Below, in pieces: positions 1-64,000 of a stretch of DNA of 64,000 bases; positions within the stretch are counted from its first letter, which is position 1; the number at the start of each line of letters is the position of its first letter. Location of the stretch: contig JAISOY010000066.1 in assembly GCA_031275285.1 (NCBI GenBank), forward strand, positions 1 to 64,000. Direction: 5' to 3'. The translations under genes were made by a program, and so were the position numbers. The DNA is from Bacteroidales bacterium (GTDB taxonomy: Bacteria; Bacteroidota; Bacteroidia; Bacteroidales; UBA4181). A model generated the notes under the pieces. The model searched no databases and was not told the DNA's origin. It was given only the letters and a program-made list of their open reading frames with translations.

Positions 1-807
1 AAGGATGCGGTTATCCATTTCATCCAGACCGTGCTTGTCGATATTCAGGGCATCTAAGGCATAACGCGTAATTTCAAGGTTGATGGTACCGTCGCCTTTC
101 ACCTGAGCAAAATCACGGACCCTACGTAACAATGCATTGGCAATACGTGGCGTACCCCGACTGCGCGATGCAACCTCAAAGGCTGCTTCTTCCAGAATGG
201 GGACATTCAGTATACGTGCTGCCCGGGAGACAATGCCTGTAAGGATATCGGTATTATAATACTGAAGATGACAAGTGATCCCGAAACGTGCCCTCAGAGG
301 GCTGGTGAGCAATCCCGAACGGGTAGTTGCTCCCACCAGCGTAAACGGGTTCAGGGTGAGCTGGATGGAACGTGCGCTGGGTCCCTTATCAATCAGGATA
401 TCAATGGTATAATCCTCCATGGCCGAATACAGGTATTCCTCTACTACCGGACTTAACCGGTGTATTTCGTCGATAAATAAAACGTCATTCTTTTCCAGGT
501 TGGTCAGGATACCGGCTAAATCACCAGGTTTATCCAGTACCGGACCGGAAGTGAGTTTAAGGTTGACTCCTAGCTCGTTGGAAATAATGTTGGCTAAAGT
601 GGTCTTTCCAAGCCCCGGAGGTCCATGCAACAATACATGGTCGAGGGCTTCGTCGCGCATTTTGGCAGCCTGCACAAAAACACGCAGGTTATCCACCACT
701 TTTTGCTGTCCGTTGAATTCTCCGAACCCGGAAGGACGCAACGAACGGTCGAGTTCCTTATCTTCCTTGTCCCAGTTATTGGTGCGAAATTCTATATTGT
801 CTGACAT
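1..807 (-). CDS. ruvB: Holliday junction branch-migration helicase RuvB (3' end cut by window)
   Basis: This is the AAA+ motor of the RuvABC complex, which drives branch migration of Holliday junctions in recombinational repair in the cytoplasm. About 269 N-terminal residues are present and the C-terminal winged-helix part lies beyond the window edge. Visible motifs are Walker A ([11 protein letters not shown]), Walker B (DEIH), the sensor GATTRSG and the arginine-finger context LRARFG. The first ATG on the minus strand (complement of 805-807) gives the standard start MSDN. The gene is divergent from der, with about 130 bases between them that hold promoters for both. Identification is by motif order and near-complete family resemblance, so it is very secure. 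Confidence 0.96.
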
Positions 808-824
808 GGCTTATTTTCGTGCCT

Positions 825-832
825 CAAAGATA
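825..832 (-). promoter_or_regulatory. Candidate -7 box of the ruvB promoter
   Basis: On the minus strand this reads TATCTTTG, matching the Bacteroidota -7 consensus TAnnTTTG, 18 bases before the ruvB start. A TTTG lies upstream (complement of 848-851), but the spacer is only 15 bases, shorter than the usual 19-21, so only the -7 part is convincing. Confidence 0.5.
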
Positions 833-879
833 CAACCATTTATATTGCAAATTTATAGATTCCGGCGAATTTAATTTTT

Positions 880-912
880 TTTGCGCTGTTACTGATTCTA
901 TGATTACCTTTG
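880..912 (+). promoter_or_regulatory. Bacteroidota-type promoter of der
   Basis: TTTG at 880-883 and TACCTTTG at 905-912 are separated by 21 bases. This matches the TTTG / TAnnTTTG consensus of the primary sigma factor in this phylum. The predicted transcript would start a few bases before 920, leaving a short leader to the ATG at 937. Confidence 0.7.
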
Positions 913-936
913 CAGTTCAAAACCGATAAAACAGAT

Positions 937-2247
937 ATGAGCAATATAGTAGCGATCGTAGGCCGTCCGAATGTAGGTAAATCTACTTTATTTAACCGGT
1001 TAACAGGACGTAAGGATGCCATTGTGGATGAACAATCAGGCGTTACCCGCGACCGCCATTACGGAAAAGTAGAATGGAACGGTCAGGAATTTTCAATCAT
1101 TGATACAGGCGGATACATTACCAATTCAGACGATATTTTTGAAGAAGAGATCCGAAAACAGGTACTTCTGGCTATTGAAGAAGCGGATGTAATCCTGTTT
1201 CTGGTGGATGTTACTTCCGGTATTACCGATCTTGAGGAAGGCGTCACAGATATTTTGCGTAGGACAAATAAAAAGATCATTCTTGTGGTCAATAAGGTCG
1301 ATACCAATGAGCGTCAATACGATGCCGCCATATTTTATAAATTGGGATTGGGTGATTATTTCACTATCTCATCCATCAACGGCAGTGGAACAGGTGATTT
1401 GCTGGACGCGATCCTTGAGCAATTCCCGGCAAAGGAAAGTATCAATGAAGAAGCAGAGGAATTACCCAGGATCACTATTGTGGGCCGTCCGAATGTGGGA
1501 AAATCATCACTGATCAATGCCCTGACGGAAGAAGACCGTAATATAGTTACCCCGCTTGCCGGTACCACACGGGATACCATCGATACACTGTATAATAAGT
1601 ACAATCATCGCTTTTACCTGGTGGATACGGCGGGTTTACGAAAGAAAGGAAAGGTAAGCGAAGATATAGAGTTCTATTCGGTTATGAGGGCCATTCGCGC
1701 TATTGAAAATTCGGATGTCTGTTTGTTGATGATTGATGCTACGCAAGGAATCGAAGCTCAAGACCTGAATATCTTCCGGCTGATCCAACGTAACCGGAAA
1801 GGGGTGGTTATTTTAGTGAATAAATGGGATTTGATCGAAAAAGACAACCACACCACCAAACGGTATGAAGAGGTCATACGTGACCGGATCGCCCCGTTTA
1901 CAGATGTGCCGATCATTTTTACCTCCGTAGTGACCAAACAGCGACTGCAAAAGGTACTCGATACGGCTATGGAAGTATATAAGAACAGGACTAAACGTAT
2001 CCCCACCCATAAACTGAACGAGGTGATGCTGCAGGTCATCGAGAACCATCATCCACCATCGGTAAAAGGAAAATATATCAAGATAAAATACGTTACACAA
2101 TTACCTACCCTGGCTCCATCATTTGTGTTTTTCTGCAATTTGCCGCAATACATCCGTGATCCGTACAAACGTTACCTTGAGAATCAACTCAGGGAGCATT
2201 TTGACTTTACAGGTGTACCTATGCAGCTGTTTTTCAGGAACAAATAG
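937..2247 (+). CDS. der: Ribosome-assembly GTPase Der (EngA)
   Basis: Der is an essential GTPase with two G domains that helps mature the 50S ribosomal subunit. Both P-loops are visible: GRPNVGKST near the N-terminus and GRPNVGKSS at about residue 180. Each is followed by DTGG/DTAG and NKxD motifs, and a KH-like C-terminal domain completes the usual length of about 436 residues. The ATG at 937 is chosen because it gives the family start MSNIVAIVG and lies just after the promoter. The frame is open further upstream from a TTG at 910, but that start would fall inside the -7 box. It is divergent from ruvB and monocistronic as far as can be seen. Confidence 0.97.
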
Positions 2248-2276
2248 CCCAATCAAACGTTCGTCACCGAAAAAAC

Positions 2277-2284
2277 TACTTTTG
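2277..2284 (+). promoter_or_regulatory. Candidate -7 box for the DUF4114 lipoprotein gene
   Basis: TACTTTTG fits TAnnTTTG and lies about 90 bases before the ATG at 2368, just after the der stop. No clear TTTG is seen at the -33 distance, so this is a partial match. Confidence 0.4.
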
Positions 2285-2367
2285 TCAAAAAAAAGGGTAA
2301 ATAATGCTATTTTTATGTAACATTGTATCATGATTTTGAGTATACACATGTAAAATATGTTTCAGAT

Positions 2368-4644
2368 ATGAAAAAATTATATTTATATTTTATTTCCCTT
2401 TGTGTGGTTTGCCTTGCAAGCTGTAACAAAGACAATGAAGATTCTCCTGCTTCAGGAGAAAATCCTGCCAAAAAGGAGTTGATGAATGGGAGCATCATCA
2501 TCAACAATAATCCTTCTGCAATAAAGGTCAAAGCTCTTAATGAATATCCGGAAGGTGTTTCAACCGAAAATGATTTTATTTCGGCTTCACGTTCCAGAAA
2601 ATCATTATTAAAACGAAACGATGTTCCTCTAACCCCTGTATACGGTAATGATTACCGTTTTAAACTGATTGCTGAGGTAGCTCCGTTTGAGGTTGATATA
2701 GACGGATGTGAGTGTCCGTTAACCATTCAGGCTACTCATGTAAAAATGACTGATGATGCTAAGTATGCTTTTGTTTCCTATAATACCAAAGGACCTGATC
2801 ATGTGGGCGCCATTGCCGTTTTTAAGATTACATATACAGGATCGGGAAATGATGTAGGTGCTACCGTTGAAAATATAGCATTGATGAGTTTACGTCATTC
2901 GGAAATCAGTGCTATCGATTATGATCCGGTCTCTAATCGTATCTATGCAGTAGGAGCGAATGAAGATCCGAATCTGGGGTATGATGAAAAATATGAAACC
3001 GATCTTGCTTTCTTCCTGGTAGCACAATTAAATGCAGATAAGACCTTTAGTTTTAATGAAGATGGGTATTATGCAGAACAATTGACATCATATCAGGGTA
3101 CTTCCGTAAAGATGGCCAAAGGTAATATATATGCTGCAACCGGTAGCGGTTTGAATGGAACGGATGGCGGATTGTATATCATCAATGCAACCGACTATTC
3201 CAGGGTAAAATTTATTGATCTGGAGAATGCCCGTTCTGTTGATGTAGACGATAATCATATCTATGTGATGCAAGCAGAACATGCCCGTATCAACAAATAT
3301 GACCTGAATGGAAATCTGATCGCACAAATCTATAATGTAACCAGTGAAGCTACCCAACAGGAAGCTAAATCGGAAATGACAGTATGGAAAGATTACATTT
3401 TTTCAGCCATGAATGAAAGCGGATTACGGATGCTTGACTTGGATGGAAATGTGGTAGACCAGTTGGATCGTCCCGGTTCTGACCCGGAAAACCATGTAAC
3501 CAATAGTGTGGCTTTGAACAGCGATAAGAAAAACAATTCAATGGGAGATGCGGTAGAATCTAACCTGATGCTGTTGGCCAATGGTGGTAAAGGTTTGTAC
3601 TGGTATGATATCAAAAAGGTAGACGGTGAAGACCAAATCGTGTTGTGTAACAATAACAGTATTAATTTCGGAGACGGATATTCGGCTAATTTTGTAGCTT
3701 CCAAAGGAAATATCGTATTTGTCGCAGACGGATTAGGCGGATTGAAGGTCCTCTATATAGATTTTAATAACGGTAAGCCCATCGATCCTCCGGTACCGGG
3801 TGAAGCATGTACTTCTTTTATGAGTTACCTGTTTAATGGTACGAAAGCCAGCCTATTACCTGAATCAAAAAATGTATTTACCAGCGATAATCAGATTGTT
3901 AATACATTATTCGGAAATGCAAACGATGTTCCACGGTATATCGAAGTACTTGGAGAATCTCCCGTATTCATCAGCTATATCGCTGAAGGAGCAACTTTCA
4001 AAAATGCACTGGGTTTCTTTGTAGTTCCAGCCGGACAGGATATTGAAACTTATTATACCAACGAGGTAAAGGATAATCTTTGGGAAAATGCCGGAACATC
4101 GTCCAAGAAGATAAAGGAAAAATATATTATCTTCAATAATATCATGGATTATAAAAAAGGAGGATCGTTAGAATCCGGACAAACCTGGCAGATTAAAAAT
4201 TATAACAGGCAGGATGGTAACTTCAACCAGGGTGACCGCATTGTGCTCTTCCTGGCGCCAAACAGCTGGAATTCACAGAACGGATGGGTTAATTACACCA
4301 ATAAAGGATATACCATGCCGGTGTTTACAGATTGGAAGATCAATCAGAATGATCCTAATTATTCTTGTGATTACAATAATAACTTCTCGGGTATTCCTTA
4401 CAACACATTCTATTCGGTCGATTGTAAGAGTATTGTATTGTTCTTTGAAGATAAATCCACTGGTTCGGACAAGGATTATAACGATATGATATTCTCTGTA
4501 ATGTCACAGATTGACGAAGAAGGGCAATCTACAGCCAAACTTTCAAAACCGAAGTATTACATTTCTTCAGCCACTTATGAAGACGGGCAAAATGAACAAT
4601 CAGTCGTGTTCAATGGTCAGACTTTATTTCTGGGGGAGAATTAA
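2368..4644 (+). CDS. Lipoprotein with beta-propeller-like repeats and C-terminal DUF4114
   Basis: The ATG at 2368 gives a lipoprotein signal peptide ending in the lipobox LASC, so the protein is probably anchored in the outer membrane or exposed at the surface. An upstream in-frame start would add 15 residues before the signal and is rejected. Residues of about 100-500 contain repeated beta-strand stretches with phrases such as AIAVFKI, LYIINATDY and GLYWYDIKK, resembling LVIVD/propeller repeats. The last 120 residues carry the DUF4114 hallmark GSDKDYNDMIFSV, an Asp-rich probable calcium-binding domain seen in secreted proteins. The length is 758 residues. It is monocistronic and ends in a strong hairpin shared with the convergent oxidoreductase gene. 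The biological role is unknown; binding or adhesion is an inference. Confidence 0.75.
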   Translation: MKKLYLYFISLCVVCLASCNKDNEDSPASGENPAKKELMNGSIIINNNPSAIKVKALNEYPEGVSTENDFISASRSRKSLLKRNDVPLTPVYGNDYRFKLIAEVAPFEVDIDGCECPLTIQATHVKMTDDAKYAFVSYNTKGPDHVGAIAVFKITYTGSGNDVGATVENIALMSLRHSEISAIDYDPVSNRIYAVGANEDPNLGYDEKYETDLAFFLVAQLNADKTFSFNEDGYYAEQLTSYQGTSVKMAKGNIYAATGSGLNGTDGGLYIINATDYSRVKFIDLENARSVDVDDNHIYVMQAEHARINKYDLNGNLIAQIYNVTSEATQQEAKSEMTVWKDYIFSAMNESGLRMLDLDGNVVDQLDRPGSDPENHVTNSVALNSDKKNNSMGDAVESNLMLLANGGKGLYWYDIKKVDGEDQIVLCNNNSINFGDGYSANFVASKGNIVFVADGLGGLKVLYIDFNNGKPIDPPVPGEACTSFMSYLFNGTKASLLPESKNVFTSDNQIVNTLFGNANDVPRYIEVLGESPVFISYIAEGATFKNALGFFVVPAGQDIETYYTNEVKDNLWENAGTSSKKIKEKYIIFNNIMDYKKGGSLESGQTWQIKNYNRQDGNFNQGDRIVLFLAPNSWNSQNGWVNYTNKGYTMPVFTDWKINQNDPNYSCDYNNNFSGIPYNTFYSVDCKSIVLFFEDKSTGSDKDYNDMIFSVMSQIDEEGQSTAKLSKPKYYISSATYEDGQNEQSVVFNGQTLFLGEN

Positions 4645-4658
4645 GATAAAATATTATT

Positions 4659-4703
4659 AAAAACAAAACAAGCAGTTCATTATGAACTGCTTGTTTTGTT
4701 TTT
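4659..4703. terminator. Bidirectional terminator between convergent genes
   Basis: A 21-base arm (4659-4679) pairs perfectly with 4683-4703 around a three-base loop. A-rich and T-rich flanks on both sides let it terminate the lipoprotein gene from the left and the oxidoreductase gene from the right. Confidence 0.85.
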
Positions 4704-4721
4704 AATAACTATTACTTGTTA

Positions 4722-6713
4722 TTATTTCTTTGAAGGGACTAATATAATTGCATCAGCCGGTACATTGCCTGCTCCGTTAGCAAGAATACTCACATGGCTT
4801 TTTTTCCCTTTTGGTAAAGAATAACTTCCTAATAATACCCATTCACCAGAGGTTTGTCCTTCTACCACAACATCGGAAGTCTGAATATTTTTTCGAGTAG
4901 TGTTACCACCATCAAATATATCGATAGATAATTCTTTGGTTAGTTCCGGAATTTTTGGGAGATACGAATAAATATCATACTTCCCTTTACGGGGAATATC
5001 TATATTAAACTTTACAGAGCCAGAACCATTTTTAGATACCAGCATAGTTGGTCCGTAGCAACGATTTTTCTGAATTTCCCATTCACCATCGGTTTCAATA
5101 AGATCTTTATAGTCGTTATCTACCAGGATCTCAAATATGCTTTCATCTGCTAATGGTTTTTCTATTAGTGTATTCTGAAGTTTCTTCACATCGATGTGTT
5201 GTACATCTTTTTTTCCATCAATGGCCATGGATGCTGCAACAGCGGAAGATTGGGCAAGCACCATAAAAACAGGCTCCATACGTATGGAACCGAAAGCAAT
5301 ATGTGTTGAAGAAAGACATACGGGTACCAACAGGTTACGACAGTCTTCCTGTTTGGGCGTGATGGACCGGTAGGCGATAGGGTAGGGGCCGAATCCACCG
5401 ACTTCCACATTCCCTTCATTTTTTACCTGTCCATTGATTACCAAACGTTGACAATTATGGGAATCCATCGTATAGGCCGCCATACCTATCCCATCTTCTA
5501 CCACTTCTTTTCCCTGACAATTGGCTTGGGTCATTACGTAAGCGCCAATCATTCGCCGGGCTTCACGGATATATAGCTGAGGCGACCAATGCCCGTATTC
5601 TACATATTCGTCTTTCGGATAACCCCATTTCAGCATTTCAGTCCTTATTTCTTGCGGTACACGGGGATCATGTCCGAAAAAGTATAGTAATCCTTTGGTA
5701 TATATCTCATGATCTTTAATGATTTTTTCCCGGACTTCATAACTTCCATCGGGATAATCATAATTAGCGCCGATCATATCTGTTGAAAACCCGTTCCGGT
5801 TATTGATGTCCGTTTTATTATTAGGCATACGGCTCCAGATAAAGTAGTCATTTAAGGATTTTTTGTCGGGTTGGGCTTTTATCAGTCGAACCAATAATTC
5901 GTACATGGTTGAGTCATATCCTTCCGGACGGCTAATAGGAACTAAATTGGCAGGATCGGAAGTCAAACAAATACGATAATTATATGCCTGGATTTTTTTG
6001 TCTCCTGTTCCGTTCGGTTCCAGTATATTACCGGTGACGCCCCATACCAGTCCGCTTTCCGGGTTCCCCGGAATTACATAGGGATCTATGCCGTCAGGAA
6101 ACTGGTGTCCGTGCATCAGTTGAACCCCATTGATCGTTTCGTTGTATTCCTTGTTGTCTTCGCGGCCTGTTGCATAAGGAACTCCGGCTTTTGCCATCAG
6201 ATCCCCTTCGTAAGTGCAGTCAATAAACATCCTGGCTTTGATCACCTTATTGTTTTCCGGAGACGGATTTACTGAATTTTCAACCATGATCTCCTTGATG
6301 GAACCGTTTTCTTTTTTTACAGAAACCAGCCTCGAATCATACATAATATCCACTTCACCTTTTTTGATGTAATCAAGAAACAAAGCTTCTGCTACCTTGG
6401 GCTCGAAGATCCATTGTTCGAATTTTCCGTAATGATCTCCCAGGCGACGATAAAAATCACGGGCAAGCCCGGTAATAGCGTATTTATTTCCAATATCAGT
6501 TTGTCCCAGGCCTCCGGAACTTAATCCGCCCAGCCGCTTTCCCGGTTCGATCAGAATAACGCTTTTACCCATTTTTTTAGCAGTATAAGCTGCGATCACT
6601 CCTGCAGATGTGCCTCCGTATACGCAGATGTCAATTTCATCTGATCGATTGCAACTATTTAGCATGACAGGTATTATACAAAATACAAAAAGATAGTTTT
6701 TGATATACTTCAT
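4722..6713 (-). CDS. FAD-dependent oxidoreductase lipoprotein with golvesin/xanthan-lyase-like C-terminal domain
   Basis: The signal peptide ends in a lipobox (LNSC), followed by an FAD-binding Rossmann motif (VYGGTSAGVIAAYTAKKMG, about residues 31-50) and the GGLSSGG and DCTYEGDL motifs of the FAD_oxidored family (PF12831). The last 110 residues form a beta-rich domain resembling the golvesin/xanthan-lyase carbohydrate-associated C-terminal domain. Members of this family are common next to glycan-degrading loci, but their substrate is not established. Oxidation of a sugar or sugar derivative is an inference. The gene is the last of a minus-strand run and is separated from the preceding oxidoreductase gene by 267 bases. 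Total length is 663 residues and the ATG start is unambiguous. Confidence 0.82.
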   Translation of the reverse strand: MKYIKNYLFVFCIIPVMLNSCNRSDEIDICVYGGTSAGVIAAYTAKKMGKSVILIEPGKRLGGLSSGGLGQTDIGNKYAITGLARDFYRRLGDHYGKFEQWIFEPKVAEALFLDYIKKGEVDIMYDSRLVSVKKENGSIKEIMVENSVNPSPENNKVIKARMFIDCTYEGDLMAKAGVPYATGREDNKEYNETINGVQLMHGHQFPDGIDPYVIPGNPESGLVWGVTGNILEPNGTGDKKIQAYNYRICLTSDPANLVPISRPEGYDSTMYELLVRLIKAQPDKKSLNDYFIWSRMPNNKTDINNRNGFSTDMIGANYDYPDGSYEVREKIIKDHEIYTKGLLYFFGHDPRVPQEIRTEMLKWGYPKDEYVEYGHWSPQLYIREARRMIGAYVMTQANCQGKEVVEDGIGMAAYTMDSHNCQRLVINGQVKNEGNVEVGGFGPYPIAYRSITPKQEDCRNLLVPVCLSSTHIAFGSIRMEPVFMVLAQSSAVAASMAIDGKKDVQHIDVKKLQNTLIEKPLADESIFEILVDNDYKDLIETDGEWEIQKNRCYGPTMLVSKNGSGSVKFNIDIPRKGKYDIYSYLPKIPELTKELSIDIFDGGNTTRKNIQTSDVVVEGQTSGEWVLLGSYSLPKGKKSHVSILANGAGNVPADAIILVPSKK

Positions 6714-6980
6714 GATATAATTGAATTTATTGGTTCGATTTTTTTTACTGGAAAATGATAAATACTAAGGTATGATGAAATCGTAAATTAATGAATAGGA
6801 ATCAATTGTATATTGATATGGTTTGATGTATTGTTTTTATAAAATGGAATAAAATTATATGATCAAATAGCTTATTATCAATGATTTAATATTGTTGAGT
6901 GCAGGCTCTAATGATAATAAACCTGATAACATAAACACTGGAATTTGAGATACAAATATTCACTTTTCAATTAACCATTT
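6714..6980. other. 267-base AT-rich spacer between two oxidoreductase genes
   Basis: No open frame with coding character, no strong hairpin and no clear TAnnTTTG box could be found on the minus strand. It presumably holds the leader of the downstream lipoprotein oxidoreductase. Confidence 0.4.
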
Positions 6981-9977
6981 TCAATTACTTAATACTCCTT
7001 TTGCATGACGGGCATAATGATTATGAAAATCATTGGTATATCTTCTCAGGATGGTTTCTCCGAGTGTATCCTTATCACCGCAACGATATAAGGCCCGGGC
7101 CAGGTGCAATTCTTTCAAAACTTTATTCCGTATGGAAGTATCCGACCAATCTGTATTAGTGGCTTTACGTGCTTGTTTATAATTGTCCACCACTTCATTC
7201 CGGATATCTTTTAAATGTAACATTTCATATAGTAAAGGCGCGGAAGAACTATCCCCGATAGATTCAAATGCCATACAAACAGCCCTGAAATGCGAGAATG
7301 TATTTTTTGCTTCTAACTGCTTTGCCAATTTTTCAATAGCAGGTAAGGCTTCTTTTTTACGGGCATTCCCCAATGCAATGATCAGACTGTCCAGATGACT
7401 CATACATGGACCGAATTGCCCCATACCTGTATATGCCCAACCTTTGTCCCATTCTGTGAAACTGTTGATTTTATCGATCAATGCCTGTATACCTACGCTT
7501 TCTCCTAACATGGCAAGGGTTTGCGCATAGTTGATCTGTTCGGCTGTACCGGCTTTCTTTTTGAATTCCTGTTTAAGCAAAGGAAGGGCTTGTTTGGTGT
7601 CTGTAAGCAATATTTCCAGTCCTTCCATATCGTTATGGAGTTTTGAAGCTGCCTCAACGAACTGTGCCTTTGAGAACGGGAAATTATTTTTGTCGGTAAG
7701 TACTCTATCAGGGAGATTACCCATGGATACGAGGTATTGTTGTATTTTCCTGATATCTACCTGCCGTACGGATTTGTTTTCTTTTATTGCGGTAGCTACC
7801 AGGTATCCCACTGCATAACCCTGATTCTGAAGGCATGGTTGCATCCTGATGATGGGCATAGCATCCCTGTGTGCACCGGTTCCCAGACCGGTAACAATGA
7901 TCCCATCCAGACCTTTGGGTAATAATGTCCTTAAAGGAACATCTGCATTATATATTTTATGCCGTTTTTCAGGCGCTTTTAATGTAAAATACGGGTCAAT
8001 AGTGAAACCATGAGTATCGAAAGAACTGGTATGGTATGAAAGTGTATCGGGGTACCGGCGGCCATTGATCACGTCGAGGACAGAAACATTATGTTCTGCA
8101 ATAACCCTGCGTCTTTCACGGGTCTGAGGAATTTTACACAGGTCATAGGAGCCTTTATACTTGGCTTTGGCAGCTACAAAGACCCGCGATACATCCAGTA
8201 TATCCGAATCATCGATAAAGGTCCAGTCATTGTTGTTATAAAAATCGTTCGGATCACGTTTGCATAGACCCGCTCCCTGAACAGCAACAGTATGTTTTCC
8301 GGTATAATCATAACCTGCACCTCCGGCAATGGCTATATCGGCGCTTCCGGTACTGTCTACCACTGTTTTGGCCAAAACAACACCTCTTCCGTAGGGTGTA
8401 GCCACTACTACACCACAAACACGTTTTCCGTCGGTAACAGTGCCACATCCTATAGTACCGAACCATATATTTCCTTTTGCTTTACGTATCTCTTTACGGA
8501 ACCATTCCATTTTCCAATCGGATGGCCATTCAACACTCCAGTTCTTTTTTTGACGGGGATGGTCGAGAGGAGCCATATTCCGTACTCCTGCATCTATCTC
8601 TTTGGTAAAACCTTCGCGGAAACCATCCCAGTAACGGCCGATCAACCCGGTAGTGGTCAGGCCGCCCAGACCGTGCAGGTATTCAATGGTCAGCGTTTTT
8701 ATTCCCTGTCGGGAGGCGCTGATCCCTACCGGAGCACCGGCTGTACCGCCTCCGAGCACTATCATATCATATTCTCCCCATACGGGAAGTTGAATATCGG
8801 ATATTTGGATGGTTCCTTTATGAAAGTCCGGCCTGAGGTAGGAGTTGATTTCACGGGCTTTTGGTTTAATGTTTTCCGCTTTGGATGTATGAACATTCAG
8901 ATCGGCATATGTAGGTTTTGTTATTTTTCCCGATTGTAATGCGACTTCTTTTCCTAATTTTTTTCCTAAATCAATCAACGAAACAGGTCGAAGCATTGTT
9001 TCTGCCACATCGCGGGAGACATCTGCATATCCGTTTAAGAGGTAAAAATTGGTATGTTCTTCAGGCTGCAATGCCTGTATAGGGATATCCTGACCGGTGG
9101 CGGGGGCCTGTAATTTACTTTTCACCTGTTGCGACGGTATATAGTAAAGAAGATCGGCACTATCCACCTGATCAACATCCCAGGTGATATCACGTATTTG
9201 TTGTTCAATCCGGTTTAATGCGTCGAAATCGTTTCCGGCGTCGGGAAAACTGAAGGTGTAACGAAGCGCTTTGTAAGTTTTGTCTTTAACTTTAATCAGG
9301 GTATCTAATTCAACTACTTCGGTGATATGTTCGTTTGTTTTCTTCGAATTTCCTACAACGATGAATTCGTATTGCTGGTTTCCTGAAGTATTACCGGAAA
9401 AAGGAATATGGGCAGCGCGTGCAAATGTGGCATCTAACGTGCCATCGACAACCATCTTTGCGCAGATAGCCTGACAGCCTGAACGATTTGAAATAAGGCC
9501 GCCGGAAATCTGTCCGTTTTTGTTGTATAGAACATCCACGAGATAACTACTGTATAAGAAATTGATATTGTTGGTGATCAATTCGTCTTCGAGTACGGTT
9601 TTCACATGAAGCGGCATGGGAGATACGTTGTTCCGGAATATTTTCTCAGCCATAGACTGGCTGGGATTTTCATCCTGCCACAAACGAAGGGTTCCACAAA
9701 TATCTTCACCCAGATAGGGGAGAGGTGATACCAGAAAGACCGATAAGCCGTTCTGTGCAGCTTCGGAAGCAACAGCAACAGCCCCGGTGCTACCTCCTAT
9801 CACCAGTAGATCAACATCCACGATTACGGGTATGTTATGGGAAGGCAACAGACAATGTTTTGTCGAAGTCAACTGATTGTTCGTATCAGTTAAAGCATAA
9901 GCCATAGATAAACTACTACTACTGATCAACCCGGCTCCAAGGGCTGAAGTTTTAATGAAATTACGTCTGGTATACAT
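6981..9977 (-). CDS. Exported fusion of two FAD-dependent oxidoreductase domains with a helical C-terminal repeat domain
   Basis: A twin-arginine-type signal (RRNFIK, then a hydrophobic stretch to about residue 28) suggests export of a folded flavoprotein. A first Rossmann FAD motif (LLVIGGSTGAVAVASEAAQNG, trimmed view: GGSTGA near residue 61) is followed by DGTLDATFA. A second, complete FAD_oxidored domain starts near residue 410 (MIVLGGGTAGAP) with GGLTTTG, DSTGSADIA and a C-terminal GLGTGAHRDA motif. The last 190 residues are alpha-helical and look like HEAT/PBS-lyase repeats. At 998 residues it is roughly twice a normal family member. The neighbour on the 3' side is another FAD oxidoreductase. 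The first domain may be degenerate and structural. The substrate is unknown. Confidence 0.78.
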   Translation of the reverse strand: MYTRRNFIKTSALGAGLISSSSLSMAYALTDTNNQLTSTKHCLLPSHNIPVIVDVDLLVIGGSTGAVAVASEAAQNGLSVFLVSPLPYLGEDICGTLRLWQDENPSQSMAEKIFRNNVSPMPLHVKTVLEDELITNNINFLYSSYLVDVLYNKNGQISGGLISNRSGCQAICAKMVVDGTLDATFARAAHIPFSGNTSGNQQYEFIVVGNSKKTNEHITEVVELDTLIKVKDKTYKALRYTFSFPDAGNDFDALNRIEQQIRDITWDVDQVDSADLLYYIPSQQVKSKLQAPATGQDIPIQALQPEEHTNFYLLNGYADVSRDVAETMLRPVSLIDLGKKLGKEVALQSGKITKPTYADLNVHTSKAENIKPKAREINSYLRPDFHKGTIQISDIQLPVWGEYDMIVLGGGTAGAPVGISASRQGIKTLTIEYLHGLGGLTTTGLIGRYWDGFREGFTKEIDAGVRNMAPLDHPRQKKNWSVEWPSDWKMEWFRKEIRKAKGNIWFGTIGCGTVTDGKRVCGVVVATPYGRGVVLAKTVVDSTGSADIAIAGGAGYDYTGKHTVAVQGAGLCKRDPNDFYNNNDWTFIDDSDILDVSRVFVAAKAKYKGSYDLCKIPQTRERRRVIAEHNVSVLDVINGRRYPDTLSYHTSSFDTHGFTIDPYFTLKAPEKRHKIYNADVPLRTLLPKGLDGIIVTGLGTGAHRDAMPIIRMQPCLQNQGYAVGYLVATAIKENKSVRQVDIRKIQQYLVSMGNLPDRVLTDKNNFPFSKAQFVEAASKLHNDMEGLEILLTDTKQALPLLKQEFKKKAGTAEQINYAQTLAMLGESVGIQALIDKINSFTEWDKGWAYTGMGQFGPCMSHLDSLIIALGNARKKEALPAIEKLAKQLEAKNTFSHFRAVCMAFESIGDSSSAPLLYEMLHLKDIRNEVVDNYKQARKATNTDWSDTSIRNKVLKELHLARALYRCGDKDTLGETILRRYTNDFHNHYARHAKGVLSN

Positions 9978-10073
9978 TTTGGTTAATGGTTAAAATTCAA
10001 CATTCTTTTCAAATATATCCGGATATGGTCCGGCTGTGATACTACTGCCAAAACAAACAAATTACCGTCAATA

Positions 10074-11810
10074 TTAAAGATTTACGGAAGATGCCTGATT
10101 TTCTACTTTTTCTTTCATTTTCATTTTTATTGCGGAAATTGTCGCTGATGGTACTTTTACAGGTTTATTAATAATTTCATTGGCTATTTTTAATGCTATG
10201 TCCGGTTGCTTGATACTGTCGTATATATTTGTCAGTTCATATAACGGGACAAATCTATTGGGACACATTTGTGATGCCAGCACATAACCATCCTTCGCCT
10301 TATAAAAATCCCGTTGCTTTTTATAATTATCGGCTTTTAACATCTGGACATCAAAATCATTCAACATCTTTTCACATACTATTACCATCTCTGTACTTTT
10401 TTCCGGATCATTATATCTCAATATTGCAGCATAGTTATATACAAAATAGGCATTTTTATTCATAAAAGGATATAAACATTCATATTCTGAAATTACATCC
10501 TGTTTTCTCATAAGGCCCGATTGCTTCACTATATTGTACCATTGGCTCTCATAATAAACTTCTTTTACAGTAAACACCAAAAGTACGATGGATGAGGATA
10601 AAATGAGAAAATTGAAGCCCCGGTTCGCATGAGATCGTTCATTGTTTTTACAGGATAATGCAGCTATACTAAAGCCGGTTATAAGCCAGGTAAACGGATA
10701 TTGAAAAGGATAAGAAAAGCACGATAAAATGAATATGGCTGCCATAGCCAGCATGAGTATGAATGACTTTTCATCCTGATCCTGAAGGTATGTCCGTATA
10801 AGGATAACTACCAAAAAAACAAGCAACAGGAAAGATACCAGTCCGAATTCTGTAATTAAAAATAAAAATTCATTAAACGGATGTTTAACGTTATCAGCCA
10901 ACAAGGCAAATTCGCTTTCGGGGTTTTGTTCGAAATAGCGTGCCTGATAAAGCATATATTGGGCTTCGAAACTTTTATATCCATGTCCGAATAAGGGTTT
11001 CTCCCGTATCATATCCAAAGTACACCTCCAGATAAGTATACGCCCGTCGGCCGAATCTTTTTTTATAAAATAAAGTCCTGATAAAACGGTTGATATCAAA
11101 AGGAAAAAAATAACCTTCTTCCATACGACTGATTCACGAAATGTCTTATTTTGTTTCAGAATATAAAAAAAGCTTGAAACTGCAATAGCTATCATTCCGA
11201 CTCTGGAAGCAGACAGAACGACTGCCGTACCAACTACAGCATAAGTAAACCATGCTATGTATTTCATCCAACGTTTGCCGGATAGGGTAAAATAAAAAAT
11301 AAACGGTACACTTATGGCCAACATGGAAGCGAAGCCCGCGGGGTTGTTGAAATTTCCTACCACCCTGAAGTGGGTTCCTTCATGCAGCAATCCAACATAC
11401 TGGGCAATGCCATGACATGCAAGGAAAAACGCAGAAATGACGATGGAACCCGAAATATATCCGAATGTTTGTTCCTGAAATATCTGAAAAAACAGATAAC
11501 ATATTAAAAAATACAAGATACATGGTAAAAGGAACGAAAGTACAAACTGTCCGGTGATCACTCTAAGAAAGCAATACACAAAAAGCAATATAAACCAATA
11601 GCCGAACGGTTCCGGATTTAAAATTTCTCTACGCCTGACCAAAAGGAACAGCAACCCGCATACAGATACGGTGATGTAAAGCCAATACCATTTTGATTTC
11701 AGTTCCGAATCAAAAAACTTATTAAAATCACAAAAAACGGTTCCGAGTACAATGATAAAAAATGAACCGGCAAGAATGAATTTTTCTTTATTTTTCAATA
11801 TACTATCCAT
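10074..11810 (-). CDS. O-antigen-ligase-like polytopic membrane protein with C-terminal TPR-like region
   Basis: About 11-12 hydrophobic segments span residues 12-400. The large loop motif typical of the Wzy/WaaL family (PF04932) is present: SRVG after a transmembrane segment, then GRILIWRCTLDMIREKPLFGHGYKSF and an HPFNEFL stretch (motif split here for brevity). Residues 430-560 are soluble, with TPR-like helices. In this family these proteins transfer or polymerise undecaprenol-linked glycans at the outer face of the inner membrane. Many Bacteroidota members have unassigned roles outside O-antigen clusters, and no glycosyltransferase genes lie nearby. It follows the two secreted paralogs on the same strand after a hairpin. 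The family is fairly sure; the substrate is unknown. Confidence 0.72.
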   Translation of the reverse strand: MDSILKNKEKFILAGSFFIIVLGTVFCDFNKFFDSELKSKWYWLYITVSVCGLLFLLVRRREILNPEPFGYWFILLFVYCFLRVITGQFVLSFLLPCILYFLICYLFFQIFQEQTFGYISGSIVISAFFLACHGIAQYVGLLHEGTHFRVVGNFNNPAGFASMLAISVPFIFYFTLSGKRWMKYIAWFTYAVVGTAVVLSASRVGMIAIAVSSFFYILKQNKTFRESVVWKKVIFFLLISTVLSGLYFIKKDSADGRILIWRCTLDMIREKPLFGHGYKSFEAQYMLYQARYFEQNPESEFALLADNVKHPFNEFLFLITEFGLVSFLLLVFLVVILIRTYLQDQDEKSFILMLAMAAIFILSCFSYPFQYPFTWLITGFSIAALSCKNNERSHANRGFNFLILSSSIVLLVFTVKEVYYESQWYNIVKQSGLMRKQDVISEYECLYPFMNKNAYFVYNYAAILRYNDPEKSTEMVIVCEKMLNDFDVQMLKADNYKKQRDFYKAKDGYVLASQMCPNRFVPLYELTNIYDSIKQPDIALKIANEIINKPVKVPSATISAIKMKMKEKVENQASSVNL

Positions 11811-11827
11811 TTTGATCCTGTATGATT

Positions 11828-11870
11828 ATTTCCCTGTTAGCATGCATAAATAAATGTGAAACAGGGAAAT
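11828..11870 (-). terminator. Stem-loop downstream of the secreted paralog pair
   Basis: Arms at 11828-11838 and 11860-11870 pair perfectly over 11 bases around a 21-base AT-rich loop. It lies just after the stop of the paralog gene and before the ligase-like gene. The U-run on the minus strand is weak, so it could be a processing or attenuation hairpin instead. Confidence 0.4.
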
Positions 11871-11890
11871 ATCATTAAAGTCGCCAATGA

Positions 11891-12685
11891 TTAAAATTCA
11901 TTCAGTAATTTGATGTACTTCGCTTCATCTACTTTTCCATCCATGGCATCCGCCATGATCTGTCTGCAAAGATCAGATAATTTAAGGGAGTTTCCCTTAG
12001 GCATGTGGATATATAAAGACCATACTTCATCATCCACCACGGTACGGAATGTTACCGAATAGCCATCTGAAATAAACGGGGGAACCCCTATTGCCTTAAA
12101 ATTACCGATGAATGAGACCATTTTTTCGTACATCTTCCCTGCCAGTTGATCACTGATGGGAAAAGAGCGGCCATCCGCCTTCAGGAGCTTAGGCAGTTCT
12201 TTAGAATAAATTTTACTTCCTATGGTTTTGTTATGATCAAATATCAGGTTAAATACATTCCTTGGTAATGAATCCAGCTGTTTTATCGGAAGATTGATCC
12301 GGTGATCCTCTTTTCCAGCTTCTTTGCTGGCCATTTTCCTCGCTTCACTATAATTCGCGACCCATTTGACCTCAAGGATATAAAATGTATCCAGTGAGTC
12401 TCTCATTATACGGAAGCCTAACTCGTCCTCAAAAGAAGGCGAGTAAAAGAACTCTACCGGGGCATTGAAATTCCCGAAAAGCAATTTCTCCGTATCCGTT
12501 TTGCTGCTCAGGTGATAGCTATCACCAAATGCAGGGCCTTTGGACGTATCGCCTTTTATAATCAAATTATACTCCACCCTTTTTAAGAAATGACCGCCAT
12601 CGGTAGCGTCATGGTCTACATTTTGAGAAAGGGCAAATGGAATACAGAATATCCACAAAAAACAGGTGATGAATATTTTTTTCAT
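11891..12685 (-). CDS. Secreted protein of unknown family, tandem paralog B
   Basis: I do not recognise this family. The ATG at 12685 gives a signal peptide (MKKIFITC, cleavage after ALS) and a mature protein of about 240 residues. Mature features include an early HDATDGG motif, a central basic stretch with KEAGKEDHRINLP, and the C-terminal LCRQIMADAMDG and KYIKLLNEF motifs. It is a close copy of the gene immediately upstream at a constant offset of 802 bases. The central part is almost identical at the DNA level, while the N-terminus and last 60 codons are more diverged. The spacing to paralog A is 7 bases, so the two are surely cotranscribed. Confidence 0.7.
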   Translation of the reverse strand: MKKIFITCFLWIFCIPFALSQNVDHDATDGGHFLKRVEYNLIIKGDTSKGPAFGDSYHLSSKTDTEKLLFGNFNAPVEFFYSPSFEDELGFRIMRDSLDTFYILEVKWVANYSEARKMASKEAGKEDHRINLPIKQLDSLPRNVFNLIFDHNKTIGSKIYSKELPKLLKADGRSFPISDQLAGKMYEKMVSFIGNFKAIGVPPFISDGYSVTFRTVVDDEVWSLYIHMPKGNSLKLSDLCRQIMADAMDGKVDEAKYIKLLNEF

Positions 12686-12692
12686 TGGTTGA

Positions 12693-13511
12693 TCAAAATT
12701 CATTCAGTAATTTGATGTACTTTGCTTCATCCGGTTTTCCATCCATGGCATCCGTCATGATCTGCCTGCAGAGATCAGACAGTTTAAGGGCATTCTCCTG
12801 AGGCTCATGAATGTATAACGACCATACTTCGTCATCCACCACGGTGCGGAAGGTTACCGAATAGCCGTCTGAAATAATATGGGGAACTCCTATTGCCTTA
12901 AAATTACCGATGAATGAGACCATTTTTTCGTACATCTTCCCTGCCAGTTGATCACTGATGGGAAAAGAGCGGCCATCCGCCTTCAGGAGCTTGGGCAGTT
13001 CTTTAGAATAAATTTTACTTCCTATGGTTTTGTTATGATCAAATATCAGGTTAAATACATTCCTTGGTAAAGAATCCAGCTGTTTTATCGGAAGATTGAT
13101 CCGGTGATCCTCTTTTCCAGCTTCTTTGCTGGCCATTTTCCTCGCTTCACTATAATTCGCGACCCATTTGACCTCAAGGATAAAAGATGTATCCAGTGAG
13201 TCTCTCCTTATACGGAAACCAAACTCGTCCTCAAAAGAAGGTGAGTAAAAGAACTCTACCGGGGCATTGAAATTCCCGAAAAGCAATTTCTCCGTATCCG
13301 TTTTACTGCTCAGGTTATAACTATCACCAAATGTAAGACCATTGAACGTACCGCCTTTGGAAAACAGGTTATACTCTGCTTTTTTTAAGAAACGGCCGCC
13401 ATCGGTCGCATCGTGGTCTATATGTTGGGCAAGTAGTGCCGGAATACAGAATCCCCACAAAAAACAAATAATGAGTTTTTTTCTTTTATTAAAAGTCAAT
13501 TTAGCCATCAT
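12693..13511 (-). CDS. Secreted protein of unknown family, tandem paralog A
   Basis: It encodes 272 residues with a signal peptide (cleavage near LLAQ) and the same HDATDGG opening and KYIKLLNEF ending as its neighbour. The function is not recognisable. Its start overlaps the stop of the upstream lipoprotein gene as TAATG, indicating translational coupling. The ATG is doubled (ATGATG), so the start could be one codon later. The pairing with a lipoprotein carrying a JAMM-like motif suggests a functional unit of three proteins. Substrate/inhibitor or effector/immunity roles are speculation. Confidence 0.7.
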   Translation of the reverse strand: MMAKLTFNKRKKLIICFLWGFCIPALLAQHIDHDATDGGRFLKKAEYNLFSKGGTFNGLTFGDSYNLSSKTDTEKLLFGNFNAPVEFFYSPSFEDEFGFRIRRDSLDTSFILEVKWVANYSEARKMASKEAGKEDHRINLPIKQLDSLPRNVFNLIFDHNKTIGSKIYSKELPKLLKADGRSFPISDQLAGKMYEKMVSFIGNFKAIGVPHIISDGYSVTFRTVVDDEVWSLYIHEPQENALKLSDLCRQIMTDAMDGKPDEAKYIKLLNEF

Positions 13512-14395
13512 TAATCACATATATTGTTAGGGTTATAGTCATAATCATAAAATCCTCCCTGATAGTAAATATAACCGGGTAGCCCGGTTTGTGCCGTTAT
13601 CCCCTCCTCCTTATCTTCCTTTGATGCACACGGTTTGTCTCTATGGGTATGCGCTACCCAGGAGATGGGACTGTTAATTCCTCCTTCAGAAAAATAATAT
13701 TTACCCGTATTAGGATTTTCGCTTACTGTTATGTGCGTTTTATTCGTAGTATTACGATCATCAATCCATGTCGAAAAGCTGCCATCTTCATATGCGATGA
13801 TGTATAATTCCACATAGTCAGGACTACTTACCCATGAAGACAGATAAGAATATAAAAAAACCATGTCCTCTTGTCCCGTCCAGTTTTCGACCGTACCGCT
13901 TTTAAGCAAGGGACGGGAAAGGCTGATTCCCAGATCCAGTAATTTATTCTTTACATTTAGAGAACTCTGGATAGATTGCCGGATATAATTCTTTCTCAGC
14001 TTTAATGAAAAATCAGCGATTTGCGGAAATTTATTTTGTAATATTTCCTTTTTTTCATTGAACACTCCTATTTTCTCTTCTATATCGACAGAGCCAACCA
14101 ACGCAGCAGGAAGATGTATCACTTTTCTTCCGTCCGCATCGTAGGTAACTTCCAGGGTAGAGAAGTCGATTTTGTTCAATCCGCCTGTGAAGATATCCAC
14201 TGATCGTTTAAAATCAGCTCCGGCTACAATATACTCCTCTAATTCGGGCGAGTTGAGTATATCCTCATTTAACGGTTCATCCTCTTCTTTCCCGCATCCG
14301 GCAAAAAAAAGCGAACAACTGAAAACAAATGCACTTAATAGCATTGCACTTGTTAGAAACACTCTTTGTTTAAAAATTTTACTCATATTTAACAT
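13511..14395 (-). CDS. Lipoprotein with C-terminal JAMM/DUF4329-like motif
   Basis: The signal peptide ends in the lipobox FAGC (an alternative ATG at 14386 gives the same signal). The middle is helical and polar. The C-terminal 60 residues hold WVAHTHRDKPCASKED, close to the HxH-x(n)-SxxD metal site of JAB/MPN-type proteases as seen in DUF4329 proteins, with one residue fewer in the spacer than canonical RadC-type motifs. A possible upstream catalytic Glu (around YEDGSF) is less certain. The gene is the first of a coupled three-gene run with two secreted paralogs. Metalloprotease activity is an inference from the motif alone; a structural JAB fold without activity is equally possible. Confidence 0.55.
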   Translation of the reverse strand: MLNMSKIFKQRVFLTSAMLLSAFVFSCSLFFAGCGKEEDEPLNEDILNSPELEEYIVAGADFKRSVDIFTGGLNKIDFSTLEVTYDADGRKVIHLPAALVGSVDIEEKIGVFNEKKEILQNKFPQIADFSLKLRKNYIRQSIQSSLNVKNKLLDLGISLSRPLLKSGTVENWTGQEDMVFLYSYLSSWVSSPDYVELYIIAYEDGSFSTWIDDRNTTNKTHITVSENPNTGKYYFSEGGINSPISWVAHTHRDKPCASKEDKEEGITAQTGLPGYIYYQGGFYDYDYNPNNICD

Positions 14396-14438
14396 AGCTA
14401 AAAAATTAATTAATTAAAAAATATTGAACTCAACATTG

Positions 14439-16355
14439 TTACCACCAAACCTGTTCATCATTTTCATAGGTGAAGGGACGTTCCTCTTTACCCCGCGAAT
14501 GATTGCGCAGTATATATAATGCTCCGGACGGGACCTGATCATAAATCATTTCATAGCCTTCCGCCACCTGATATCCCAATGAAACCCATCTGCCGTTATC
14601 CCAGTATTTCAGTTCATACTGATCGCCCGGACGTATGTTGTTGTCATCATTCCTGAAAATATACCGGATGCGATCGATCGATTGCGGTTTACCAAAGTCC
14701 ATCCCTACCCAGGCGCTATCCGGATGGGCGGCATCAAAAAATGTTTCCGGGATACCGTCAAAAGCTTTTTCAAAACTTCGCCGGGGATCATCCTGAAAAG
14801 CTTCTTGTGTTCCTATCGTGTTACCGGATAATAATTTGTCATCCGAAAAAAACTGTATTTCGGCCATATTGTTATAGCCCCTGGGGCCTGACAGATAACG
14901 CGCATATCTGAACTTACCGGAAATATCCGCCGGAATTTCCACCCAGTTCATGGTAGCCGCATTTTCTATGGTATACAAGGTCACCGGATCTGAAAAAGAA
15001 ATATCATTGGCCATCTGAAATTTACCGCCAATGGCCCGTACCATAAATTGCATCAACCAGGGAGAATATCGGTATTTACGTGTCAGTTTTACCGTTTGCC
15101 GTTTTGTAGTGTCTGCGCGGGTAAATGAAAAAGTTCCGTTTTCATTTACTATAAACGGGAGTGAAGCCGGAATCACGTACCCGTCTGAATATTCGGATAG
15201 CAGGTAAACAATTCCGGATTCAACATAATGAAACCGGATTCCCCGCCTGGTAGTACGGTTCCATGCCATCGGGATCCATTCTTTATTGTTGAATACGCTT
15301 AAATATAATATACTACCTGTCTTATAAGGGTGATCAGGGTGTAAAGTTATCCGGTTATAAGGAAAATAATCCGATGATACATCGCGAAGGAAGGCATCAT
15401 GGAGGGTGGAAGGAATCATGACCGTATCAGCAGCTTGTAGCGGTAAAGATTCTTTCTGGGGAGCAAAAAAACGACGATATACTTTTCCCAGTTTTCTGGG
15501 TACACGATGTGGAAAGGTGGGTTCGCGAAAATTCTGCAGCTCAAAAGGAGCTATCCCGTTTACCTCGTCGCCTACGCTTATCCAGAGATGCGCCCGGGTG
15601 GAATGGTCCGGATTCTGGACAATCATATCAATGGCGCATGGTATACCAACCGACCTCATGACATAGGTCATCATATCGGTTTGATCGCGGCAATTGCCGT
15701 ACATTTTCAGAAGCGTTAAGGCTCCCAGATGAGGAGTCGAGGGTAACGCCGGTTCGAATATCCATACCTGGTTATTCAAATAATTGAACAATAATCTTCC
15801 GGCGGCTATGGGATCATTTTTATATTTCAGAGTGTCCAACATCGTATGAAACCGATTGAAATATATTTCTTTCCAGTCTTCCAGAGGTTCATTACCTACT
15901 CGGTAAGGCAGTATCTTTTCGCAAAACAGGTCAAATGAAAGATGACGGCACCAGGGCATTTCCTGCCAGAGCATGAATGAAAAATCAATATTCCGGATTA
16001 GGAATTCCGAATCAATTACTTCTATATCAGGTATCATATATTGACTGCCTGCCAGTTTCCCATACTTTTGTTCAAAATCGTACAAACTATGTGCAGTGGG
16101 TGTTGTAGTACGGATATGGAACCTGAACGAATCTAATAATGAATAGTTTATTGTGTAATGATAAGGCATGTTGGCTATCAGGAATTCTGCAGCACGATAT
16201 TTTAACTTGTCTTTCTGCATGCGGTAATGTTCAAGCACTTTCTCCAACTCTGAACGGTTGTTGTCCGCAAGTTGCAAAGCATATTCCACCTTATCAGAGT
16301 AACGGGTACAAGATATAAGCAAAAGACATAAAAGGAAGGCCATTTTAGTACTCAT
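14439..16355 (-). CDS. Lipoprotein with transglutaminase-like core and C-terminal discoidin domain
   Basis: The lipobox LLISC follows a short signal. The transglutaminase-like core shows NCRDQ (Cys222) and RAHLW (His256), the first two members of a papain-like triad. The C-terminal 140 residues form an F5/8 type C (discoidin) fold, with AEIQFFSDD, EKAFDGIPETFF and WVGMDFGKPQSIDRIRY as hallmarks. Such proteins occur in and next to Bacteroidota glycan loci and may cleave or cross-link peptide parts of glycoconjugates. No substrate is proven. The start overlaps the upstream small ORF by 11 bases, which places it at the end of the GH28 operon. Length is 638 residues. Confidence 0.78.
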   Translation of the reverse strand: MSTKMAFLLCLLLISCTRYSDKVEYALQLADNNRSELEKVLEHYRMQKDKLKYRAAEFLIANMPYHYTINYSLLDSFRFHIRTTTPTAHSLYDFEQKYGKLAGSQYMIPDIEVIDSEFLIRNIDFSFMLWQEMPWCRHLSFDLFCEKILPYRVGNEPLEDWKEIYFNRFHTMLDTLKYKNDPIAAGRLLFNYLNNQVWIFEPALPSTPHLGALTLLKMYGNCRDQTDMMTYVMRSVGIPCAIDMIVQNPDHSTRAHLWISVGDEVNGIAPFELQNFREPTFPHRVPRKLGKVYRRFFAPQKESLPLQAADTVMIPSTLHDAFLRDVSSDYFPYNRITLHPDHPYKTGSILYLSVFNNKEWIPMAWNRTTRRGIRFHYVESGIVYLLSEYSDGYVIPASLPFIVNENGTFSFTRADTTKRQTVKLTRKYRYSPWLMQFMVRAIGGKFQMANDISFSDPVTLYTIENAATMNWVEIPADISGKFRYARYLSGPRGYNNMAEIQFFSDDKLLSGNTIGTQEAFQDDPRRSFEKAFDGIPETFFDAAHPDSAWVGMDFGKPQSIDRIRYIFRNDDNNIRPGDQYELKYWDNGRWVSLGYQVAEGYEMIYDQVPSGALYILRNHSRGKEERPFTYENDEQVWW

Positions 16356-16560
16356 AGGTGAAAGTAAATATTAACGGATAATATGTTTTTTCAAATATTC
16401 CGGATAGATACCCGGATTGCCTCCAACTATCAGCCGAATTAATAGCAAAAACTTCCGGGTTTTCCCGGTCGGGATAATTCGGCGCCCATAAATTCCATTC
16501 CGGGAGAAGCCACAGGAACAGGATGATCAGAACGGATGGTCTTTCTTTTTTATTTACCAT
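16345..16560 (-). pseudogene. 71-codon remnant resembling the N-terminus of a GH2 beta-galactosidase
   Basis: The translation begins with a signal-like segment and then reads NLWAPNYPDRENPEVFAIN. This is close to the conserved opening of GH2 beta-galactosidases in this phylum, where WENPEVF-x-IN precedes the first jelly-roll strand. After this the similarity stops, and the frame ends overlapping the next start by 11 bases. It also overlaps the GH28 stop by 11 bases. I infer an internal deletion that removed almost the whole GH2 gene while leaving the translational coupling intact. It could still be translated as a short peptide. Confidence 0.45.
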
Positions 16561-18052
16561 TTACCAGGATGTTTTTGCTATTGACTTGTTTTACTTCGGC
16601 ATCTTCAGATAAATTTAGTCTGCCATCCGTCACATCGTCGAAATAAAATACCGGCCTTATATCGGGTTTCCGGGTGATGACGGAAACATTCTGGAAGGTG
16701 ATATTTTTAACGTGCCGTACATAAAAGCCGGATGCAGGCAGCACAGAACCGAACATCCTGTTTTCCGGATAGCCTTTTTCCGCTTCTTTCACGGTTTCTT
16801 CCGCCTGAACTTTTGTTCCTCCTCCGGGAGCTGTGATGTGTATATCTCTCAACGAAATATTTTCGGCATAGGATCCGGGTACCCCTGTTACGGAACAGGC
16901 GATGAGGCTTTCGCTTTGTGCGATAATATGATGGATCTGAATGTTCTTTAAAATGCTTACATTTCCTTTTGAGTAGGTACGTCTTCTGTCTCCCAGCCGG
17001 ATAAACACAGGAGTCTGCACCCCGCTCATCAGAACATTTGAAACGGATATGCCGTCCATCACGCCGCCGTCTACCGATTCGAGCGCAATTCCGGCCAGAA
17101 CGGTCGTATCGCGTTGAATACCGGCAAATGCCGTAGCTTTGTTGGTTTTCCATTTCCGGATATTATCTTCCGATGCACTCCTGACTACGCAGTTGGTGAC
17201 GGTAATATTCCTGAAACCTCCCAAAGAGGCCGTTCCGAATTTTATTGCATTACAGTTGCTTGCCAGTACACAATTGGATACGGTGATATTTTCACATACG
17301 GATGAGAAATCGCTTTTGAAGCATAAAGCATCATCGTCCGTATCAATATAGCAATCGGAGACGATTACATTCCGGCTGTCAATATCCAATCCGTCGTTAT
17401 TGTAATTACAATGACTATAAACTTTTACGCCCCTGATAAAAACGCCGTCGCATTGTTCGTAATCCTGTGTCCAGTATGCGGAATTGCGTAATGTAATATC
17501 CGTTACCGTCACATTTTTGCACTTCCGGAAATAGATGATTTTCGGACGGCGTGGTCCTCCCTGGGAATCATTGCCGTGTTGAAATTCCGCATGCCCTCCT
17601 TGTCCGTTGATCGTTCCATGTCCGGTAACAGAAATATTTTCCTTGTTTTCCGCATATATTAATGCCGGGGATTCTTTTCCTTTCAGTACGGGAAATACAT
17701 CCGAATAGTCTTTTAACCGGGTACTTCCCAGCAGTTCTGCTCCGGCTTCGATGTGCAGGCGGACATTTGAACGCATAAAGAGCGGTCGGGTCAGATATTT
17801 CCCCGGAGGGACAATAACCGTTCCGGCAGATGTTCCGGAACATTGGTCGATCGCTTTTTGTATGATCTCCGTATTGTCTGTTACGCCGTCCCCTTTGGCT
17901 CCCAGATCGGTGATCGTGATCCGGGCATAGGTATTATGGTATACGAAGAACAGAAACAACAGCAGGATGATCTTCCTGTTCAGGTACGGGAAATTTCGCC
18001 TGATTAATGGGCTATTTCCCGGGTATTTTTCAGAGTTTAGTAGGGATATCAA
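16550..18052 (-). CDS. Exported GH28-family glycosidase (polygalacturonase/rhamnogalacturonan-type)
   Basis: A right-handed beta-helix enzyme that hydrolyses galacturonic-acid linkages in pectin. It opens with ITDLGAKGDGVTDNTE, the usual pectate-lyase-superfamily start. The catalytic region shows NNDGLDID and DTDDDALCFKS, matching the NTD and DD motifs of GH28, then AIKFGT in the GHG region. A signal anchor (KIILLLFLFFVY) precedes the domain. No ATG is available: the frame opens after a stop at 18077-18079 and a TTG at 18052 is the best start. It sits between GH105 and a GH2 remnant, consistent with pectin degradation. Exact linkage specificity cannot be read. Confidence 0.86.
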   Translation of the reverse strand: MISLLNSEKYPGNSPLIRRNFPYLNRKIILLLFLFFVYHNTYARITITDLGAKGDGVTDNTEIIQKAIDQCSGTSAGTVIVPPGKYLTRPLFMRSNVRLHIEAGAELLGSTRLKDYSDVFPVLKGKESPALIYAENKENISVTGHGTINGQGGHAEFQHGNDSQGGPRRPKIIYFRKCKNVTVTDITLRNSAYWTQDYEQCDGVFIRGVKVYSHCNYNNDGLDIDSRNVIVSDCYIDTDDDALCFKSDFSSVCENITVSNCVLASNCNAIKFGTASLGGFRNITVTNCVVRSASEDNIRKWKTNKATAFAGIQRDTTVLAGIALESVDGGVMDGISVSNVLMSGVQTPVFIRLGDRRRTYSKGNVSILKNIQIHHIIAQSESLIACSVTGVPGSYAENISLRDIHITAPGGGTKVQAEETVKEAEKGYPENRMFGSVLPASGFYVRHVKNITFQNVSVITRKPDIRPVFYFDDVTDGRLNLSEDAEVKQVNSKNILVNGK

Positions 18053-18221
18053 TGTTTTGGTATATTTATTATTTGACTATTGATGATCTGTTTATCAGAA
18101 ACAAACAGACTTCCGGTTCATTATTTATTATTTACCCTTGACATAACCGATTCGTTCTGATAAAACGAAAGGTTCCATCCTGTTCAAAGCTCTGGTTTAA
18201 GGAGATTTATTTCGGAAAAAT

Positions 18222-19325
18222 CTATTTTTCTAAAAGGGCAACAGTACACCAAAGAAAAGGAGCCTGCCCGTGAAAATCACCAGCCAGACGCGGACGATCA
18301 TAATAATATTGCTTATCATTCTTTTTACCGGTACCGATACAAACCTCGGTTACATTGTTCCGTTCGTCGATGTATGAAACCAAGGCGAGCCATGCTTTCC
18401 GTGCTGCCGGGGCATATTCTTCCTCATTCAGCCATCCTTGTTTTACACCCACGATAAATGCGTAGGTGAACATAGCGGACGAAGATGTTTCCGGCCAACA
18501 ATCCGGTTCGTCAATCAATTGGTTCCACATACCGCTTGGTTGCTGGTATTTTTTTAAACTTTCCATCATGGTAAGGAAGCCTTTCATTATACGCGGACGA
18601 TTGGTGTCATTTTCAGGCAGATAACGGAGTAAATCTGCCATACCTACAGCCATCCATCCATCGCCTCGTCCCCAATAGTAAGGAACATCCGGTGCATGAT
18701 AAAACAAACCGTTCGGACGTTGAAGTTCGTCCAGATACATCACCATTTCCTTTGCGGCCCGGTCCATGTATTTACGGTCTCCCGTCACTAAATAAGCCTG
18801 CATTTGTACAACAGTAATCATGTACATGTCGTCAATCCACAAGCGGGTTTGCCAGGTGTATCCCTTTTCTGCCCAGGCTTTTTCTGCCGGCTTTGCGTTG
18901 TCCGGCACTTTCCATTGTGAATCGGCATAAGCTAATCCCATATCCATATATCGTTTATCATTTGTTATTTGATAAAGTTGCAGGGCTAACCCGCCGAACA
19001 TATTGTAGTCGACATGGTTCATGGGGGGCAACAGTGCTTTTTCCCTTGTAAAGAACGGTTCAAATTTATCCTGCAAAAGTTTGATAAGCTTTTGGTTCTT
19101 TGTTTGAGTAGCATAACCTAATGATCCGATCCAGGTACATACTTCTGCATAATGAATATATCTCCCGGCATACAGGTCATGCCTGTCATCTACAAAATGA
19201 TAGGCTAATCGCTTACCGACCTCTTCAGGTCTGGATCCTTTGGGGAATTTGGTTAACAGATCCTGTTGGGCAAATAAGAATTGAACAGGTAAAAAGACAA
19301 CTAATAAAAACACTTTCTTACACAT
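18222..19325 (-). CDS. GH105-family unsaturated glycuronyl hydrolase
   Basis: GH88/105 enzymes remove the 4,5-unsaturated uronic acid left by polysaccharide lyases. Hallmarks are WIDDMYM (with the catalytic Asp region), PYYWGRGDGW and WPETSSSAMFTYA in an (alpha/alpha)6 barrel. A signal peptide (MCKKVFLLVVFL to FAQ) targets the periplasm. The ATG at 19325 is preferred, although a GTG at 19334 would add three residues. About 367 residues is normal for the family. It lies between the GH2 and GH28 genes of the PUL. No polysaccharide lyase that would feed it is encoded in the window. Confidence 0.88.
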   Translation of the reverse strand: MCKKVFLLVVFLPVQFLFAQQDLLTKFPKGSRPEEVGKRLAYHFVDDRHDLYAGRYIHYAEVCTWIGSLGYATQTKNQKLIKLLQDKFEPFFTREKALLPPMNHVDYNMFGGLALQLYQITNDKRYMDMGLAYADSQWKVPDNAKPAEKAWAEKGYTWQTRLWIDDMYMITVVQMQAYLVTGDRKYMDRAAKEMVMYLDELQRPNGLFYHAPDVPYYWGRGDGWMAVGMADLLRYLPENDTNRPRIMKGFLTMMESLKKYQQPSGMWNQLIDEPDCWPETSSSAMFTYAFIVGVKQGWLNEEEYAPAARKAWLALVSYIDERNNVTEVCIGTGKKNDKQYYYDRPRLAGDFHGQAPFLWCTVALLEK

Positions 19326-19432
19326 ATTTTTCACATTATTAATGATTACGAGGATTTATCTTCTGAATTATTGGTTGTATTACTGCATGGTTTCCCAACG
19401 AGTTGTGGTGTGAAGCACTATCCTTTCATTTG

Positions 19433-22150
19433 TTATTTCCTAATTGGTCGGATAGTGAATCGTTGTTCCGGTACATTAAACCCTTTTACAACAAGGAAAT
19501 ATTCATTATCAGGAAGATTCTTCATGTTGGTCTCGATGGTCATCCCTGCGGTTTCGCCCGGCAACAGGGAGATGAAGTTGTCTGTATAGAACGACGGACG
19601 TACCGGCTTTCCGGATTTATCCAGCCATTGTACCTGTGTGAAAAATGATAAGGTTTTCCCGGTATTTTTCAGATTTAAAGAAATAAAGTACTTTCCATTT
19701 TCCTCTTTAATAGTATACTTCACCTGCACTTTTGTCTTCTTTAAATTATTGATCTCCTGAAATCCAGCAGTAGCAGGTCCGGTCAGGGTCTTTTTGCCCT
19801 CGTATTTATTATTGGATCTCCAGTAAAAACTACTTCCTGCTTGTTTTCCTTTATTGTCGAACAATCTCAGTTTGATGAAATGTACATTCGTGATATTTTC
19901 AGGAAAATCAATTTTAAAAATATCATTGGCAACTCCGTCTTCGGGTAGATTGACTTTGGCTTCTTTCGAAAATACTTTTTTCATGTTGAGGTCGTACACT
20001 TCTGCTGTTACTTTATAGTCGCTGAAAGATTGGTAGAAATCATTTACTACCGAAACCGTGTTTTTCAGGTAATCGAATTGCGGATGCAAAGGTTCGCAGG
20101 CATTTTGAGCGGCATATAAAGCGGCTGTCGGTTCCAGGGACCAGTCCCACATCCTTCCGCATACCTGTCTGATGGCCGAATTATGATACCAGTACAAAAA
20201 TCCTGAGCAATACCGGTCTCCGTAATTCAGTTTATTGTAGTTCCAGACCTCCCAGATGCTTTTGTAATTGAGGGCACCGACAAACTGTCCTTTCATAGCA
20301 AACTCATCGATGCTGTTAGACTCACCATATTGATTGGTCAGATCCACATACAAAGTCGACATCTGATGAAATCCGTTTCCGTCCGAATAGTCCCATACCG
20401 GTTTATTGATCGGCCACAGGTCTTTTTCCGGCATCATTTCCCTGAGACATTCCACTGTTGGCAGACAAGGGGCTCCATATTCAGGATTAAAACCATCCAC
20501 GCGGCTTCCCCTATCGGAAGCTGTATTTTCATAATGCCGCATGACATTTACCGTTTTATAAGGACTTCCGTCATGAATCCCTTCTACTTCGGATTGCATC
20601 TGATAACCGCGGGTACCGTCAAGTTTAGTTACTAAATCCCTGATATGGGGCATTTCGGTTGACTCATTCGAACATACGTAATAAGCCAGGCTGGGATAAT
20701 TTCGTATACGTTTAATGGTGGACGTTGCATTGCTCAGGAATAATCCTACATCCTGCGGATGTTTGGTATCGCCGGTCATCCAGAATTCCGTCCATACCAT
20801 GATACCCATTTCGTCACATAGCTGGAAAAAATAATCCGATTCGGTAATTCCACCTCCCCAGAAACGGATCAGGTTAACGCCTGATTGAGCGGTGTAACGT
20901 AGTTCGGCATAAGTACGTTCGTCGGATAAGCGCAACATATTTTCGGGAATCCAGTTGGTTCCCCGGATAAAGATGGGTTTTCCGTTAATATAAAAAGTCC
21001 GTGATTTGTCCGGGGTATTCCTATCCGATGTGATCTCACGGATACCAAAACGGGAGGAAATTTCATCTGTTTGGGTTTCGCCGATAAACGTTTTGAAAGT
21101 GATATGGTATAATTCCTGTTTTCCTTTATTTAATGGCCACCATAAGCGGGGGTTATTGATCACTAATTGTGGAAATTCTTCCGGAGTAAATATTACCTCT
21201 TTTACTTCTCCCCGGAACAGACTAACTTCCTTTTCAAAACGGATGTTTCCTTCTTTGATTTCACCCACTACTTTTACTTTTCGGTTTCCATAGGTAGGAT
21301 TGTTTATTTCTACGGAAATTGTTTGTCTGGATTGATCATAATCTGGTTTACGCAGTTCCGATTTAACGAAAGGATGCCTTAGTTTAACATCTCCGGTGGT
21401 GAATATGGAAATATTCTTCCATATTCCGGTATTCCGGTCGCGGATTCCATCCAGAAAAGTGAAATCCCAGCCGACAGTCATCAGCATGGTTACATTTTTT
21501 CCAATTTCTCCATTTCCCCCGTTTTGGAACTCATCCTTGGCTCCGAATGATTTCTGCCCTTTGGGTTTGATGGTACCCGGAACGTCTATAGGGTATACCT
21601 TTATAGCCAGTACATTTTTCTGGTCGAATCTGATGTAATCGGTAATATCTACCTGATCCTGTAAAAACATTCCGGATATATAGGTGACCATATTGCCATT
21701 AAGCCATATTTCCGCCCGGTAATTGATTCCATCAACCTGGAGCCAGGTCCTTTTCTTTTCATGTTGTGTCTTATCCAGATCAAATTCTGTACGGAACCAG
21801 TAAGTATAGAAATCCCTTCCGGCATGGTATAAATCAGGAATTAAACCGGATTCCAGTTTATTATTCACTCCAAAATAAGGTTCCGGATATACCTTGTTGT
21901 AGACTAAGGAATTGAGTACGGTTCCGGGAACAATGGCCGGTATCCAGTCGGAAGTAGAAATTTTAGAAGTAGAAATATTTTCGGATTTATCCGTGATATC
22001 ACCTGCTTTTTTCATTTTCCAGAGGAATTCTCCTCCGTGACCGTCTATTGAGTGGAAGGTATGGATATAATTACGTTCATACCGCACTTCCTGAGAAAAT
22101 AAAGAATAAGTTAAAAATGAGAAGATTAAAACGATACAAGATGTCTTCAT
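19433..22150 (-). CDS. GH2-family exo-glycosidase (mannosidase/glucosaminidase-like type)
   Basis: It has a signal peptide (ending LFSQ), an N-terminal sugar-binding jelly roll (about residues 70-235), an Ig-like domain (240-350), a TIM barrel (about 380-640) and C-terminal Ig-like domains to residue 905. The proposed acid/base is Glu496 in CSNES and the nucleophile Glu557 in PEYG. The domain layout and FIRGTNWIPENMLRL resemble the large GH2 beta-mannosidase/exo-glucosaminidase branch rather than classical beta-galactosidases. It is downstream of a broken outer-membrane gene and upstream of GH105 in the same direction, so it should act on oligosaccharides imported by the SusC/D pair. Specificity is not determined. 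Confidence 0.85.
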   Translation of the reverse strand: MKTSCIVLIFSFLTYSLFSQEVRYERNYIHTFHSIDGHGGEFLWKMKKAGDITDKSENISTSKISTSDWIPAIVPGTVLNSLVYNKVYPEPYFGVNNKLESGLIPDLYHAGRDFYTYWFRTEFDLDKTQHEKKRTWLQVDGINYRAEIWLNGNMVTYISGMFLQDQVDITDYIRFDQKNVLAIKVYPIDVPGTIKPKGQKSFGAKDEFQNGGNGEIGKNVTMLMTVGWDFTFLDGIRDRNTGIWKNISIFTTGDVKLRHPFVKSELRKPDYDQSRQTISVEINNPTYGNRKVKVVGEIKEGNIRFEKEVSLFRGEVKEVIFTPEEFPQLVINNPRLWWPLNKGKQELYHITFKTFIGETQTDEISSRFGIREITSDRNTPDKSRTFYINGKPIFIRGTNWIPENMLRLSDERTYAELRYTAQSGVNLIRFWGGGITESDYFFQLCDEMGIMVWTEFWMTGDTKHPQDVGLFLSNATSTIKRIRNYPSLAYYVCSNESTEMPHIRDLVTKLDGTRGYQMQSEVEGIHDGSPYKTVNVMRHYENTASDRGSRVDGFNPEYGAPCLPTVECLREMMPEKDLWPINKPVWDYSDGNGFHQMSTLYVDLTNQYGESNSIDEFAMKGQFVGALNYKSIWEVWNYNKLNYGDRYCSGFLYWYHNSAIRQVCGRMWDWSLEPTAALYAAQNACEPLHPQFDYLKNTVSVVNDFYQSFSDYKVTAEVYDLNMKKVFSKEAKVNLPEDGVANDIFKIDFPENITNVHFIKLRLFDNKGKQAGSSFYWRSNNKYEGKKTLTGPATAGFQEINNLKKTKVQVKYTIKEENGKYFISLNLKNTGKTLSFFTQVQWLDKSGKPVRPSFYTDNFISLLPGETAGMTIETNMKNLPDNEYFLVVKGFNVPEQRFTIRPIRK

Positions 22151-22195
22151 TTTTTTATTTGAGATTATTTATGACATTAAATATATTAATTGTTT

Positions 22196-23022
22196 TTAAT
22201 CTAATGGTCTTTTCCTGTGAAAAGTAAAGCCGACAGAAAGGTTTACTGTATTCATATTATCGCAATAATCGCCGATCTCAAACACATAATCTTTAATATC
22301 AGGAACTCTTACCTTTTTAGGATATCCCAGATTGCAGGATAATTTCACACGCGCGGAAACATTTTCAGCAACTTTTAAACTATATCCTACCGCAAAATCG
22401 CCGGCAATGGAATTAGCATGCATCTTTATACGTTCTCGTTGCGAAAAAATCTGAATTGGTGCGTTCTTTTGCATCATCCATCCAAAACCGGGCGAAACGC
22501 TGAAAAATAAAAAATTGTTTCTCTTTTTATCCCAGAACCTGAAAAAAAACAAAACTCCGGCATATTGATAATGAATATCACCGCTTAATAATGTTCGGTA
22601 ATTATATTTTAAACCGTATCAGATAAATAATATACCATATCCACATTTGCATAAAAGCCTGTTCGTGCTGCGAAATTACTTTTACTTGTCAGATCATCTT
22701 CAAATCGAAAAGTTCCGAACTGGTGAGCAACTCCGGCGTCAATATTAATATCCCTTAAGGGATACCATGGAAGAAGTTTATTATTACGCAGGCTTTGAAA
22801 TACGTTCTTTTTTAAAAATAGTATCGAATCTTTATGGATATAGCCATGGATTTTCTCGTTATCAACGAAAAAAGTAATAGGGTACTGGTCTTTTTCAAGT
22901 TTACCTAACCTGCAATTGAGCGTATCCCTATTTATTGTTACTAAAAAATCCTGAGCCTTTGTATCGGGTGGGAAAATAATTATTATCTGCAGGAGAATAA
23001 ATAATAATCGCACAGTTTTCAT
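22196..23022 (-). pseudogene. Frameshifted outer-membrane beta-barrel-like protein gene
   Basis: The upstream part (22609-23022) encodes a signal peptide (ending TKAQ) and 137 residues ending YLSDTV. The downstream part (22196-22552) continues as a beta-rich tail ending FTFHRKR. Reading the other frame across the gap gives an open stretch, YGLKYNYRTLLSGDIHYQYAG, that joins straight into the second part. A one-base loss (or two-base gain) near 22615-22630 therefore splits one gene of about 275 codons. The alternating polar/aromatic strands of the tail look like a small outer-membrane barrel. Whether this is a true mutation or a sequencing error cannot be told. Confidence 0.6.
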
Positions 23023-23099
23023 TTGGTGGATATTTAATTATTTAATTATTTAATTCTGAGTGGCATAAAAGCAATATATAATAACCATTATACAGGTTG

Positions 23100-24488
23100 T
23101 TATATTAATTGTCCTTCTTCTTTGAGTCTTTTCCGGAGATGTTGGATATCTATTTTATGCACATCATTTTTAGATTGTTGAATGGCGTGCATTGCAGCCA
23201 TTCCGGCAGCTTCCCCGGTGACCAGGCATGGGGGCATAACACGCAGGCTTCCATGTGCATAATGATCTGTAGACATGCATCTTCCGGCGACAAGAATATT
23301 TTGCAGGTTTATCGGGGTCAGGCTACGGTAAGGAATACCGTGTGATTCTCCCTTCTTATAACGGGGATAATGAGTGGCGTCTTTTTTATGTACATCTATA
23401 TAATAGGCGTTTCTTCCGATGCTGTCATCGAAATCACGACGGGCCTGCCAATCTTCCAAAGTGAAAGTGTAGTCGCATTTAACTCGACGACTTTCCCTGA
23501 TTCCCAATAATGCACCTGTACCTGCAAGATAGGATGCTGCAAATATATCCGGTCTGAATTCTTTCATCCCTTCATGTAACTGCCGTACCAATTTTCGCCC
23601 CTTCATTATTGACTCTGTAAGTGAAGCCGGATCAAGGCTGTTTACTGTTACATGTCCGGCATTAAAAGCCATATGTGCCGGTCCGACTAATTTATCATTG
23701 AAATGGTGATCGTTGACCATGTCATATTTTTCTGATGCCACAATAGGATGAATAGGACTGTCTTTTCTGTTGTTATGTACCGATCCTGTTAATGAATAAT
23801 GATATTGGTCAATGTTGGATACCGTAAAGCAAAGGGTACCCTGCTGTACGGCTCCACTATTATCTCCCAAATCGAAACCGGCACCGGCCCATGCCGCCAG
23901 ATCCCCGTCTCCCGTACAATCAATGAAAATTTTAGCTTTGTATGCGGTAAGCCCTGATTTATTGGCTACAATAATGGCATCTACCGTGTTTTTATCTTTC
24001 ATTTCCACTCCTGCCATGGTGGTGAATAGTAAAACATTAACACCTTGTCCCGTAACCAGGTCATCATAGACAACTTTGAGGTATTCCGCATTAATTGGTA
24101 CCCAGTCATTACCCTTGAAATGAGGAACCCCTTTCTTGGATTCAAGAAATACCTTTTCGGCGATTCCTTTGTATATGATTTTTTCTCCGTCGGTAAAAGG
24201 ACACCATGCGTTCAACAGTCCGGATGTTCCCATTCCGCCAAGAGCGCCGGTACTTTCTATCAGCAGGGTACGTGCCCCTTCACGTGCAGCAGCCGTTGCA
24301 GCCGCGCATCCGGTTGGTCCTCCTCCCACAACAATAACATCCCATTGGTCATTTACGGATATTTTTGTCTTTTTCAGGGACAATGATCGATCTTTTTCTA
24401 CCAATGTGTTTGCTGCTAATCCGCTACCGGTTGCTGCAGCCATGGCGATCAACCCTGTTTTCTTTAGGAATTCTCTTCTATTGTTCAT
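23100..24488 (-). CDS. Exported FAD-dependent oxidoreductase, PUL copy 2
   Basis: A twin-arginine-like signal (NRREFLKKTG) is followed by the FAD motif VVGGGPTGCAAATAAAREG near residue 55, then GGMGTSG and DCTGDGDLAAWAGA, all typical of FAD_oxidored (PF12831). The last block, AGRCMSTDHYAHGSLRVMPP, includes the conserved GRC..D.a.gs.R signature. It is 462 residues long and closely matches the other PUL copy at 25728-27116 in length and nearly all motifs. It is separated from the WbsX-like gene by 26 bases, so it belongs to the same operon. The substrate is unknown; sugar oxidation is an inference from context. Confidence 0.83.
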   Translation of the reverse strand: MNNRREFLKKTGLIAMAAATGSGLAANTLVEKDRSLSLKKTKISVNDQWDVIVVGGGPTGCAAATAAAREGARTLLIESTGALGGMGTSGLLNAWCPFTDGEKIIYKGIAEKVFLESKKGVPHFKGNDWVPINAEYLKVVYDDLVTGQGVNVLLFTTMAGVEMKDKNTVDAIIVANKSGLTAYKAKIFIDCTGDGDLAAWAGAGFDLGDNSGAVQQGTLCFTVSNIDQYHYSLTGSVHNNRKDSPIHPIVASEKYDMVNDHHFNDKLVGPAHMAFNAGHVTVNSLDPASLTESIMKGRKLVRQLHEGMKEFRPDIFAASYLAGTGALLGIRESRRVKCDYTFTLEDWQARRDFDDSIGRNAYYIDVHKKDATHYPRYKKGESHGIPYRSLTPINLQNILVAGRCMSTDHYAHGSLRVMPPCLVTGEAAGMAAMHAIQQSKNDVHKIDIQHLRKRLKEEGQLI

Positions 24489-24514
24489 GGTTATTTAATA
24501 AATAATAATGTGGT

Positions 24515-25705
24515 TTATTTTTTATATTGATCGTATTTTCCGGTCATCACATCCTTAACGGCTTCCAGGTAACCGAATCCATATTTCATGTCGGGTAAGA
24601 GATATCCTCCTTCAACCCATTCATTCCATGAAAAGACGGTAATCAGTTTAGGTTGGTCGGGATGGTTATCACAATATTCTTTTGCTTTTTGTAAAAATGT
24701 GGCAAAACTTTGAGGGGAATTATTATAATGTACTACATGTTTTTGGGTTTTATGGGGAAATCTGGGAGTATCATCCCATCCGATAGAAGCATTTGGAAAA
24801 TAAGGTATGGAGAGTTCGCTTTCCCATCTGTTTAGCCGTTCCATGGCTTGTGTTCCCCAGAGAATATAATCTTCCGGGTGGGGGCCGCTCCAATTGTATT
24901 GTGTAGCGCTATTTGCACCCAATTTCTCCATGCGTTCTATAATTTCTTTGTTTGGATGACTGGCGGTTAATTGAATATGCAGATCAGGAAAACCTGCTTT
25001 TTTTGTTTCTTCCCGGAAATAATCCAAAGCCTTTTTTGCCCCTTCTACATCCCCAAAACTTTCGATTAGTTTGTGAATACTAAATATAGAAAATACAGGG
25101 CATCCGTCAATTTTTAAATAATTATGTTTTTTGAAATATTGTTTGATGACCCTATCGACTATTATTTTGAAATTTTTCCAGTCAACAGAGGCATCCCAAA
25201 GTAAAGAATGATCATCTTTATGTAGGTGTACATTCCAGTAGTTTCTTTTTACATCATGGTTGGCCCACATCAAATAGAAATACATTTTTTCATTATTTTT
25301 TGCCTTGAGGAATCCATCATTAAGGCAACTTTCCAGGAACGGACCTTCATCATACCAGTACCAATCAAAAATAAAAACATTGACCCCATGATCCGTTGCC
25401 GCATTGATCCATTTTTCCATTACTTTGGGATCATTATCGGGTTCATATCCCCATAGTGGTATTTTGGGTTGGTAGTGTCCTTCAAAACGCGGATCCCCTT
25501 TTTGGATCACTTCCCATTCTCCTTTGCCTTCCGGCCATAAATGCTCACGTCCTTTAGGATCATCATGGCAGGACGGCCAGATATAGGCAGCAACATAATA
25601 ATCCTGTGAAGGGTTATTTTTCGTATCTTGGATATGATGGGAATTGCATCCCCCAAAATAAAAGATACAAATGAAAAATAAGATATTCCGTTTTATGTGT
25701 TTCAT
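24515..25705 (-). CDS. WbsX/GH99-like lipoprotein glycosidase
   Basis: The lipobox YFGGC is followed by a TIM-barrel-like region. YVAAYIWPSCHDDP, GVNVFIFDWYWYDEGPFLE and the C-terminal FSWNEWVEGGYLLPD are characteristic of the Glyco_tran_WbsX family (PF14307), now grouped with GH99-like enzymes. Family relatives are endo-acting or remain uncharacterised, so the name glycosyltransferase is probably historical. At 396 residues it is full length. It sits exactly between two near-identical oxidoreductase genes with 26- and 22-base spacers. The lipid anchor suggests periplasmic or surface action on the PUL substrate. Confidence 0.8.
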   Translation of the reverse strand: MKHIKRNILFFICIFYFGGCNSHHIQDTKNNPSQDYYVAAYIWPSCHDDPKGREHLWPEGKGEWEVIQKGDPRFEGHYQPKIPLWGYEPDNDPKVMEKWINAATDHGVNVFIFDWYWYDEGPFLESCLNDGFLKAKNNEKMYFYLMWANHDVKRNYWNVHLHKDDHSLLWDASVDWKNFKIIVDRVIKQYFKKHNYLKIDGCPVFSIFSIHKLIESFGDVEGAKKALDYFREETKKAGFPDLHIQLTASHPNKEIIERMEKLGANSATQYNWSGPHPEDYILWGTQAMERLNRWESELSIPYFPNASIGWDDTPRFPHKTQKHVVHYNNSPQSFATFLQKAKEYCDNHPDQPKLITVFSWNEWVEGGYLLPDMKYGFGYLEAVKDVMTGKYDQYKK

Positions 25706-25727
25706 TATTATTTAGATATGGTATTTT

Positions 25728-27116
25728 TTACAAAAATTGCCCTTCTTCTTTAAGCCTTTTCCTGAGATTTTGGATATCAATTTTATGCACATCATTTTTA
25801 GATTGCTGAATAGCATGCATTGCAGCCATTCCGGTAGCTTCACCTGTTACCAGGCATGGAGGCATTACTCTGAGGCTGCCGTGTGCATAATGATCTGTGG
25901 ATATACATCTGCCTGCCACTAAAACATTTTTTAATCCGACAGGTGTCAGGCTTCGGTAAGGAATGCCATGTGATTCGCCTTTGCCATAACGAGGATATTT
26001 GTTGGCGTCTTTTTTATGTACATCTATGTAGTAGGCATTTCTTCCGATACTGTCATCGAAATTTCTTCTTGCCTGCCAGTCTTCCAGTGTAAAAGTATAG
26101 TCACATTTGATACGTCTGCTTTCCCGTATCCCCATTAATGCCCCTGTTCCAGCCAAATAGGAAGAAGCAAATATTTGCGGCGTAAATTCTTTCATCCCTT
26201 CATGAAATTGTCTGGCTACTTTCCTTCCTTTCATCATGGCTTCTGTAAGCGAAGCCGGATCAAGGCTATTTACAGTTACATGTCCGGCATTGAAGGCCAG
26301 ATATGCCGGACCGGCCTGTTTGTCGTTTATGTGAAGATCATTCACCAAATCATATTTTTCGGATTCGATCATCTTAAATACGGGACTATCTCTTCTGCTA
26401 CTCTGGACTGTACCAACCAGAGAGAAATAATAAGGATCAATATTGGATACTGTGAAACAAAGAGTGCCTTGCTGGACAGCACCGTTTTCGTCTCCTAAAT
26501 CAAAATTTGCACCGGCCCATGCAGCCAGGTCACCATCCCCGGTACAATCAATAAAAACTTTTGCTTTATAAGCGGTTAACCCTGATTTATTGGCAACAAT
26601 AACTGCATCTACCGTATTTTTATCTTTCATTTCTACTGCGGCCAGACTGCTGAAAAGCAATACAGAAACCCCTTGTGATATAACTAAGTCGTCATATACG
26701 ACTTTTAAGTGCTCTGTATTGATCGGCACCCAGTCGTTTCCTTTTACATGAGGTACCCCTTTTTTAGATTCCAGAAATACTTTTTCGGCTATTCCTTTAT
26801 AAATAATTTTTTCTTTATCAGTAAAAGGACACCATGCGTTTAGTAACCCTGATGTTCCCATTCCCCCGAGGGCTCCGGTACTTTCGACGAGCAAGGTGCG
26901 TGCACCTTCACGGGCCGCAGCCGTTGCTGCTGCACATCCGGCAGGTCCTCCTCCTACAACAATCACATCCCATGAATTATCCACAGCTATCTTTGTTTTT
27001 TTCAAAGATAAAGGATTTTCTTTGCTCGCCAGTGTATTTGCGGCCAATCCTGTACTGATTGTTGCAGTAATAGTTATCAAACCTGTTTTCTTTAAAAAGT
27101 CCCGTCTGTTACCCAT
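25728..27116 (-). CDS. Exported FAD-dependent oxidoreductase, PUL copy 1
   Basis: It has the same architecture as the copy at 23100: RRDFLKKTG signal, VVGGGPAGCAAATAAAREG, GGMGTSG, DCTGDGDLAAWAGA and a C-terminal AGRCISTDHYAHGSLR block. The two proteins have the same length (462) and differ at scattered positions, which points to duplication rather than coincidence. It starts 4 bases after the stop of the SGNH hydrolase gene, so the two are probably coupled. Being exported and flavin-dependent, it would need periplasmic electron acceptance; none is evident nearby. Function is inferred only to family level. Confidence 0.83.
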   Translation of the reverse strand: MGNRRDFLKKTGLITITATISTGLAANTLASKENPLSLKKTKIAVDNSWDVIVVGGGPAGCAAATAAAREGARTLLVESTGALGGMGTSGLLNAWCPFTDKEKIIYKGIAEKVFLESKKGVPHVKGNDWVPINTEHLKVVYDDLVISQGVSVLLFSSLAAVEMKDKNTVDAVIVANKSGLTAYKAKVFIDCTGDGDLAAWAGANFDLGDENGAVQQGTLCFTVSNIDPYYFSLVGTVQSSRRDSPVFKMIESEKYDLVNDLHINDKQAGPAYLAFNAGHVTVNSLDPASLTEAMMKGRKVARQFHEGMKEFTPQIFASSYLAGTGALMGIRESRRIKCDYTFTLEDWQARRNFDDSIGRNAYYIDVHKKDANKYPRYGKGESHGIPYRSLTPVGLKNVLVAGRCISTDHYAHGSLRVMPPCLVTGEATGMAAMHAIQQSKNDVHKIDIQNLRKRLKEEGQFL

Positions 27117-27120
27117 ATGA

Positions 27121-27816
27121 TTATGTAATATTTAATAGTTTTTTCAGGTAATTTGGATAACTTCCTGCTGTTATGCTATCACCAAAACAAACTACCCTGT
27201 TGTGAGGAAGATTATTTTGCATGATATATTGATATAATGCAATAGCAATTATCCTATAGCCATCCGAAGTCGGATGTAAACCGTCTTTTTTGCCACTGTT
27301 GGCCTCATTTTGAATCAGGCTGTTTCGTTCTTCTCCGACATTACCCACCTTCTCAAAAATGTGATCAATGTCTAGAAATGATAAATTGCATTCTATTGCT
27401 AATTTTTTTAATAAGTTATTCATTTCTAATTTTCTCCCGCTATGCCCTTCCGGTTCGTAAAATTCTTTTTTATGTCTGGTAAACAAATATGGTTCATAGA
27501 CAGGAAGAAGATTCATTAATATTATTCTACTTCCTGAGTCGAGAATTTTGGAAATAATTAACCGCATATTTTTTTCATATTGAGCTATAGGAATATATTT
27601 CATGCTATTCATATCATTAGTTCCTACCATCAAAATGGTTAGGTCAGGTTGGTAAGCCAGACAGTCTTTATCTATTCTTTTGATCAAATCTGCGCTTGTA
27701 TTTCCTCCAATTCCTGAATTAATAAGAAAAGGTTCCTGAGGTATATCAGAAGCCAATAAAAAATCAGACAGATACCAAGTTGCAGATAGTACTGTTAAAA
27801 ATCTACGTCGATTCAT
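27121..27816 (-). CDS. Exported SGNH-type hydrolase with circularly permuted motif order
   Basis: SGNH/GDSL esterases normally carry the catalytic Ser block GDSIT at the N-terminus. Here the mature protein opens with block II (NSGIGGNTS, residues 33-41), then block III (VGTNDM, 64-69) and block V (DGLHPTSDGY, Asp178/His181). It ends with block I (VVCFGDSITAG, Ser214), only 17 residues from the C-terminus. All catalytic elements are present, so the protein can plausibly fold with a helix-to-strand linker near residues 200-207. An RRRFLT signal suggests export. Its position in a pectin-type PUL suggests a deacetylase role. The gene follows a MITE-like element and precedes an FAD oxidoreductase by 4 bases. 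Confidence 0.82.
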   Translation of the reverse strand: MNRRRFLTVLSATWYLSDFLLASDIPQEPFLINSGIGGNTSADLIKRIDKDCLAYQPDLTILMVGTNDMNSMKYIPIAQYEKNMRLIISKILDSGSRIILMNLLPVYEPYLFTRHKKEFYEPEGHSGRKLEMNNLLKKLAIECNLSFLDIDHIFEKVGNVGEERNSLIQNEANSGKKDGLHPTSDGYRIIAIALYQYIMQNNLPHNRVVCFGDSITAGSYPNYLKKLLNIT

Positions 27817-27830
27817 TGTTTTACAATTGA

Positions 27831-27946
27831 TTAAGGGGCTATCTCAAAAGTCGGTTTATCTTCTGGAGAATCCAATATTTGAAATTAATATCGGATAGGT
27901 ACCCGAAGAAATAAGCCTATAAAATACTTTTGAGACACCCTCTTAA
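27831..27946. mobile_element. MITE-like element or insertion-sequence remnant with terminal inverted repeats
   Basis: About 116 bases without coding capacity are bounded by 21-base imperfect inverted repeats (27831-27851 and 27926-27946, 18 of 21 matching) that share the core TCTCAAAAGT. Both ends read TTAA at the outside, which may be part of the repeat or a TTAA target duplication. It separates the SusCD-lipoprotein cistrons from the enzyme cistrons of the PUL. Confidence 0.6.
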
Positions 27947-27954
27947 TTAACAAA

Positions 27955-29067
27955 TTAATATCTGATAATACTATAAATCTCTATTTCATATATTCTGGTT
28001 TTTGATGCTGATTCGAATTTAACTTTTTCGGTTGTTACAGAATTGAAGTTGCCACCTACTATTCCCTCTGTATTTCCCGTAACACTGAAAACCCGTACCC
28101 AATCAGTTCCATCCCATACACTGAGAGTAATATCAGACAAGGGGTAAGACGTATAATTTCCGTTCCCATTCCAAGACATAAAACCATTAACCGCATATTC
28201 GCCTTGTAAGTCTATTTCAATCCAGTGTGTTCCGTCGGCATCTCCTGATATCCATCTTGGTGCACTTGTCGCATAATTCCCGTCAACTGCATTTTCTCCT
28301 CCGAAAGAAGCCGGATTATCTTGATGTACACTACCGACTGTAACAGGTTTACCTACCGAAACATTTACTATCTTGGTAATGTCCATTGAGATAATATCCG
28401 TATAGAATGTATCGATGGCATTCGGATCAGGTTTGTACAACGTTCTATAACTAACACCTTTTGTGTAATCAGCATCATCCATGGTTAACTGATTATTAAG
28501 GAAGCTTGTATAAAACTCAGTAACGGGTTCACCGGACCTGTTTGTATAGAACAATTCGACTCCGATTTCTTCTTCAGAAGAAGATCCGGCCCAGGTGACC
28601 AGAATATCACCTCCATCATTGATATTGGTTTCGGTAACCCTTCTGTTCAATAACTTTTCCTGATATAATGGTCCGTACACACTTGCCAATGTTTCCAGTA
28701 CCATAGATTTATTACCGTGATCATCCATGGATACCCAGTTGAATGTGTAATTTCCCTCACTTAGGGCGTTTTCGCCTTCGAATGATACTTCCAGTTCATC
28801 CGAAGGATTGTGGGGATCAATAGTAAGTACCCTGGAATTAGCATTATTGGTACCCCAGGTTAATGTTAGGGTTTTTGCCCTGGGATCGCTTAACCAATAT
28901 TTTAATAATAACCTTTCTCTTCCCGGAAGAGCTCTTACAGAATCGACCTTTCCGATATAAACAGTTTCTCCCCGTGCAAGAAAATCATCATGTTTATCAT
29001 TCATTTTCGCACAACTACTTAATAATATGGTTGTGACGATTGAAAAAAACAATAATCTATTTTTCAT
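27955..29067 (-). CDS. SusE-position lipoprotein: DUF4998 plus discoidin domain
   Basis: The ATG at 29067 is chosen over an in-frame TTG two codons upstream because it gives a compact signal and lipobox (LLSSC). Residues of about 20-230 match DUF4998 (ARGETVYIGKVDSVRALPGRERLLLKYW-type start, two Ig-like units). The last 130 residues are an F5/8 type C domain (GENAVDGNYATSAPRW, THWIEIDLQGEYAVNGF). Proteins at this position in SusCD operons usually bind glycan at the cell surface. The gene follows the DUF4959-type lipoprotein gene by 22 bases and is the last cistron before the MITE-like element. Confidence 0.82.
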   Translation of the reverse strand: MKNRLLFFSIVTTILLSSCAKMNDKHDDFLARGETVYIGKVDSVRALPGRERLLLKYWLSDPRAKTLTLTWGTNNANSRVLTIDPHNPSDELEVSFEGENALSEGNYTFNWVSMDDHGNKSMVLETLASVYGPLYQEKLLNRRVTETNINDGGDILVTWAGSSSEEEIGVELFYTNRSGEPVTEFYTSFLNNQLTMDDADYTKGVSYRTLYKPDPNAIDTFYTDIISMDITKIVNVSVGKPVTVGSVHQDNPASFGGENAVDGNYATSAPRWISGDADGTHWIEIDLQGEYAVNGFMSWNGNGNYTSYPLSDITLSVWDGTDWVRVFSVTGNTEGIVGGNFNSVTTEKVKFESASKTRIYEIEIYSIIRY

Positions 29068-29089
29068 AATCAAACAATTACATTAATTA

Positions 29090-30289
29090 TTAATTAACAG
29101 GTTCACCCCAGAATCTTAATTCAGCAACATGCAAGCCATTGCTTCCGCCCCATGTTTCTCTTACCCTGAAACGTATATACCTTACTGCCGGAGCATCCTC
29201 AGGGAATTCGAATTCTTCTCCGGCTGCAGCATATGAATAATCTTCCTCAGTAGCCTCCTGGCTCGAATCTAAGCCTGAAGGACGGTATGACTCACAATCC
29301 AGCAGATGGATCCATTCGCTATCAGCACTGGCTGCATTTTGAGCAACAGCAAGAGAGTTGCTTCCCATTATGTAGAAATCCCTGGGGTTATGTAATCTGA
29401 AATAATAATCATTTCTACCCCACATCCTGAACCTCGATAATTGAGCCGTTACTCCCAAATCTATTGTAAAGTAGGCATTTATATCACTGGCCTGGATATA
29501 ATAAACTTGTCCGGATGAAGAGCCGGCAACCAGAACGTCATCCCACATGACACTCATACTGGAATTACTCCAACCATGTAGAACAAAGCTGGCAAGTTTG
29601 GGCATAGCCACAAAATTTTTGTTGTCCAGTTGCATTTCAAACAATGGTTCTAGGGAAAATTCAAGCGTATCACTATAATTATTATAGGTATCTTTAGCAA
29701 AAACACCAAATGTAGTCATAACGGCATCTTGTCCTCTGACAGCCCTTTTGGCATTTTTTTCAGATGAATAAATGGCATCTACCAGTTCGAAATTTCCGGT
29801 TTCATTTTTTTTCAATATGGTTACGGTGACCTCATCCTGTATAGCATTCTCCCATGTCATTTTGAATCCGCCACGGGCTACTTCGTAATTGATACTTCTG
29901 ACAATATCAAAAATAATAGCATCTTCGGGTTCAATAGTGACCTCGACAGGTTCGGATTCATTCTGACTTCTATCTACAGCAATTAATTGCAAAGTATACT
30001 GCTGTTTTTTTGCAAATCCCTTGACTGTGATATAATTGGTGAAACTTGAGGCCCTGATATCCTGCACTTCTCCGTTAGGAAGCGTGAATTTTGTTTTTAC
30101 ATACAAAAGGTCGGTTTCGTCGGGTAATTCGTATGAAATAGTAGATCCTCCCGGAAAATTACTTACCTGAACACTCTCCTTGTTTATCGGAGAGGGCGGG
30201 GTATCATCTACAGGATATTGTCCGATAGGATCTTCCGAGCAAGCTGCAAGCAGGAAAAGCCCTATAAAAAATATGATATATGTTTTCAT
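29090..30289 (-). CDS. SusE-position lipoprotein with DUF4959/DUF5126/DUF5000-type domains
   Basis: A lipobox (LLAAC) is followed by an Ig-like DUF4959 unit (VSNFPGGSTISYELPDETDLLYVK), a second beta domain of the DUF5126 type and a C-terminal discoidin-like DUF5000 domain (YFTIDLGVTAQLSRFRMWGRND, VRYIRFRVRETWGG). Three-domain proteins of this kind are standard partners of SusD. They are thought to help glycan capture at the outer surface. It lies 27 bases downstream of susD. Its counterpart in the second locus is at 59599-61032, with the same domain order. Confidence 0.83.
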   Translation of the reverse strand: MKTYIIFFIGLFLLAACSEDPIGQYPVDDTPPSPINKESVQVSNFPGGSTISYELPDETDLLYVKTKFTLPNGEVQDIRASSFTNYITVKGFAKKQQYTLQLIAVDRSQNESEPVEVTIEPEDAIIFDIVRSINYEVARGGFKMTWENAIQDEVTVTILKKNETGNFELVDAIYSSEKNAKRAVRGQDAVMTTFGVFAKDTYNNYSDTLEFSLEPLFEMQLDNKNFVAMPKLASFVLHGWSNSSMSVMWDDVLVAGSSSGQVYYIQASDINAYFTIDLGVTAQLSRFRMWGRNDYYFRLHNPRDFYIMGSNSLAVAQNAASADSEWIHLLDCESYRPSGLDSSQEATEEDYSYAAAGEEFEFPEDAPAVRYIRFRVRETWGGSNGLHVAELRFWGEPVN

Positions 30290-30316
30290 ATTAAATATAT
30301 TTATAAAATTAATAGA

Positions 30317-32263
30317 TTACCAACCTGGATTTTGAACCAAATTAGTATTTTTCAATAATTCACCATGCCTGATCGGCCATAAATATTCTTTCTTGCTGAA
30401 TTGCAGATTATATAAAGTGATCAGATTGTAATAATCTTCAGGAACCGTACCCATGATATTCCAAGCTCTAACGGCTCTGTTCATCTCCGTCTCAGCTAAC
30501 AACCAACGGCGAAGATCCCAGAAACGTTTTCCTTCGAAAGCCAATTCGATCATACGTTCTTTTTGAATGATTTCCCGCATACCGGTTTTACTGTTCGGCT
30601 TTTCAGAATATTTGGAATATTGTCTCCAGCTATCAACAACGCCTTGTAATCCGGCTCTATACCTGATGCTGTCTACATAATCATATACTTCCTGGCTTGG
30701 AACGTCAAGGCTCTCATTTAAAGCTTCTGCGTACAATAAATACAGATCGGCCAGACGCATGATCGGGAAAGTAGACTGAACTGTATTTAAAGAGGTTCCG
30801 GCACTGTTGACTTGTGTCTCGATATGGGAGCCTTTTTTTACAAGATAGCCAGTTATAGAATACCTTAGCCCCATATAGTTTCCGGATGGTTTTCCTTTTA
30901 ACATGTAAGTGACCCAAGCCCTCTGATCTTCAGGAGACTGGTCGAAATCTACTTTTCTGCCGTTCCCCAGCCAGTATCCTCCGTCAAAACCAAGGTTAGC
31001 ATAGAACCTGGGTTCACGGTTCATGTTGATTTTGGCTGTCGGATAACCGCTGGTAGTATCCCTGTAAATATAATATTTATGACTCACGGGGGCAACATCT
31101 GTTTTAAACCGATTTTCATAATCATAATTTATATCTTCATCGATAGGCACTCCATTATTGGAATAGAAAAGTTCAACCATCCGCATGGTAGGTGCAATAA
31201 CAGGTTCCGTTGCCGCAAGCGTCGTATGCGATACTAAAAAATGAGGAAGGGTACAACTGGTCAAATCGTTGAGTGTTCCCCAGATAGTTTCACTGTTCCA
31301 TTTTTCAGTTACTACTGTTCTTAAGGTCATCAGCAACTTACTGGTATCGGAAATGCCACTATAAGAAGAGTAAAAAACAGATTGGTTAAATGTATACAAT
31401 TTAAACTGTTGGGCAAGTCTGACGGTATCGATAGCATTTTTGCAGGCATCTTTTGCTCTTTCCCATTTTTGTTTTTCAGTAAGACTGCTTTCAAATAGTT
31501 TCTCTCCCCTGTTATCTTGAAATCCGGCATAATCCGGGTTATTATTGAATAAAGGACTGGCAGCAGTAACCAATATTTCTGCTTTTATAGATAATGCTAT
31601 GGGTTGAGTGATCCTGCGCATTTCATTCGATGTATCGAAAATAATCAGGGGAAGATATGGAACAGCTTCATTGATTAATTGCACAATGTAATCCACACAA
31701 TCGTCAAATTTATCCCGATATACCTTTGTTTCGTCAATGCCGGCATCTACAGGCAAACTTTCTTTTATTAAAGGGATCGGCCCGTATGCCCGTAACAGAT
31801 AGTAATGATAATATGCCTTTAAGAACTTTACTTCGGCAACCCAACGATTTCTGTCATCTTCATTCAAATCGGGTCCTACCTTATGTATATTCTCAAGAAA
31901 TATATTACAATCCCTGATACCCTGGAACAACGCTTTTCCCTGAACAGATCCTTCCCAAAAATTGAAATAAGGTGTATTGGAATTTTGTTGCTGTTTTAGG
32001 AAAAACCCGGCGAAATTTCCCGTTTTCGAATTGGCCCAGGAGTCATATAAAGACCAGGTATCATCACCTCCCATTATGGCAGGATCATAGCGCGGATCAC
32101 CTATAACGGGCAGCCAGGTGTAGCAAGTGGTAAGGTATGATTCTGCTCCGGCCCTGTCGCGAAAAGCATAATCGATAGTTGCTATATTATCCGGGACGAT
32201 ATCCAGATAACTATCACAAGAGCAACATAATAATACGAAAAATATATAATAAATCCGTTTCAT
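30317..32263 (-). CDS. SusD/RagB-family nutrient-binding lipoprotein, left PUL
   Basis: SusD proteins cap the SusC transporter and bind the glycan at the cell surface. The lipobox CCSC and the opening DSYLDIVPDNIAT are typical, followed by TPR-like helices (VKFLKAYYHYYLLRAYGPIPL) and the C-terminal RMIELAFEGKRFWDLRRW and LQNPGW-like endings. At 648 residues it is a normal size. The gene follows susC by 14 bases and precedes the two auxiliary lipoproteins, which is the classical order. Glycan specificity cannot be inferred from the sequence. Confidence 0.93.
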   Translation of the reverse strand: MKRIYYIFFVLLCCSCDSYLDIVPDNIATIDYAFRDRAGAESYLTTCYTWLPVIGDPRYDPAIMGGDDTWSLYDSWANSKTGNFAGFFLKQQQNSNTPYFNFWEGSVQGKALFQGIRDCNIFLENIHKVGPDLNEDDRNRWVAEVKFLKAYYHYYLLRAYGPIPLIKESLPVDAGIDETKVYRDKFDDCVDYIVQLINEAVPYLPLIIFDTSNEMRRITQPIALSIKAEILVTAASPLFNNNPDYAGFQDNRGEKLFESSLTEKQKWERAKDACKNAIDTVRLAQQFKLYTFNQSVFYSSYSGISDTSKLLMTLRTVVTEKWNSETIWGTLNDLTSCTLPHFLVSHTTLAATEPVIAPTMRMVELFYSNNGVPIDEDINYDYENRFKTDVAPVSHKYYIYRDTTSGYPTAKINMNREPRFYANLGFDGGYWLGNGRKVDFDQSPEDQRAWVTYMLKGKPSGNYMGLRYSITGYLVKKGSHIETQVNSAGTSLNTVQSTFPIMRLADLYLLYAEALNESLDVPSQEVYDYVDSIRYRAGLQGVVDSWRQYSKYSEKPNSKTGMREIIQKERMIELAFEGKRFWDLRRWLLAETEMNRAVRAWNIMGTVPEDYYNLITLYNLQFSKKEYLWPIRHGELLKNTNLVQNPGW

Positions 32264-32277
32264 TTTATTCTTTTTTT

Positions 32278-35200
32278 TTAAAATGTAAACTGTACCCCAA
32301 GATTATAAACTTTTTGAATAGGATATCCTAATCCGTTCCCGGCCATTTCCGGATCCCATAATTTAAATTTACTGAATGTAAATAAATTGGTACCACTAAA
32401 ATAAACCCGGAAAGTTTTCATCCTGATTTTATTGGTCAATCTTTCAGGAATGGTATATCCGAATTCAACCGATTTAAGACGCAGGAATGATCCGTTACGC
32501 ATGAACCAGGTGCTGCGTTGTACGTTGTTATTTACCATTTCATTGGCCAGTCTCGGCCATAAAGCATATAGATTACGGTTATCTTCCGACCAGTGATTGT
32601 CTGCATATGCCTGCAGTAATGCATTTTTTGACTGAATGCTACTAGTGCCGTCCGTATCGATAAAAGGAACAGTTGATGGCCTATTTGTCGGATCACTTGC
32701 ATCCGTATTGATCCAGAAACTCCTTTGTCCCAATCCCTGGAAGAAGAATGACAGATCAAATCCTTTATATCCGGCGGAAAGTCCAAATCCATATACTATT
32801 TGAGGTTCTGTCGGAAAGCCGATCGGTACTCTATCCAGATCGGTAATCTGACCATCTCCGTCAATATCTTTGTATTTAATATCGCCACCCATAATAGCAG
32901 CATTACCTCCAAAATTTTGTTCTGGTGAGTTCGATACTTCATAATCGTCAACAAATAAACGTTCAGCTACATAACCGAATTGCTGGGAAACAGGTTCTCC
33001 GATTATAGACCGCCAGGGAGTAGTTGAATAATCTATTTCCTCATATTCGGTATATTCGGTAGTAGCATAAGTAAAATTAGCCCTTCCTGCTACCCATAAA
33101 TCGTGGGTAAAGCTATGTTGATAATCAAGAGAAAGATCTACCCCACTTCCTTTTGCTTTACCAAGATTTGCCTGTGGCGTAGCGGAAAGCCCCATTGTAG
33201 CAGGTACATAGGATCTATTTAATAAAATACCGCTTCTTTTTTCGGTATAAAAATCAAACATGAATTCCAGTTTGTTAAATAGACTCAGTTCGACTCCCAG
33301 ATTCATTTTTTTTGCAGTCTCCCAGGTGATCTTGTCATTGGCGTAACGATCAACTTTTACACCATAACGGGTGTAGTTAAAGTCATATCCGTACTGATAG
33401 GATCTTCCCGATTCAGTACCCATAAGAACTTTAGATAAGTAGAAAAAACGGTCGTCAGCGTCTCCAATGGCGTCATTTCCTACTATACCGTATGTTCCTT
33501 TAAATTTTAATTTTGAAATAACCTTTTTTAAATTATCTGTCCAGAATTTTTCATTAGAAGTAATCCAACCAAAGCCGGCTGATGGAAAGAAACCAAAACG
33601 TTCATTTTTGGCAAATCTTTCAGAACCATTATACCCGAAATTAAATTCAGCGAAGTACCGATCATCGTATGCATATGTTGCTCTTCCGGATAATCCGATA
33701 TTTCTATGAGGTAAAGACAATTCAAAACTTTCAGCATTGGCTTCCGAATAATTTCGCATGGTAAATACCAACATGCCGCTTACAGCATGTTTCTGCAGGA
33801 AAGTTTTGTCATAGGTAACTGCAGCTTCAGTATAGTTGGTGGTTTCGATTTCTTTAGGATCTTCTGTAAATCTCAGCCATTCTTCAGCCTCTCCCGTACC
33901 GGAATTCAGCCATTGTAAGATATACGTATCAGCTTGTTTATCATAAGAAGCTACGGAATAATAATAAGGCTTATATTGTCTCTTGGTACTATGATAGGAA
34001 TAACGATTGGTAGAATACAGAGCCCTTAATGATAATCCGGAAATAATGAAATCCAGATTTTGCTTTAACTCGAATTGTGCCATCATTTTAGACTTGTTAT
34101 AATCCTTATACCCTTTTACCATATCTGCATATGGATTGATATAATTGGCTGTTCCTGAATTTCCGAATAAGATATGGTAGGTATGTTGATTAGCTTCATC
34201 AGGCGCATATTTTGGAGCGAAAAGTACGGGATCCGATCTCATTATCTTCTTATATATCGCATCTCCGCTATCTATTGGTCCTTGATAATCATCAAAAGTA
34301 CCGGACAAACGTACTATGGCTTCAGTCGTTTTTGTAATATTGATGTTGACATTAGAACGTAATAAGTAACGTTTTAAATCAATATTATTGTTAAAATTAT
34401 TCTGTTTGTCTACTTTGAGAATACCATTGTCCTGATTGAATGTTGCGGCCACATAATACCTCGCAATTTTTCCTCCTCCGCTTACATTCATGTTTGCACG
34501 ATAGTTAACGGCATAATCATTACAAAGCATTTCATACCAGTCATTAGCGGGATAAACATACTGATTTCTGTTAGGATCCATCGTATTGTCAATTTTTTCC
34601 CGCGAATAAGGAGCATTTCCGTTTTTATCCCTTGTGAGTACTGCTTCGTTATTCAATTGCATATAAGTAATAGGATCGGCGATTTTGACTTTTTTGGTAG
34701 GTAAAGACAAAGACGTTTCAGCCCTGAAAGATACAGTAGCCTGACCTTCACGCCCTTCCTTGGTTGTAATGGCTATAACCCCATTAGCTCCACGTGCCCC
34801 ATATAAAGCTGTAGCTGTTGCATCCTTCATGATAGAAAAACTGGCAATATCATCCGGTTGCATACGAGACAAATCTGACGATGACATTTCCACACCATCA
34901 ATTAGAATAAGCGGTCCGCTTGCATAAGTTAAAGAGGTGACTCCACGAACAAAGAAACTGGCATCATCCATACCCGGCTCGCCACTGCTCTGGTAAGAAA
35001 CCAATCCTGCAATACGGCCTGCCAATGCGGTTGATAAGTTGCTGCTGGGTACTTTTAATTCACCTGGATTAACGGTGGTAATGGAGGCCAAAACACTTTC
35101 TTTTTTCTGTTTACCAAATGCAACAATGGTTACTTCATCTATGCTGGCGGCTTCTTCCTTTAATACGACAGCAATGATACGGCGTTGTCCTACTGTTACT

Positions 35201-35787
35201 TCCTGGGATTGGTATCCTATAAAACTAAACTGAAGTACGGATGTATCACTGGGAACCGACAGGAGAAATTCACCATTTATGTCCGTCATAATTCCCTGGC
35301 CTGAACCGCGGACAACCACATTAACGCCCGGGAGTAATTCTCCGGAATCATCGGAAACGGTTCCGGTAATTCTTATACCTTGTTGCTGTGGCTTTGACGG
35401 GAGTGTTTCTTTTTCTTTTTCTTTTTCTTTTTTATGAATGATGATATGTTCATCCATTATTTTGTACGATAAATCACTATTAAGTAATAAAGCATCCAAT
35501 AATTCTTTAATGGACTGATCTTTGATATCAATATTTACTTTTTTACTCAGGTCGATCTCATCGGTATAAAAAAAAGAAAAATTGCTTTGATTTTCAATTT
35601 CCTTAAAAATACTTTCCAAAGAAGTGTTTTTGTAACTGAAGGTGAGCTTCTTGGATTGTGAGTATACGTTTGCAGTAATCGTGAAAATACTTGCCCAGAT
35701 AAGCACGCAAATCATTTTGGCTATATTCACTATTTTACGTATTTCTTTTGAGGACAAAAATCCTCCATACTTATTAAATAAATCCAT
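32278..35787 (-). CDS. SusC/RagA-family TonB-dependent transporter with STN signalling domain, left PUL
   Basis: An outer-membrane transporter for oligosaccharides powered by TonB. After the signal (ending VYSQ) come an STN domain (residues 46-116), a KE-rich linker (119-127), a carboxypeptidase-like regulatory domain (139-210), the plug (from about 219, DEVTIVAFGKQKKES) and a 22-strand barrel ending in GVQFTF. The STN domain contacts FecR in the periplasm, so the transporter also reports substrate to the sigma/anti-sigma pair encoded just upstream. The linker is encoded by an in-frame TTTTTC repeat. Length is 1169 residues. Confidence 0.95.
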   Translation of the reverse strand: MDLFNKYGGFLSSKEIRKIVNIAKMICVLIWASIFTITANVYSQSKKLTFSYKNTSLESIFKEIENQSNFSFFYTDEIDLSKKVNIDIKDQSIKELLDALLLNSDLSYKIMDEHIIIHKKEKEKEKETLPSKPQQQGIRITGTVSDDSGELLPGVNVVVRGSGQGIMTDINGEFLLSVPSDTSVLQFSFIGYQSQEVTVGQRRIIAVVLKEEAASIDEVTIVAFGKQKKESVLASITTVNPGELKVPSSNLSTALAGRIAGLVSYQSSGEPGMDDASFFVRGVTSLTYASGPLILIDGVEMSSSDLSRMQPDDIASFSIMKDATATALYGARGANGVIAITTKEGREGQATVSFRAETSLSLPTKKVKIADPITYMQLNNEAVLTRDKNGNAPYSREKIDNTMDPNRNQYVYPANDWYEMLCNDYAVNYRANMNVSGGGKIARYYVAATFNQDNGILKVDKQNNFNNNIDLKRYLLRSNVNINITKTTEAIVRLSGTFDDYQGPIDSGDAIYKKIMRSDPVLFAPKYAPDEANQHTYHILFGNSGTANYINPYADMVKGYKDYNKSKMMAQFELKQNLDFIISGLSLRALYSTNRYSYHSTKRQYKPYYYSVASYDKQADTYILQWLNSGTGEAEEWLRFTEDPKEIETTNYTEAAVTYDKTFLQKHAVSGMLVFTMRNYSEANAESFELSLPHRNIGLSGRATYAYDDRYFAEFNFGYNGSERFAKNERFGFFPSAGFGWITSNEKFWTDNLKKVISKLKFKGTYGIVGNDAIGDADDRFFYLSKVLMGTESGRSYQYGYDFNYTRYGVKVDRYANDKITWETAKKMNLGVELSLFNKLEFMFDFYTEKRSGILLNRSYVPATMGLSATPQANLGKAKGSGVDLSLDYQHSFTHDLWVAGRANFTYATTEYTEYEEIDYSTTPWRSIIGEPVSQQFGYVAERLFVDDYEVSNSPEQNFGGNAAIMGGDIKYKDIDGDGQITDLDRVPIGFPTEPQIVYGFGLSAGYKGFDLSFFFQGLGQRSFWINTDASDPTNRPSTVPFIDTDGTSSIQSKNALLQAYADNHWSEDNRNLYALWPRLANEMVNNNVQRSTWFMRNGSFLRLKSVEFGYTIPERLTNKIRMKTFRVYFSGTNLFTFSKFKLWDPEMAGNGLGYPIQKVYNLGVQFTF
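35405..35436 (-). repeat. Hexanucleotide repeat encoding a Lys-Glu linker in SusC
   Basis: Four consecutive TTTTTC-type units (plus-strand view) encode alternating Lys and Glu between the STN and the carboxypeptidase-like domains. The unit length is a multiple of three, so slippage would change linker length without breaking the frame. Confidence 0.7.
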
Positions 35788-35851
35788 AAATTTGTTTCGA
35801 TTTTTGTTTTTTAAATAATTCTGAACACATTGTTTAAACTCAAAACATCAG

Positions 35852-35879
35852 ATAGGGGAATGTTGGCGCATTTCCCTAT
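35852..35879 (-). promoter_or_regulatory. Hairpin in the fecR-susC spacer
   Basis: Arms 35852-35862 and 35869-35879 pair at 10 of 11 positions around a six-base loop. It lies about 65 bases upstream of the susC start and 60 bases after the fecR stop, in a 153-base spacer. The following U-run is poor, so a leader hairpin or attenuator is as likely as a terminator. Confidence 0.45.
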
Positions 35880-35940
35880 TTTGTTTTTTCTCAATTTTGT
35901 TTATTCCATAGGCGTATATATTTAATATTTAAAGGTTATT

Positions 35941-36882
35941 TTACTGAATGGTTATTGTGTGATCTTGTATGTTATAGTCAAATGGCATGCTTTCTTTCAT
36001 AATATCTAAAATAGCTTCAGGTCCGTTATCTATGCTAAAACGTCCCGTTATTTTACGATCTTTAAGATGCTGGTTCTCAATTTGTATTTTTATTCGAAAG
36101 ACGCGTTCTAATTCGGAAAATACATTCTCAATGGCTGTTTGCTGAAATATTAAGCGTCCGTCTTTCCATGCGGTGTATAAAGTAACATCCACTTCATGAA
36201 GGGAGACATGATTACTTTTTTTGTTCAGTAATAGTTGCTGGCCTGGAGACAGTATTGATCCGTTGTTATCAATTCCTTTGTCGATATGAACAGAGCCCTC
36301 GATTAATGTAGTAACTATGTTTATTTCATCTGGATAAGACCTAATATTAAAACTGGTACCCAGTACGCTTACATTTGAATGGCCGGTACTTACAATAAAA
36401 GGTTTTTCTGTATTTTTTACTACTTCAAAGTAGGCTTCTCCGTTTAATTCCACTTTTCTTTCTTCATTGCCATATCTATCGATATAGGTCAAATTACTGG
36501 AAGAATTGAGCCATACCAATGTTCCGTCAGGTAAAGTATATTGTTTTCTTCCTGCTTCAACTAATAACATATGAGTTTCCTCTTTTGTCCGGTAACCGGA
36601 AAACCAGTATGTACCAATCAATAGTATAACAATGGATGCAGCTGCAACATACTTCCAGGGACGTAATTTCTTGATTTTTGTTTTTTGTTGGTCTTTTTGA
36701 ATTTTTTTCCAGAGAAGATTGAATGAGTTTTCTGCAGGGTATTTTTCAGAAGGATGATTCGTAGTGTATGATACCTTTTTGATGATATCATTATTTAAAT
36801 GATCTGAATTTTGTTCTTTTTTCACGATAGGATAAGTTAAGTCTTTTATTATATAGTAAGACCGGAAAAGGAATGAAATCAC
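35941..36882 (-). CDS. FecR-family anti-sigma factor
   Basis: An inner-membrane regulator that holds the ECF sigma factor and is released when the SusC STN domain signals substrate. There is one transmembrane segment at about residues 78-96, then the periplasmic FecR domain (RKQYTLPDGTLVWLNSSSNLTY, GEAYFEVVKN) and a C-terminal STN-contact domain of the DUF4974 type (ITGRFSIDN). The start is a GTG; no ATG precedes the membrane segment. The N-terminal sigma-binding part is less conserved than usual. It lies 28 bases after the sigma-factor gene, in the standard order sigma-FecR-SusC. Confidence 0.88.
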   Translation of the reverse strand: MISFLFRSYYIIKDLTYPIVKKEQNSDHLNNDIIKKVSYTTNHPSEKYPAENSFNLLWKKIQKDQQKTKIKKLRPWKYVAAASIVILLIGTYWFSGYRTKEETHMLLVEAGRKQYTLPDGTLVWLNSSSNLTYIDRYGNEERKVELNGEAYFEVVKNTEKPFIVSTGHSNVSVLGTSFNIRSYPDEINIVTTLIEGSVHIDKGIDNNGSILSPGQQLLLNKKSNHVSLHEVDVTLYTAWKDGRLIFQQTAIENVFSELERVFRIKIQIENQHLKDRKITGRFSIDNGPEAILDIMKESMPFDYNIQDHTITIQ

Positions 36883-36910
36883 CTAAATGAAAATAAAAAA
36901 ATATTATTTT

Positions 36911-37477
36911 TTATTTATATTTTTCGATGATTGCTTTTATTTTCTGTGTAGCAATGGACATTTGAGCATCAATGGTACGTACTGATATATTCAGTATTTC
37001 AGCGATTTGTTTGTATTTCATTCCGTCTTCGCGTACCAGCTTGAAAATAGTACGGCACCTGTCGGGTAAGGAGTTGATGGCTTTTTGTAATAACTGGTTT
37101 AGTTCATTGTCCAGAACAATACTTTCCGGTGTATTTTCATCGATTGTAGTATATTCAATAGATACAGACAAATCCTGATTTCTGGGGCGACGTGCTGATT
37201 TATCCAGGTAATGCAGGCATTTGTTTTTAACCGATTTGAATAAATAAGCTTCCAGGTTATCAATTTCAGTTAATTGCTGTCTGTTCTGCCAGATATTAAA
37301 AAAAACATCGGATACAATTTCTTCACACCATTCTTCACTTTTTACCATATGCATTCCAAAACGGAAAAGGCGCTCATAATAATCATAGTACAACTTTCTA
37401 AAAGCTGATTCTTCCCCGTTCACCGCAATCCGATGGATTAACTCAATATGAAGCTTTTTTTTCAAGTAATAATTCAA
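36911..37477 (-). CDS. ECF-type RNA polymerase sigma factor of the left PUL
   Basis: Region 2 (FRKLYYDYYERLFRFG to FFNIWQNRQQL) and region 4 (INSLPDRCRTIFKLVREDGMKYKQIAEIL) are clear, and the helix-turn-helix ISVRTIDAQMS is intact. This subgroup of ECF sigma factors pairs with FecR and activates the adjacent susCD operon. The frame begins after a stop at 37499-37501 and has no usable ATG; the TTG at 37477 is the best start but is uncertain by a few codons. At 188 residues it is full length. Confidence 0.9.
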   Translation of the reverse strand: MNYYLKKKLHIELIHRIAVNGEESAFRKLYYDYYERLFRFGMHMVKSEEWCEEIVSDVFFNIWQNRQQLTEIDNLEAYLFKSVKNKCLHYLDKSARRPRNQDLSVSIEYTTIDENTPESIVLDNELNQLLQKAINSLPDRCRTIFKLVREDGMKYKQIAEILNISVRTIDAQMSIATQKIKAIIEKYK

Positions 37478-37545
37478 AATATTCTCAAATATACAAATTT
37501 AATCGAATATTTGTGTTATGATCCTGATCTTCATCCTATATAATA

Positions 37546-37576
37546 AAAAACAAGCCCTGTATAAGAGCTTGTTTTT
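37546..37576 (-). terminator. Terminator of the tRNA-Cys gene
   Basis: Ten-base arms (37546-37555 and 37567-37576) pair perfectly around an 11-base loop and are flanked by A/T runs. On the minus strand it follows the tRNA 3' end by nine bases. Confidence 0.75.
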
Positions 37577-37584
37577 ATTTAGCG

Positions 37585-37655
37585 AGGTTTCTGGCGGATT
37601 CGAACCGCCGTACAAGGTTTTGCAGACCTCTGCCTAGCCACTCGGCCAAGAAACC
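37585..37655 (-). tRNA. tRNA-Cys (anticodon GCA)
   Basis: A 71-base cloverleaf is readable: a 7-bp acceptor stem (GGTTTCT with AGAAACC), an anticodon loop CTGCAAA giving GCA, and a T arm with GGTTCGAATCC. The discriminator base is U, as is nearly universal for tRNA-Cys. CCA is not encoded. It has its own promoter and terminator downstream of clpC. Confidence 0.96.
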
Positions 37656-37668
37656 GTTTTTGCGGTTG

Positions 37669-37699
37669 CAAAAGTACAGAATATTTTCAGACTTCCAAA
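37669..37699 (-). promoter_or_regulatory. Consensus promoter of tRNA-Cys
   Basis: On the minus strand TTTG (complement of 37696-37699) and TACTTTTG (complement of 37669-37676) are 19 bases apart, an exact Bacteroidota -33/-7 match. The predicted start is a few bases before the mature tRNA 5' end at 37655. Confidence 0.8.
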
Positions 37700-37708
37700 A
37701 ATATTCTG
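37677..37708 (-). terminator. Hairpin after clpC
   Basis: Arms 37677-37687 and 37698-37708 form an 11-bp AT-rich stem 14 bases after the clpC stop. It overlaps the -33 element of the tRNA promoter. The stem is weak, so termination is likely but not certain. Confidence 0.45.
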
Positions 37709-37721
37709 CTCAATTATGTTC

Positions 37722-40274
37722 TTATTTGACGGATTCTTCCTTTGCTTTAACAGAGACAACCTTAAATGTCAATTCCTCTCTTTTTTTGTTGAACCCGACA
37801 CGGATCGTATCTCCATTTTTAGGGTTTTGTTTGATCATTACCTCTGCCATCGGATTTTCCAGATATTTTTGAATAGCGCGTTTTAACGGACGCGCACCGA
37901 AATTCACATCAAATCCTTTTTCGCAAAGGAAATCCTTGGCAATGGGAGTGATTTTGATGTTGTAGCCCATGGTGTGTATCCTGTCAAACAAACCTTTCAA
38001 TTCAATATCGATGATTTTTCCAATATCTTCTTTGGTCAATGTATTGAACAATACCACATCATCGATACGGTTGAGGAATTCGGGAGCAAAGGCCTTTTTA
38101 AGCGCATTTTGTATGACACTTTTTGCATAGTCATTACTTTGGGAAATGCGCGCTTCTGTCTGAAAACCGACTCCTTGTCCAAAGTCTTTTAATTGACGGG
38201 AACCGATATTGGATGTCATGATGATGATGGTATTCCTGAAATCCACTTTTCGACCAAGGCTATCCGTTAATTGTCCTTCATCCAGCAACTGGAGTAATAA
38301 ATGGAATACATCGGGGTGTGCCTTTTCGATTTCATCCAACAATACTACCGAATAAGGTTTGCGGCGTACTTTTTCCGTTAATTGTCCGCCTTCTTCATAC
38401 CCTACATAACCCGGAGGAGCTCCGACCAGACGGGAAACCGTGAACTTTTCCATGTATTCGCTCATATCGATGCGAATCAGGTTATCATAACTGTCAAACA
38501 GGTATTTGGCCAGCACTTTGGCCAGCTGTGTTTTACCAACTCCCGTGGGACCAAGGAAAATAAAACTGCCAATAGGTTTATTGGGATCTTTTAAACCTGC
38601 ACGGTTACGTTGTATTGATTTTACTACTTTATCGATCGCCTCATCCTGACCGATCACACTGCCGCGTAATTCATCAGCCATATGTAATAATCTGGTTCCT
38701 TCAGCCTGCGCTATACGCTGTACCGGAACACCGGTCATCATGGCAACTACTTCCGCAACCTTATCAGCATCCACTACGACACGATTTTTAGATAATTCAG
38801 TTTCCCAAATGGCTTTTTCATTTTCCAGTTTTTCCAGCAACATTTTTTCAGTGTCACGGAAACTGGCAGCCCGTTCAAAATTTTGGTTTTTTACTGCTGC
38901 AACTTTTGCCCGTTTGGTTTCTTCAATGGATTCCTCCAGTTCGACTATTTGGTCTGGCACCAGTATATTGGATATATGAGCCCTTGAACCTGCTTCATCC
39001 AGGGCGTCAATGGCTTTGTCAGGAAGGCGCCGGTCACTGATATAGCGATTTGTCAGGTGTACGCATGCTTCGATGGCATCAGGGGTATAAATCACATTAT
39101 GATGATCCTCGTAACGATCTTTTATATTGTTTAGTATTTCGATGGTTTCTTCCTCAGATGTCGGTTCTACCATGACTTTCTGGAATCTTCGTTCCAATGC
39201 TCCGTCTTTTTCAATGTATTGACGATATTCGTCCAGAGTGGTAGCCCCGATACATTGTATTTCTCCACGAGCTAAAGCGGGTTTCAACATATTGGCAGCA
39301 TCCAGTGAACCGCTAGCTCCACCGGCACCGACAATGGTGTGTATCTCATCAATAAATAAAATCACATTGGTAGTGTGTGACAATTCATTAAGAATGGCTT
39401 TCATACGTTCTTCAAATTGTCCCCTGTACTTCGTACCTGCTACAATAGATGCAAGATCAAGTGTGAGAACTCGTTTCCCGAATAATACGCGCGACACTTT
39501 ACGATGAGTGATACGTAATGCCAGACCTTCAACTATCGCCGACTTACCTACACCCGGTTCACCGATTAATATGGGATTGTTTTTCTTGCGCCGGCTGAGG
39601 ATCTGTACCAAACGTTCGATTTCTTTTTCGCGACCGACAATTGGGTCTAAACGACCTTCTTCAGCGGCTTTCGTAAGATCGACGCCAAAGTTATCAAGTA
39701 CCGGTGTTTCAGACGAAGATTTTGAAGCCTGTTGTTTACTGGCTCCTTGTCCACCGCCTCCACCTTCAAATGGATTGCGGGATTCGTCATCATCACCTCC
39801 TGCTGCAAAATCAGCTCTAATTTCATCGTCCTTGACTTCTGTAATATCTTCCAGACGTCTTCTGACTGAATAATAATCTATATCCATTTCGTTCAATAAC
39901 TGTGTTACATAGGAAGTTTCATCCTTGAGGATGGCCAGTAATAAATGTTCAGTTTTTATTTCCGGGCTTTTAAATGATTTTGCCTCAAGGTATACAAGTT
40001 TTAATGCTCTTTCCGTAGATTTTAGCAAAGGAATATCCTCACTTTCGGGAATTGTTTGAAAAGTATCGGGCCTAATTTTGTCTTCAATATGTTTCCGTAC
40101 ATCATATAAATCAGCACCCAGTGATTGAAGAATATCAAGAGCCTCATTTTCCCCGTCGCGAAGAATTCCTAAAAATAAGTGTTCTAATCCGATATATGGT
40201 GTACCCAGACGCATAGCCTCTTCTTTACTATAACCGAGAACCCCTTTGATATGTTGAGAAAATTTTGAATCCAT
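37722..40274 (-). CDS. clpC: Clp protease ATPase subunit ClpC
   Basis: An AAA+ unfoldase that feeds proteins to ClpP. It has an N-terminal double Clp_N repeat (residues 1-145), a first ATPase domain with GEPGVGKSA, a middle domain with a UVR-like helix ([15 protein letters not shown]), a second ATPase domain with [12 protein letters not shown], and the C-terminal D2-small domain. The tripeptide VGF in a loop of the second domain (GQGVGFQ) is the expected ClpP-docking element. It is 850 residues, normal for ClpC, with an extra Gly-rich acidic linker near residues 160-185. It is monocistronic, followed by a hairpin and the tRNA-Cys gene. Confidence 0.94.
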
Positions 40275-40618
40275 CTTATTTATTTGTGTTATTCTGGTGT
40301 ATTAACTATACAAAGGTAAAATTTTTTTCAGTATTTTGTAAGTGTTATTGTTTTGAATCCTACTTTGGAAAAATACAAAATAAAATAAAAACTTACTCAT
40401 ATAAAATACATCTGTTATATTTTTTGGTTACAATAATACAAATAATTTGCCATTTTATTTTATATTGACAAAATGACAGGTATGATTTGTAACTCATGTA
40501 CATATTGTCTTAAAAATGTAAACATGTCAATATGGTGGAGATAAATAAAGGGGAATTTATGCTACTAAACGTTTTTAGGCTTACTTGTAGGTAATGGTAA
40601 TAATGTGCATCTTTCCTG
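40275..40618. other. 344-base AT-rich intergenic region
   Basis: Apart from the clpC -7 box at 40311-40318, I see no coding frame, no strong inverted repeat and no RNA signature here. It presumably contains the untranslated 3' end of the lipoprotein gene at 40619. Confidence 0.5.
40311..40318 (-). promoter_or_regulatory. Candidate -7 box of clpC
   Basis: The minus strand reads TACCTTTG, a full TAnnTTTG match, 37 bases before the clpC ATG. No TTTG is found at the -33 position, so an alternative or heat-responsive upstream element is possible. Confidence 0.5.
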
Positions 40619-41281
40619 TTATAAATTAGATAAATGCACTCCGTCGATTGTCTTTTCTAATATAGTACCATCCTTGCTGGTGTATTGAAGTGTAAATGAA
40701 TAAACACCATTTCGGGACGGCGGAGAGGTGAATCGAAACTCAAAAGTAATGGAGGTAAATGCCCGTATATTTTGATTGAAAGAATATAATGATTGTTCTT
40801 CTAATAAGCTTATAGACTGGTTATAGCCGGAATCAATTACTTTTTTGGGAAGTAAATAACTGATATCTACAATGTCATTGATTATACTTCCTTCAGGATA
40901 AGTATCATTATAATTTTGATTGGTAAAAATGCTGATATCCGATATGGAATCAGCCAAACACGATACGGGAAATGTTTTTTCTACAGACTGATTGAATGTT
41001 TGATCTTTCATTATCTCAGAAAATACATTGAAGTCCGCTTCATTTTGATTGGTTTTTTTGCCTTCAACAATGAGTAATAAAGAAGCATCTTTAATAGAAA
41101 CGTAAGACATATCTGCTTTGATCCCTCCGCCACCCGGATATATAAAAGTCAGACTTAGATAATCCGGCTCATAAATGTAATCTGTGATATAATTATTTGA
41201 TATCTCAGGCTCCTCTTCTTTGTTACATGTAATTGCCGTAATAGTAAACAAGGAAACTAAAAAATACACTTTAAATTTCAT
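40619..41281 (-). CDS. Small lipoprotein of unknown function
   Basis: The ATG at 41281 gives a signal peptide with lipobox TAITC, followed by an acidic linker (NKEEEPE). An upstream ATG would add 11 residues before the signal and is unlikely. The mature part of about 200 residues is beta-rich with no catalytic motif I recognise. It begins YITDYIYEPDYLSLTF and ends in strands that read like a single sandwich domain. It stands alone, divergent from the SAM hydrolase-like gene and downstream-facing to clpC. I do not assign a role. Confidence 0.65.
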   Translation of the reverse strand: MKFKVYFLVSLFTITAITCNKEEEPEISNNYITDYIYEPDYLSLTFIYPGGGGIKADMSYVSIKDASLLLIVEGKKTNQNEADFNVFSEIMKDQTFNQSVEKTFPVSCLADSISDISIFTNQNYNDTYPEGSIINDIVDISYLLPKKVIDSGYNQSISLLEEQSLYSFNQNIRAFTSITFEFRFTSPPSRNGVYSFTLQYTSKDGTILEKTIDGVHLSNL

Positions 41282-41421
41282 GTGCGTAAAAATTACTTTG
41301 ATGGTGAAACACACTCAAAATCTGTGCCCGATTATCTGTTTACAACTCTTATTTACGAATTGACGAACCGTTTTTCGATGATAATTTTTTAACTTAGGTT
41401 ATATGTATTGGTTCATTTTTA

Positions 41422-41429
41422 TATTTTTG
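41422..41429 (+). promoter_or_regulatory. Candidate -7 box for the SAM hydrolase-like gene
   Basis: TATTTTTG matches TAnnTTTG and lies 32 bases before the ATG at 41461. No clear -33 partner is visible. Confidence 0.45.
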
Positions 41430-41460
41430 TCTTTTGTTTCAACAATTGTAAAACCACAGG

Positions 41461-42255
41461 ATGGCTGTTATTACGTTAACCACAGGATGGATAGATGATT
41501 ATTATATTGCAGTGGTAAAGGGGATCATCCTTTCTGCAATACCTTCTGTACAAATTGTTGATATATCACATCATACGCCGGCATTTAATACCGGTATTTC
41601 TTATGCTGCTTATATGATCAGTCACAGTTATATTTATTATCCGAAGAATACAGTACATCTGATATCTGTGGCCAGTGAATATACTGAAAAAACACCTTTT
41701 ATTGCAGCACAATATGAAGGACAATATTTTGTAGGTACTGATAATGGCATATTTAGCCTGATATTCAGATATGAGCCGGAAGATATGGTTCGTATCGAGA
41801 AATATACTGATGCTGCTGCCCCTAACTATCCTGCTATTTCCGTATTTGCACCTGCAGCTATTCACCTTGCATCAGGAGGTAACATCAGTGACCTGGGGTC
41901 TACATATACCACATACCAGCGTAAAGGTATGTTGATGGCCACAATTGATGAATCCCAGATTACAGGTACTATCATACATATCAATGCTTTCGGAAATGTC
42001 ATAACTAACATTACACGGGAAGACTTTGATAGGATTGGAAAAGGCCGTCCGTTTGAGATTATGGTACAAAGTATCCGGAATAAAATAACACGTATCAATA
42101 AATATTACCATGAGACAAGTGATGGCGAATTATTGGCCCTGTTCGATGTTTCCGGTTTATTGGAAATTGCAATGAATAAAGGAAAGATTGCCGAAATGCT
42201 GAATCTTTCCCTGAATTCAAATATTATTGTAAAATTTTTGAATGTTAAAATATAA
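41461..42255 (+). CDS. SAM hydroxide adenosyltransferase (DUF62) family protein
   Basis: The family hydrolyses S-adenosylmethionine to adenosine and methionine; fluorinase and chlorinase are relatives. Diagnostic stretches are ITLTTGWIDDYYIAVVKG at the N-terminus, VDISHHTPAFNTGISYAAY, YFVGTDNGIFSLIF and a C-terminal beta domain with HINAFGNVITNI. The usual TDFG at the start reads TTGW here, a variation also compatible with activity but worth noting. Length 264 residues is typical. It precedes an RsbU-like phosphatase by 52 bases and may share its transcript. Confidence 0.88.
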   Translation: MAVITLTTGWIDDYYIAVVKGIILSAIPSVQIVDISHHTPAFNTGISYAAYMISHSYIYYPKNTVHLISVASEYTEKTPFIAAQYEGQYFVGTDNGIFSLIFRYEPEDMVRIEKYTDAAAPNYPAISVFAPAAIHLASGGNISDLGSTYTTYQRKGMLMATIDESQITGTIIHINAFGNVITNITREDFDRIGKGRPFEIMVQSIRNKITRINKYYHETSDGELLALFDVSGLLEIAMNKGKIAEMLNLSLNSNIIVKFLNVKI

Positions 42256-42307
42256 TGTTCTGAATCAAAGAAATGTATTATATTTATGTAATTATTAAAA
42301 TATTTCC

Positions 42308-43543
42308 ATGATTGAAAAAAATACTGTCCGGCAGACATTGAAGTTTAAGTTGGATTCATTGTTGGAGATTACACGTTCCATCAATGAGAACCAATCGGTA
42401 GAAGCCTTGTTGGAAAAGTATATTGATATTCTTTGCCATAAGCTTAAGATAGGTAAAGTGGTTATGTTCAAGTATAGTAATCAATGGGAATGTATTTTAA
42501 ATGCAGGAGCTGCCTCTAGAATTGTAGACAATATCGATGTTGAAAAAGATTTACTCCTCTATTCGGATATTACGTTTATTGCTTCCGAAGAAGACATATT
42601 ACCCGGGTTTGATATTGTTATTCCGGTTTTTAATAATAACACCCCTATTGCGTATGTACTGATCGGGGATATCGAAGAGGAGATGGAAGGAGTAAGTCCT
42701 GTGATCAAACATCTCCAGTTCATACAAACGATATCCAACATTATTGTTGTTGCCATTGAAAATATACGTTTGTTTCAGGAAAGTTTACAACAGGAGGCCA
42801 TTAAAAGAGAATTAGAGTTGGCTTCGCAGATGCAGAATATGTTGGTTCCCGATATTAAGGATCTGCCCAGGAATAAATTTATATCTGTAAATGCTTTCTA
42901 CAAATCCCATTATGATGTTGGGGGGGATTATTTTGATTGTATTGATTTAAAAAAAAATAAGATAGGATTTTGTGTTGCGGATGTTTCCGGAAAAGGTCTG
43001 GCTGCCGCATTACTGGCATCTAATTTTCAGGCTACTTTACAGGCATTGTTTACCTGGGACATTCCCATGGAAAAATTATTGCAGAAATTAAACCGGAGGA
43101 TTTCGGCCAGGGCAAAGGGAGAAAAATTCATTACTCTTTTTATCGGACGTTATGATTATAACACCCGGGAAATGGAATATGTGAATGCCGGACATACGCC
43201 TGTCATTTTATACAATACCGAAAGTAAAAAAATGGATTTACTGGAAAGTTCAACGGTTGCTGTCGGCATGCTTGACGAACTTCCGTTTGTTAATGTAAAA
43301 AAAATAACCATTGATGAACATACTTTATTATTGTCTTATACTGATGGTATTGTAGAAGTGATTTCGGATACGGAAGAAGGAGAAGTGGACTCAGCTTTCT
43401 ATGTATTGGAAAATGCCGTCCAGCAATTCACAACTGTTGATGATGTGATAGAAAATATTATTACTACCCAGAATTTACGGGGGCAGAATGAAGCTATTTT
43501 TGATGATATCACCCTTTTAGGAGTGGAATTTTTCCCGAAATGA
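42308..43543 (+). CDS. GAF-domain PP2C phosphatase of the RsbU/SpoIIE type
   Basis: An N-terminal helical and GAF-like sensor region (residues 1-160) is linked by a coiled-coil helix (REALELASQMQ-like signalling helix) to a SpoIIE/PP2C domain. Metal-binding motifs DVGGDYFD, DVSGKG, TDGIVE and DDITLL are all present. RsbU-type enzymes dephosphorylate anti-anti-sigma factors in partner-switching pathways. No such partner gene is in the window, so the target is unknown. The 411-residue length fits one GAF plus one phosphatase domain. It could be cotranscribed with the preceding SAM hydrolase-like gene. Confidence 0.88.
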   Translation: MIEKNTVRQTLKFKLDSLLEITRSINENQSVEALLEKYIDILCHKLKIGKVVMFKYSNQWECILNAGAASRIVDNIDVEKDLLLYSDITFIASEEDILPGFDIVIPVFNNNTPIAYVLIGDIEEEMEGVSPVIKHLQFIQTISNIIVVAIENIRLFQESLQQEAIKRELELASQMQNMLVPDIKDLPRNKFISVNAFYKSHYDVGGDYFDCIDLKKNKIGFCVADVSGKGLAAALLASNFQATLQALFTWDIPMEKLLQKLNRRISARAKGEKFITLFIGRYDYNTREMEYVNAGHTPVILYNTESKKMDLLESSTVAVGMLDELPFVNVKKITIDEHTLLLSYTDGIVEVISDTEEGEVDSAFYVLENAVQQFTTVDDVIENIITTQNLRGQNEAIFDDITLLGVEFFPK

Positions 43544-43627
43544 TTTTAATTGATAACAGAAATAACCGTATTTCTGCTGCTTTCTCTTAATAATTCCGTA
43601 TGTTTGTATTTTGAATAAACTGTAATA

Positions 43628-45433
43628 ATGCACACATATCATTCTTTCCATATTCCCGTGATGGGGCTGGCCTATACCATTGACACACCTGTTAAAGTCG
43701 CACGCTTTGGAATATCTTCAGTGGTTTCCATTATTGAAGATACGCTTATTGAAAGAATGCGTAAATATTACTGCAAGAAAACCAACCGGACCTATTTTCC
43801 GATCAATGTTACCGAGCCGGATTACCGGGCAAAGAGAATTACAGACTATTTAAATCTCTTGAATGAGATTGTGAATAAGCAGGTCGAAAAATTGAAAGAA
43901 TCAGCTTTTGAAGCAGGATCGGACCTGACACAATATTTTGAAATGTTACCTGATACCAGTATCTTGAAAAAGATGTACCAACAAATGCTGGAGATGCATG
44001 ATAAATATGAAAAGAAGAAACTGGAATTAAAGCTGCGGAAAGAATTGAGAGCCGGCAGTATTGATGTAAATATCATGACAAAGCTGGATAATGACCGTTA
44101 CCAACGCAACGGAGAATTGATTGAAAACGGTTCGGATGCTATCACAGCTTTAAGGGGATATGCAAACAGTGACCTGACAAATTCTTCCGTCGTATTTTCA
44201 GCTGGACTCAATCCGCGTTTATTCAACTATATGGAAAACCTGGACGTCTTTTGTAAAATGAAAGACGGTGAATTCGAGAAAAAGATCGTGTTGAAAGTAA
44301 GTGATCACCGGTCGGCGATCATTCAAGGAAAATATCTGGCCAAGAAGGGATTATGGGTTTCTGAATTTCGTATTGAGTCCGGTCTGAACTGTGGTGGACA
44401 TGCTTTCGCAAGCGAAGGATATATGCTCGGTCCTATTCTTGAAGAATTTAAGAATAAGCGAGAAGCACTGAATGATGAACTTTACGGGATTTACAGCAAA
44501 GCATTGGCCGAAAAAGGAAAAACACCTCCTGCTACCCGGCCTTCAATAAAATTGACTGTTCAGGGAGGAATCGGTACAAGTGAGGAAGATGCTTTTTTCC
44601 GGGATTATTACATGGTTGATTCTATCGGTTGGGGGACTCCTTTTATGCTGGTACCCGAAGCTGTTTCCATTGATGAAGAGACGCTCAGGCTTCTGGCTGA
44701 TGCCAAAGAAGATGATATCATACTCAGCAAAAATTCACCATTAGGTGTGCCTTTCAATTACCTGAAAGGGGCTTCAGGAGAAAAAGAAAAATACCGGCTG
44801 GCCGAAGAGGGACATCCTGGCAGTCCATGTTCTGAAAAACTCTTACAATTCAATACCGAATTTACGGAAAAACCATTATGTACGGCTTCTTCCGCATATA
44901 TTAGGAAGAAATTGCAACAATTGCAGGAAACAGAGATGAGCGATGATGAACGTAAGAAAAAAACAGGGGAAATCCTTACTAAAGAATGCCTGTGTATCGG
45001 ATTGAGTAATCCGGCTATTATTCAGCATCGGTTGGATATCATCAATAAGACGATACAAGGAGTTACTGCATGTCCGGGACCGAACCTGGCATATTTCGAT
45101 AAAGTGGTTTCCCTTGGGGAAATGGTGGGTCACATCTATGGGCGGACTGATTTATTACGTAAGGGTTACCGTCCGCATGTGTTTATCAAGGAAATGGATA
45201 TTTATCTCAGTTACCTGAAAGAACAATTATCCGAAGAAGTAGCAGATTTAACCAATACCCGGCAATTGAAATACTATCAGTCATTTTGCCGGAATATGCA
45301 CGATGCCGTGGCCTATTACCGGTCTTTGAAAGACAAGATTTTTACCCAAAAGCCAAATGAAAAGGAAATATTTGAAAAAGAATTGAACAGGATTGAAGAG
45401 GAAATTGTTCATATTGAGTCGACTATAGGCTAA
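43628..45433 (+). CDS. Conserved protein resembling NPD/enoyl-reductase FMN-binding TIM barrels
   Basis: No named gene is recognised with certainty. The opening IPVMGLAYTIDTPVKVARFGIS, the middle GLNCGGHAFASEG and the segment SKNSPLGVPFNYLKG are laid out like FMN-dependent nitronate monooxygenase/enoyl-reductase barrels, where a GGH motif and SP.G.P loop contact flavin or substrate. Extra cysteine-containing motifs (EGHPGSPCSEK, KECLCIGLSNPA, CPGPNLAYF) are unusual for that family and might bind metal. It is cytoplasmic, with no signal, and 601 residues long. The next gene, a DUF2721 protein, follows after 25 bases. Confidence 0.55.
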   Translation: MHTYHSFHIPVMGLAYTIDTPVKVARFGISSVVSIIEDTLIERMRKYYCKKTNRTYFPINVTEPDYRAKRITDYLNLLNEIVNKQVEKLKESAFEAGSDLTQYFEMLPDTSILKKMYQQMLEMHDKYEKKKLELKLRKELRAGSIDVNIMTKLDNDRYQRNGELIENGSDAITALRGYANSDLTNSSVVFSAGLNPRLFNYMENLDVFCKMKDGEFEKKIVLKVSDHRSAIIQGKYLAKKGLWVSEFRIESGLNCGGHAFASEGYMLGPILEEFKNKREALNDELYGIYSKALAEKGKTPPATRPSIKLTVQGGIGTSEEDAFFRDYYMVDSIGWGTPFMLVPEAVSIDEETLRLLADAKEDDIILSKNSPLGVPFNYLKGASGEKEKYRLAEEGHPGSPCSEKLLQFNTEFTEKPLCTASSAYIRKKLQQLQETEMSDDERKKKTGEILTKECLCIGLSNPAIIQHRLDIINKTIQGVTACPGPNLAYFDKVVSLGEMVGHIYGRTDLLRKGYRPHVFIKEMDIYLSYLKEQLSEEVADLTNTRQLKYYQSFCRNMHDAVAYYRSLKDKIFTQKPNEKEIFEKELNRIEEEIVHIESTIG

Positions 45434-45458
45434 TTTCTTTTTATTACCTGGAATTATC

Positions 45459-45872
45459 ATGGAAGAACTTACTTTAACCACACCTGCGTTGTTGTTTTCT
45501 GCAATCTCGCTCATACTGCTGGCGTATACCAACCGTTTTTTATCATACGCTCAATTGGTCAGAACCTTAAAAGATAAGCATATTGCAAATCCTAATTCCG
45601 TAACCGAAGCACAAATCATTAATCTTCGCAAGCGGCTGAATCTTGTTAGGAACATGCAGATATTCGGTATCGGAGGATTACTTTTTTGTGTAGCTTCCAT
45701 GTTTTTCATTTATATAGAATTGAATTTAACCGGAGCATATGTGTTCGGTGCAGGATTAGTATTGCTGATCATTTCCTTAAGTATCTGTATTTGGGAAATA
45801 ATTATTTCCGTAAAGGCTCTGGACATATACCTCAATGATATGGAAGAAATTGCCCATATTGATAAGGATTAA
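45459..45872 (+). CDS. DUF2721 membrane protein
   Basis: It begins LTTPALLFSAISLILLAYTNRFL, the DUF2721 signature, and has three hydrophobic segments in 137 residues with a cytoplasmic basic helix (RTLKDKH, NLRKRLNLVRNMQ) between the first two. The function of this family is not known. Its stop overlaps the start of the transporter gene as TAATG, so the pair is translationally coupled and may work together. Confidence 0.85.
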   Translation: MEELTLTTPALLFSAISLILLAYTNRFLSYAQLVRTLKDKHIANPNSVTEAQIINLRKRLNLVRNMQIFGIGGLLFCVASMFFIYIELNLTGAYVFGAGLVLLIISLSICIWEIIISVKALDIYLNDMEEIAHIDKD

Positions 45873-46891
45873 TGGAACGACTGGGAAAATTTCTTGCAAA
45901 AGCCGGAATTGATGCTTTTCTATTACTGCTTATCCTGGCCGTCTTTCTTGCTTACTTGAAACCTGAAATAGGTTCGGGAAAAGGTGTTTTTTCTCTTTCT
46001 GCTATAGCCAATTATGGTATTTCTTTCATTTTCTTTTTTTACGGATTGAAACTTAATCGCGAAAAACTGCATGCGGGACTTTCCAACTGGAAATTACATA
46101 TCCTGATACATGTAACTACTTTCATCCTGTTCCCGGTTCTTATATGGTTCATTCGTCCACTTTTTACCGGGGAAGAAACTATTTTATGGCTGGGTATTTT
46201 CTATCTGGCTGTTCTTCCCTCTACGGTTTCATCATCCGTGGTCATGGTATCCATTGCCAACGGAAATATTCCGGCAGCCATCTTTAATGCCAGTATTTCG
46301 AGTCTTGCTGGTGTATTCATCACCCCGTTATGGATGAGTCTGGTGCTTTCAGGTACAAACGGATACGATTTCTCCCATTTATGGGGAATTATCTCAAAAT
46401 TAATCCTGCAGATATTGTTGCCTGTGGCGCTGGGCATGATATTAAACCGGAAATGGGGATATTTTACCGAAAAGCACAGGAAAGGATTGCAACGATTTGA
46501 CCAGGCGATTATATTATTGATCGTATATACATCTTTTTGTACTTCGTTTGCTGATCATGTATTTGAGGATTTTTCGGCTTCCGGGATTCTCTGGTGTGCG
46601 CTAGGTATGGTTTTGCTGTTCTTTGTGGTTTATTTCATCGTTACTTTAATTGCCCGTATATTAAAACTGAACAGGGAAGATACGATTACGGCACAATTTT
46701 GCGGATCTAAAAAGTCATTGGTACACGGAACGGCCATGTCGAAGGTCATCTTTACCGGATATAGCAGTGTCGGTATTATTTTGCTTCCTATTATGCTGTA
46801 CCATGCCCTGCAACTGATGATTGTATCGGCAATCGCTTACCGGAAATCAAAAAACGAACAGTCTACTCATCCACATCATACAGGCGGATAA
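45872..46891 (+). CDS. SBF-like (bile acid:sodium symporter superfamily, YfeH-type) transporter
   Basis: About ten hydrophobic segments and the motifs FFFYGLKLNREKL, LPSTVSSSVVMVSIANGN and QFCGSKKSLVHGTAMSKVIF match the SBF_like family (PF13593) of BASS-type transporters. Substrates are unproven for most members. It is coupled to the DUF2721 gene on its 5' side and overlaps the convergent YbaK-type gene by 29 bases at its 3' end. The length, 339 residues, is typical. Confidence 0.88.
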   Translation: MERLGKFLAKAGIDAFLLLLILAVFLAYLKPEIGSGKGVFSLSAIANYGISFIFFFYGLKLNREKLHAGLSNWKLHILIHVTTFILFPVLIWFIRPLFTGEETILWLGIFYLAVLPSTVSSSVVMVSIANGNIPAAIFNASISSLAGVFITPLWMSLVLSGTNGYDFSHLWGIISKLILQILLPVALGMILNRKWGYFTEKHRKGLQRFDQAIILLIVYTSFCTSFADHVFEDFSASGILWCALGMVLLFFVVYFIVTLIARILKLNREDTITAQFCGSKKSLVHGTAMSKVIFTGYSSVGIILLPIMLYHALQLMIVSAIAYRKSKNEQSTHPHHTGG

Positions 46892-47375
46892 ATTCATAAT
46901 TGTTTTGGGTCCAATCCATATAACGCCAGAATTCATTGGCGGGTATCACCAGGCTAACCTGATTGTCATTAGGATGGAATGATATTTTTTGTGCATGTTG
47001 CAGATTTTCATCGAAAAAGACATGCACATGTTTCTCTTTATCATTGACCAGACCGAAAGGAGAAACAGAGCCCGGGAGCAGGCCAAGGTATTTTTCCATA
47101 CGTTGCGGTGATGCAAAACTGATTTTTCCCTGTTTCAAACGCTTTTCCAGATCATGGATATCCAATGCCCGGGAACATTCCAATACAACTAAATAGTGTT
47201 TGTTTCCCTTATGGTTACGGAAAAAAAGATTTTTACAGTAAGTAGCCGTTTCATCCCGCCAGTATTGACGTGCTTCTTCAATAGTCGGCGTGGGTGGATG
47301 TATGTAATAATCAAACGGAATACTTAATTCTTCCAAAATCCGGTATACCTCTTCTTGGCCAATAAGGTTGCTCAT
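46863..47375 (-). CDS. YbaK/ProX-type prolyl-tRNA editing-domain protein
   Basis: A freestanding aminoacyl-tRNA deacylase that clears mischarged tRNA-Pro. Typical phrases are FDYYIHPPTPTIEEA, CKNLFFRNHKGNKHYLVVLE, and the C-terminal GSVSPFGLVNDKEKHVHVFFDE with a conserved Lys-containing substrate pocket. The 170-residue length equals the domain. It is convergent with and overlaps the end of the transporter gene. Exact amino-acid specificity (Ala or Cys on tRNA-Pro) cannot be told. Confidence 0.88.
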   Translation of the reverse strand: MSNLIGQEEVYRILEELSIPFDYYIHPPTPTIEEARQYWRDETATYCKNLFFRNHKGNKHYLVVLECSRALDIHDLEKRLKQGKISFASPQRMEKYLGLLPGSVSPFGLVNDKEKHVHVFFDENLQHAQKISFHPNDNQVSLVIPANEFWRYMDWTQNNYEFIRLYDVDE

Positions 47376-47521
47376 TTTGTATTACATGAAATCGATCAAA
47401 AAAATCAAAATTACATATTTAATCGTAAAAATCAACACATTTTATAACCGGCATATTATCAGGTAATTTTAAATTTTTCAAAAAAAATATAAAATATTTA
47501 CATATATATAGATTATCTATG

Positions 47522-47529
47522 TATCTTTG
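47522..47529 (+). promoter_or_regulatory. -7 box of the PadR operon
   Basis: TATCTTTG is a full TAnnTTTG match. It overlaps an in-frame ATG at 47519, which argues that translation starts at the later ATG (47549) rather than inside the promoter. Confidence 0.6.
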
Positions 47530-47548
47530 TTCTATATATTTTTATTCT

Positions 47549-47869
47549 ATGTATTCAAAAGAATTATTAAAAGGTACATTATCGGTGATTATCCTTAAAT
47601 TACTGGAAGATAATGGCAAAATGTACGGATATCAGATTACACAAACCGTGAAAGGGTTATCCGGGAATAAGATTCTGGTAAAAGAAGGTTCGTTATACCC
47701 CGCTTTACATAAACTTAAGGAAGAAGGCTGGGTGGATGTTGAGACGGAAAACATTGGTAAACGGATCCGGCATTATTATTCACTTACTGAAAAAGGTAAT
47801 CAGGAGCGAATAAAGCAAGAGAGTGAGTTAAAAGATTTTATTGAAACCATTCAAAAAATTATGTTATGA
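47549..47869 (+). CDS. PadR-family transcriptional regulator
   Basis: A small winged-helix repressor. It begins MYSKELLKGTLSVIILKLLE, with the characteristic GYQITQ and EGSLYPALHKLKEEGWV helix-turn-helix and a wing ending RHYYSLTEKG. The start at 47549 is preferred over an in-frame ATG 30 bases upstream because the -7 box covers the earlier one. It overlaps the next gene by four bases (ATGA), forming a PadR plus membrane-partner operon that is common in this phylum. It is expected to repress its own operon. Confidence 0.9.
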   Translation: MYSKELLKGTLSVIILKLLEDNGKMYGYQITQTVKGLSGNKILVKEGSLYPALHKLKEEGWVDVETENIGKRIRHYYSLTEKGNQERIKQESELKDFIETIQKIML

Positions 47870-48480
47870 ATGTCTTAACAGAAAAACAAATTGATTTTAT
47901 CTCAGAAAAAATCAACGGATGTGTGCAATTATCACGAGAAATGAAAGATGACCTGATCGACCATTTCAGTTGTACCATAGAAGATGAAATGGTCAAAGGG
48001 AAGGATTTTGAAATGGCTTATCGTTTTGTTTTCGAAAAAGTATGCCCGGAAGGTTTAGACGGCTTGATAAAAGAAACATCATACATCCCGACAACAACCA
48101 AAAGGAAACGACTTAGCCGGATACTTCGAATATCCGGAATTTTCACACTGGTTGGATTTACCGCTACTGTGTTCATGAAACTTTTCCATATTCCTTTTGG
48201 TCAGATTGTATTGATGCTGACGGCTGTAGTCTGTATTTTTCTGCTTATTCCGGCATTATTCCTCTATTTCTTTCAAAAGAAAATGGGAATACGGCAAATC
48301 GGAAAATTTCCATATGTGGCCGGATGTATCGGCACTGTATTACTCATTGTTTCTGTTGTTTTTTACACTTCCCACTGGCCGGGATTATTTATTGCATTAT
48401 TATCAGCGGTCTTATGTATTGACTTTGCCGTCTTCCCTTTGATATTTACCAACCGGTACAAAACAGACATGGTAATCTAA
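47866..48480 (+). CDS. Membrane protein paired with PadR regulator
   Basis: The N-terminal 85 residues are soluble and helical (LTEKQIDFISEKINGCVQLSREMKDDLIDHFSC), like the HAAS/permease-prefix regions of PadR partners. They are followed by four hydrophobic segments in residues 90-200. No enzymatic motif is visible. Coupling to the PadR gene by ATGA suggests the regulator controls it or senses through it. The stop overlaps the convergent fhs stop. The function is unknown. Confidence 0.75.
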   Translation: MNVLTEKQIDFISEKINGCVQLSREMKDDLIDHFSCTIEDEMVKGKDFEMAYRFVFEKVCPEGLDGLIKETSYIPTTTKRKRLSRILRISGIFTLVGFTATVFMKLFHIPFGQIVLMLTAVVCIFLLIPALFLYFFQKKMGIRQIGKFPYVAGCIGTVLLIVSVVFYTSHWPGLFIALLSAVLCIDFAVFPLIFTNRYKTDMVI

Positions 48481-50153
48481 AACAATCCGGCAATATTTCC
48501 CTGATCATCTATGGCTATATGTTCTGCAGAGGGTATGGAAGGAAGGCCGGGCATCCGCATGATTTCTCCGGAGATGGGAATAACAAACCCCGCTCCGGCA
48601 GCGATTTCTATTTCCCGGATGTTAAAAATAAAATCGTGGGGAGCACCTAGCAGAGCAGGATTATCCGATAATGATTTTTGTGTTTTGGCAATGCAGACAG
48701 GAAGTCCGGCTAACCCCAGATCATTGATACTTTTCAGATCCGATATCGCTTTTTTACTGTACTCTATTTGTGAAGCTCCATAAATATTTTTAGCGATTTT
48801 TTCTATCTTTTTCTCTATCGGGTGGGAAAGCTCATACAATGGTTTGAATGGTACTGGGTCTCTTTTGGCTATCCGGAGAACGGCTTCAGCCAGTTCAACA
48901 GCTCCTTCTCCGCCTTTTGCCCATACATCAACGGGTATGGCCTGTACAGATCTTTCATTGCATAATTTTTTGACCAGGTTTATCTCATCATCGGTATCCG
49001 TTGCAAAACGGTTGATGGCCACTATGACCGGAAGACCGAAAGAACGAACGTTTTCAATATGTTTATTCAGGTTTTCCATACCATTAGTGATGGCCTGCAG
49101 ATCGGGCTTTTTTAAATCAGCAATAGCTATTCCGCCATGGTACTTTAATGCACGTACGGTAGCGGATAAAACCACTACTTTCGGGGAAATTCCTGCATTG
49201 CGGCATTTCAGATCCAGGAATTTTTCCCCGCCGAGATCAAACCCGAATCCGGCTTCAGTTACTACATACTCACTCAACGACATAGCTGTATATGTGGCTA
49301 TGGTAGAGTTGGTTCCCTGGGCAATATTAGCAAAAGGTCCTCCATGCAAAATGGCTGGAGTATGTTCAGTTGTTTGTACCAGGTTAGGGAAAATAGCTTC
49401 CTTCATCAGGACAGTCATAGCTCCGTCAGCTTTCAGGTCACGACAATATACGGGTTGTTTATCATAAGTATAGCCAATAAAGATATTTCCGATACGCTGT
49501 TGCAGATCATTCATATCCTTTGCCATACATAAGATAGCCATTAATTCGGAAGCAGCGGTGATGTCAAACCCGGTTTCCCGGGGTACTCCATTGGCACTTC
49601 CACCTAATCCAATGATGATCTGGCGCAAAGAACGGTCATTCATATCCATTACCCGTTTCCAGACAACACTTCCCGGGTTGATTCCTAAATTATTTGTTTT
49701 GTTTTGTATGTTATTGTCAATCAATGCTGCCAGTAGATTATTTGCTTTTTCAACGGCAGAAAAATCACCGGTAAAATGAAGGTTGATATCCTCCATCGGT
49801 AGTACCTGGGAATAACCACCACCGGCAGCTCCCCCTTTTATCCCGAAAATAGGCCCTAATGAAGGTTCCCGCAATGCTACAATAGATGACTTTCCGATTT
49901 TGTTTAAAGCCATCGACAGGCCGATGGATACGGTTGTTTTTCCTTCCCCCGCAGGAGTCGGAGACATGGCCGATACCAAAATCAGGTTCGATCGATCTAT
50001 ATTCTTTTTGTCAATGAATGATAACGGTAACTTGGCTTTGTATTTACCATAGAGGGATAGATCTTCCTGAGGTATATTCAAAGAAGCAGCAATATCTGTA
50101 ATGGGCTTCATCCGGATCGAACGGGCAATTTCTATGTCACTTAACATATTCAT
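48477..50153 (-). CDS. fhs: Formate-tetrahydrofolate ligase
   Basis: It catalyses ATP-dependent formation of 10-formyltetrahydrofolate in one-carbon metabolism. The P-loop TPAGEGKTT, REPSLGPIFGIKGGAAGGG, HFTGDFSAVEKANN, NLVQTTEHTPAILHGGPFANIAQG and TEAGFGFDLGGEKF are diagnostic. Length 558 residues is standard. An ATG two codons downstream (50147) is an alternative start. It is monocistronic, and its stop overlaps the stop of the convergent gene. Confidence 0.97.
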   Translation of the reverse strand: MNMLSDIEIARSIRMKPITDIAASLNIPQEDLSLYGKYKAKLPLSFIDKKNIDRSNLILVSAMSPTPAGEGKTTVSIGLSMALNKIGKSSIVALREPSLGPIFGIKGGAAGGGYSQVLPMEDINLHFTGDFSAVEKANNLLAALIDNNIQNKTNNLGINPGSVVWKRVMDMNDRSLRQIIIGLGGSANGVPRETGFDITAASELMAILCMAKDMNDLQQRIGNIFIGYTYDKQPVYCRDLKADGAMTVLMKEAIFPNLVQTTEHTPAILHGGPFANIAQGTNSTIATYTAMSLSEYVVTEAGFGFDLGGEKFLDLKCRNAGISPKVVVLSATVRALKYHGGIAIADLKKPDLQAITNGMENLNKHIENVRSFGLPVIVAINRFATDTDDEINLVKKLCNERSVQAIPVDVWAKGGEGAVELAEAVLRIAKRDPVPFKPLYELSHPIEKKIEKIAKNIYGASQIEYSKKAISDLKSINDLGLAGLPVCIAKTQKSLSDNPALLGAPHDFIFNIREIEIAAGAGFVIPISGEIMRMPGLPSIPSAEHIAIDDQGNIAGLF

Positions 50154-50242
50154 GATATGGTAGTATTAATGAATATACAATAATACAACAAATACCCATG
50201 ATTCCCTAATCAGGATTTACAAATTACGTTCCTTCGGATGTA

Positions 50243-50842
50243 TTATTTTTTTGATAAAGTGAGTTGAAGATTATTTTCTTTGATCAATCTGCGAAGGTTG
50301 ATCAAAGCATAACGCATCCGTCCTAATGCTGTGTTGATACTCACATTGGTATGATCTGCTATTTCCTTAAAACTCAGATCTCCGTAATGGCGTAGAAGGA
50401 TCACTTCTTTTTGCTCTTCAGGCAGATAATCGATCAGATTACGTATATCCTCATAAATCTGGAATTGCACCATCTCTTCCTCGATCGTATTTTCTGAATA
50501 TTTTGGCGAATTGAGTACCGGAACGGTGAAGTTATCTGTTGATTTTATATTTAACAGCTTTTCCTGACGATACTGGTCAATGATCAGGTTATGCGCAATA
50601 CGCGTTATCCAGGGCAAAAAACGTCCGGATTCGGAATAACGTCCATCGAGTAAGGAGGTAATAGCTTTAATGCATGCTTCCTGAAAAATATCTTCCGCAG
50701 CATGCTTATTCTTAACAGTGTAATAAATGTATGAAAACAAACGCCTTTGGTGGCGTTCGATTAACATTTCAAAACTCTTCCCATTACCTGCAATAAATTG
50801 TTCGACCAACGTCTGGTCCGACAATTCTTGTAGATTATTCAT
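50243..50842 (-). CDS. ECF-type RNA polymerase sigma factor (autonomous)
   Basis: Region 2 (FEMLIERHQRRLFSYIYYTVKNKHAAEDIFQEACIKA, shown only in part) and region 4 (LPEEQKEVILLRHYGDLSFKEIADHTNVSINTALGRM) are complete. The ATG at 50842 is selected because it lies after a clear promoter; an upstream in-frame TTG would add three residues. No FecR or other anti-sigma gene is adjacent, unlike the PUL sigma factor, so it may respond to a different signal such as envelope stress. About 199 residues. Confidence 0.9.
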   Translation of the reverse strand: MNNLQELSDQTLVEQFIAGNGKSFEMLIERHQRRLFSYIYYTVKNKHAAEDIFQEACIKAITSLLDGRYSESGRFLPWITRIAHNLIIDQYRQEKLLNIKSTDNFTVPVLNSPKYSENTIEEEMVQFQIYEDIRNLIDYLPEEQKEVILLRHYGDLSFKEIADHTNVSINTALGRMRYALINLRRLIKENNLQLTLSKK

Positions 50843-50916
50843 CTGCAACAATAAATTGGTTAAAAGAGTAAAAGAATGTTATCGATAAATTGGCTTATTA
50901 TAAATGAAACATACAA

Positions 50917-50949
50917 CAAATGTAATATATATTTTTATAAAATGACAAA
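50917..50949 (-). promoter_or_regulatory. Bacteroidota-type promoter of the autonomous ECF sigma gene
   Basis: On the minus strand TTTG (complement of 50946-50949) and TACATTTG (complement of 50917-50924) are 21 bases apart. Transcription would start near 50910, giving a leader of about 70 bases. The -33 element overlaps the last bases before the stop of the neighbouring lipoprotein gene. Confidence 0.65.
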
Positions 50950-50950
50950 A

Positions 50951-51916
50951 TCATTCAATAATTGCATCCAGAATAATTACCGAACCATGGGGGATTATGC
51001 GCTGTCCGGTGTTACCGTCATAAAGTATTTCATTATAGTCTTCTCCGTAATATACCCTGTAAGGCATAGCGATCGATACTCTTCCACCTTTATTCATCTT
51101 TAAGAATATTTCTTTCATGATATTGGGGGCAGCATTAAAAAATTGCGAACTTTCAGAATTCCATGTAGTTTCACCGTCTTTAAGATAAGTATGCTGTACT
51201 CCATCCAGCATGGTATAATAAACATTTATTTTTACTTTTACCCGGGGAGATTCTATTGAATCGCCGGATCCCTTATCAATTACAGAAAACATTACTTTAT
51301 ACTCTTTAGAATCAACGGTTGATTTGGTAACCAGAGTGTCAACCGTTCCATATTTTGATAAGTAGCTATTCATCAATGATTCCTGATAAAGAGTAAGATC
51401 TTCTATGATTTTTACTATTTTTACTTCTAATACCCGGGAAATAAAATCAGCTCCTGAAGGAAAGAGCATATTATGGCGGGAAGAGAAAAAAATACTTCCG
51501 GTTTCTCCTTCGCCTATCAATCCCAATCCTTTATATACACCTGTTAATGAAGGAGCTGAAAGTTGCCACAATTCAGGCCCTCCATATATATAAAACGGAT
51601 AATAGATCGGTTGATAACTTTCATAATCCTGGTAACTAACCCTCTCTACTTTGTCTTCGAAGAGCTGTCGGAGTATAAAATCTACCAATACATACTGTCC
51701 TGGTTCCGGTTTAGGTTGTTCTGTATCAGATGCTATAATATATAAGCCATTTGGTACACTATTTGTCAATTCTTTTGCATCCGGATAGTTAGCCTGTATG
51801 TACTCATCCAACTTTCGGTCTTCATTTGCCAGTTTTTCAGAAGAATCATCCTTATTACAAGATGCTAAAACCCCCAACATACATGTAATAATAAAGAAAA
51901 AGTTTCTATTCATCAT
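50951..51916 (-). CDS. Lipoprotein with degenerate FKBP-like domains
   Basis: The signal peptide ends in the lipobox VLASC. After an acidic helical segment (ANEDRKLDEYIQANYPDAK) there is a beta-rich region around YIIASDTEQPKPEPGQYVLVDFILR and GLGLIGEGETGSIFFSS that follows the FKBP fold pattern but lacks the usual aromatic active-site residues. A second similar unit at residues 220-321 ends in MPYRVYYGE and HGSVIILDAIIE. It lies downstream of a true FKBP-type lipoprotein, with 80 bases between. It may be a folding factor or a non-catalytic relative. Confidence 0.65.
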   Translation of the reverse strand: MMNRNFFFIITCMLGVLASCNKDDSSEKLANEDRKLDEYIQANYPDAKELTNSVPNGLYIIASDTEQPKPEPGQYVLVDFILRQLFEDKVERVSYQDYESYQPIYYPFYIYGGPELWQLSAPSLTGVYKGLGLIGEGETGSIFFSSRHNMLFPSGADFISRVLEVKIVKIIEDLTLYQESLMNSYLSKYGTVDTLVTKSTVDSKEYKVMFSVIDKGSGDSIESPRVKVKINVYYTMLDGVQHTYLKDGETTWNSESSQFFNAAPNIMKEIFLKMNKGGRVSIAMPYRVYYGEDYNEILYDGNTGQRIIPHGSVIILDAIIE

Positions 51917-51955
51917 GAAAAGTTAAAATAATATTCATCAATTTATTAGACGATG

Positions 51956-51963
51956 CAAAACTA
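51956..51963 (-). promoter_or_regulatory. Candidate -7 box upstream of the FKBP-like lipoprotein
   Basis: The minus strand reads TAGTTTTG, a TAnnTTTG match 39 bases before the ATG. No -33 partner is obvious. Confidence 0.45.
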
Positions 51964-51996
51964 CTAACGTTGCGTTGATGTTAAGAAAAAATCGAC

Positions 51997-52866
51997 TCAT
52001 TTAACATTAATTAACTCAATTTTGTATACAACCGGTGTAAAAGGAGGTATGATTCCGGATTGGGTACCCTCGATTCCAAAGGCCTGGTCGGAAGGAATGA
52101 CCACTAAAGCCTTTTCACCCGGACACATCCTGCCGATTATTTTTTCAAGACCACGAATTACCTGTTCTTGCTCACCATATACAAATTGAAACGGCTCATT
52201 CCGCAAATATGTTGAATCAAAGAAACGTCCGTTTAAGAAACGTCCTTCATAATGAACGGTGACAGTATCTCCTCTTCTTACTGCAGGACCGGTTCCGGCT
52301 TGTTGCACGATATAATATATACCATCTTCAACAGGGGGGGCACCTATCTTTTCTTTACGGATATATTGCTGTAGTAACAATTTTTCATATGCACCAAAAT
52401 CTTCCACCCAGTGAAGAAAAGCTTCTTTTTCTTTTAAATATTCGGATGTTGTCTGGATATCCAGCATTTTTACAGAAAGTTTCATTTCCATGTGATTCTG
52501 TAAGTGGTCAGGAACAGAACTTTCTAATGTTTTTTCAAAAAAATCGACAAGGGAAATGATAAATTCAGCTGAATCATGTTCGCACATCAAACAAAAACAT
52601 TGATCAATGGATCCCGGAAAGCCCGGATCAGTTACTTTAAATTTCCTTATTCCCGAAAAGAAAACAGAATCATCCAATGTTTTGTATGTAAGGTTTACGG
52701 TAATATAATTTCCAAAATGACAACATTTGTCTCTATCGCCCACCTCCAGGAGCCTATAATAAATGCCTTCTTCATTTCTGGTGTATCCCGGGTAGGGATC
52801 ATGGCAGGAAAACATTACCAGGATCACAATCATCCCGGATAATATGGTCAACTTATATTTTTGCAT
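51997..52866 (-). CDS. FKBP-type peptidyl-prolyl isomerase lipoprotein
   Basis: A lipobox (VMFSC) is followed by a divergent first FKBP-like domain (residues 35-135) and a canonical C-terminal FKBP domain with GDTVTVHYEGRFLNGRFFDS, VIRGLEKIIGRMCPGEKALVVIPS and YGxx-type closing strands. PPIases of this kind assist folding in the periplasm. The gene overlaps kdsB by 14 bases and is probably cotranscribed with it. The first domain has Cys-rich segments (DRDKCCHFG, QCFCLMCEHD) that are unusual and could form disulfides or bind metal. Confidence 0.86.
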   Translation of the reverse strand: MQKYKLTILSGMIVILVMFSCHDPYPGYTRNEEGIYYRLLEVGDRDKCCHFGNYITVNLTYKTLDDSVFFSGIRKFKVTDPGFPGSIDQCFCLMCEHDSAEFIISLVDFFEKTLESSVPDHLQNHMEMKLSVKMLDIQTTSEYLKEKEAFLHWVEDFGAYEKLLLQQYIRKEKIGAPPVEDGIYYIVQQAGTGPAVRRGDTVTVHYEGRFLNGRFFDSTYLRNEPFQFVYGEQEQVIRGLEKIIGRMCPGEKALVVIPSDQAFGIEGTQSGIIPPFTPVVYKIELINVK

Positions 52867-53614
52867 TTTCAGTCAGCCATTTACACGCGGCTTCCAGGTC
52901 ATCGGGTGTATCGATTGCAATAGTTTCCTGATCGGTTTGTATCACTTTGATGTAGAAATCATTTTCCAACCAGCGGTTTTGTTCGAGTGATTCCGCAATT
53001 TCCAGGGGCGATTGTGCTAATTGGGTTAACTGTCTGAGTGCTTCAGTCCTGTATGCATATAATCCTAGATGCCAGTAAAAAGTTTGCTGGTTCAGCCATT
53101 CTTCCTGTTTGTACCCACGTACATAAGGAACAACGGAACGACTGAAATATAAAGCATGGGCTGAAGGAGTAATCACAGCTTTCACATTATTCGGGTTCAA
53201 TAAATCATTTATATGGTCAAATGTCCGCACTACTGTGGCAATCTGTACAGAACTTTCTTCGAAACATTCAGCTAAGCGGCGTAGCAAACCCGGATCCACA
53301 AATGGTTCGTCTCCCTGTATATTAACTACTACCTCCGGATTTTCTCCATACATTTCCTGAAGTAATACCAAAGCCTCGGCGCAACGGTCTGTTCCGCTAT
53401 TATGCGATGGGGAGGTCATTACGACAGTACCACCAAAACGCTTCACTTCCTGGACAATTCGTTCGTCATCTGTAGCTACGGCAACTATTTCAAAAGCTTT
53501 GGAAGCTTGCTGATATACCCGCTCTATCATAGTTTTCCCCTGAATTTTAGCCAAAGGTTTACCAGGGAAACGTGTTGAGGCATATCGTGCCGGAATGATA
53601 CCAAAAGTTTTCAA
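52853..53614 (-). CDS. kdsB: 3-deoxy-manno-octulosonate cytidylyltransferase
   Basis: It activates KDO as CMP-KDO for lipid A-core synthesis. The N-terminal GIIPARYASTRFPGKPL and VVNIQGDEPFVDP motifs and the C-terminal AIDTPDDLEAACKWL are standard. The frame closes a few codons upstream, and a TTG at 53614 gives the family start (M)KTFGIIPARY, so TTG is almost certainly used. Length 253 residues is normal. It heads a small operon with the FKBP lipoprotein. Confidence 0.96.
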   Translation of the reverse strand: MKTFGIIPARYASTRFPGKPLAKIQGKTMIERVYQQASKAFEIVAVATDDERIVQEVKRFGGTVVMTSPSHNSGTDRCAEALVLLQEMYGENPEVVVNIQGDEPFVDPGLLRRLAECFEESSVQIATVVRTFDHINDLLNPNNVKAVITPSAHALYFSRSVVPYVRGYKQEEWLNQQTFYWHLGLYAYRTEALRQLTQLAQSPLEIAESLEQNRWLENDFYIKVIQTDQETIAIDTPDDLEAACKWLTENAKI

Positions 53615-53640
53615 ATTTTCTTTTTATGATTTCTGGAATG

Positions 53641-53670
53641 CAAATATATAAAACGCTATGTTTATTCAAA
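53641..53670 (-). promoter_or_regulatory. Bacteroidota-type promoter of kdsB
   Basis: On the minus strand TTTG (complement of 53667-53670) and TATATTTG (complement of 53641-53648) are 18 bases apart. This places the transcript start about 15-20 bases before the TTG start codon. Confidence 0.7.
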
Positions 53671-53745
53671 CGGAAATGATCAAAACTATTTTAAAATATC
53701 CGTCGATAAAAATTTTATAAAAATGATATTATTACAAAAATGATT

Positions 53746-53753
53746 TATATTTG
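53746..53753 (+). promoter_or_regulatory. Possible -7 box upstream of the (AG)25 tract
   Basis: TATATTTG matches TAnnTTTG on the plus strand. Together with the hairpin terminator at 53947 it would frame a transcript of about 225 bases carrying the microsatellite. No -33 TTTG is present, so the promoter is tentative. Confidence 0.4.
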
Positions 53754-53788
53754 CAAAATATATAATATCGATTAAGCGTATATCTCCA

Positions 53789-53923
<135 letters not shown>

Positions 53924-53946
53924 GGAGAATCTTATTTCTACATATA

Positions 53947-53985
53947 GCCGTACCATTGTTTTTTCAACAATGGGCGGCTTCTTTA
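53947..53985 (+). terminator. Rho-independent terminator-like hairpin upstream of the second SusC
   Basis: The stem consists of GCCG/CGGC plus an 8-bp CCATTGTT/AACAATGG segment around a five-base loop, followed by a T-rich stretch. It would end any plus-strand transcript coming through the AG tract before it reaches susC. Confidence 0.65.
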
Positions 53986-54102
53986 TTTTCAACCTTATAA
54001 GTTTGGGGCCGAATGAGACTATTGTTTAGCATTAATTGACCGATGTCTTTCTAAATTTTGAAAAAAAATGAAAAATTTCCTATACAAATAATAAATGTGT
54101 AT

Positions 54103-54122
54103 TTCCGTGCGCGCGCACGGAA
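54103..54122. promoter_or_regulatory. Perfect 20-bp GC-rich palindrome in the susC upstream region
   Basis: TTCCGTGCGCGCGCACGGAA reads the same on both strands and stands out in otherwise very AT-rich DNA, 168 bases before the SusC start. It could be a dimeric regulator operator or an RNA hairpin; no T-run follows, so it is not a simple terminator. Confidence 0.5.
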
Positions 54123-54289
54123 GGGGTAATATAAGTAGATAAAAACAAAACCAACAGTATAAACCATTTAAAAATAATTTTTTAGCCTATGAACAAATCA
54201 ATATGAAAGGACTCTATTACAAAATTTATCTGATGAAGTTGATTCATCATAACAATATCAAATATTAAACTTAAAAATGAACATAAAAC

Positions 54290-57200
54290 ATGAGTAAAGG
54301 AATTTATGGAAAACGAGGTACATTACGAAAACTGCTGTATACTTTGTGTATCGTTTGTACTTGTACAATTTCATTATTTGCCCAACAAGAAGTAAACCTT
54401 AGCGGAGTTGTCCTTGATGAAAAAGATGAACCTCTACCCGGGGCATCGATTTTGGTTAAAGGATCTACGAGGGGGGTAATGACAGATCCTGATGGCGCTT
54501 TTTCCATTAAGGTATCGCCAACAGACCAATTGGTCGTTTCGTTTGTCGGTTATGAGGATTTTACCCTTGAAGTAGGTGCTCAGACTAAAGTAAGTATCAC
54601 CCTTTCTCCGAAAGCGAATGAGTTGGATGAAGTAACGATTGTAGCGTTCGGTAAGCAGAAGAAAGAAAGCGTTGTTGCGTCTGTTTCAACGGTGAAAGTC
54701 TCTGATTTGAAAGTACCCTCATCCAATCTTACCACTGCGTTTGCGGGAAGGATTGCCGGCCTTATTTCGGTTCAAACTACCGGCGAGCCGGGTGCGGATA
54801 ATGCAGACTTTTTTGTGCGCGGTGTATCGTCTTTCGAAGGAGGACGCTCCAATCCGTTGATCCTCATAGACGGTTTTGAAGCCACAAAAGATGATTTGGC
54901 ACGTTTGCAACCCGATGACATCGAAAGCTTTTCGGTAATGAAGGACGCTTCGGCTTCTGTACTTTATGGAGCGCGCGGCGCTAACGGTATCATCATAGTG
55001 ACCACTAAACCCGGAACTGAAGGTGCGCCAAGAATCAGCGCCAGGGTAGACGTGAACGTTACTACGCCTACACGCGAAAAAAAGGTGTTGGACGGACCAA
55101 CGTATATGAGAATGTACAACGAAGCGTTGATTAGCCGAAATCCGGAGTCGGTACCATATTACAGTGAACAGAAGATACAGTCGACCATACGTGGCGATAA
55201 TCCGAATATTTATCCCAATGTGGATTGGTACGACGAAATGTTCAACAATGCCACCGTCAATACCAAAGCCAACATCAATGTGTCAGGCGGCGGTGGGGTT
55301 GCAACTTATTATGTGTCTGGAGGATACGATCATGATAACGGATTGTTGAAAACCAATCAGTCAAACTCTTTCGACAATAATATCTCTATCAATCGTGTAC
55401 ATATCCGTAATAACGTCATTTTGAAGCTGTCGTCCACCACAAAACTGGATACCCGTATCCAGGGGCGTTTTGAAAACTATAACGGTCCCTATAGATCGGC
55501 AAAGGATATATATTATTCCGTTATGCTCGCAAATCCGGTAGACCATCCGGTGATATATGAGCCTGACGCAGCCAGGATGCATGCCGACCATGTTCTTTTC
55601 GGCAACACTTATGACAATAACCAGTATATGAAAACCAATCCTTATGCACAGATGGTGATGGGATACGAAGACAGGCAGGAAAACAGGATTTCGGCGCAGG
55701 CCACGTTGCTGCAGGATTTGGATTTCATCACGGAGGGGTTGAAATTGCAGTTGAAAGGATCGGCTGCTACCTGGAGCAAAAGTTCGGGGTTAAGATTTTT
55801 TACACCGTTTTATTATGGGTTAGACAGTTACAATATGGTAACCGGCGAACACACGCTTTATTGCCTCAATCCGACCAACACTAATAACAAGTTGGGAGAC
55901 GTTATACCGAGTCGCGACGGCGATGCGCTGTATTCCGGCGAACTTCGCCTGAACTGGGAAAGGATTTTCGGCGTTCACTCAGTAGGCGCTATGGTGGTTG
56001 GTACCCTGTCGAGCAAGCAATTGACAAGTGGTAACAGCACGTCTATCTTTGAACAGTTGCCCGAAAAAAATATGGGCATTTCAGGTAGAGCGACTTATGG
56101 TTTCGATTCGCGTTATTTCGTGGAATTTGCATTCGGATACAACGGATCGGAAAAATTTTCTTCTGACAAAGCATACGGCTTCTTCCCGTCCATTGGCCTC
56201 GGTTGGTTGATCTCGAACGAACCGTATTGGAACGTGAGCAAAAATATCATCAGCAACCTCAAACTGAAATTTACATGGGGAAGAGTCGGGAATGATGCAC
56301 TTGACGGGCGCGGCGGACGCTTCTTCTACCTCTCGCAATTCAACAGAGGCGGAGGAGCTTACATTTTTGGCGAAGATTTCCTGAACCGCTATGAAGGTTA
56401 CAGCATTGCACGTTATCCCAATGCCGACATCTCGTGGGAAGTATCCAATAAATACAATCTTGGATTGGAATTGGGATTCCTGAAAGACCAGGCCATCAAA
56501 CTTCAAATTGACGCATTTTTAGACAACAGGGAGAATATCTATGAACTGCGCCAGAATTACCCACACAGTGCAGGACTGGAAGTGAATATCAGGACCAATT
56601 CAGGCAGGGTACGCTCAAAGGGTATTGAAGCTGAATTGGATATACAGCACAATTTTACTACTGATTTTTGGGTGACCGGACGCGGTAATTTTACGTTTGC
56701 CGTTAATGAGATCCTTGAAAAGGACGAGCCTAATTACAGGGACGATTACCGCAGCCAGATAGGACATTCCACCACGCAAAAATGGGGATTGGTAGCCGAA
56801 AGGCTTTTTGTGGATGATCAGGAAGTGGCCAACTCGCCCAAGCAGTATGATGGAAATTACATGGCAGGCGACATCAAATACAAGGACGTCAACGGCGATG
56901 GCATCATCAATGATGAAGACCAGATACCGATGGGATATCCCACTTCGCCCCAGATACAATATGGCTTCGGGCTCTCTGCCGGATATAAGAAATTCGATTT
57001 ATCGTTCTTTTTCCAGGGTAACGCAAGGGTTTCGTTCTTTATCAACTCAGGTACGGGCGGTGGCACCGATGGTACGGAAGGTATTGCTCCGCTTGTCAAC
57101 CGGCGAAATGCGCTGGAAATTGTCGAACGCGACTATTGGAGCGAAACCAACCCTAACGTACATGCATTTTGGCCCAGATTGTCGGTTCGCACTTTAGATA

Positions 57201-57445
57201 ATAATACGAAACAATCATCATGGTGGTTGCGCAATAACTCATTCCTCAGGTTGAAAACCGTGGAATTTGGATATAGTGTCGGAAGTCTCCCTAAAATTAA
57301 AATCTCAAACCTGAGATTCTATTTCAGCGGCGAAAATTTCTTTGTGTTGAGTCGTTTTAAATTGTGGGATCCAGAACAAGGAAGAAATGGATTAGGATAT
57401 CCGCTCAACAGGAAATATAATATTGGACTTCATGTTACATTTTAG
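54290..57445 (+). CDS. SusC/RagA-family TonB-dependent transporter, right locus
   Basis: A signal peptide (ending LFAQ) is followed directly by a carboxypeptidase-like regulatory domain (residues 36-120), the plug (from about 123, DEVTIVAFGKQKKES; VRGVSSF; GARGANGIIIVTTK) and a beta-barrel ending IGLHVTF. There is no STN domain, so it is not expected to signal through FecR. The plug and barrel are clearly paralogous to the left-locus SusC (shared KVPSSNL-TA-AGRIAGL stretch). Codons are richer in GC-ending forms than in the left locus. 1051 residues, first gene of a plus-strand operon with SusD and two auxiliary lipoproteins. Confidence 0.94.
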   Translation: MSKGIYGKRGTLRKLLYTLCIVCTCTISLFAQQEVNLSGVVLDEKDEPLPGASILVKGSTRGVMTDPDGAFSIKVSPTDQLVVSFVGYEDFTLEVGAQTKVSITLSPKANELDEVTIVAFGKQKKESVVASVSTVKVSDLKVPSSNLTTAFAGRIAGLISVQTTGEPGADNADFFVRGVSSFEGGRSNPLILIDGFEATKDDLARLQPDDIESFSVMKDASASVLYGARGANGIIIVTTKPGTEGAPRISARVDVNVTTPTREKKVLDGPTYMRMYNEALISRNPESVPYYSEQKIQSTIRGDNPNIYPNVDWYDEMFNNATVNTKANINVSGGGGVATYYVSGGYDHDNGLLKTNQSNSFDNNISINRVHIRNNVILKLSSTTKLDTRIQGRFENYNGPYRSAKDIYYSVMLANPVDHPVIYEPDAARMHADHVLFGNTYDNNQYMKTNPYAQMVMGYEDRQENRISAQATLLQDLDFITEGLKLQLKGSAATWSKSSGLRFFTPFYYGLDSYNMVTGEHTLYCLNPTNTNNKLGDVIPSRDGDALYSGELRLNWERIFGVHSVGAMVVGTLSSKQLTSGNSTSIFEQLPEKNMGISGRATYGFDSRYFVEFAFGYNGSEKFSSDKAYGFFPSIGLGWLISNEPYWNVSKNIISNLKLKFTWGRVGNDALDGRGGRFFYLSQFNRGGGAYIFGEDFLNRYEGYSIARYPNADISWEVSNKYNLGLELGFLKDQAIKLQIDAFLDNRENIYELRQNYPHSAGLEVNIRTNSGRVRSKGIEAELDIQHNFTTDFWVTGRGNFTFAVNEILEKDEPNYRDDYRSQIGHSTTQKWGLVAERLFVDDQEVANSPKQYDGNYMAGDIKYKDVNGDGIINDEDQIPMGYPTSPQIQYGFGLSAGYKKFDLSFFFQGNARVSFFINSGTGGGTDGTEGIAPLVNRRNALEIVERDYWSETNPNVHAFWPRLSVRTLDNNTKQSSWWLRNNSFLRLKTVEFGYSVGSLPKIKISNLRFYFSGENFFVLSRFKLWDPEQGRNGLGYPLNRKYNIGLHVTF

Positions 57446-57469
57446 TTCATCACATAAATAAGAAATCAA

Positions 57470-59572
57470 ATGAGAAATACAATAATATTTTTATTTATTG
57501 CGATTTTTTCGCTTGCCTCGTGTAAAGAGTATTTGGATATAGTACCCGATGATACCGAGTCGTTGGAAAGTCTTTATGAGACTCGCGAAAACGCCTGGAA
57601 CGGATTGGCGAAAATATACAGTTATATGCCTCAATACGCTGACACCGACGTTTCGCCCTGGATGCTGGGAGACGAATACTTAGGAAAAAAGGTTTGGGAA
57701 ATAGATAACAACAGGTATCATGCCATTCAAATCATGAGAGGCCGTCAAAACGAATCGGATCCGATTCTGGGTTACTGGTCGGGTACCAATGGAGGGCAAA
57801 AACTCTACGAAGGTATCAGGCAATGTAATATCTTTTTAGAGTATATCCATTTGCCGGCAAACATGCTGGACAAGGAAAAAGAAGAATGGAGCGCACAGGC
57901 AAAATTCCTGAAGGCTTATTACCATTTCCTTTTGATACAACGATACGGTCCGGTGATCATCCGCGACGCGACCCTTTCGCTCGATGCGTCTAAAGAAGAA
58001 TTGTATCAGCAACGCTCGAACATAGAAGAATCTTTTAAATATGTGATCAACACGATGAATGAGGCTATTCCCAAATTAAGGGAACAGGCGGTTGGCGAAG
58101 ACGCCGGACAAATTGACCAGCTCGGCGCCAAAGCCATCAAAGCGCGCGTATTGCTCTTCGAGGCAAGTCCGTTTTTTAACGGTAACCGCGACTATTACTC
58201 CACTTTTAAAGACCACAACGATCAGCATTATTTTCCGCAAACCGAAGACCGTGAAAAATGGAAAGCGGTGATAGATGCATGTGATGAAGCGTTGGCTTTG
58301 TGTACAGATTACAATAAAGGACTGTTCCGGTTTGTAGGTGAACCATACCGTTTCGACAGGGAATTTTTTGACACCAACCCTGAACGGATGAGAACCCTGT
58401 ATGATTTGAGGATGTTGCTCCCCACCGCATGGAACAGGGAACTGCTTTGGGGATACACTTTCCTTCCTTTTAACACGGGTCAGGGTATCGGCGGCGGAGC
58501 CAATGTGTTGCACGGAAGGACACAGGTCAAATTCTGGGAAGTGATGAGAACCGTATTAGGCGCAAACGTTGGTTATTCCGGAGACGGCGATGTCGATAAT
58601 TTTGCAAATCAACATTTGGGCGCTACTTTGGCTGTTGCCGAAAGGTATTATACGGAAAATGGTTTGCCCATTGAAGAAGATACGAAATTCAGGTTATGGG
58701 AAAATAAATACAGTCAGGCTGTTACGCCTGTTAAACCTGTAGACAGCGAGGGCAATGTGGATCCCGGAAACCCCGAATATGCGGAATATGCTCATTGGGC
58801 AGGCTATATGCAGGAGGATATGGAAACGGTAAGTTTATACATGAATCGCGAACCGCGTTTTTATGCTAACCTGGGAGTTACCGGTGGTTACTGGCGTGGA
58901 CATTACTTTTTGATAAACTTCAATCCTTATGCCAGCAGTTCCTCTTCCTATATGCTGGCAAGAGACGGTAAACCAAGTATCTATCCCTTTGGTGGCAGGG
59001 AATCATGGAGAAGAGCGGACGATTATTTAGAAACCTGCATCGGGATCCAGAAGTTTGTACATCCCGAATCGTATTCCGGTACGGAAAGGCGTCCGCAGCG
59101 CTATCCTTATCCTATTATCCGTTATGCCGACCTGTTGCTGATGAAAGCAGAAGCGATGAATGAATACTATGGCCCCTCTGATGAAGTATATAGTTTATTG
59201 AACGAAGTGCGTGCAAGAGCCGGTATTCCCAATGTGGAAAAATCATGGGAAGTAGGAGGATTTGCGCTCAACCCCGGAAAACACACCACTCAAGAGGGGC
59301 TGCGCGAAATCATCCTTCAGGAAAGAGGAATCGAATTGGCATTCGAAGGAAGCAGATTCACTGATATGATCCGCCACAAAAGAGCGCCAAAGGAATTCTC
59401 AAAACCGGTATATGGTTGGAACTCGCAGGCCGGCGATTCCGGAGACCAATTCGGTTCCGGGCCGCAAGTGAAACAAATTCGCAGTTTCACCATTACAGAT
59501 TGTCTATGGCCTATCGCAACAAGCGAGTTGAATATTCAGGGAACTTTGAAACAAAATCCCGGATGGAAATAA
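57470..59572 (+). CDS. SusD/RagB-family nutrient-binding lipoprotein, right locus
   Basis: The lipobox LASC and KEYLDIVPDDTESL opening, AKFLKAYYHFLLIQRYGPV, and the C-terminal RGIELAFEGSRFTDMIRHKRAP and LKQNPGW ending identify SusD. It is 700 residues, slightly longer than the left-locus copy owing to insertions in the central loops. It follows susC by 24 bases. It should bind the same or a related glycan as the paralogous left-locus protein, but the loops that decide specificity differ. Confidence 0.92.
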   Translation: MRNTIIFLFIAIFSLASCKEYLDIVPDDTESLESLYETRENAWNGLAKIYSYMPQYADTDVSPWMLGDEYLGKKVWEIDNNRYHAIQIMRGRQNESDPILGYWSGTNGGQKLYEGIRQCNIFLEYIHLPANMLDKEKEEWSAQAKFLKAYYHFLLIQRYGPVIIRDATLSLDASKEELYQQRSNIEESFKYVINTMNEAIPKLREQAVGEDAGQIDQLGAKAIKARVLLFEASPFFNGNRDYYSTFKDHNDQHYFPQTEDREKWKAVIDACDEALALCTDYNKGLFRFVGEPYRFDREFFDTNPERMRTLYDLRMLLPTAWNRELLWGYTFLPFNTGQGIGGGANVLHGRTQVKFWEVMRTVLGANVGYSGDGDVDNFANQHLGATLAVAERYYTENGLPIEEDTKFRLWENKYSQAVTPVKPVDSEGNVDPGNPEYAEYAHWAGYMQEDMETVSLYMNREPRFYANLGVTGGYWRGHYFLINFNPYASSSSSYMLARDGKPSIYPFGGRESWRRADDYLETCIGIQKFVHPESYSGTERRPQRYPYPIIRYADLLLMKAEAMNEYYGPSDEVYSLLNEVRARAGIPNVEKSWEVGGFALNPGKHTTQEGLREIILQERGIELAFEGSRFTDMIRHKRAPKEFSKPVYGWNSQAGDSGDQFGSGPQVKQIRSFTITDCLWPIATSELNIQGTLKQNPGWK

Positions 59573-59598
59573 TCAGTTAAAAAATTAAAAAATAAAAT

Positions 59599-61032
59599 AT
59601 GAAGATTTTCAAAAATTTATTGATCGTGGTTTTTGTAACGGCCATCTTTTTTGCCTGTTCAGAAGAAGACCGCTTTGGAATCAGTTCCGATGATGATACT
59701 GTTCCGGGAGTACCGACAGATGTCAGGGTAGTGCCTTTGGATGGCGGTGCGCGTATTTTTTATAAACTGCCGTCCGACGAACAATTGCTGCAGGTGGTGG
59801 CCGAAGTGATCGAACCGACAACCGGTAAATCGTTCAAATTTTCAGCCTCTTATTACAGGGACTCTTTGGATGTATGGGCATTGGGCGAACAAAGAGAATA
59901 TACCTTCAACATATGGGCTGAAACCCGTGCAGGAAAAAAATCGGCAATGGTGCCGGTTACGGTTACGCCCAAAAAATCGGGTATCTGGCATGTGAAGGAA
60001 TCATTATCCCTGGCGCCGGGCTTTGGCGCATTACTTATCGACTGGCTCAATAAATTGGAGCAAACGATACATTTGCATGTGGAATTGGATTTCCTCCTGA
60101 ATGGTGAACCCAGGAATGTCAAGGCAGTTTATTCATCCAACCTCGATTCGACCCGTTATATTTTCGGAGATTTGCCACATGGAGGAACGGTCAGTGCAAA
60201 AATACATGTTGAAGACATCTATGGTAATTCTACCGATCAATTGGAGGTTTCCAATATTGACTTGCTGAAGGATATGAAAATCCCTAAAAGAGAGCCAAAC
60301 GAGACACCCATATGGGTATTGCCGAAGGCCAACGACTCTATTGACTGGGTACCCATGTGTTTTGGAGATGGGGCCGACGGAAGAATTAACCGGGTCATAG
60401 ACGACGTTCTTGACCTGTTGAACGGATCGTGTAATTATTTGAATACCAACAATAGAGGACGCACCGGAATAGAAGCTGACGGAAATGCAAGATGGAGCCT
60501 GATCATAGATCTGGGTGGTTATTGGCATGTCAGCCGTATTATCACCAATCAGCGCTGGGATTATACGGCGGCCAATCCCAAAAACCGCCTTTACGGAAGT
60601 GAAAATGTCGGGCATTTCGCAATATGGGTGCTGGACGAAGACCAGGAAGGAACCGTCAACCCGAAGTATAACGATGTTCTGCCCCCCAATAGGAGAAACC
60701 ATGGAGAAGACGGATGGAATATATATGGTGAAATGGTCAAAGGCACCTGGGTAAAGCTTTCCGAGCATTATATTCCTACTCCCGTAGGGCTTGCAGCGAT
60801 GGAATATTACCCGCTGGGACTTAAAGGCGATGAATCGTACGTGTTTCCCCAAACACCCGGATACTCCAAACCGATACGCTGGTTCCGCTATGAAGCCATC
60901 GGTGCATTCGAAGCTGAGGGTGGAATCCCATACACAAAACAAAATCATAACTGTCTGTCGGAGATAACGTTGTTTGGAATGCCCGCAGGAGAAGTTGACG
61001 AAGAAAACGTCTATCATCCGATTGCCCCGTAA
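59599..61032 (+). CDS. SusE-position lipoprotein with DUF4959/DUF5126/DUF5000-type domains, right locus
   Basis: The lipobox FFAC leads into a DUF4959-type Ig domain (VPTDVRVVPLDGGARIFYKLPSDEQLL), a second beta domain and a C-terminal discoidin-like module (WSLIIDLGGYWHVSRIITNQRW; IRWFRYEAIGAFEAEGG). It matches the left-locus protein at 29090-30289 domain by domain, with a longer C-terminal half (477 residues). It lies 26 bases after susD and probably binds glycan on the cell surface. Confidence 0.83.
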   Translation: MKIFKNLLIVVFVTAIFFACSEEDRFGISSDDDTVPGVPTDVRVVPLDGGARIFYKLPSDEQLLQVVAEVIEPTTGKSFKFSASYYRDSLDVWALGEQREYTFNIWAETRAGKKSAMVPVTVTPKKSGIWHVKESLSLAPGFGALLIDWLNKLEQTIHLHVELDFLLNGEPRNVKAVYSSNLDSTRYIFGDLPHGGTVSAKIHVEDIYGNSTDQLEVSNIDLLKDMKIPKREPNETPIWVLPKANDSIDWVPMCFGDGADGRINRVIDDVLDLLNGSCNYLNTNNRGRTGIEADGNARWSLIIDLGGYWHVSRIITNQRWDYTAANPKNRLYGSENVGHFAIWVLDEDQEGTVNPKYNDVLPPNRRNHGEDGWNIYGEMVKGTWVKLSEHYIPTPVGLAAMEYYPLGLKGDESYVFPQTPGYSKPIRWFRYEAIGAFEAEGGIPYTKQNHNCLSEITLFGMPAGEVDEENVYHPIAP

Positions 61033-61058
61033 TGATAAATAATAATATTATAAAATAA

Positions 61059-62777
61059 ATGATCGTGAAAAAAATAGCATTATTCATTTTAGCCGTGGCA
61101 GCTTGTTTGGCTTCGTGTAAATCGGGGTTCGACAATATCAGCGACTATGCCACTGAAGAAACCGTGTATCCGGGAAAATACGACACCTGTGTTGTCTCGA
61201 TCGGATACAACAGGCTTGAAATCGATTTACTCCAGGCCAACTTCGAAGAAGTTGACGGTGAGATGGTCAGGAAAGAAACGCCGGTACCGTCAGACAAGAT
61301 CTTTTTAGGCAAAGCAAGCCAGACCGTTGTAGAAGTTGAGGGCGAAAACGAACTACGCGTGTTGAATGGTTTGTTCTCAAGGATAAGTGTCGACGGACTT
61401 AATGAAGCAAGATTATACCGTATCAAGATCTATACCCGGGACGAATTCGGGAATGTATCCGTACCTCAGGAGGCTGCTGAGGTGCCATTTACCGATGCCG
61501 ATATAGAAACATACGATGATGTTCCTGAACCCAAAATTTCTCCCTCGCCGTTTTCGGCAACATTGAGTTGGTCGGCAATAGCCACTCCGATGATGGAATA
61601 TGCCGGTTTGAAATACGGATATTATAATGAGAATGGCGAATTCACCGAAGGTGAAGTGCCTGGAAATGAGGAAATTAATTTCAATATGCAGGATCTGGTC
61701 GGTGAAAAGGACTATTCGGTAGACGTCTATGTTCGTATCATACCGATCAGAGGAGAAATTCCTATTGTCGATACTATTGATTTGAAACGTACCTATCACA
61801 CCACTACCCTTAATGAGGCGGATTATATTGCGTGGTGTAAAGACAAGATGCGAAAAGTGATCAATGTTGGATGGACAACCGATGCTACCGTGTTTTTTGA
61901 AACTGAATCAGATCCAACGCAGATTTTATCCATCATAAAATACGAAGATAAAGATGGTAATAATCAAGAGATTACAGCGTTAAGGGCTGACGGAATTGCA
62001 GTCTTACCTGGCGCAAAATATGGTAGCAGTATTTCTATACACTCCATCTATCAACCTTCCGGATCAACCGCAGAAGTGCCTACTGATGAGTCACAATTCA
62101 CGACCTTGCCTATGGATGATTTTAATACTATACCAGGCACTTTATTGTTCATTGACAGAAGGCACTGGAAAACTGTCTATACACATGCAGGCGGGCTGTC
62201 AACAGATGGTAAGCCCGATCCGGGATACGCTTATCAGGATGCGCATATCGATAATAATATAGAATCGTTCATGGGAATGTCCAAAAGAGGTAAAGAAAGT
62301 AACAAAATAGATGGTGGTAATGAAATGGGGTTTATCATTGACATGAAACATCCGACGCTGTTTAATTCCCTATTGTGGGCTCACAGGGAACAGGGGTATA
62401 CTGAAAATTCCAATAATTTAGGCGGTTTATGGTGGTGGGGTGTTGATGTTTGGGGAACCAATGAATATCTGGGACCTGTCAATAAGTATGAAAACGTGTC
62501 AGGAACCGTTAACGATGACCCGAATACCCAATGGACGTTCATCAAGCGACTCGACTTTTGCATCAATGAAGATGGCACGCCTACTGCAAATAATAAACCA
62601 AGGGCGTTTTTCACTCCCGCTTTGGAACCTACTTCTTATCAAAGACAGCTACCTTTGTTTAACCTCGATGGAAATCATACTTACCGGTACATCAAAGTGC
62701 AGTCTTACAAATTTGATGCAGTGAATAACAACAAAGCATGTGTTGCCGATTTCAGGCTGTATTATAAAGAACCGTGA
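61059..62777 (+). CDS. SusE-position lipoprotein: DUF4998 plus discoidin-like domain, right locus
   Basis: The lipobox LASC is followed by EETVYPGKYDTCVVSIGYNRLEIDL, a DUF4998-type opening. Further Ig-like units follow, then a C-terminal F5/8-like region (GNEMGFIIDMKHPTLFNSLLWAHREQG; YRYIKVQSYKFD). At 572 residues it is 200 longer than its left-locus counterpart. The start ATG at 61059 is followed by a GTG two codons later that could also serve. It is the last cistron before a strong terminator. Confidence 0.78.
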   Translation: MIVKKIALFILAVAACLASCKSGFDNISDYATEETVYPGKYDTCVVSIGYNRLEIDLLQANFEEVDGEMVRKETPVPSDKIFLGKASQTVVEVEGENELRVLNGLFSRISVDGLNEARLYRIKIYTRDEFGNVSVPQEAAEVPFTDADIETYDDVPEPKISPSPFSATLSWSAIATPMMEYAGLKYGYYNENGEFTEGEVPGNEEINFNMQDLVGEKDYSVDVYVRIIPIRGEIPIVDTIDLKRTYHTTTLNEADYIAWCKDKMRKVINVGWTTDATVFFETESDPTQILSIIKYEDKDGNNQEITALRADGIAVLPGAKYGSSISIHSIYQPSGSTAEVPTDESQFTTLPMDDFNTIPGTLLFIDRRHWKTVYTHAGGLSTDGKPDPGYAYQDAHIDNNIESFMGMSKRGKESNKIDGGNEMGFIIDMKHPTLFNSLLWAHREQGYTENSNNLGGLWWWGVDVWGTNEYLGPVNKYENVSGTVNDDPNTQWTFIKRLDFCINEDGTPTANNKPRAFFTPALEPTSYQRQLPLFNLDGNHTYRYIKVQSYKFDAVNNNKACVADFRLYYKEP

Positions 62778-62809
62778 TATTCTTTTTCCCATTTTGAATA
62801 CAAAATAGT

Positions 62810-62845
62810 AACATCCCGGAGATTTTTTAAAATCTCCGGGATGTT
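62810..62845 (+). terminator. Strong terminator of the right SusCD operon
   Basis: A 17-bp perfect stem (arms 62810-62826 and 62829-62845) with a GC-rich core and A/T-rich outer pairs lies 33 bases after the last lipoprotein gene. It separates the operon from the DUF1080 gene. Confidence 0.85.
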
Positions 62846-62916
62846 ATTAATGTTCTTTTGGGAGCATCTACTTTTAATGTATTAATTCGTAGTTTTTAAT
62901 TTTAAAATCATTTAAC

Positions 62917-63615
62917 TTGAAAAGATTTGTAGTTTTTTTTCTCATCATTTGTGAGTTTTCCGGTTATACATACGCACAAATCCCCACCCTGACCAAAAAA
63001 GAAAAAAAGCAGGGATGGATACTTTTGTTCGACGGACAAACCACCAACGGATGGAAAAAAGCAAATGGAAAGCCGTTTCCGGAAAAAGGATGGAAGATAG
63101 AGAACGGCATTTTATCTGTTAACCCGGCAGACGGAAGAGGAGGGGATATTATCACGGAAGAAGAATTCTCAGATTTCGAATTATCTGTTGATTTCAAAAT
63201 AACAAAAGGCGCCAACAGTGGCATTAAGTATTTTATCCTGCCCAATTCAAGCCTGGGATGTGAATTCCAGATACTGGATGATGAAACGCATCCGGATGCA
63301 AAACTGGGAAAAGATGGAAATCATCTCCAGGGTGGATTGTATGATCTGATCCCACCATCTCCCAATAAAAAGGATAAACCGGTGGGGGAATGGAATAATG
63401 CACGCATCATTTCAAAAGGAAATCATGTGGAGCATTGGTTGAACGGAAAGAAGATCCTCTCATTTGAACGGGGAAGCGCAGAATTTGCAGCATATATTGC
63501 CGGTAGTAAATATAAAAACAACAAGGAGTTCGCTACTCCTAAAAAATCATCTATACTATTACAGGATCACGGGGATGTAGTCTATTTCCGGAATATTAAA
63601 ATCAGAAAATTATAA
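62917..63615 (+). CDS. Secreted DUF1080 (3-keto-glycoside hydrolase/lyase-type) protein
   Basis: A concanavalin-like jelly roll with the DUF1080/PF06439 motifs GWILLFDGQTTNGWKK, GGDIITEEEFSDFELSVDFKI and GANSGIKYF, and the ending VYFRNIKIR. Characterised family members cleave 3-keto-glycosides. A TTG at 62917 is the only start giving the signal peptide (KRFVVFFLIICEF to TYAQ), so TTG is chosen. It is 232 residues. It precedes a Gfo/Idh/MocA oxidoreductase by 21 bases, and such oxidoreductases can produce or reduce the 3-keto substrate. Confidence 0.85.
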   Translation: MKRFVVFFLIICEFSGYTYAQIPTLTKKEKKQGWILLFDGQTTNGWKKANGKPFPEKGWKIENGILSVNPADGRGGDIITEEEFSDFELSVDFKITKGANSGIKYFILPNSSLGCEFQILDDETHPDAKLGKDGNHLQGGLYDLIPPSPNKKDKPVGEWNNARIISKGNHVEHWLNGKKILSFERGSAEFAAYIAGSKYKNNKEFATPKKSSILLQDHGDVVYFRNIKIRKL

Positions 63616-63636
63616 TCAACCAATTTTATCAGAATA

Positions 63637-64000
63637 ATGAAAACATATAACAGGAGGGATTTTATTAAAAATACCGGGATAGCTGCAGCCGGTATCGGAT
63701 TATCAGGATTGACCATGCCGCATGTATTTGCCAATGGCTCACCCAATAAGAAGATTGTTGTTGCCGTAATGGGGGTAAATAGCCGGGGTAATCATCTGGC
63801 CAGGTTATTTGCTAAGATGCCGGATTGTGAGGTAGCTTATATCTGTGATGTTGATGAACGGGCCATGAATAAAAGCATTGAAAATATAGCAAAAGTGCAG
63901 GACCGCAGACCTAAAGGTGAAAAAGATTTTCGCAAAGCTTTGGAAGATAAGGGTGTTGATGTTTTAGTAAATGCAACTCCGGACCATTGGCATGCTCCGG
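63637..64000 (+). CDS. Exported Gfo/Idh/MocA-family oxidoreductase (3' end cut by window)
   Basis: The first 121 codons are visible. A twin-arginine signal (NRRDFIKNTG, then an Ala/Gly-rich hydrophobic stretch to FANG) is followed by the NAD(P)-binding fold VVAVMGVNSRGNHLARLF and ICDVD. The conserved TPDHWHAP segment, which contributes to the nicotinamide/substrate pocket, lies at the edge. Family members oxidise or reduce sugar hydroxyls, often at C3. The export signal with tightly bound cofactor is typical of this subfamily in Bacteroidota. It is cotranscribed with the DUF1080 gene. Confidence 0.9.
   Translation, partial: MKTYNRRDFIKNTGIAAAGIGLSGLTMPHVFANGSPNKKIVVAVMGVNSRGNHLARLFAKMPDCEVAYICDVDERAMNKSIENIAKVQDRRPKGEKDFRKALEDKGVDVLVNATPDHWHAP

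Follow-up and report, generated by a model that had tools for sequence, protein, structure and literature searches.

One open reading frame of the window (the whole 64,000-nucleotide stretch of DNA analysed) most probably encodes an exported, circularly permuted SGNH hydrolase of a widespread family, in which an ordinary active site would be rebuilt and an O-acyl ester would be the substrate; to this reading we give a probability of about 0.88. The frame starts with ATG, and its 231-aa product begins with MNRRRFLTVLSATWYLSDFLLASDIPQEPFLINSGIGGNTS and ends with NRVVCFGDSITAGSYPNYLKKLLNIT. Few esterase folds are as common as SGNH, for which a GDS motif near the N-terminus serves as the annotation signature. 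In the 231-aa protein, the SGNH blocks occur in the order II-III-V-I (G-N-H-S), and block I, with the catalytic Ser, lies within the final 24 residues. The first-pass annotation had claimed this order, and the four blocks were located at the residues that it gave. They are summarized in Table 1 together with other features of the locus.

Table 1. The permuted SGNH gene, its motif blocks and neighbouring genes, in window coordinates; counts refer to the alignment of 61 permuted sequences.
Feature	Position	Strand	Basis
Permuted SGNH gene P0001, 231 aa	27121..27816	(-)	ORF, Pfam, AlphaFold2 model, rotation scan
Export signal MNRRRFLTVLSATWYLSDFLLA, twin-arginine-like, abutting the block II strand	27751..27816	(-)	Type judged by eye
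Block II GIGGN, residues 35-39; G38 is the expected oxyanion-hole Gly	27700..27714	(-)	G35 and G38 61/61
Block III GTND, residues 65-68; N67 is the expected oxyanion-hole Asn	27613..27624	(-)	N67 60/61
Block V DGLHPT, residues 178-183; catalytic D178 and H181	27268..27285	(-)	Both 61/61
Block I FGDSIT, residues 211-216, C-terminal; nucleophile S214	27169..27186	(-)	S214 61/61
FAD-dependent oxidoreductase PF12831, RR-type N-terminus, 4 bp downstream of the SGNH gene	25728..27116	(-)	Pfam; recurrent neighbour of the family
GH28 (16550-18052) and GH88 (18222-19334), same gene run as SGNH	16550..19334	(-)	
SusD-like (30317-32263) and SusC/TonB-dependent receptor (32278-35787), locus head	30317..35787	(-)	

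The SGNH/GDSL superfamily profiles PF13472/PF00657 matched the protein with 73.7 bits versus a curated cut-off of 32.9, and 68.9 versus 23.6, respectively, and the superfamily residues Ser, Gly, Asn, His and Asp were all found (S214, G38, N67, H181 and D178). As the blocks run II-III-V-I instead of the standard I-II-III-V, the protein is a permuted variant and not a standard member of the superfamily. The Pfam profile Lipase_GDSL_2 aligned residues 29-189 with profile positions 34-178 (of 178), so that the first 33 positions, which hold the Ser block, are absent from the front of the protein. When phmmer was run against 1yzf and others, the C-terminal GDSIT of the query was paired with the N-terminus of the PDB chains.

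The position of the cut was estimated in a rotation scan, in which the mature sequence was cut at every position and each rotation was scored against a profile of 31 canonical SGNH proteins. The best cuts were 202-206, just ahead of the Ser strand, with 126.3 bits versus 104.6 for the unrotated sequence (+21.7 bits). In 14 of 14 relatives, the optimal cut was 6-9 residues ahead of GDS. Three of the four canonical controls scored best unrotated; the fourth (L014) had its maximum at position 208 of 209, where it scored the same as without rotation.

The structure predicted by AlphaFold2 with the 61-sequence alignment is one compact, monomeric domain (mean pLDDT 94.9, pTM 0.90). The model is numbered as the mature protein, its residue 1 being residue 23 of the ORF product. 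The first element is strand 8-11 (block II), and the last ones are helix 162-178, strand 185-190 (Ser) and helix 198-208; a normal SGNH protein opens with the counterparts of the final strand and helix. The superposition on a standard SGNH protein proposed in the first-pass annotation was obtained with VIA-align, which placed model residues 3-180 onto residues 36-190 of canonical 1yzf (Z 17.0, 2.3 Å, 155 aligned), the front of the canonical chain thus being the part unmatched in a sequential alignment. It had also been proposed that this is a clean permutation at the helix-1/strand-2 loop instead of a degraded gene, with a short link from the last helix to the Ser strand. Both points hold: the cut of the rotation scan falls at that junction, the predicted element order agrees with it, and in the model the helix ends at 178 and the strand begins at 185. 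The PDB profile and fold searches gave no G-N-H-S structure among the matches examined, all of them canonical chains aligned from block II, which does not prove that none exists.

The Ser strand and helix 1, which come first in a normal member, would have been relocated to the C-terminus, with a link of ~6 residues joining the former last helix to the Ser strand. The new chain ends would correspond to the former helix-1/strand-2 loop, with the export signal just ahead of strand 2, and folding would rebuild the active site of S214, H181 and D178, with an oxyanion hole made of the S214 backbone, G38 and N67. For the three-layer alpha/beta/alpha fold of the superfamily, the model and its superposition on 1yzf speak with confidence; the meeting of S214, H181 and D178 in space, which the first-pass annotation had made a condition, would follow from the model's confidence scores and from the invariance of these residues.

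All 61 aligned permuted proteins match PF13472/PF00657. In their alignment, G65 is invariant like S214, D178, H181 and G38, N67 is kept in 60 sequences, and K73, R114, H115, N170 and N173 are near-invariant positions peculiar to the permuted family. This is relevant to a different interpretation, by which the protein would be domain-swapped, its Ser strand working only between two molecules, or would be a non-catalytic binding module. Such an arrangement would be in keeping with the terminal position of the Ser segment and with the loss of the block III Asn in some relatives, but we consider it very unlikely, as a monomer was predicted with the above scores, and almost every one of the 61 sequences retains S, H, D and the two oxyanion residues. 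The relatives without the Asn are four Cyclobacterium members with GMHD as block III, where His replaces the oxyanion Asn, so some family members may be altered or inactive.

A same-order search of 295 genomes yielded three further permuted proteins (55, 32 and 30% identity). A DNA-signature scan for block V followed by block I 73-103 bases on, run over genome contigs of ~85,000 species, returned at least 119 stretches. At least 86 further in-frame genes had the permuted order, with GxND (or GxHD), DGxH and GDS in one open frame, and the spacings in the 86 genes listed were 31-32 residues for II-III, 100-114 (mostly 113) for III-V and 33-36 for V-I. The hosts in the matches listed were Bacteroidota (Chitinophaga, Pedobacter, Larkinella, Formosa, Zobellia and others), Lentisphaerota, Verrucomicrobiota and Planctomycetota bins, and one Chloroflexota (Anaerolinea) bin. 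The search for homologs sharing the motif order, put forward in the first-pass annotation, therefore led to at least 86 genes in several phyla and, judging by their sequences, the G-N-H-S proteins are a widespread family.

The same genes bear on the reservation, made earlier, that the motif order could be an assembly or frameshift artefact, in which a misjoin in a normal or tandem SGNH gene displaced its Ser block to the end. The assembly to which the window's contig belongs has 225 contigs and an estimated contamination of 1.39%, but the at least 86 independent in-frame genes of other organisms, many of them from isolates or from complete or long contigs, have the same order and spacings, and a Runella defluvii protein, which the tree places nearest to the copy under study, shares 65-66% identity with it over the domain. 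With so many relatives in the II-III-V-I order, an assembly error was rejected, and the chance of an artefact is practically nil.

In the searched genomes of the same genus and family, the permuted gene was found in the source genome only, so it is sporadic there. A phylum-wide profile search found it in at least 4 of 395 genomes, which is a lower bound because seven candidates per genome were scored. The plasmid search for permuted relatives gave 14 records, all with a coverage of less than 80% of the protein; the plasmid matches listed stop at block V, so the permuted order is not indicated on plasmids.

Concerning the domain architecture, the block II strand of the single-domain relatives follows the signal sequence immediately (e.g. 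...GVSAQVINAGVGG), and the signals of the relatives are, by inspection, of the RR, Sec or lipoprotein type. Fusions were found at the front with a right-handed beta-helix (Pfam Beta_helix was matched in L060 and fell below the cut-off in L082, and L064, L095, L109, L122 and L138 resemble beta-helix fusions in length or sequence) and at the rear with a T9SS tail (L119), and in Lentisphaerota, front regions without a family assignment precede the permuted domain. The occurrence of fusions at either side indicates that the domain moves as a unit. The seven beta-helix-like proteins, together with L046, are of ~670 aa (two were seen in part), with the beta-helix-like region ahead of the permuted SGNH domain; such fusions occur in Flavobacteriaceae and Arcticibacter and offer a clue to the substrate. 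Separately, in the Cyclobacterium proteins L053, L073, L076 and L113, a same-frame alpha/beta-hydrolase-like region with GHSYGG (by eye) was observed behind the permuted domain.

To study the origin of the family, the permuted sequences were re-ordered and placed in trees among canonical ones. They formed one clade (support 93/94) when a long-branch canonical group was omitted; with this group included, one permuted clade was not rejected (AU p 0.226), though the best tree needs two changes. The deeper branching is uncertain: in the 57-row tree, the permuted rows required two changes, and the all-row tree was disturbed by long canonical branches. It is possible that the permutation had more than one origin, or that the normal order was regained by reversion; the constant spacings favour one rearrangement. 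The simplest route would be a single ancient rearrangement, e.g. tandem duplication, fusion and loss of the outer parts, followed by later spread among Bacteroidota and Lentisphaerota/Verrucomicrobiota/Planctomycetota. On unsystematic inspection, the fetched loci contained no direct intermediate in which two fused SGNH units each keep their Ser block. The copy under study groups with Cytophagales and Chitinophagales copies and this, together with the absence of the gene from the other searched genomes of its genus and family, suggests a horizontal gain.

Among known systems, AlgJ, AlgX and PatB1 are circularly permuted SGNH-type O-acetyltransferases with the order H-S-G-N/Y and altered motifs (PMC9487903, PMC4148444, PMC5697884). 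AlgJ and AlgX (AlgX family) and PatB1 (DHHW family) are likewise natural SGNH permutants, exported or extracytoplasmic, and act on polysaccharides (PMC9487903, PMC4148444). However, the AlgX and DHHW families run V-I-II-III (H-S-G-N/Y) and are cut between III and V, whereas the present family is cut between I and II. They also have Tyr or other residues for Asn, GTSYS/KDS as block I and DxH/DHHW as block V, in contrast to FGDSIT and DGLHP here. Membership in these families was rejected on order and motifs, and the Pfam results for the window protein and the 61 members list no AlgX or DHHW match. The canonical SGNH/GDSL proteins (1yzf, BT0569 4hf7, AlAXEase 7ddy, Axe2 3w7v) have the same fold elements, four blocks and catalytic residues, with 20-27% identity over ~155 residues, but their order is S-G-N-H; the present family is G-N-H-S, with the Ser strand and helix 1 at the C-terminal side, and has the additional conserved K73, R114-H115, N170 and N173. 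The AxeA1 acetylxylan esterase (NCBIfam NF042968) gave a weak local match in all 61 members (60 residues in the window protein), and since it scored 25 versus a cut-off of 700 and covered only a segment, AxeA1 is not of the same family. In the literature searched, no paper was found on the order G-N-H-S, and no publication on permuted SGNH proteins in polysaccharide utilisation loci or on PF12831 with polysaccharide (subscription papers were outside the search). The G-N-H-S permutation of the SGNH fold seems to be undescribed.

A second permuted SGNH group was also observed, with the order V-I-II-III (H-S-G-N) and standard DGxHP, GDSIT and GxND motifs. Its members are L034, L043 and L058 (Acidimicrobiales MAGs) and L055, L093, L107 and L136 (Lentisphaerae/Verrucomicrobia MAGs). 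The chains end ahead of the usual block V site, and immediately downstream of L055 lies a similar gene. A model of this group from 7 sequences reached moderate confidence (pLDDT 74, pTM 0.77), and in a Foldseek search with it a CE3 esterase ranked third (31% identity, 143 columns), after weak HDAC matches.

As to the function of the G-N-H-S protein of the window, its gene run contains GH2 and WbsX-like genes besides those of Table 1. The presence of GH28 and GH88 in the same run suggests a galacturonan-containing substrate here, and the pectin-type context proposed earlier is reasonable. The sequence is best read as that of an exported esterase acting on carbohydrate O-acyl (probably acetyl) groups by an ordinary Ser-His-Asp mechanism and belonging to a galacturonan-type locus. 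Its substrate would be a sugar or oligosaccharide supplied by the locus (SusC/SusD, GH28, GH88, GH2), from which it would remove O-acyl groups, most likely O-acetyl. Its activity, acetyl specificity and substrate, like its route of origin, are what we infer, and the earlier 'perhaps a deacetylase' is kept with its 'perhaps'.

It is conceivable, but rather unlikely, that the protein is active and not a deacetylase: it might transfer acyl groups, or it might hydrolyse a different ester (methyl ester, feruloyl, lactyl). The permuted SGNH proteins already known (AlgJ/AlgX/PatB1) are O-acetyltransferases (PMC9487903, PMC4148444), but the motifs found here are of the hydrolase type (GDSIT, GTND, DGxHP), unlike the GTSYS/Tyr/DxH of AlgJ, and no MBOAT-like gene occurs among the listed immediate-neighbour families or the scanned window genes. 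The family-specific K73, R114, H115, N170 and N173 hint at a special substrate, and a flavoprotein partner is unusual beside a plain acetylesterase; on the other hand, the solved structures nearest to the model include the acetyl xylan esterases Axe2 and AlAXEase and a sialate O-acetylesterase.

Regarding this flavoprotein, PF12831 was matched by 32 of 88 neighbour proteins from related loci, far above any other family. A PF12831 gene lies no more than 1.5 kb away in 37 of the 86 listed permuted loci (~43%), in each case on the same strand, versus 0 of 31 canonical loci; the latter had short flanks, similar to those of the permuted loci, and were a separate sample drawn mostly from the same order. 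In the matches listed, PF12831 is directly downstream in 18 of the 25 members with an RR signal, versus 3 of the 41 without it, 8 of which have it upstream. The adjacent flavoprotein probably acts on the same substrate as the SGNH protein. The neighbours in other genomes vary (SASA esterases, CstA, 3-keto-disaccharide hydrolase, GH92, GH20), and with such varied glycan genes the family as a whole is unlikely to share one substrate such as pectin.

Other observations concern the surroundings of the gene. The PF12831 genes 23100-24488 and 25728-27116 are 82% identical over their full length, with a WbsX-like gene between them, a local duplication. The window has two other PF12831 genes, one at 4722-6713, which also encodes a Golvesin_C domain, and one at 6981-9977. 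A small MITE-like element (27827-27950) separates the SGNH and DUF4998 genes; its terminal inverted repeats are imperfect and 25 nt long (TTGATTAAGGGGCTATCTCAAAAGT / ACTTTTGAGACACCCTCTTAATTAA), and six more partial or near-complete copies of the element occur in the same genome (74-98% identity).

A broader proposal, which we advance tentatively and at somewhat less than even odds, is that the G-N-H-S proteins are a new multi-phylum family, often working with a co-exported PF12831 protein as a pair of enzymes for a glycan that is acylated and oxidisable, and that, considered together with the H-S-G-N standard-motif group, the SGNH fold has been re-cut more than once. In practical terms, with GDS at the far C-terminus, the family members are easily misnamed as truncated GDSL proteins, and C-terminal tags or trimming could damage their active site. 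The natural pairs of permuted and normal proteins, of one fold and 20-35% identical, are material for studying the origin, folding and export of permutants, and the recurrent flavoprotein neighbour amounts to a concrete functional prediction for glycan-degrading loci. If true, the two separately permuted groups would show that the SGNH fold was re-cut at different loops on more than one occasion.
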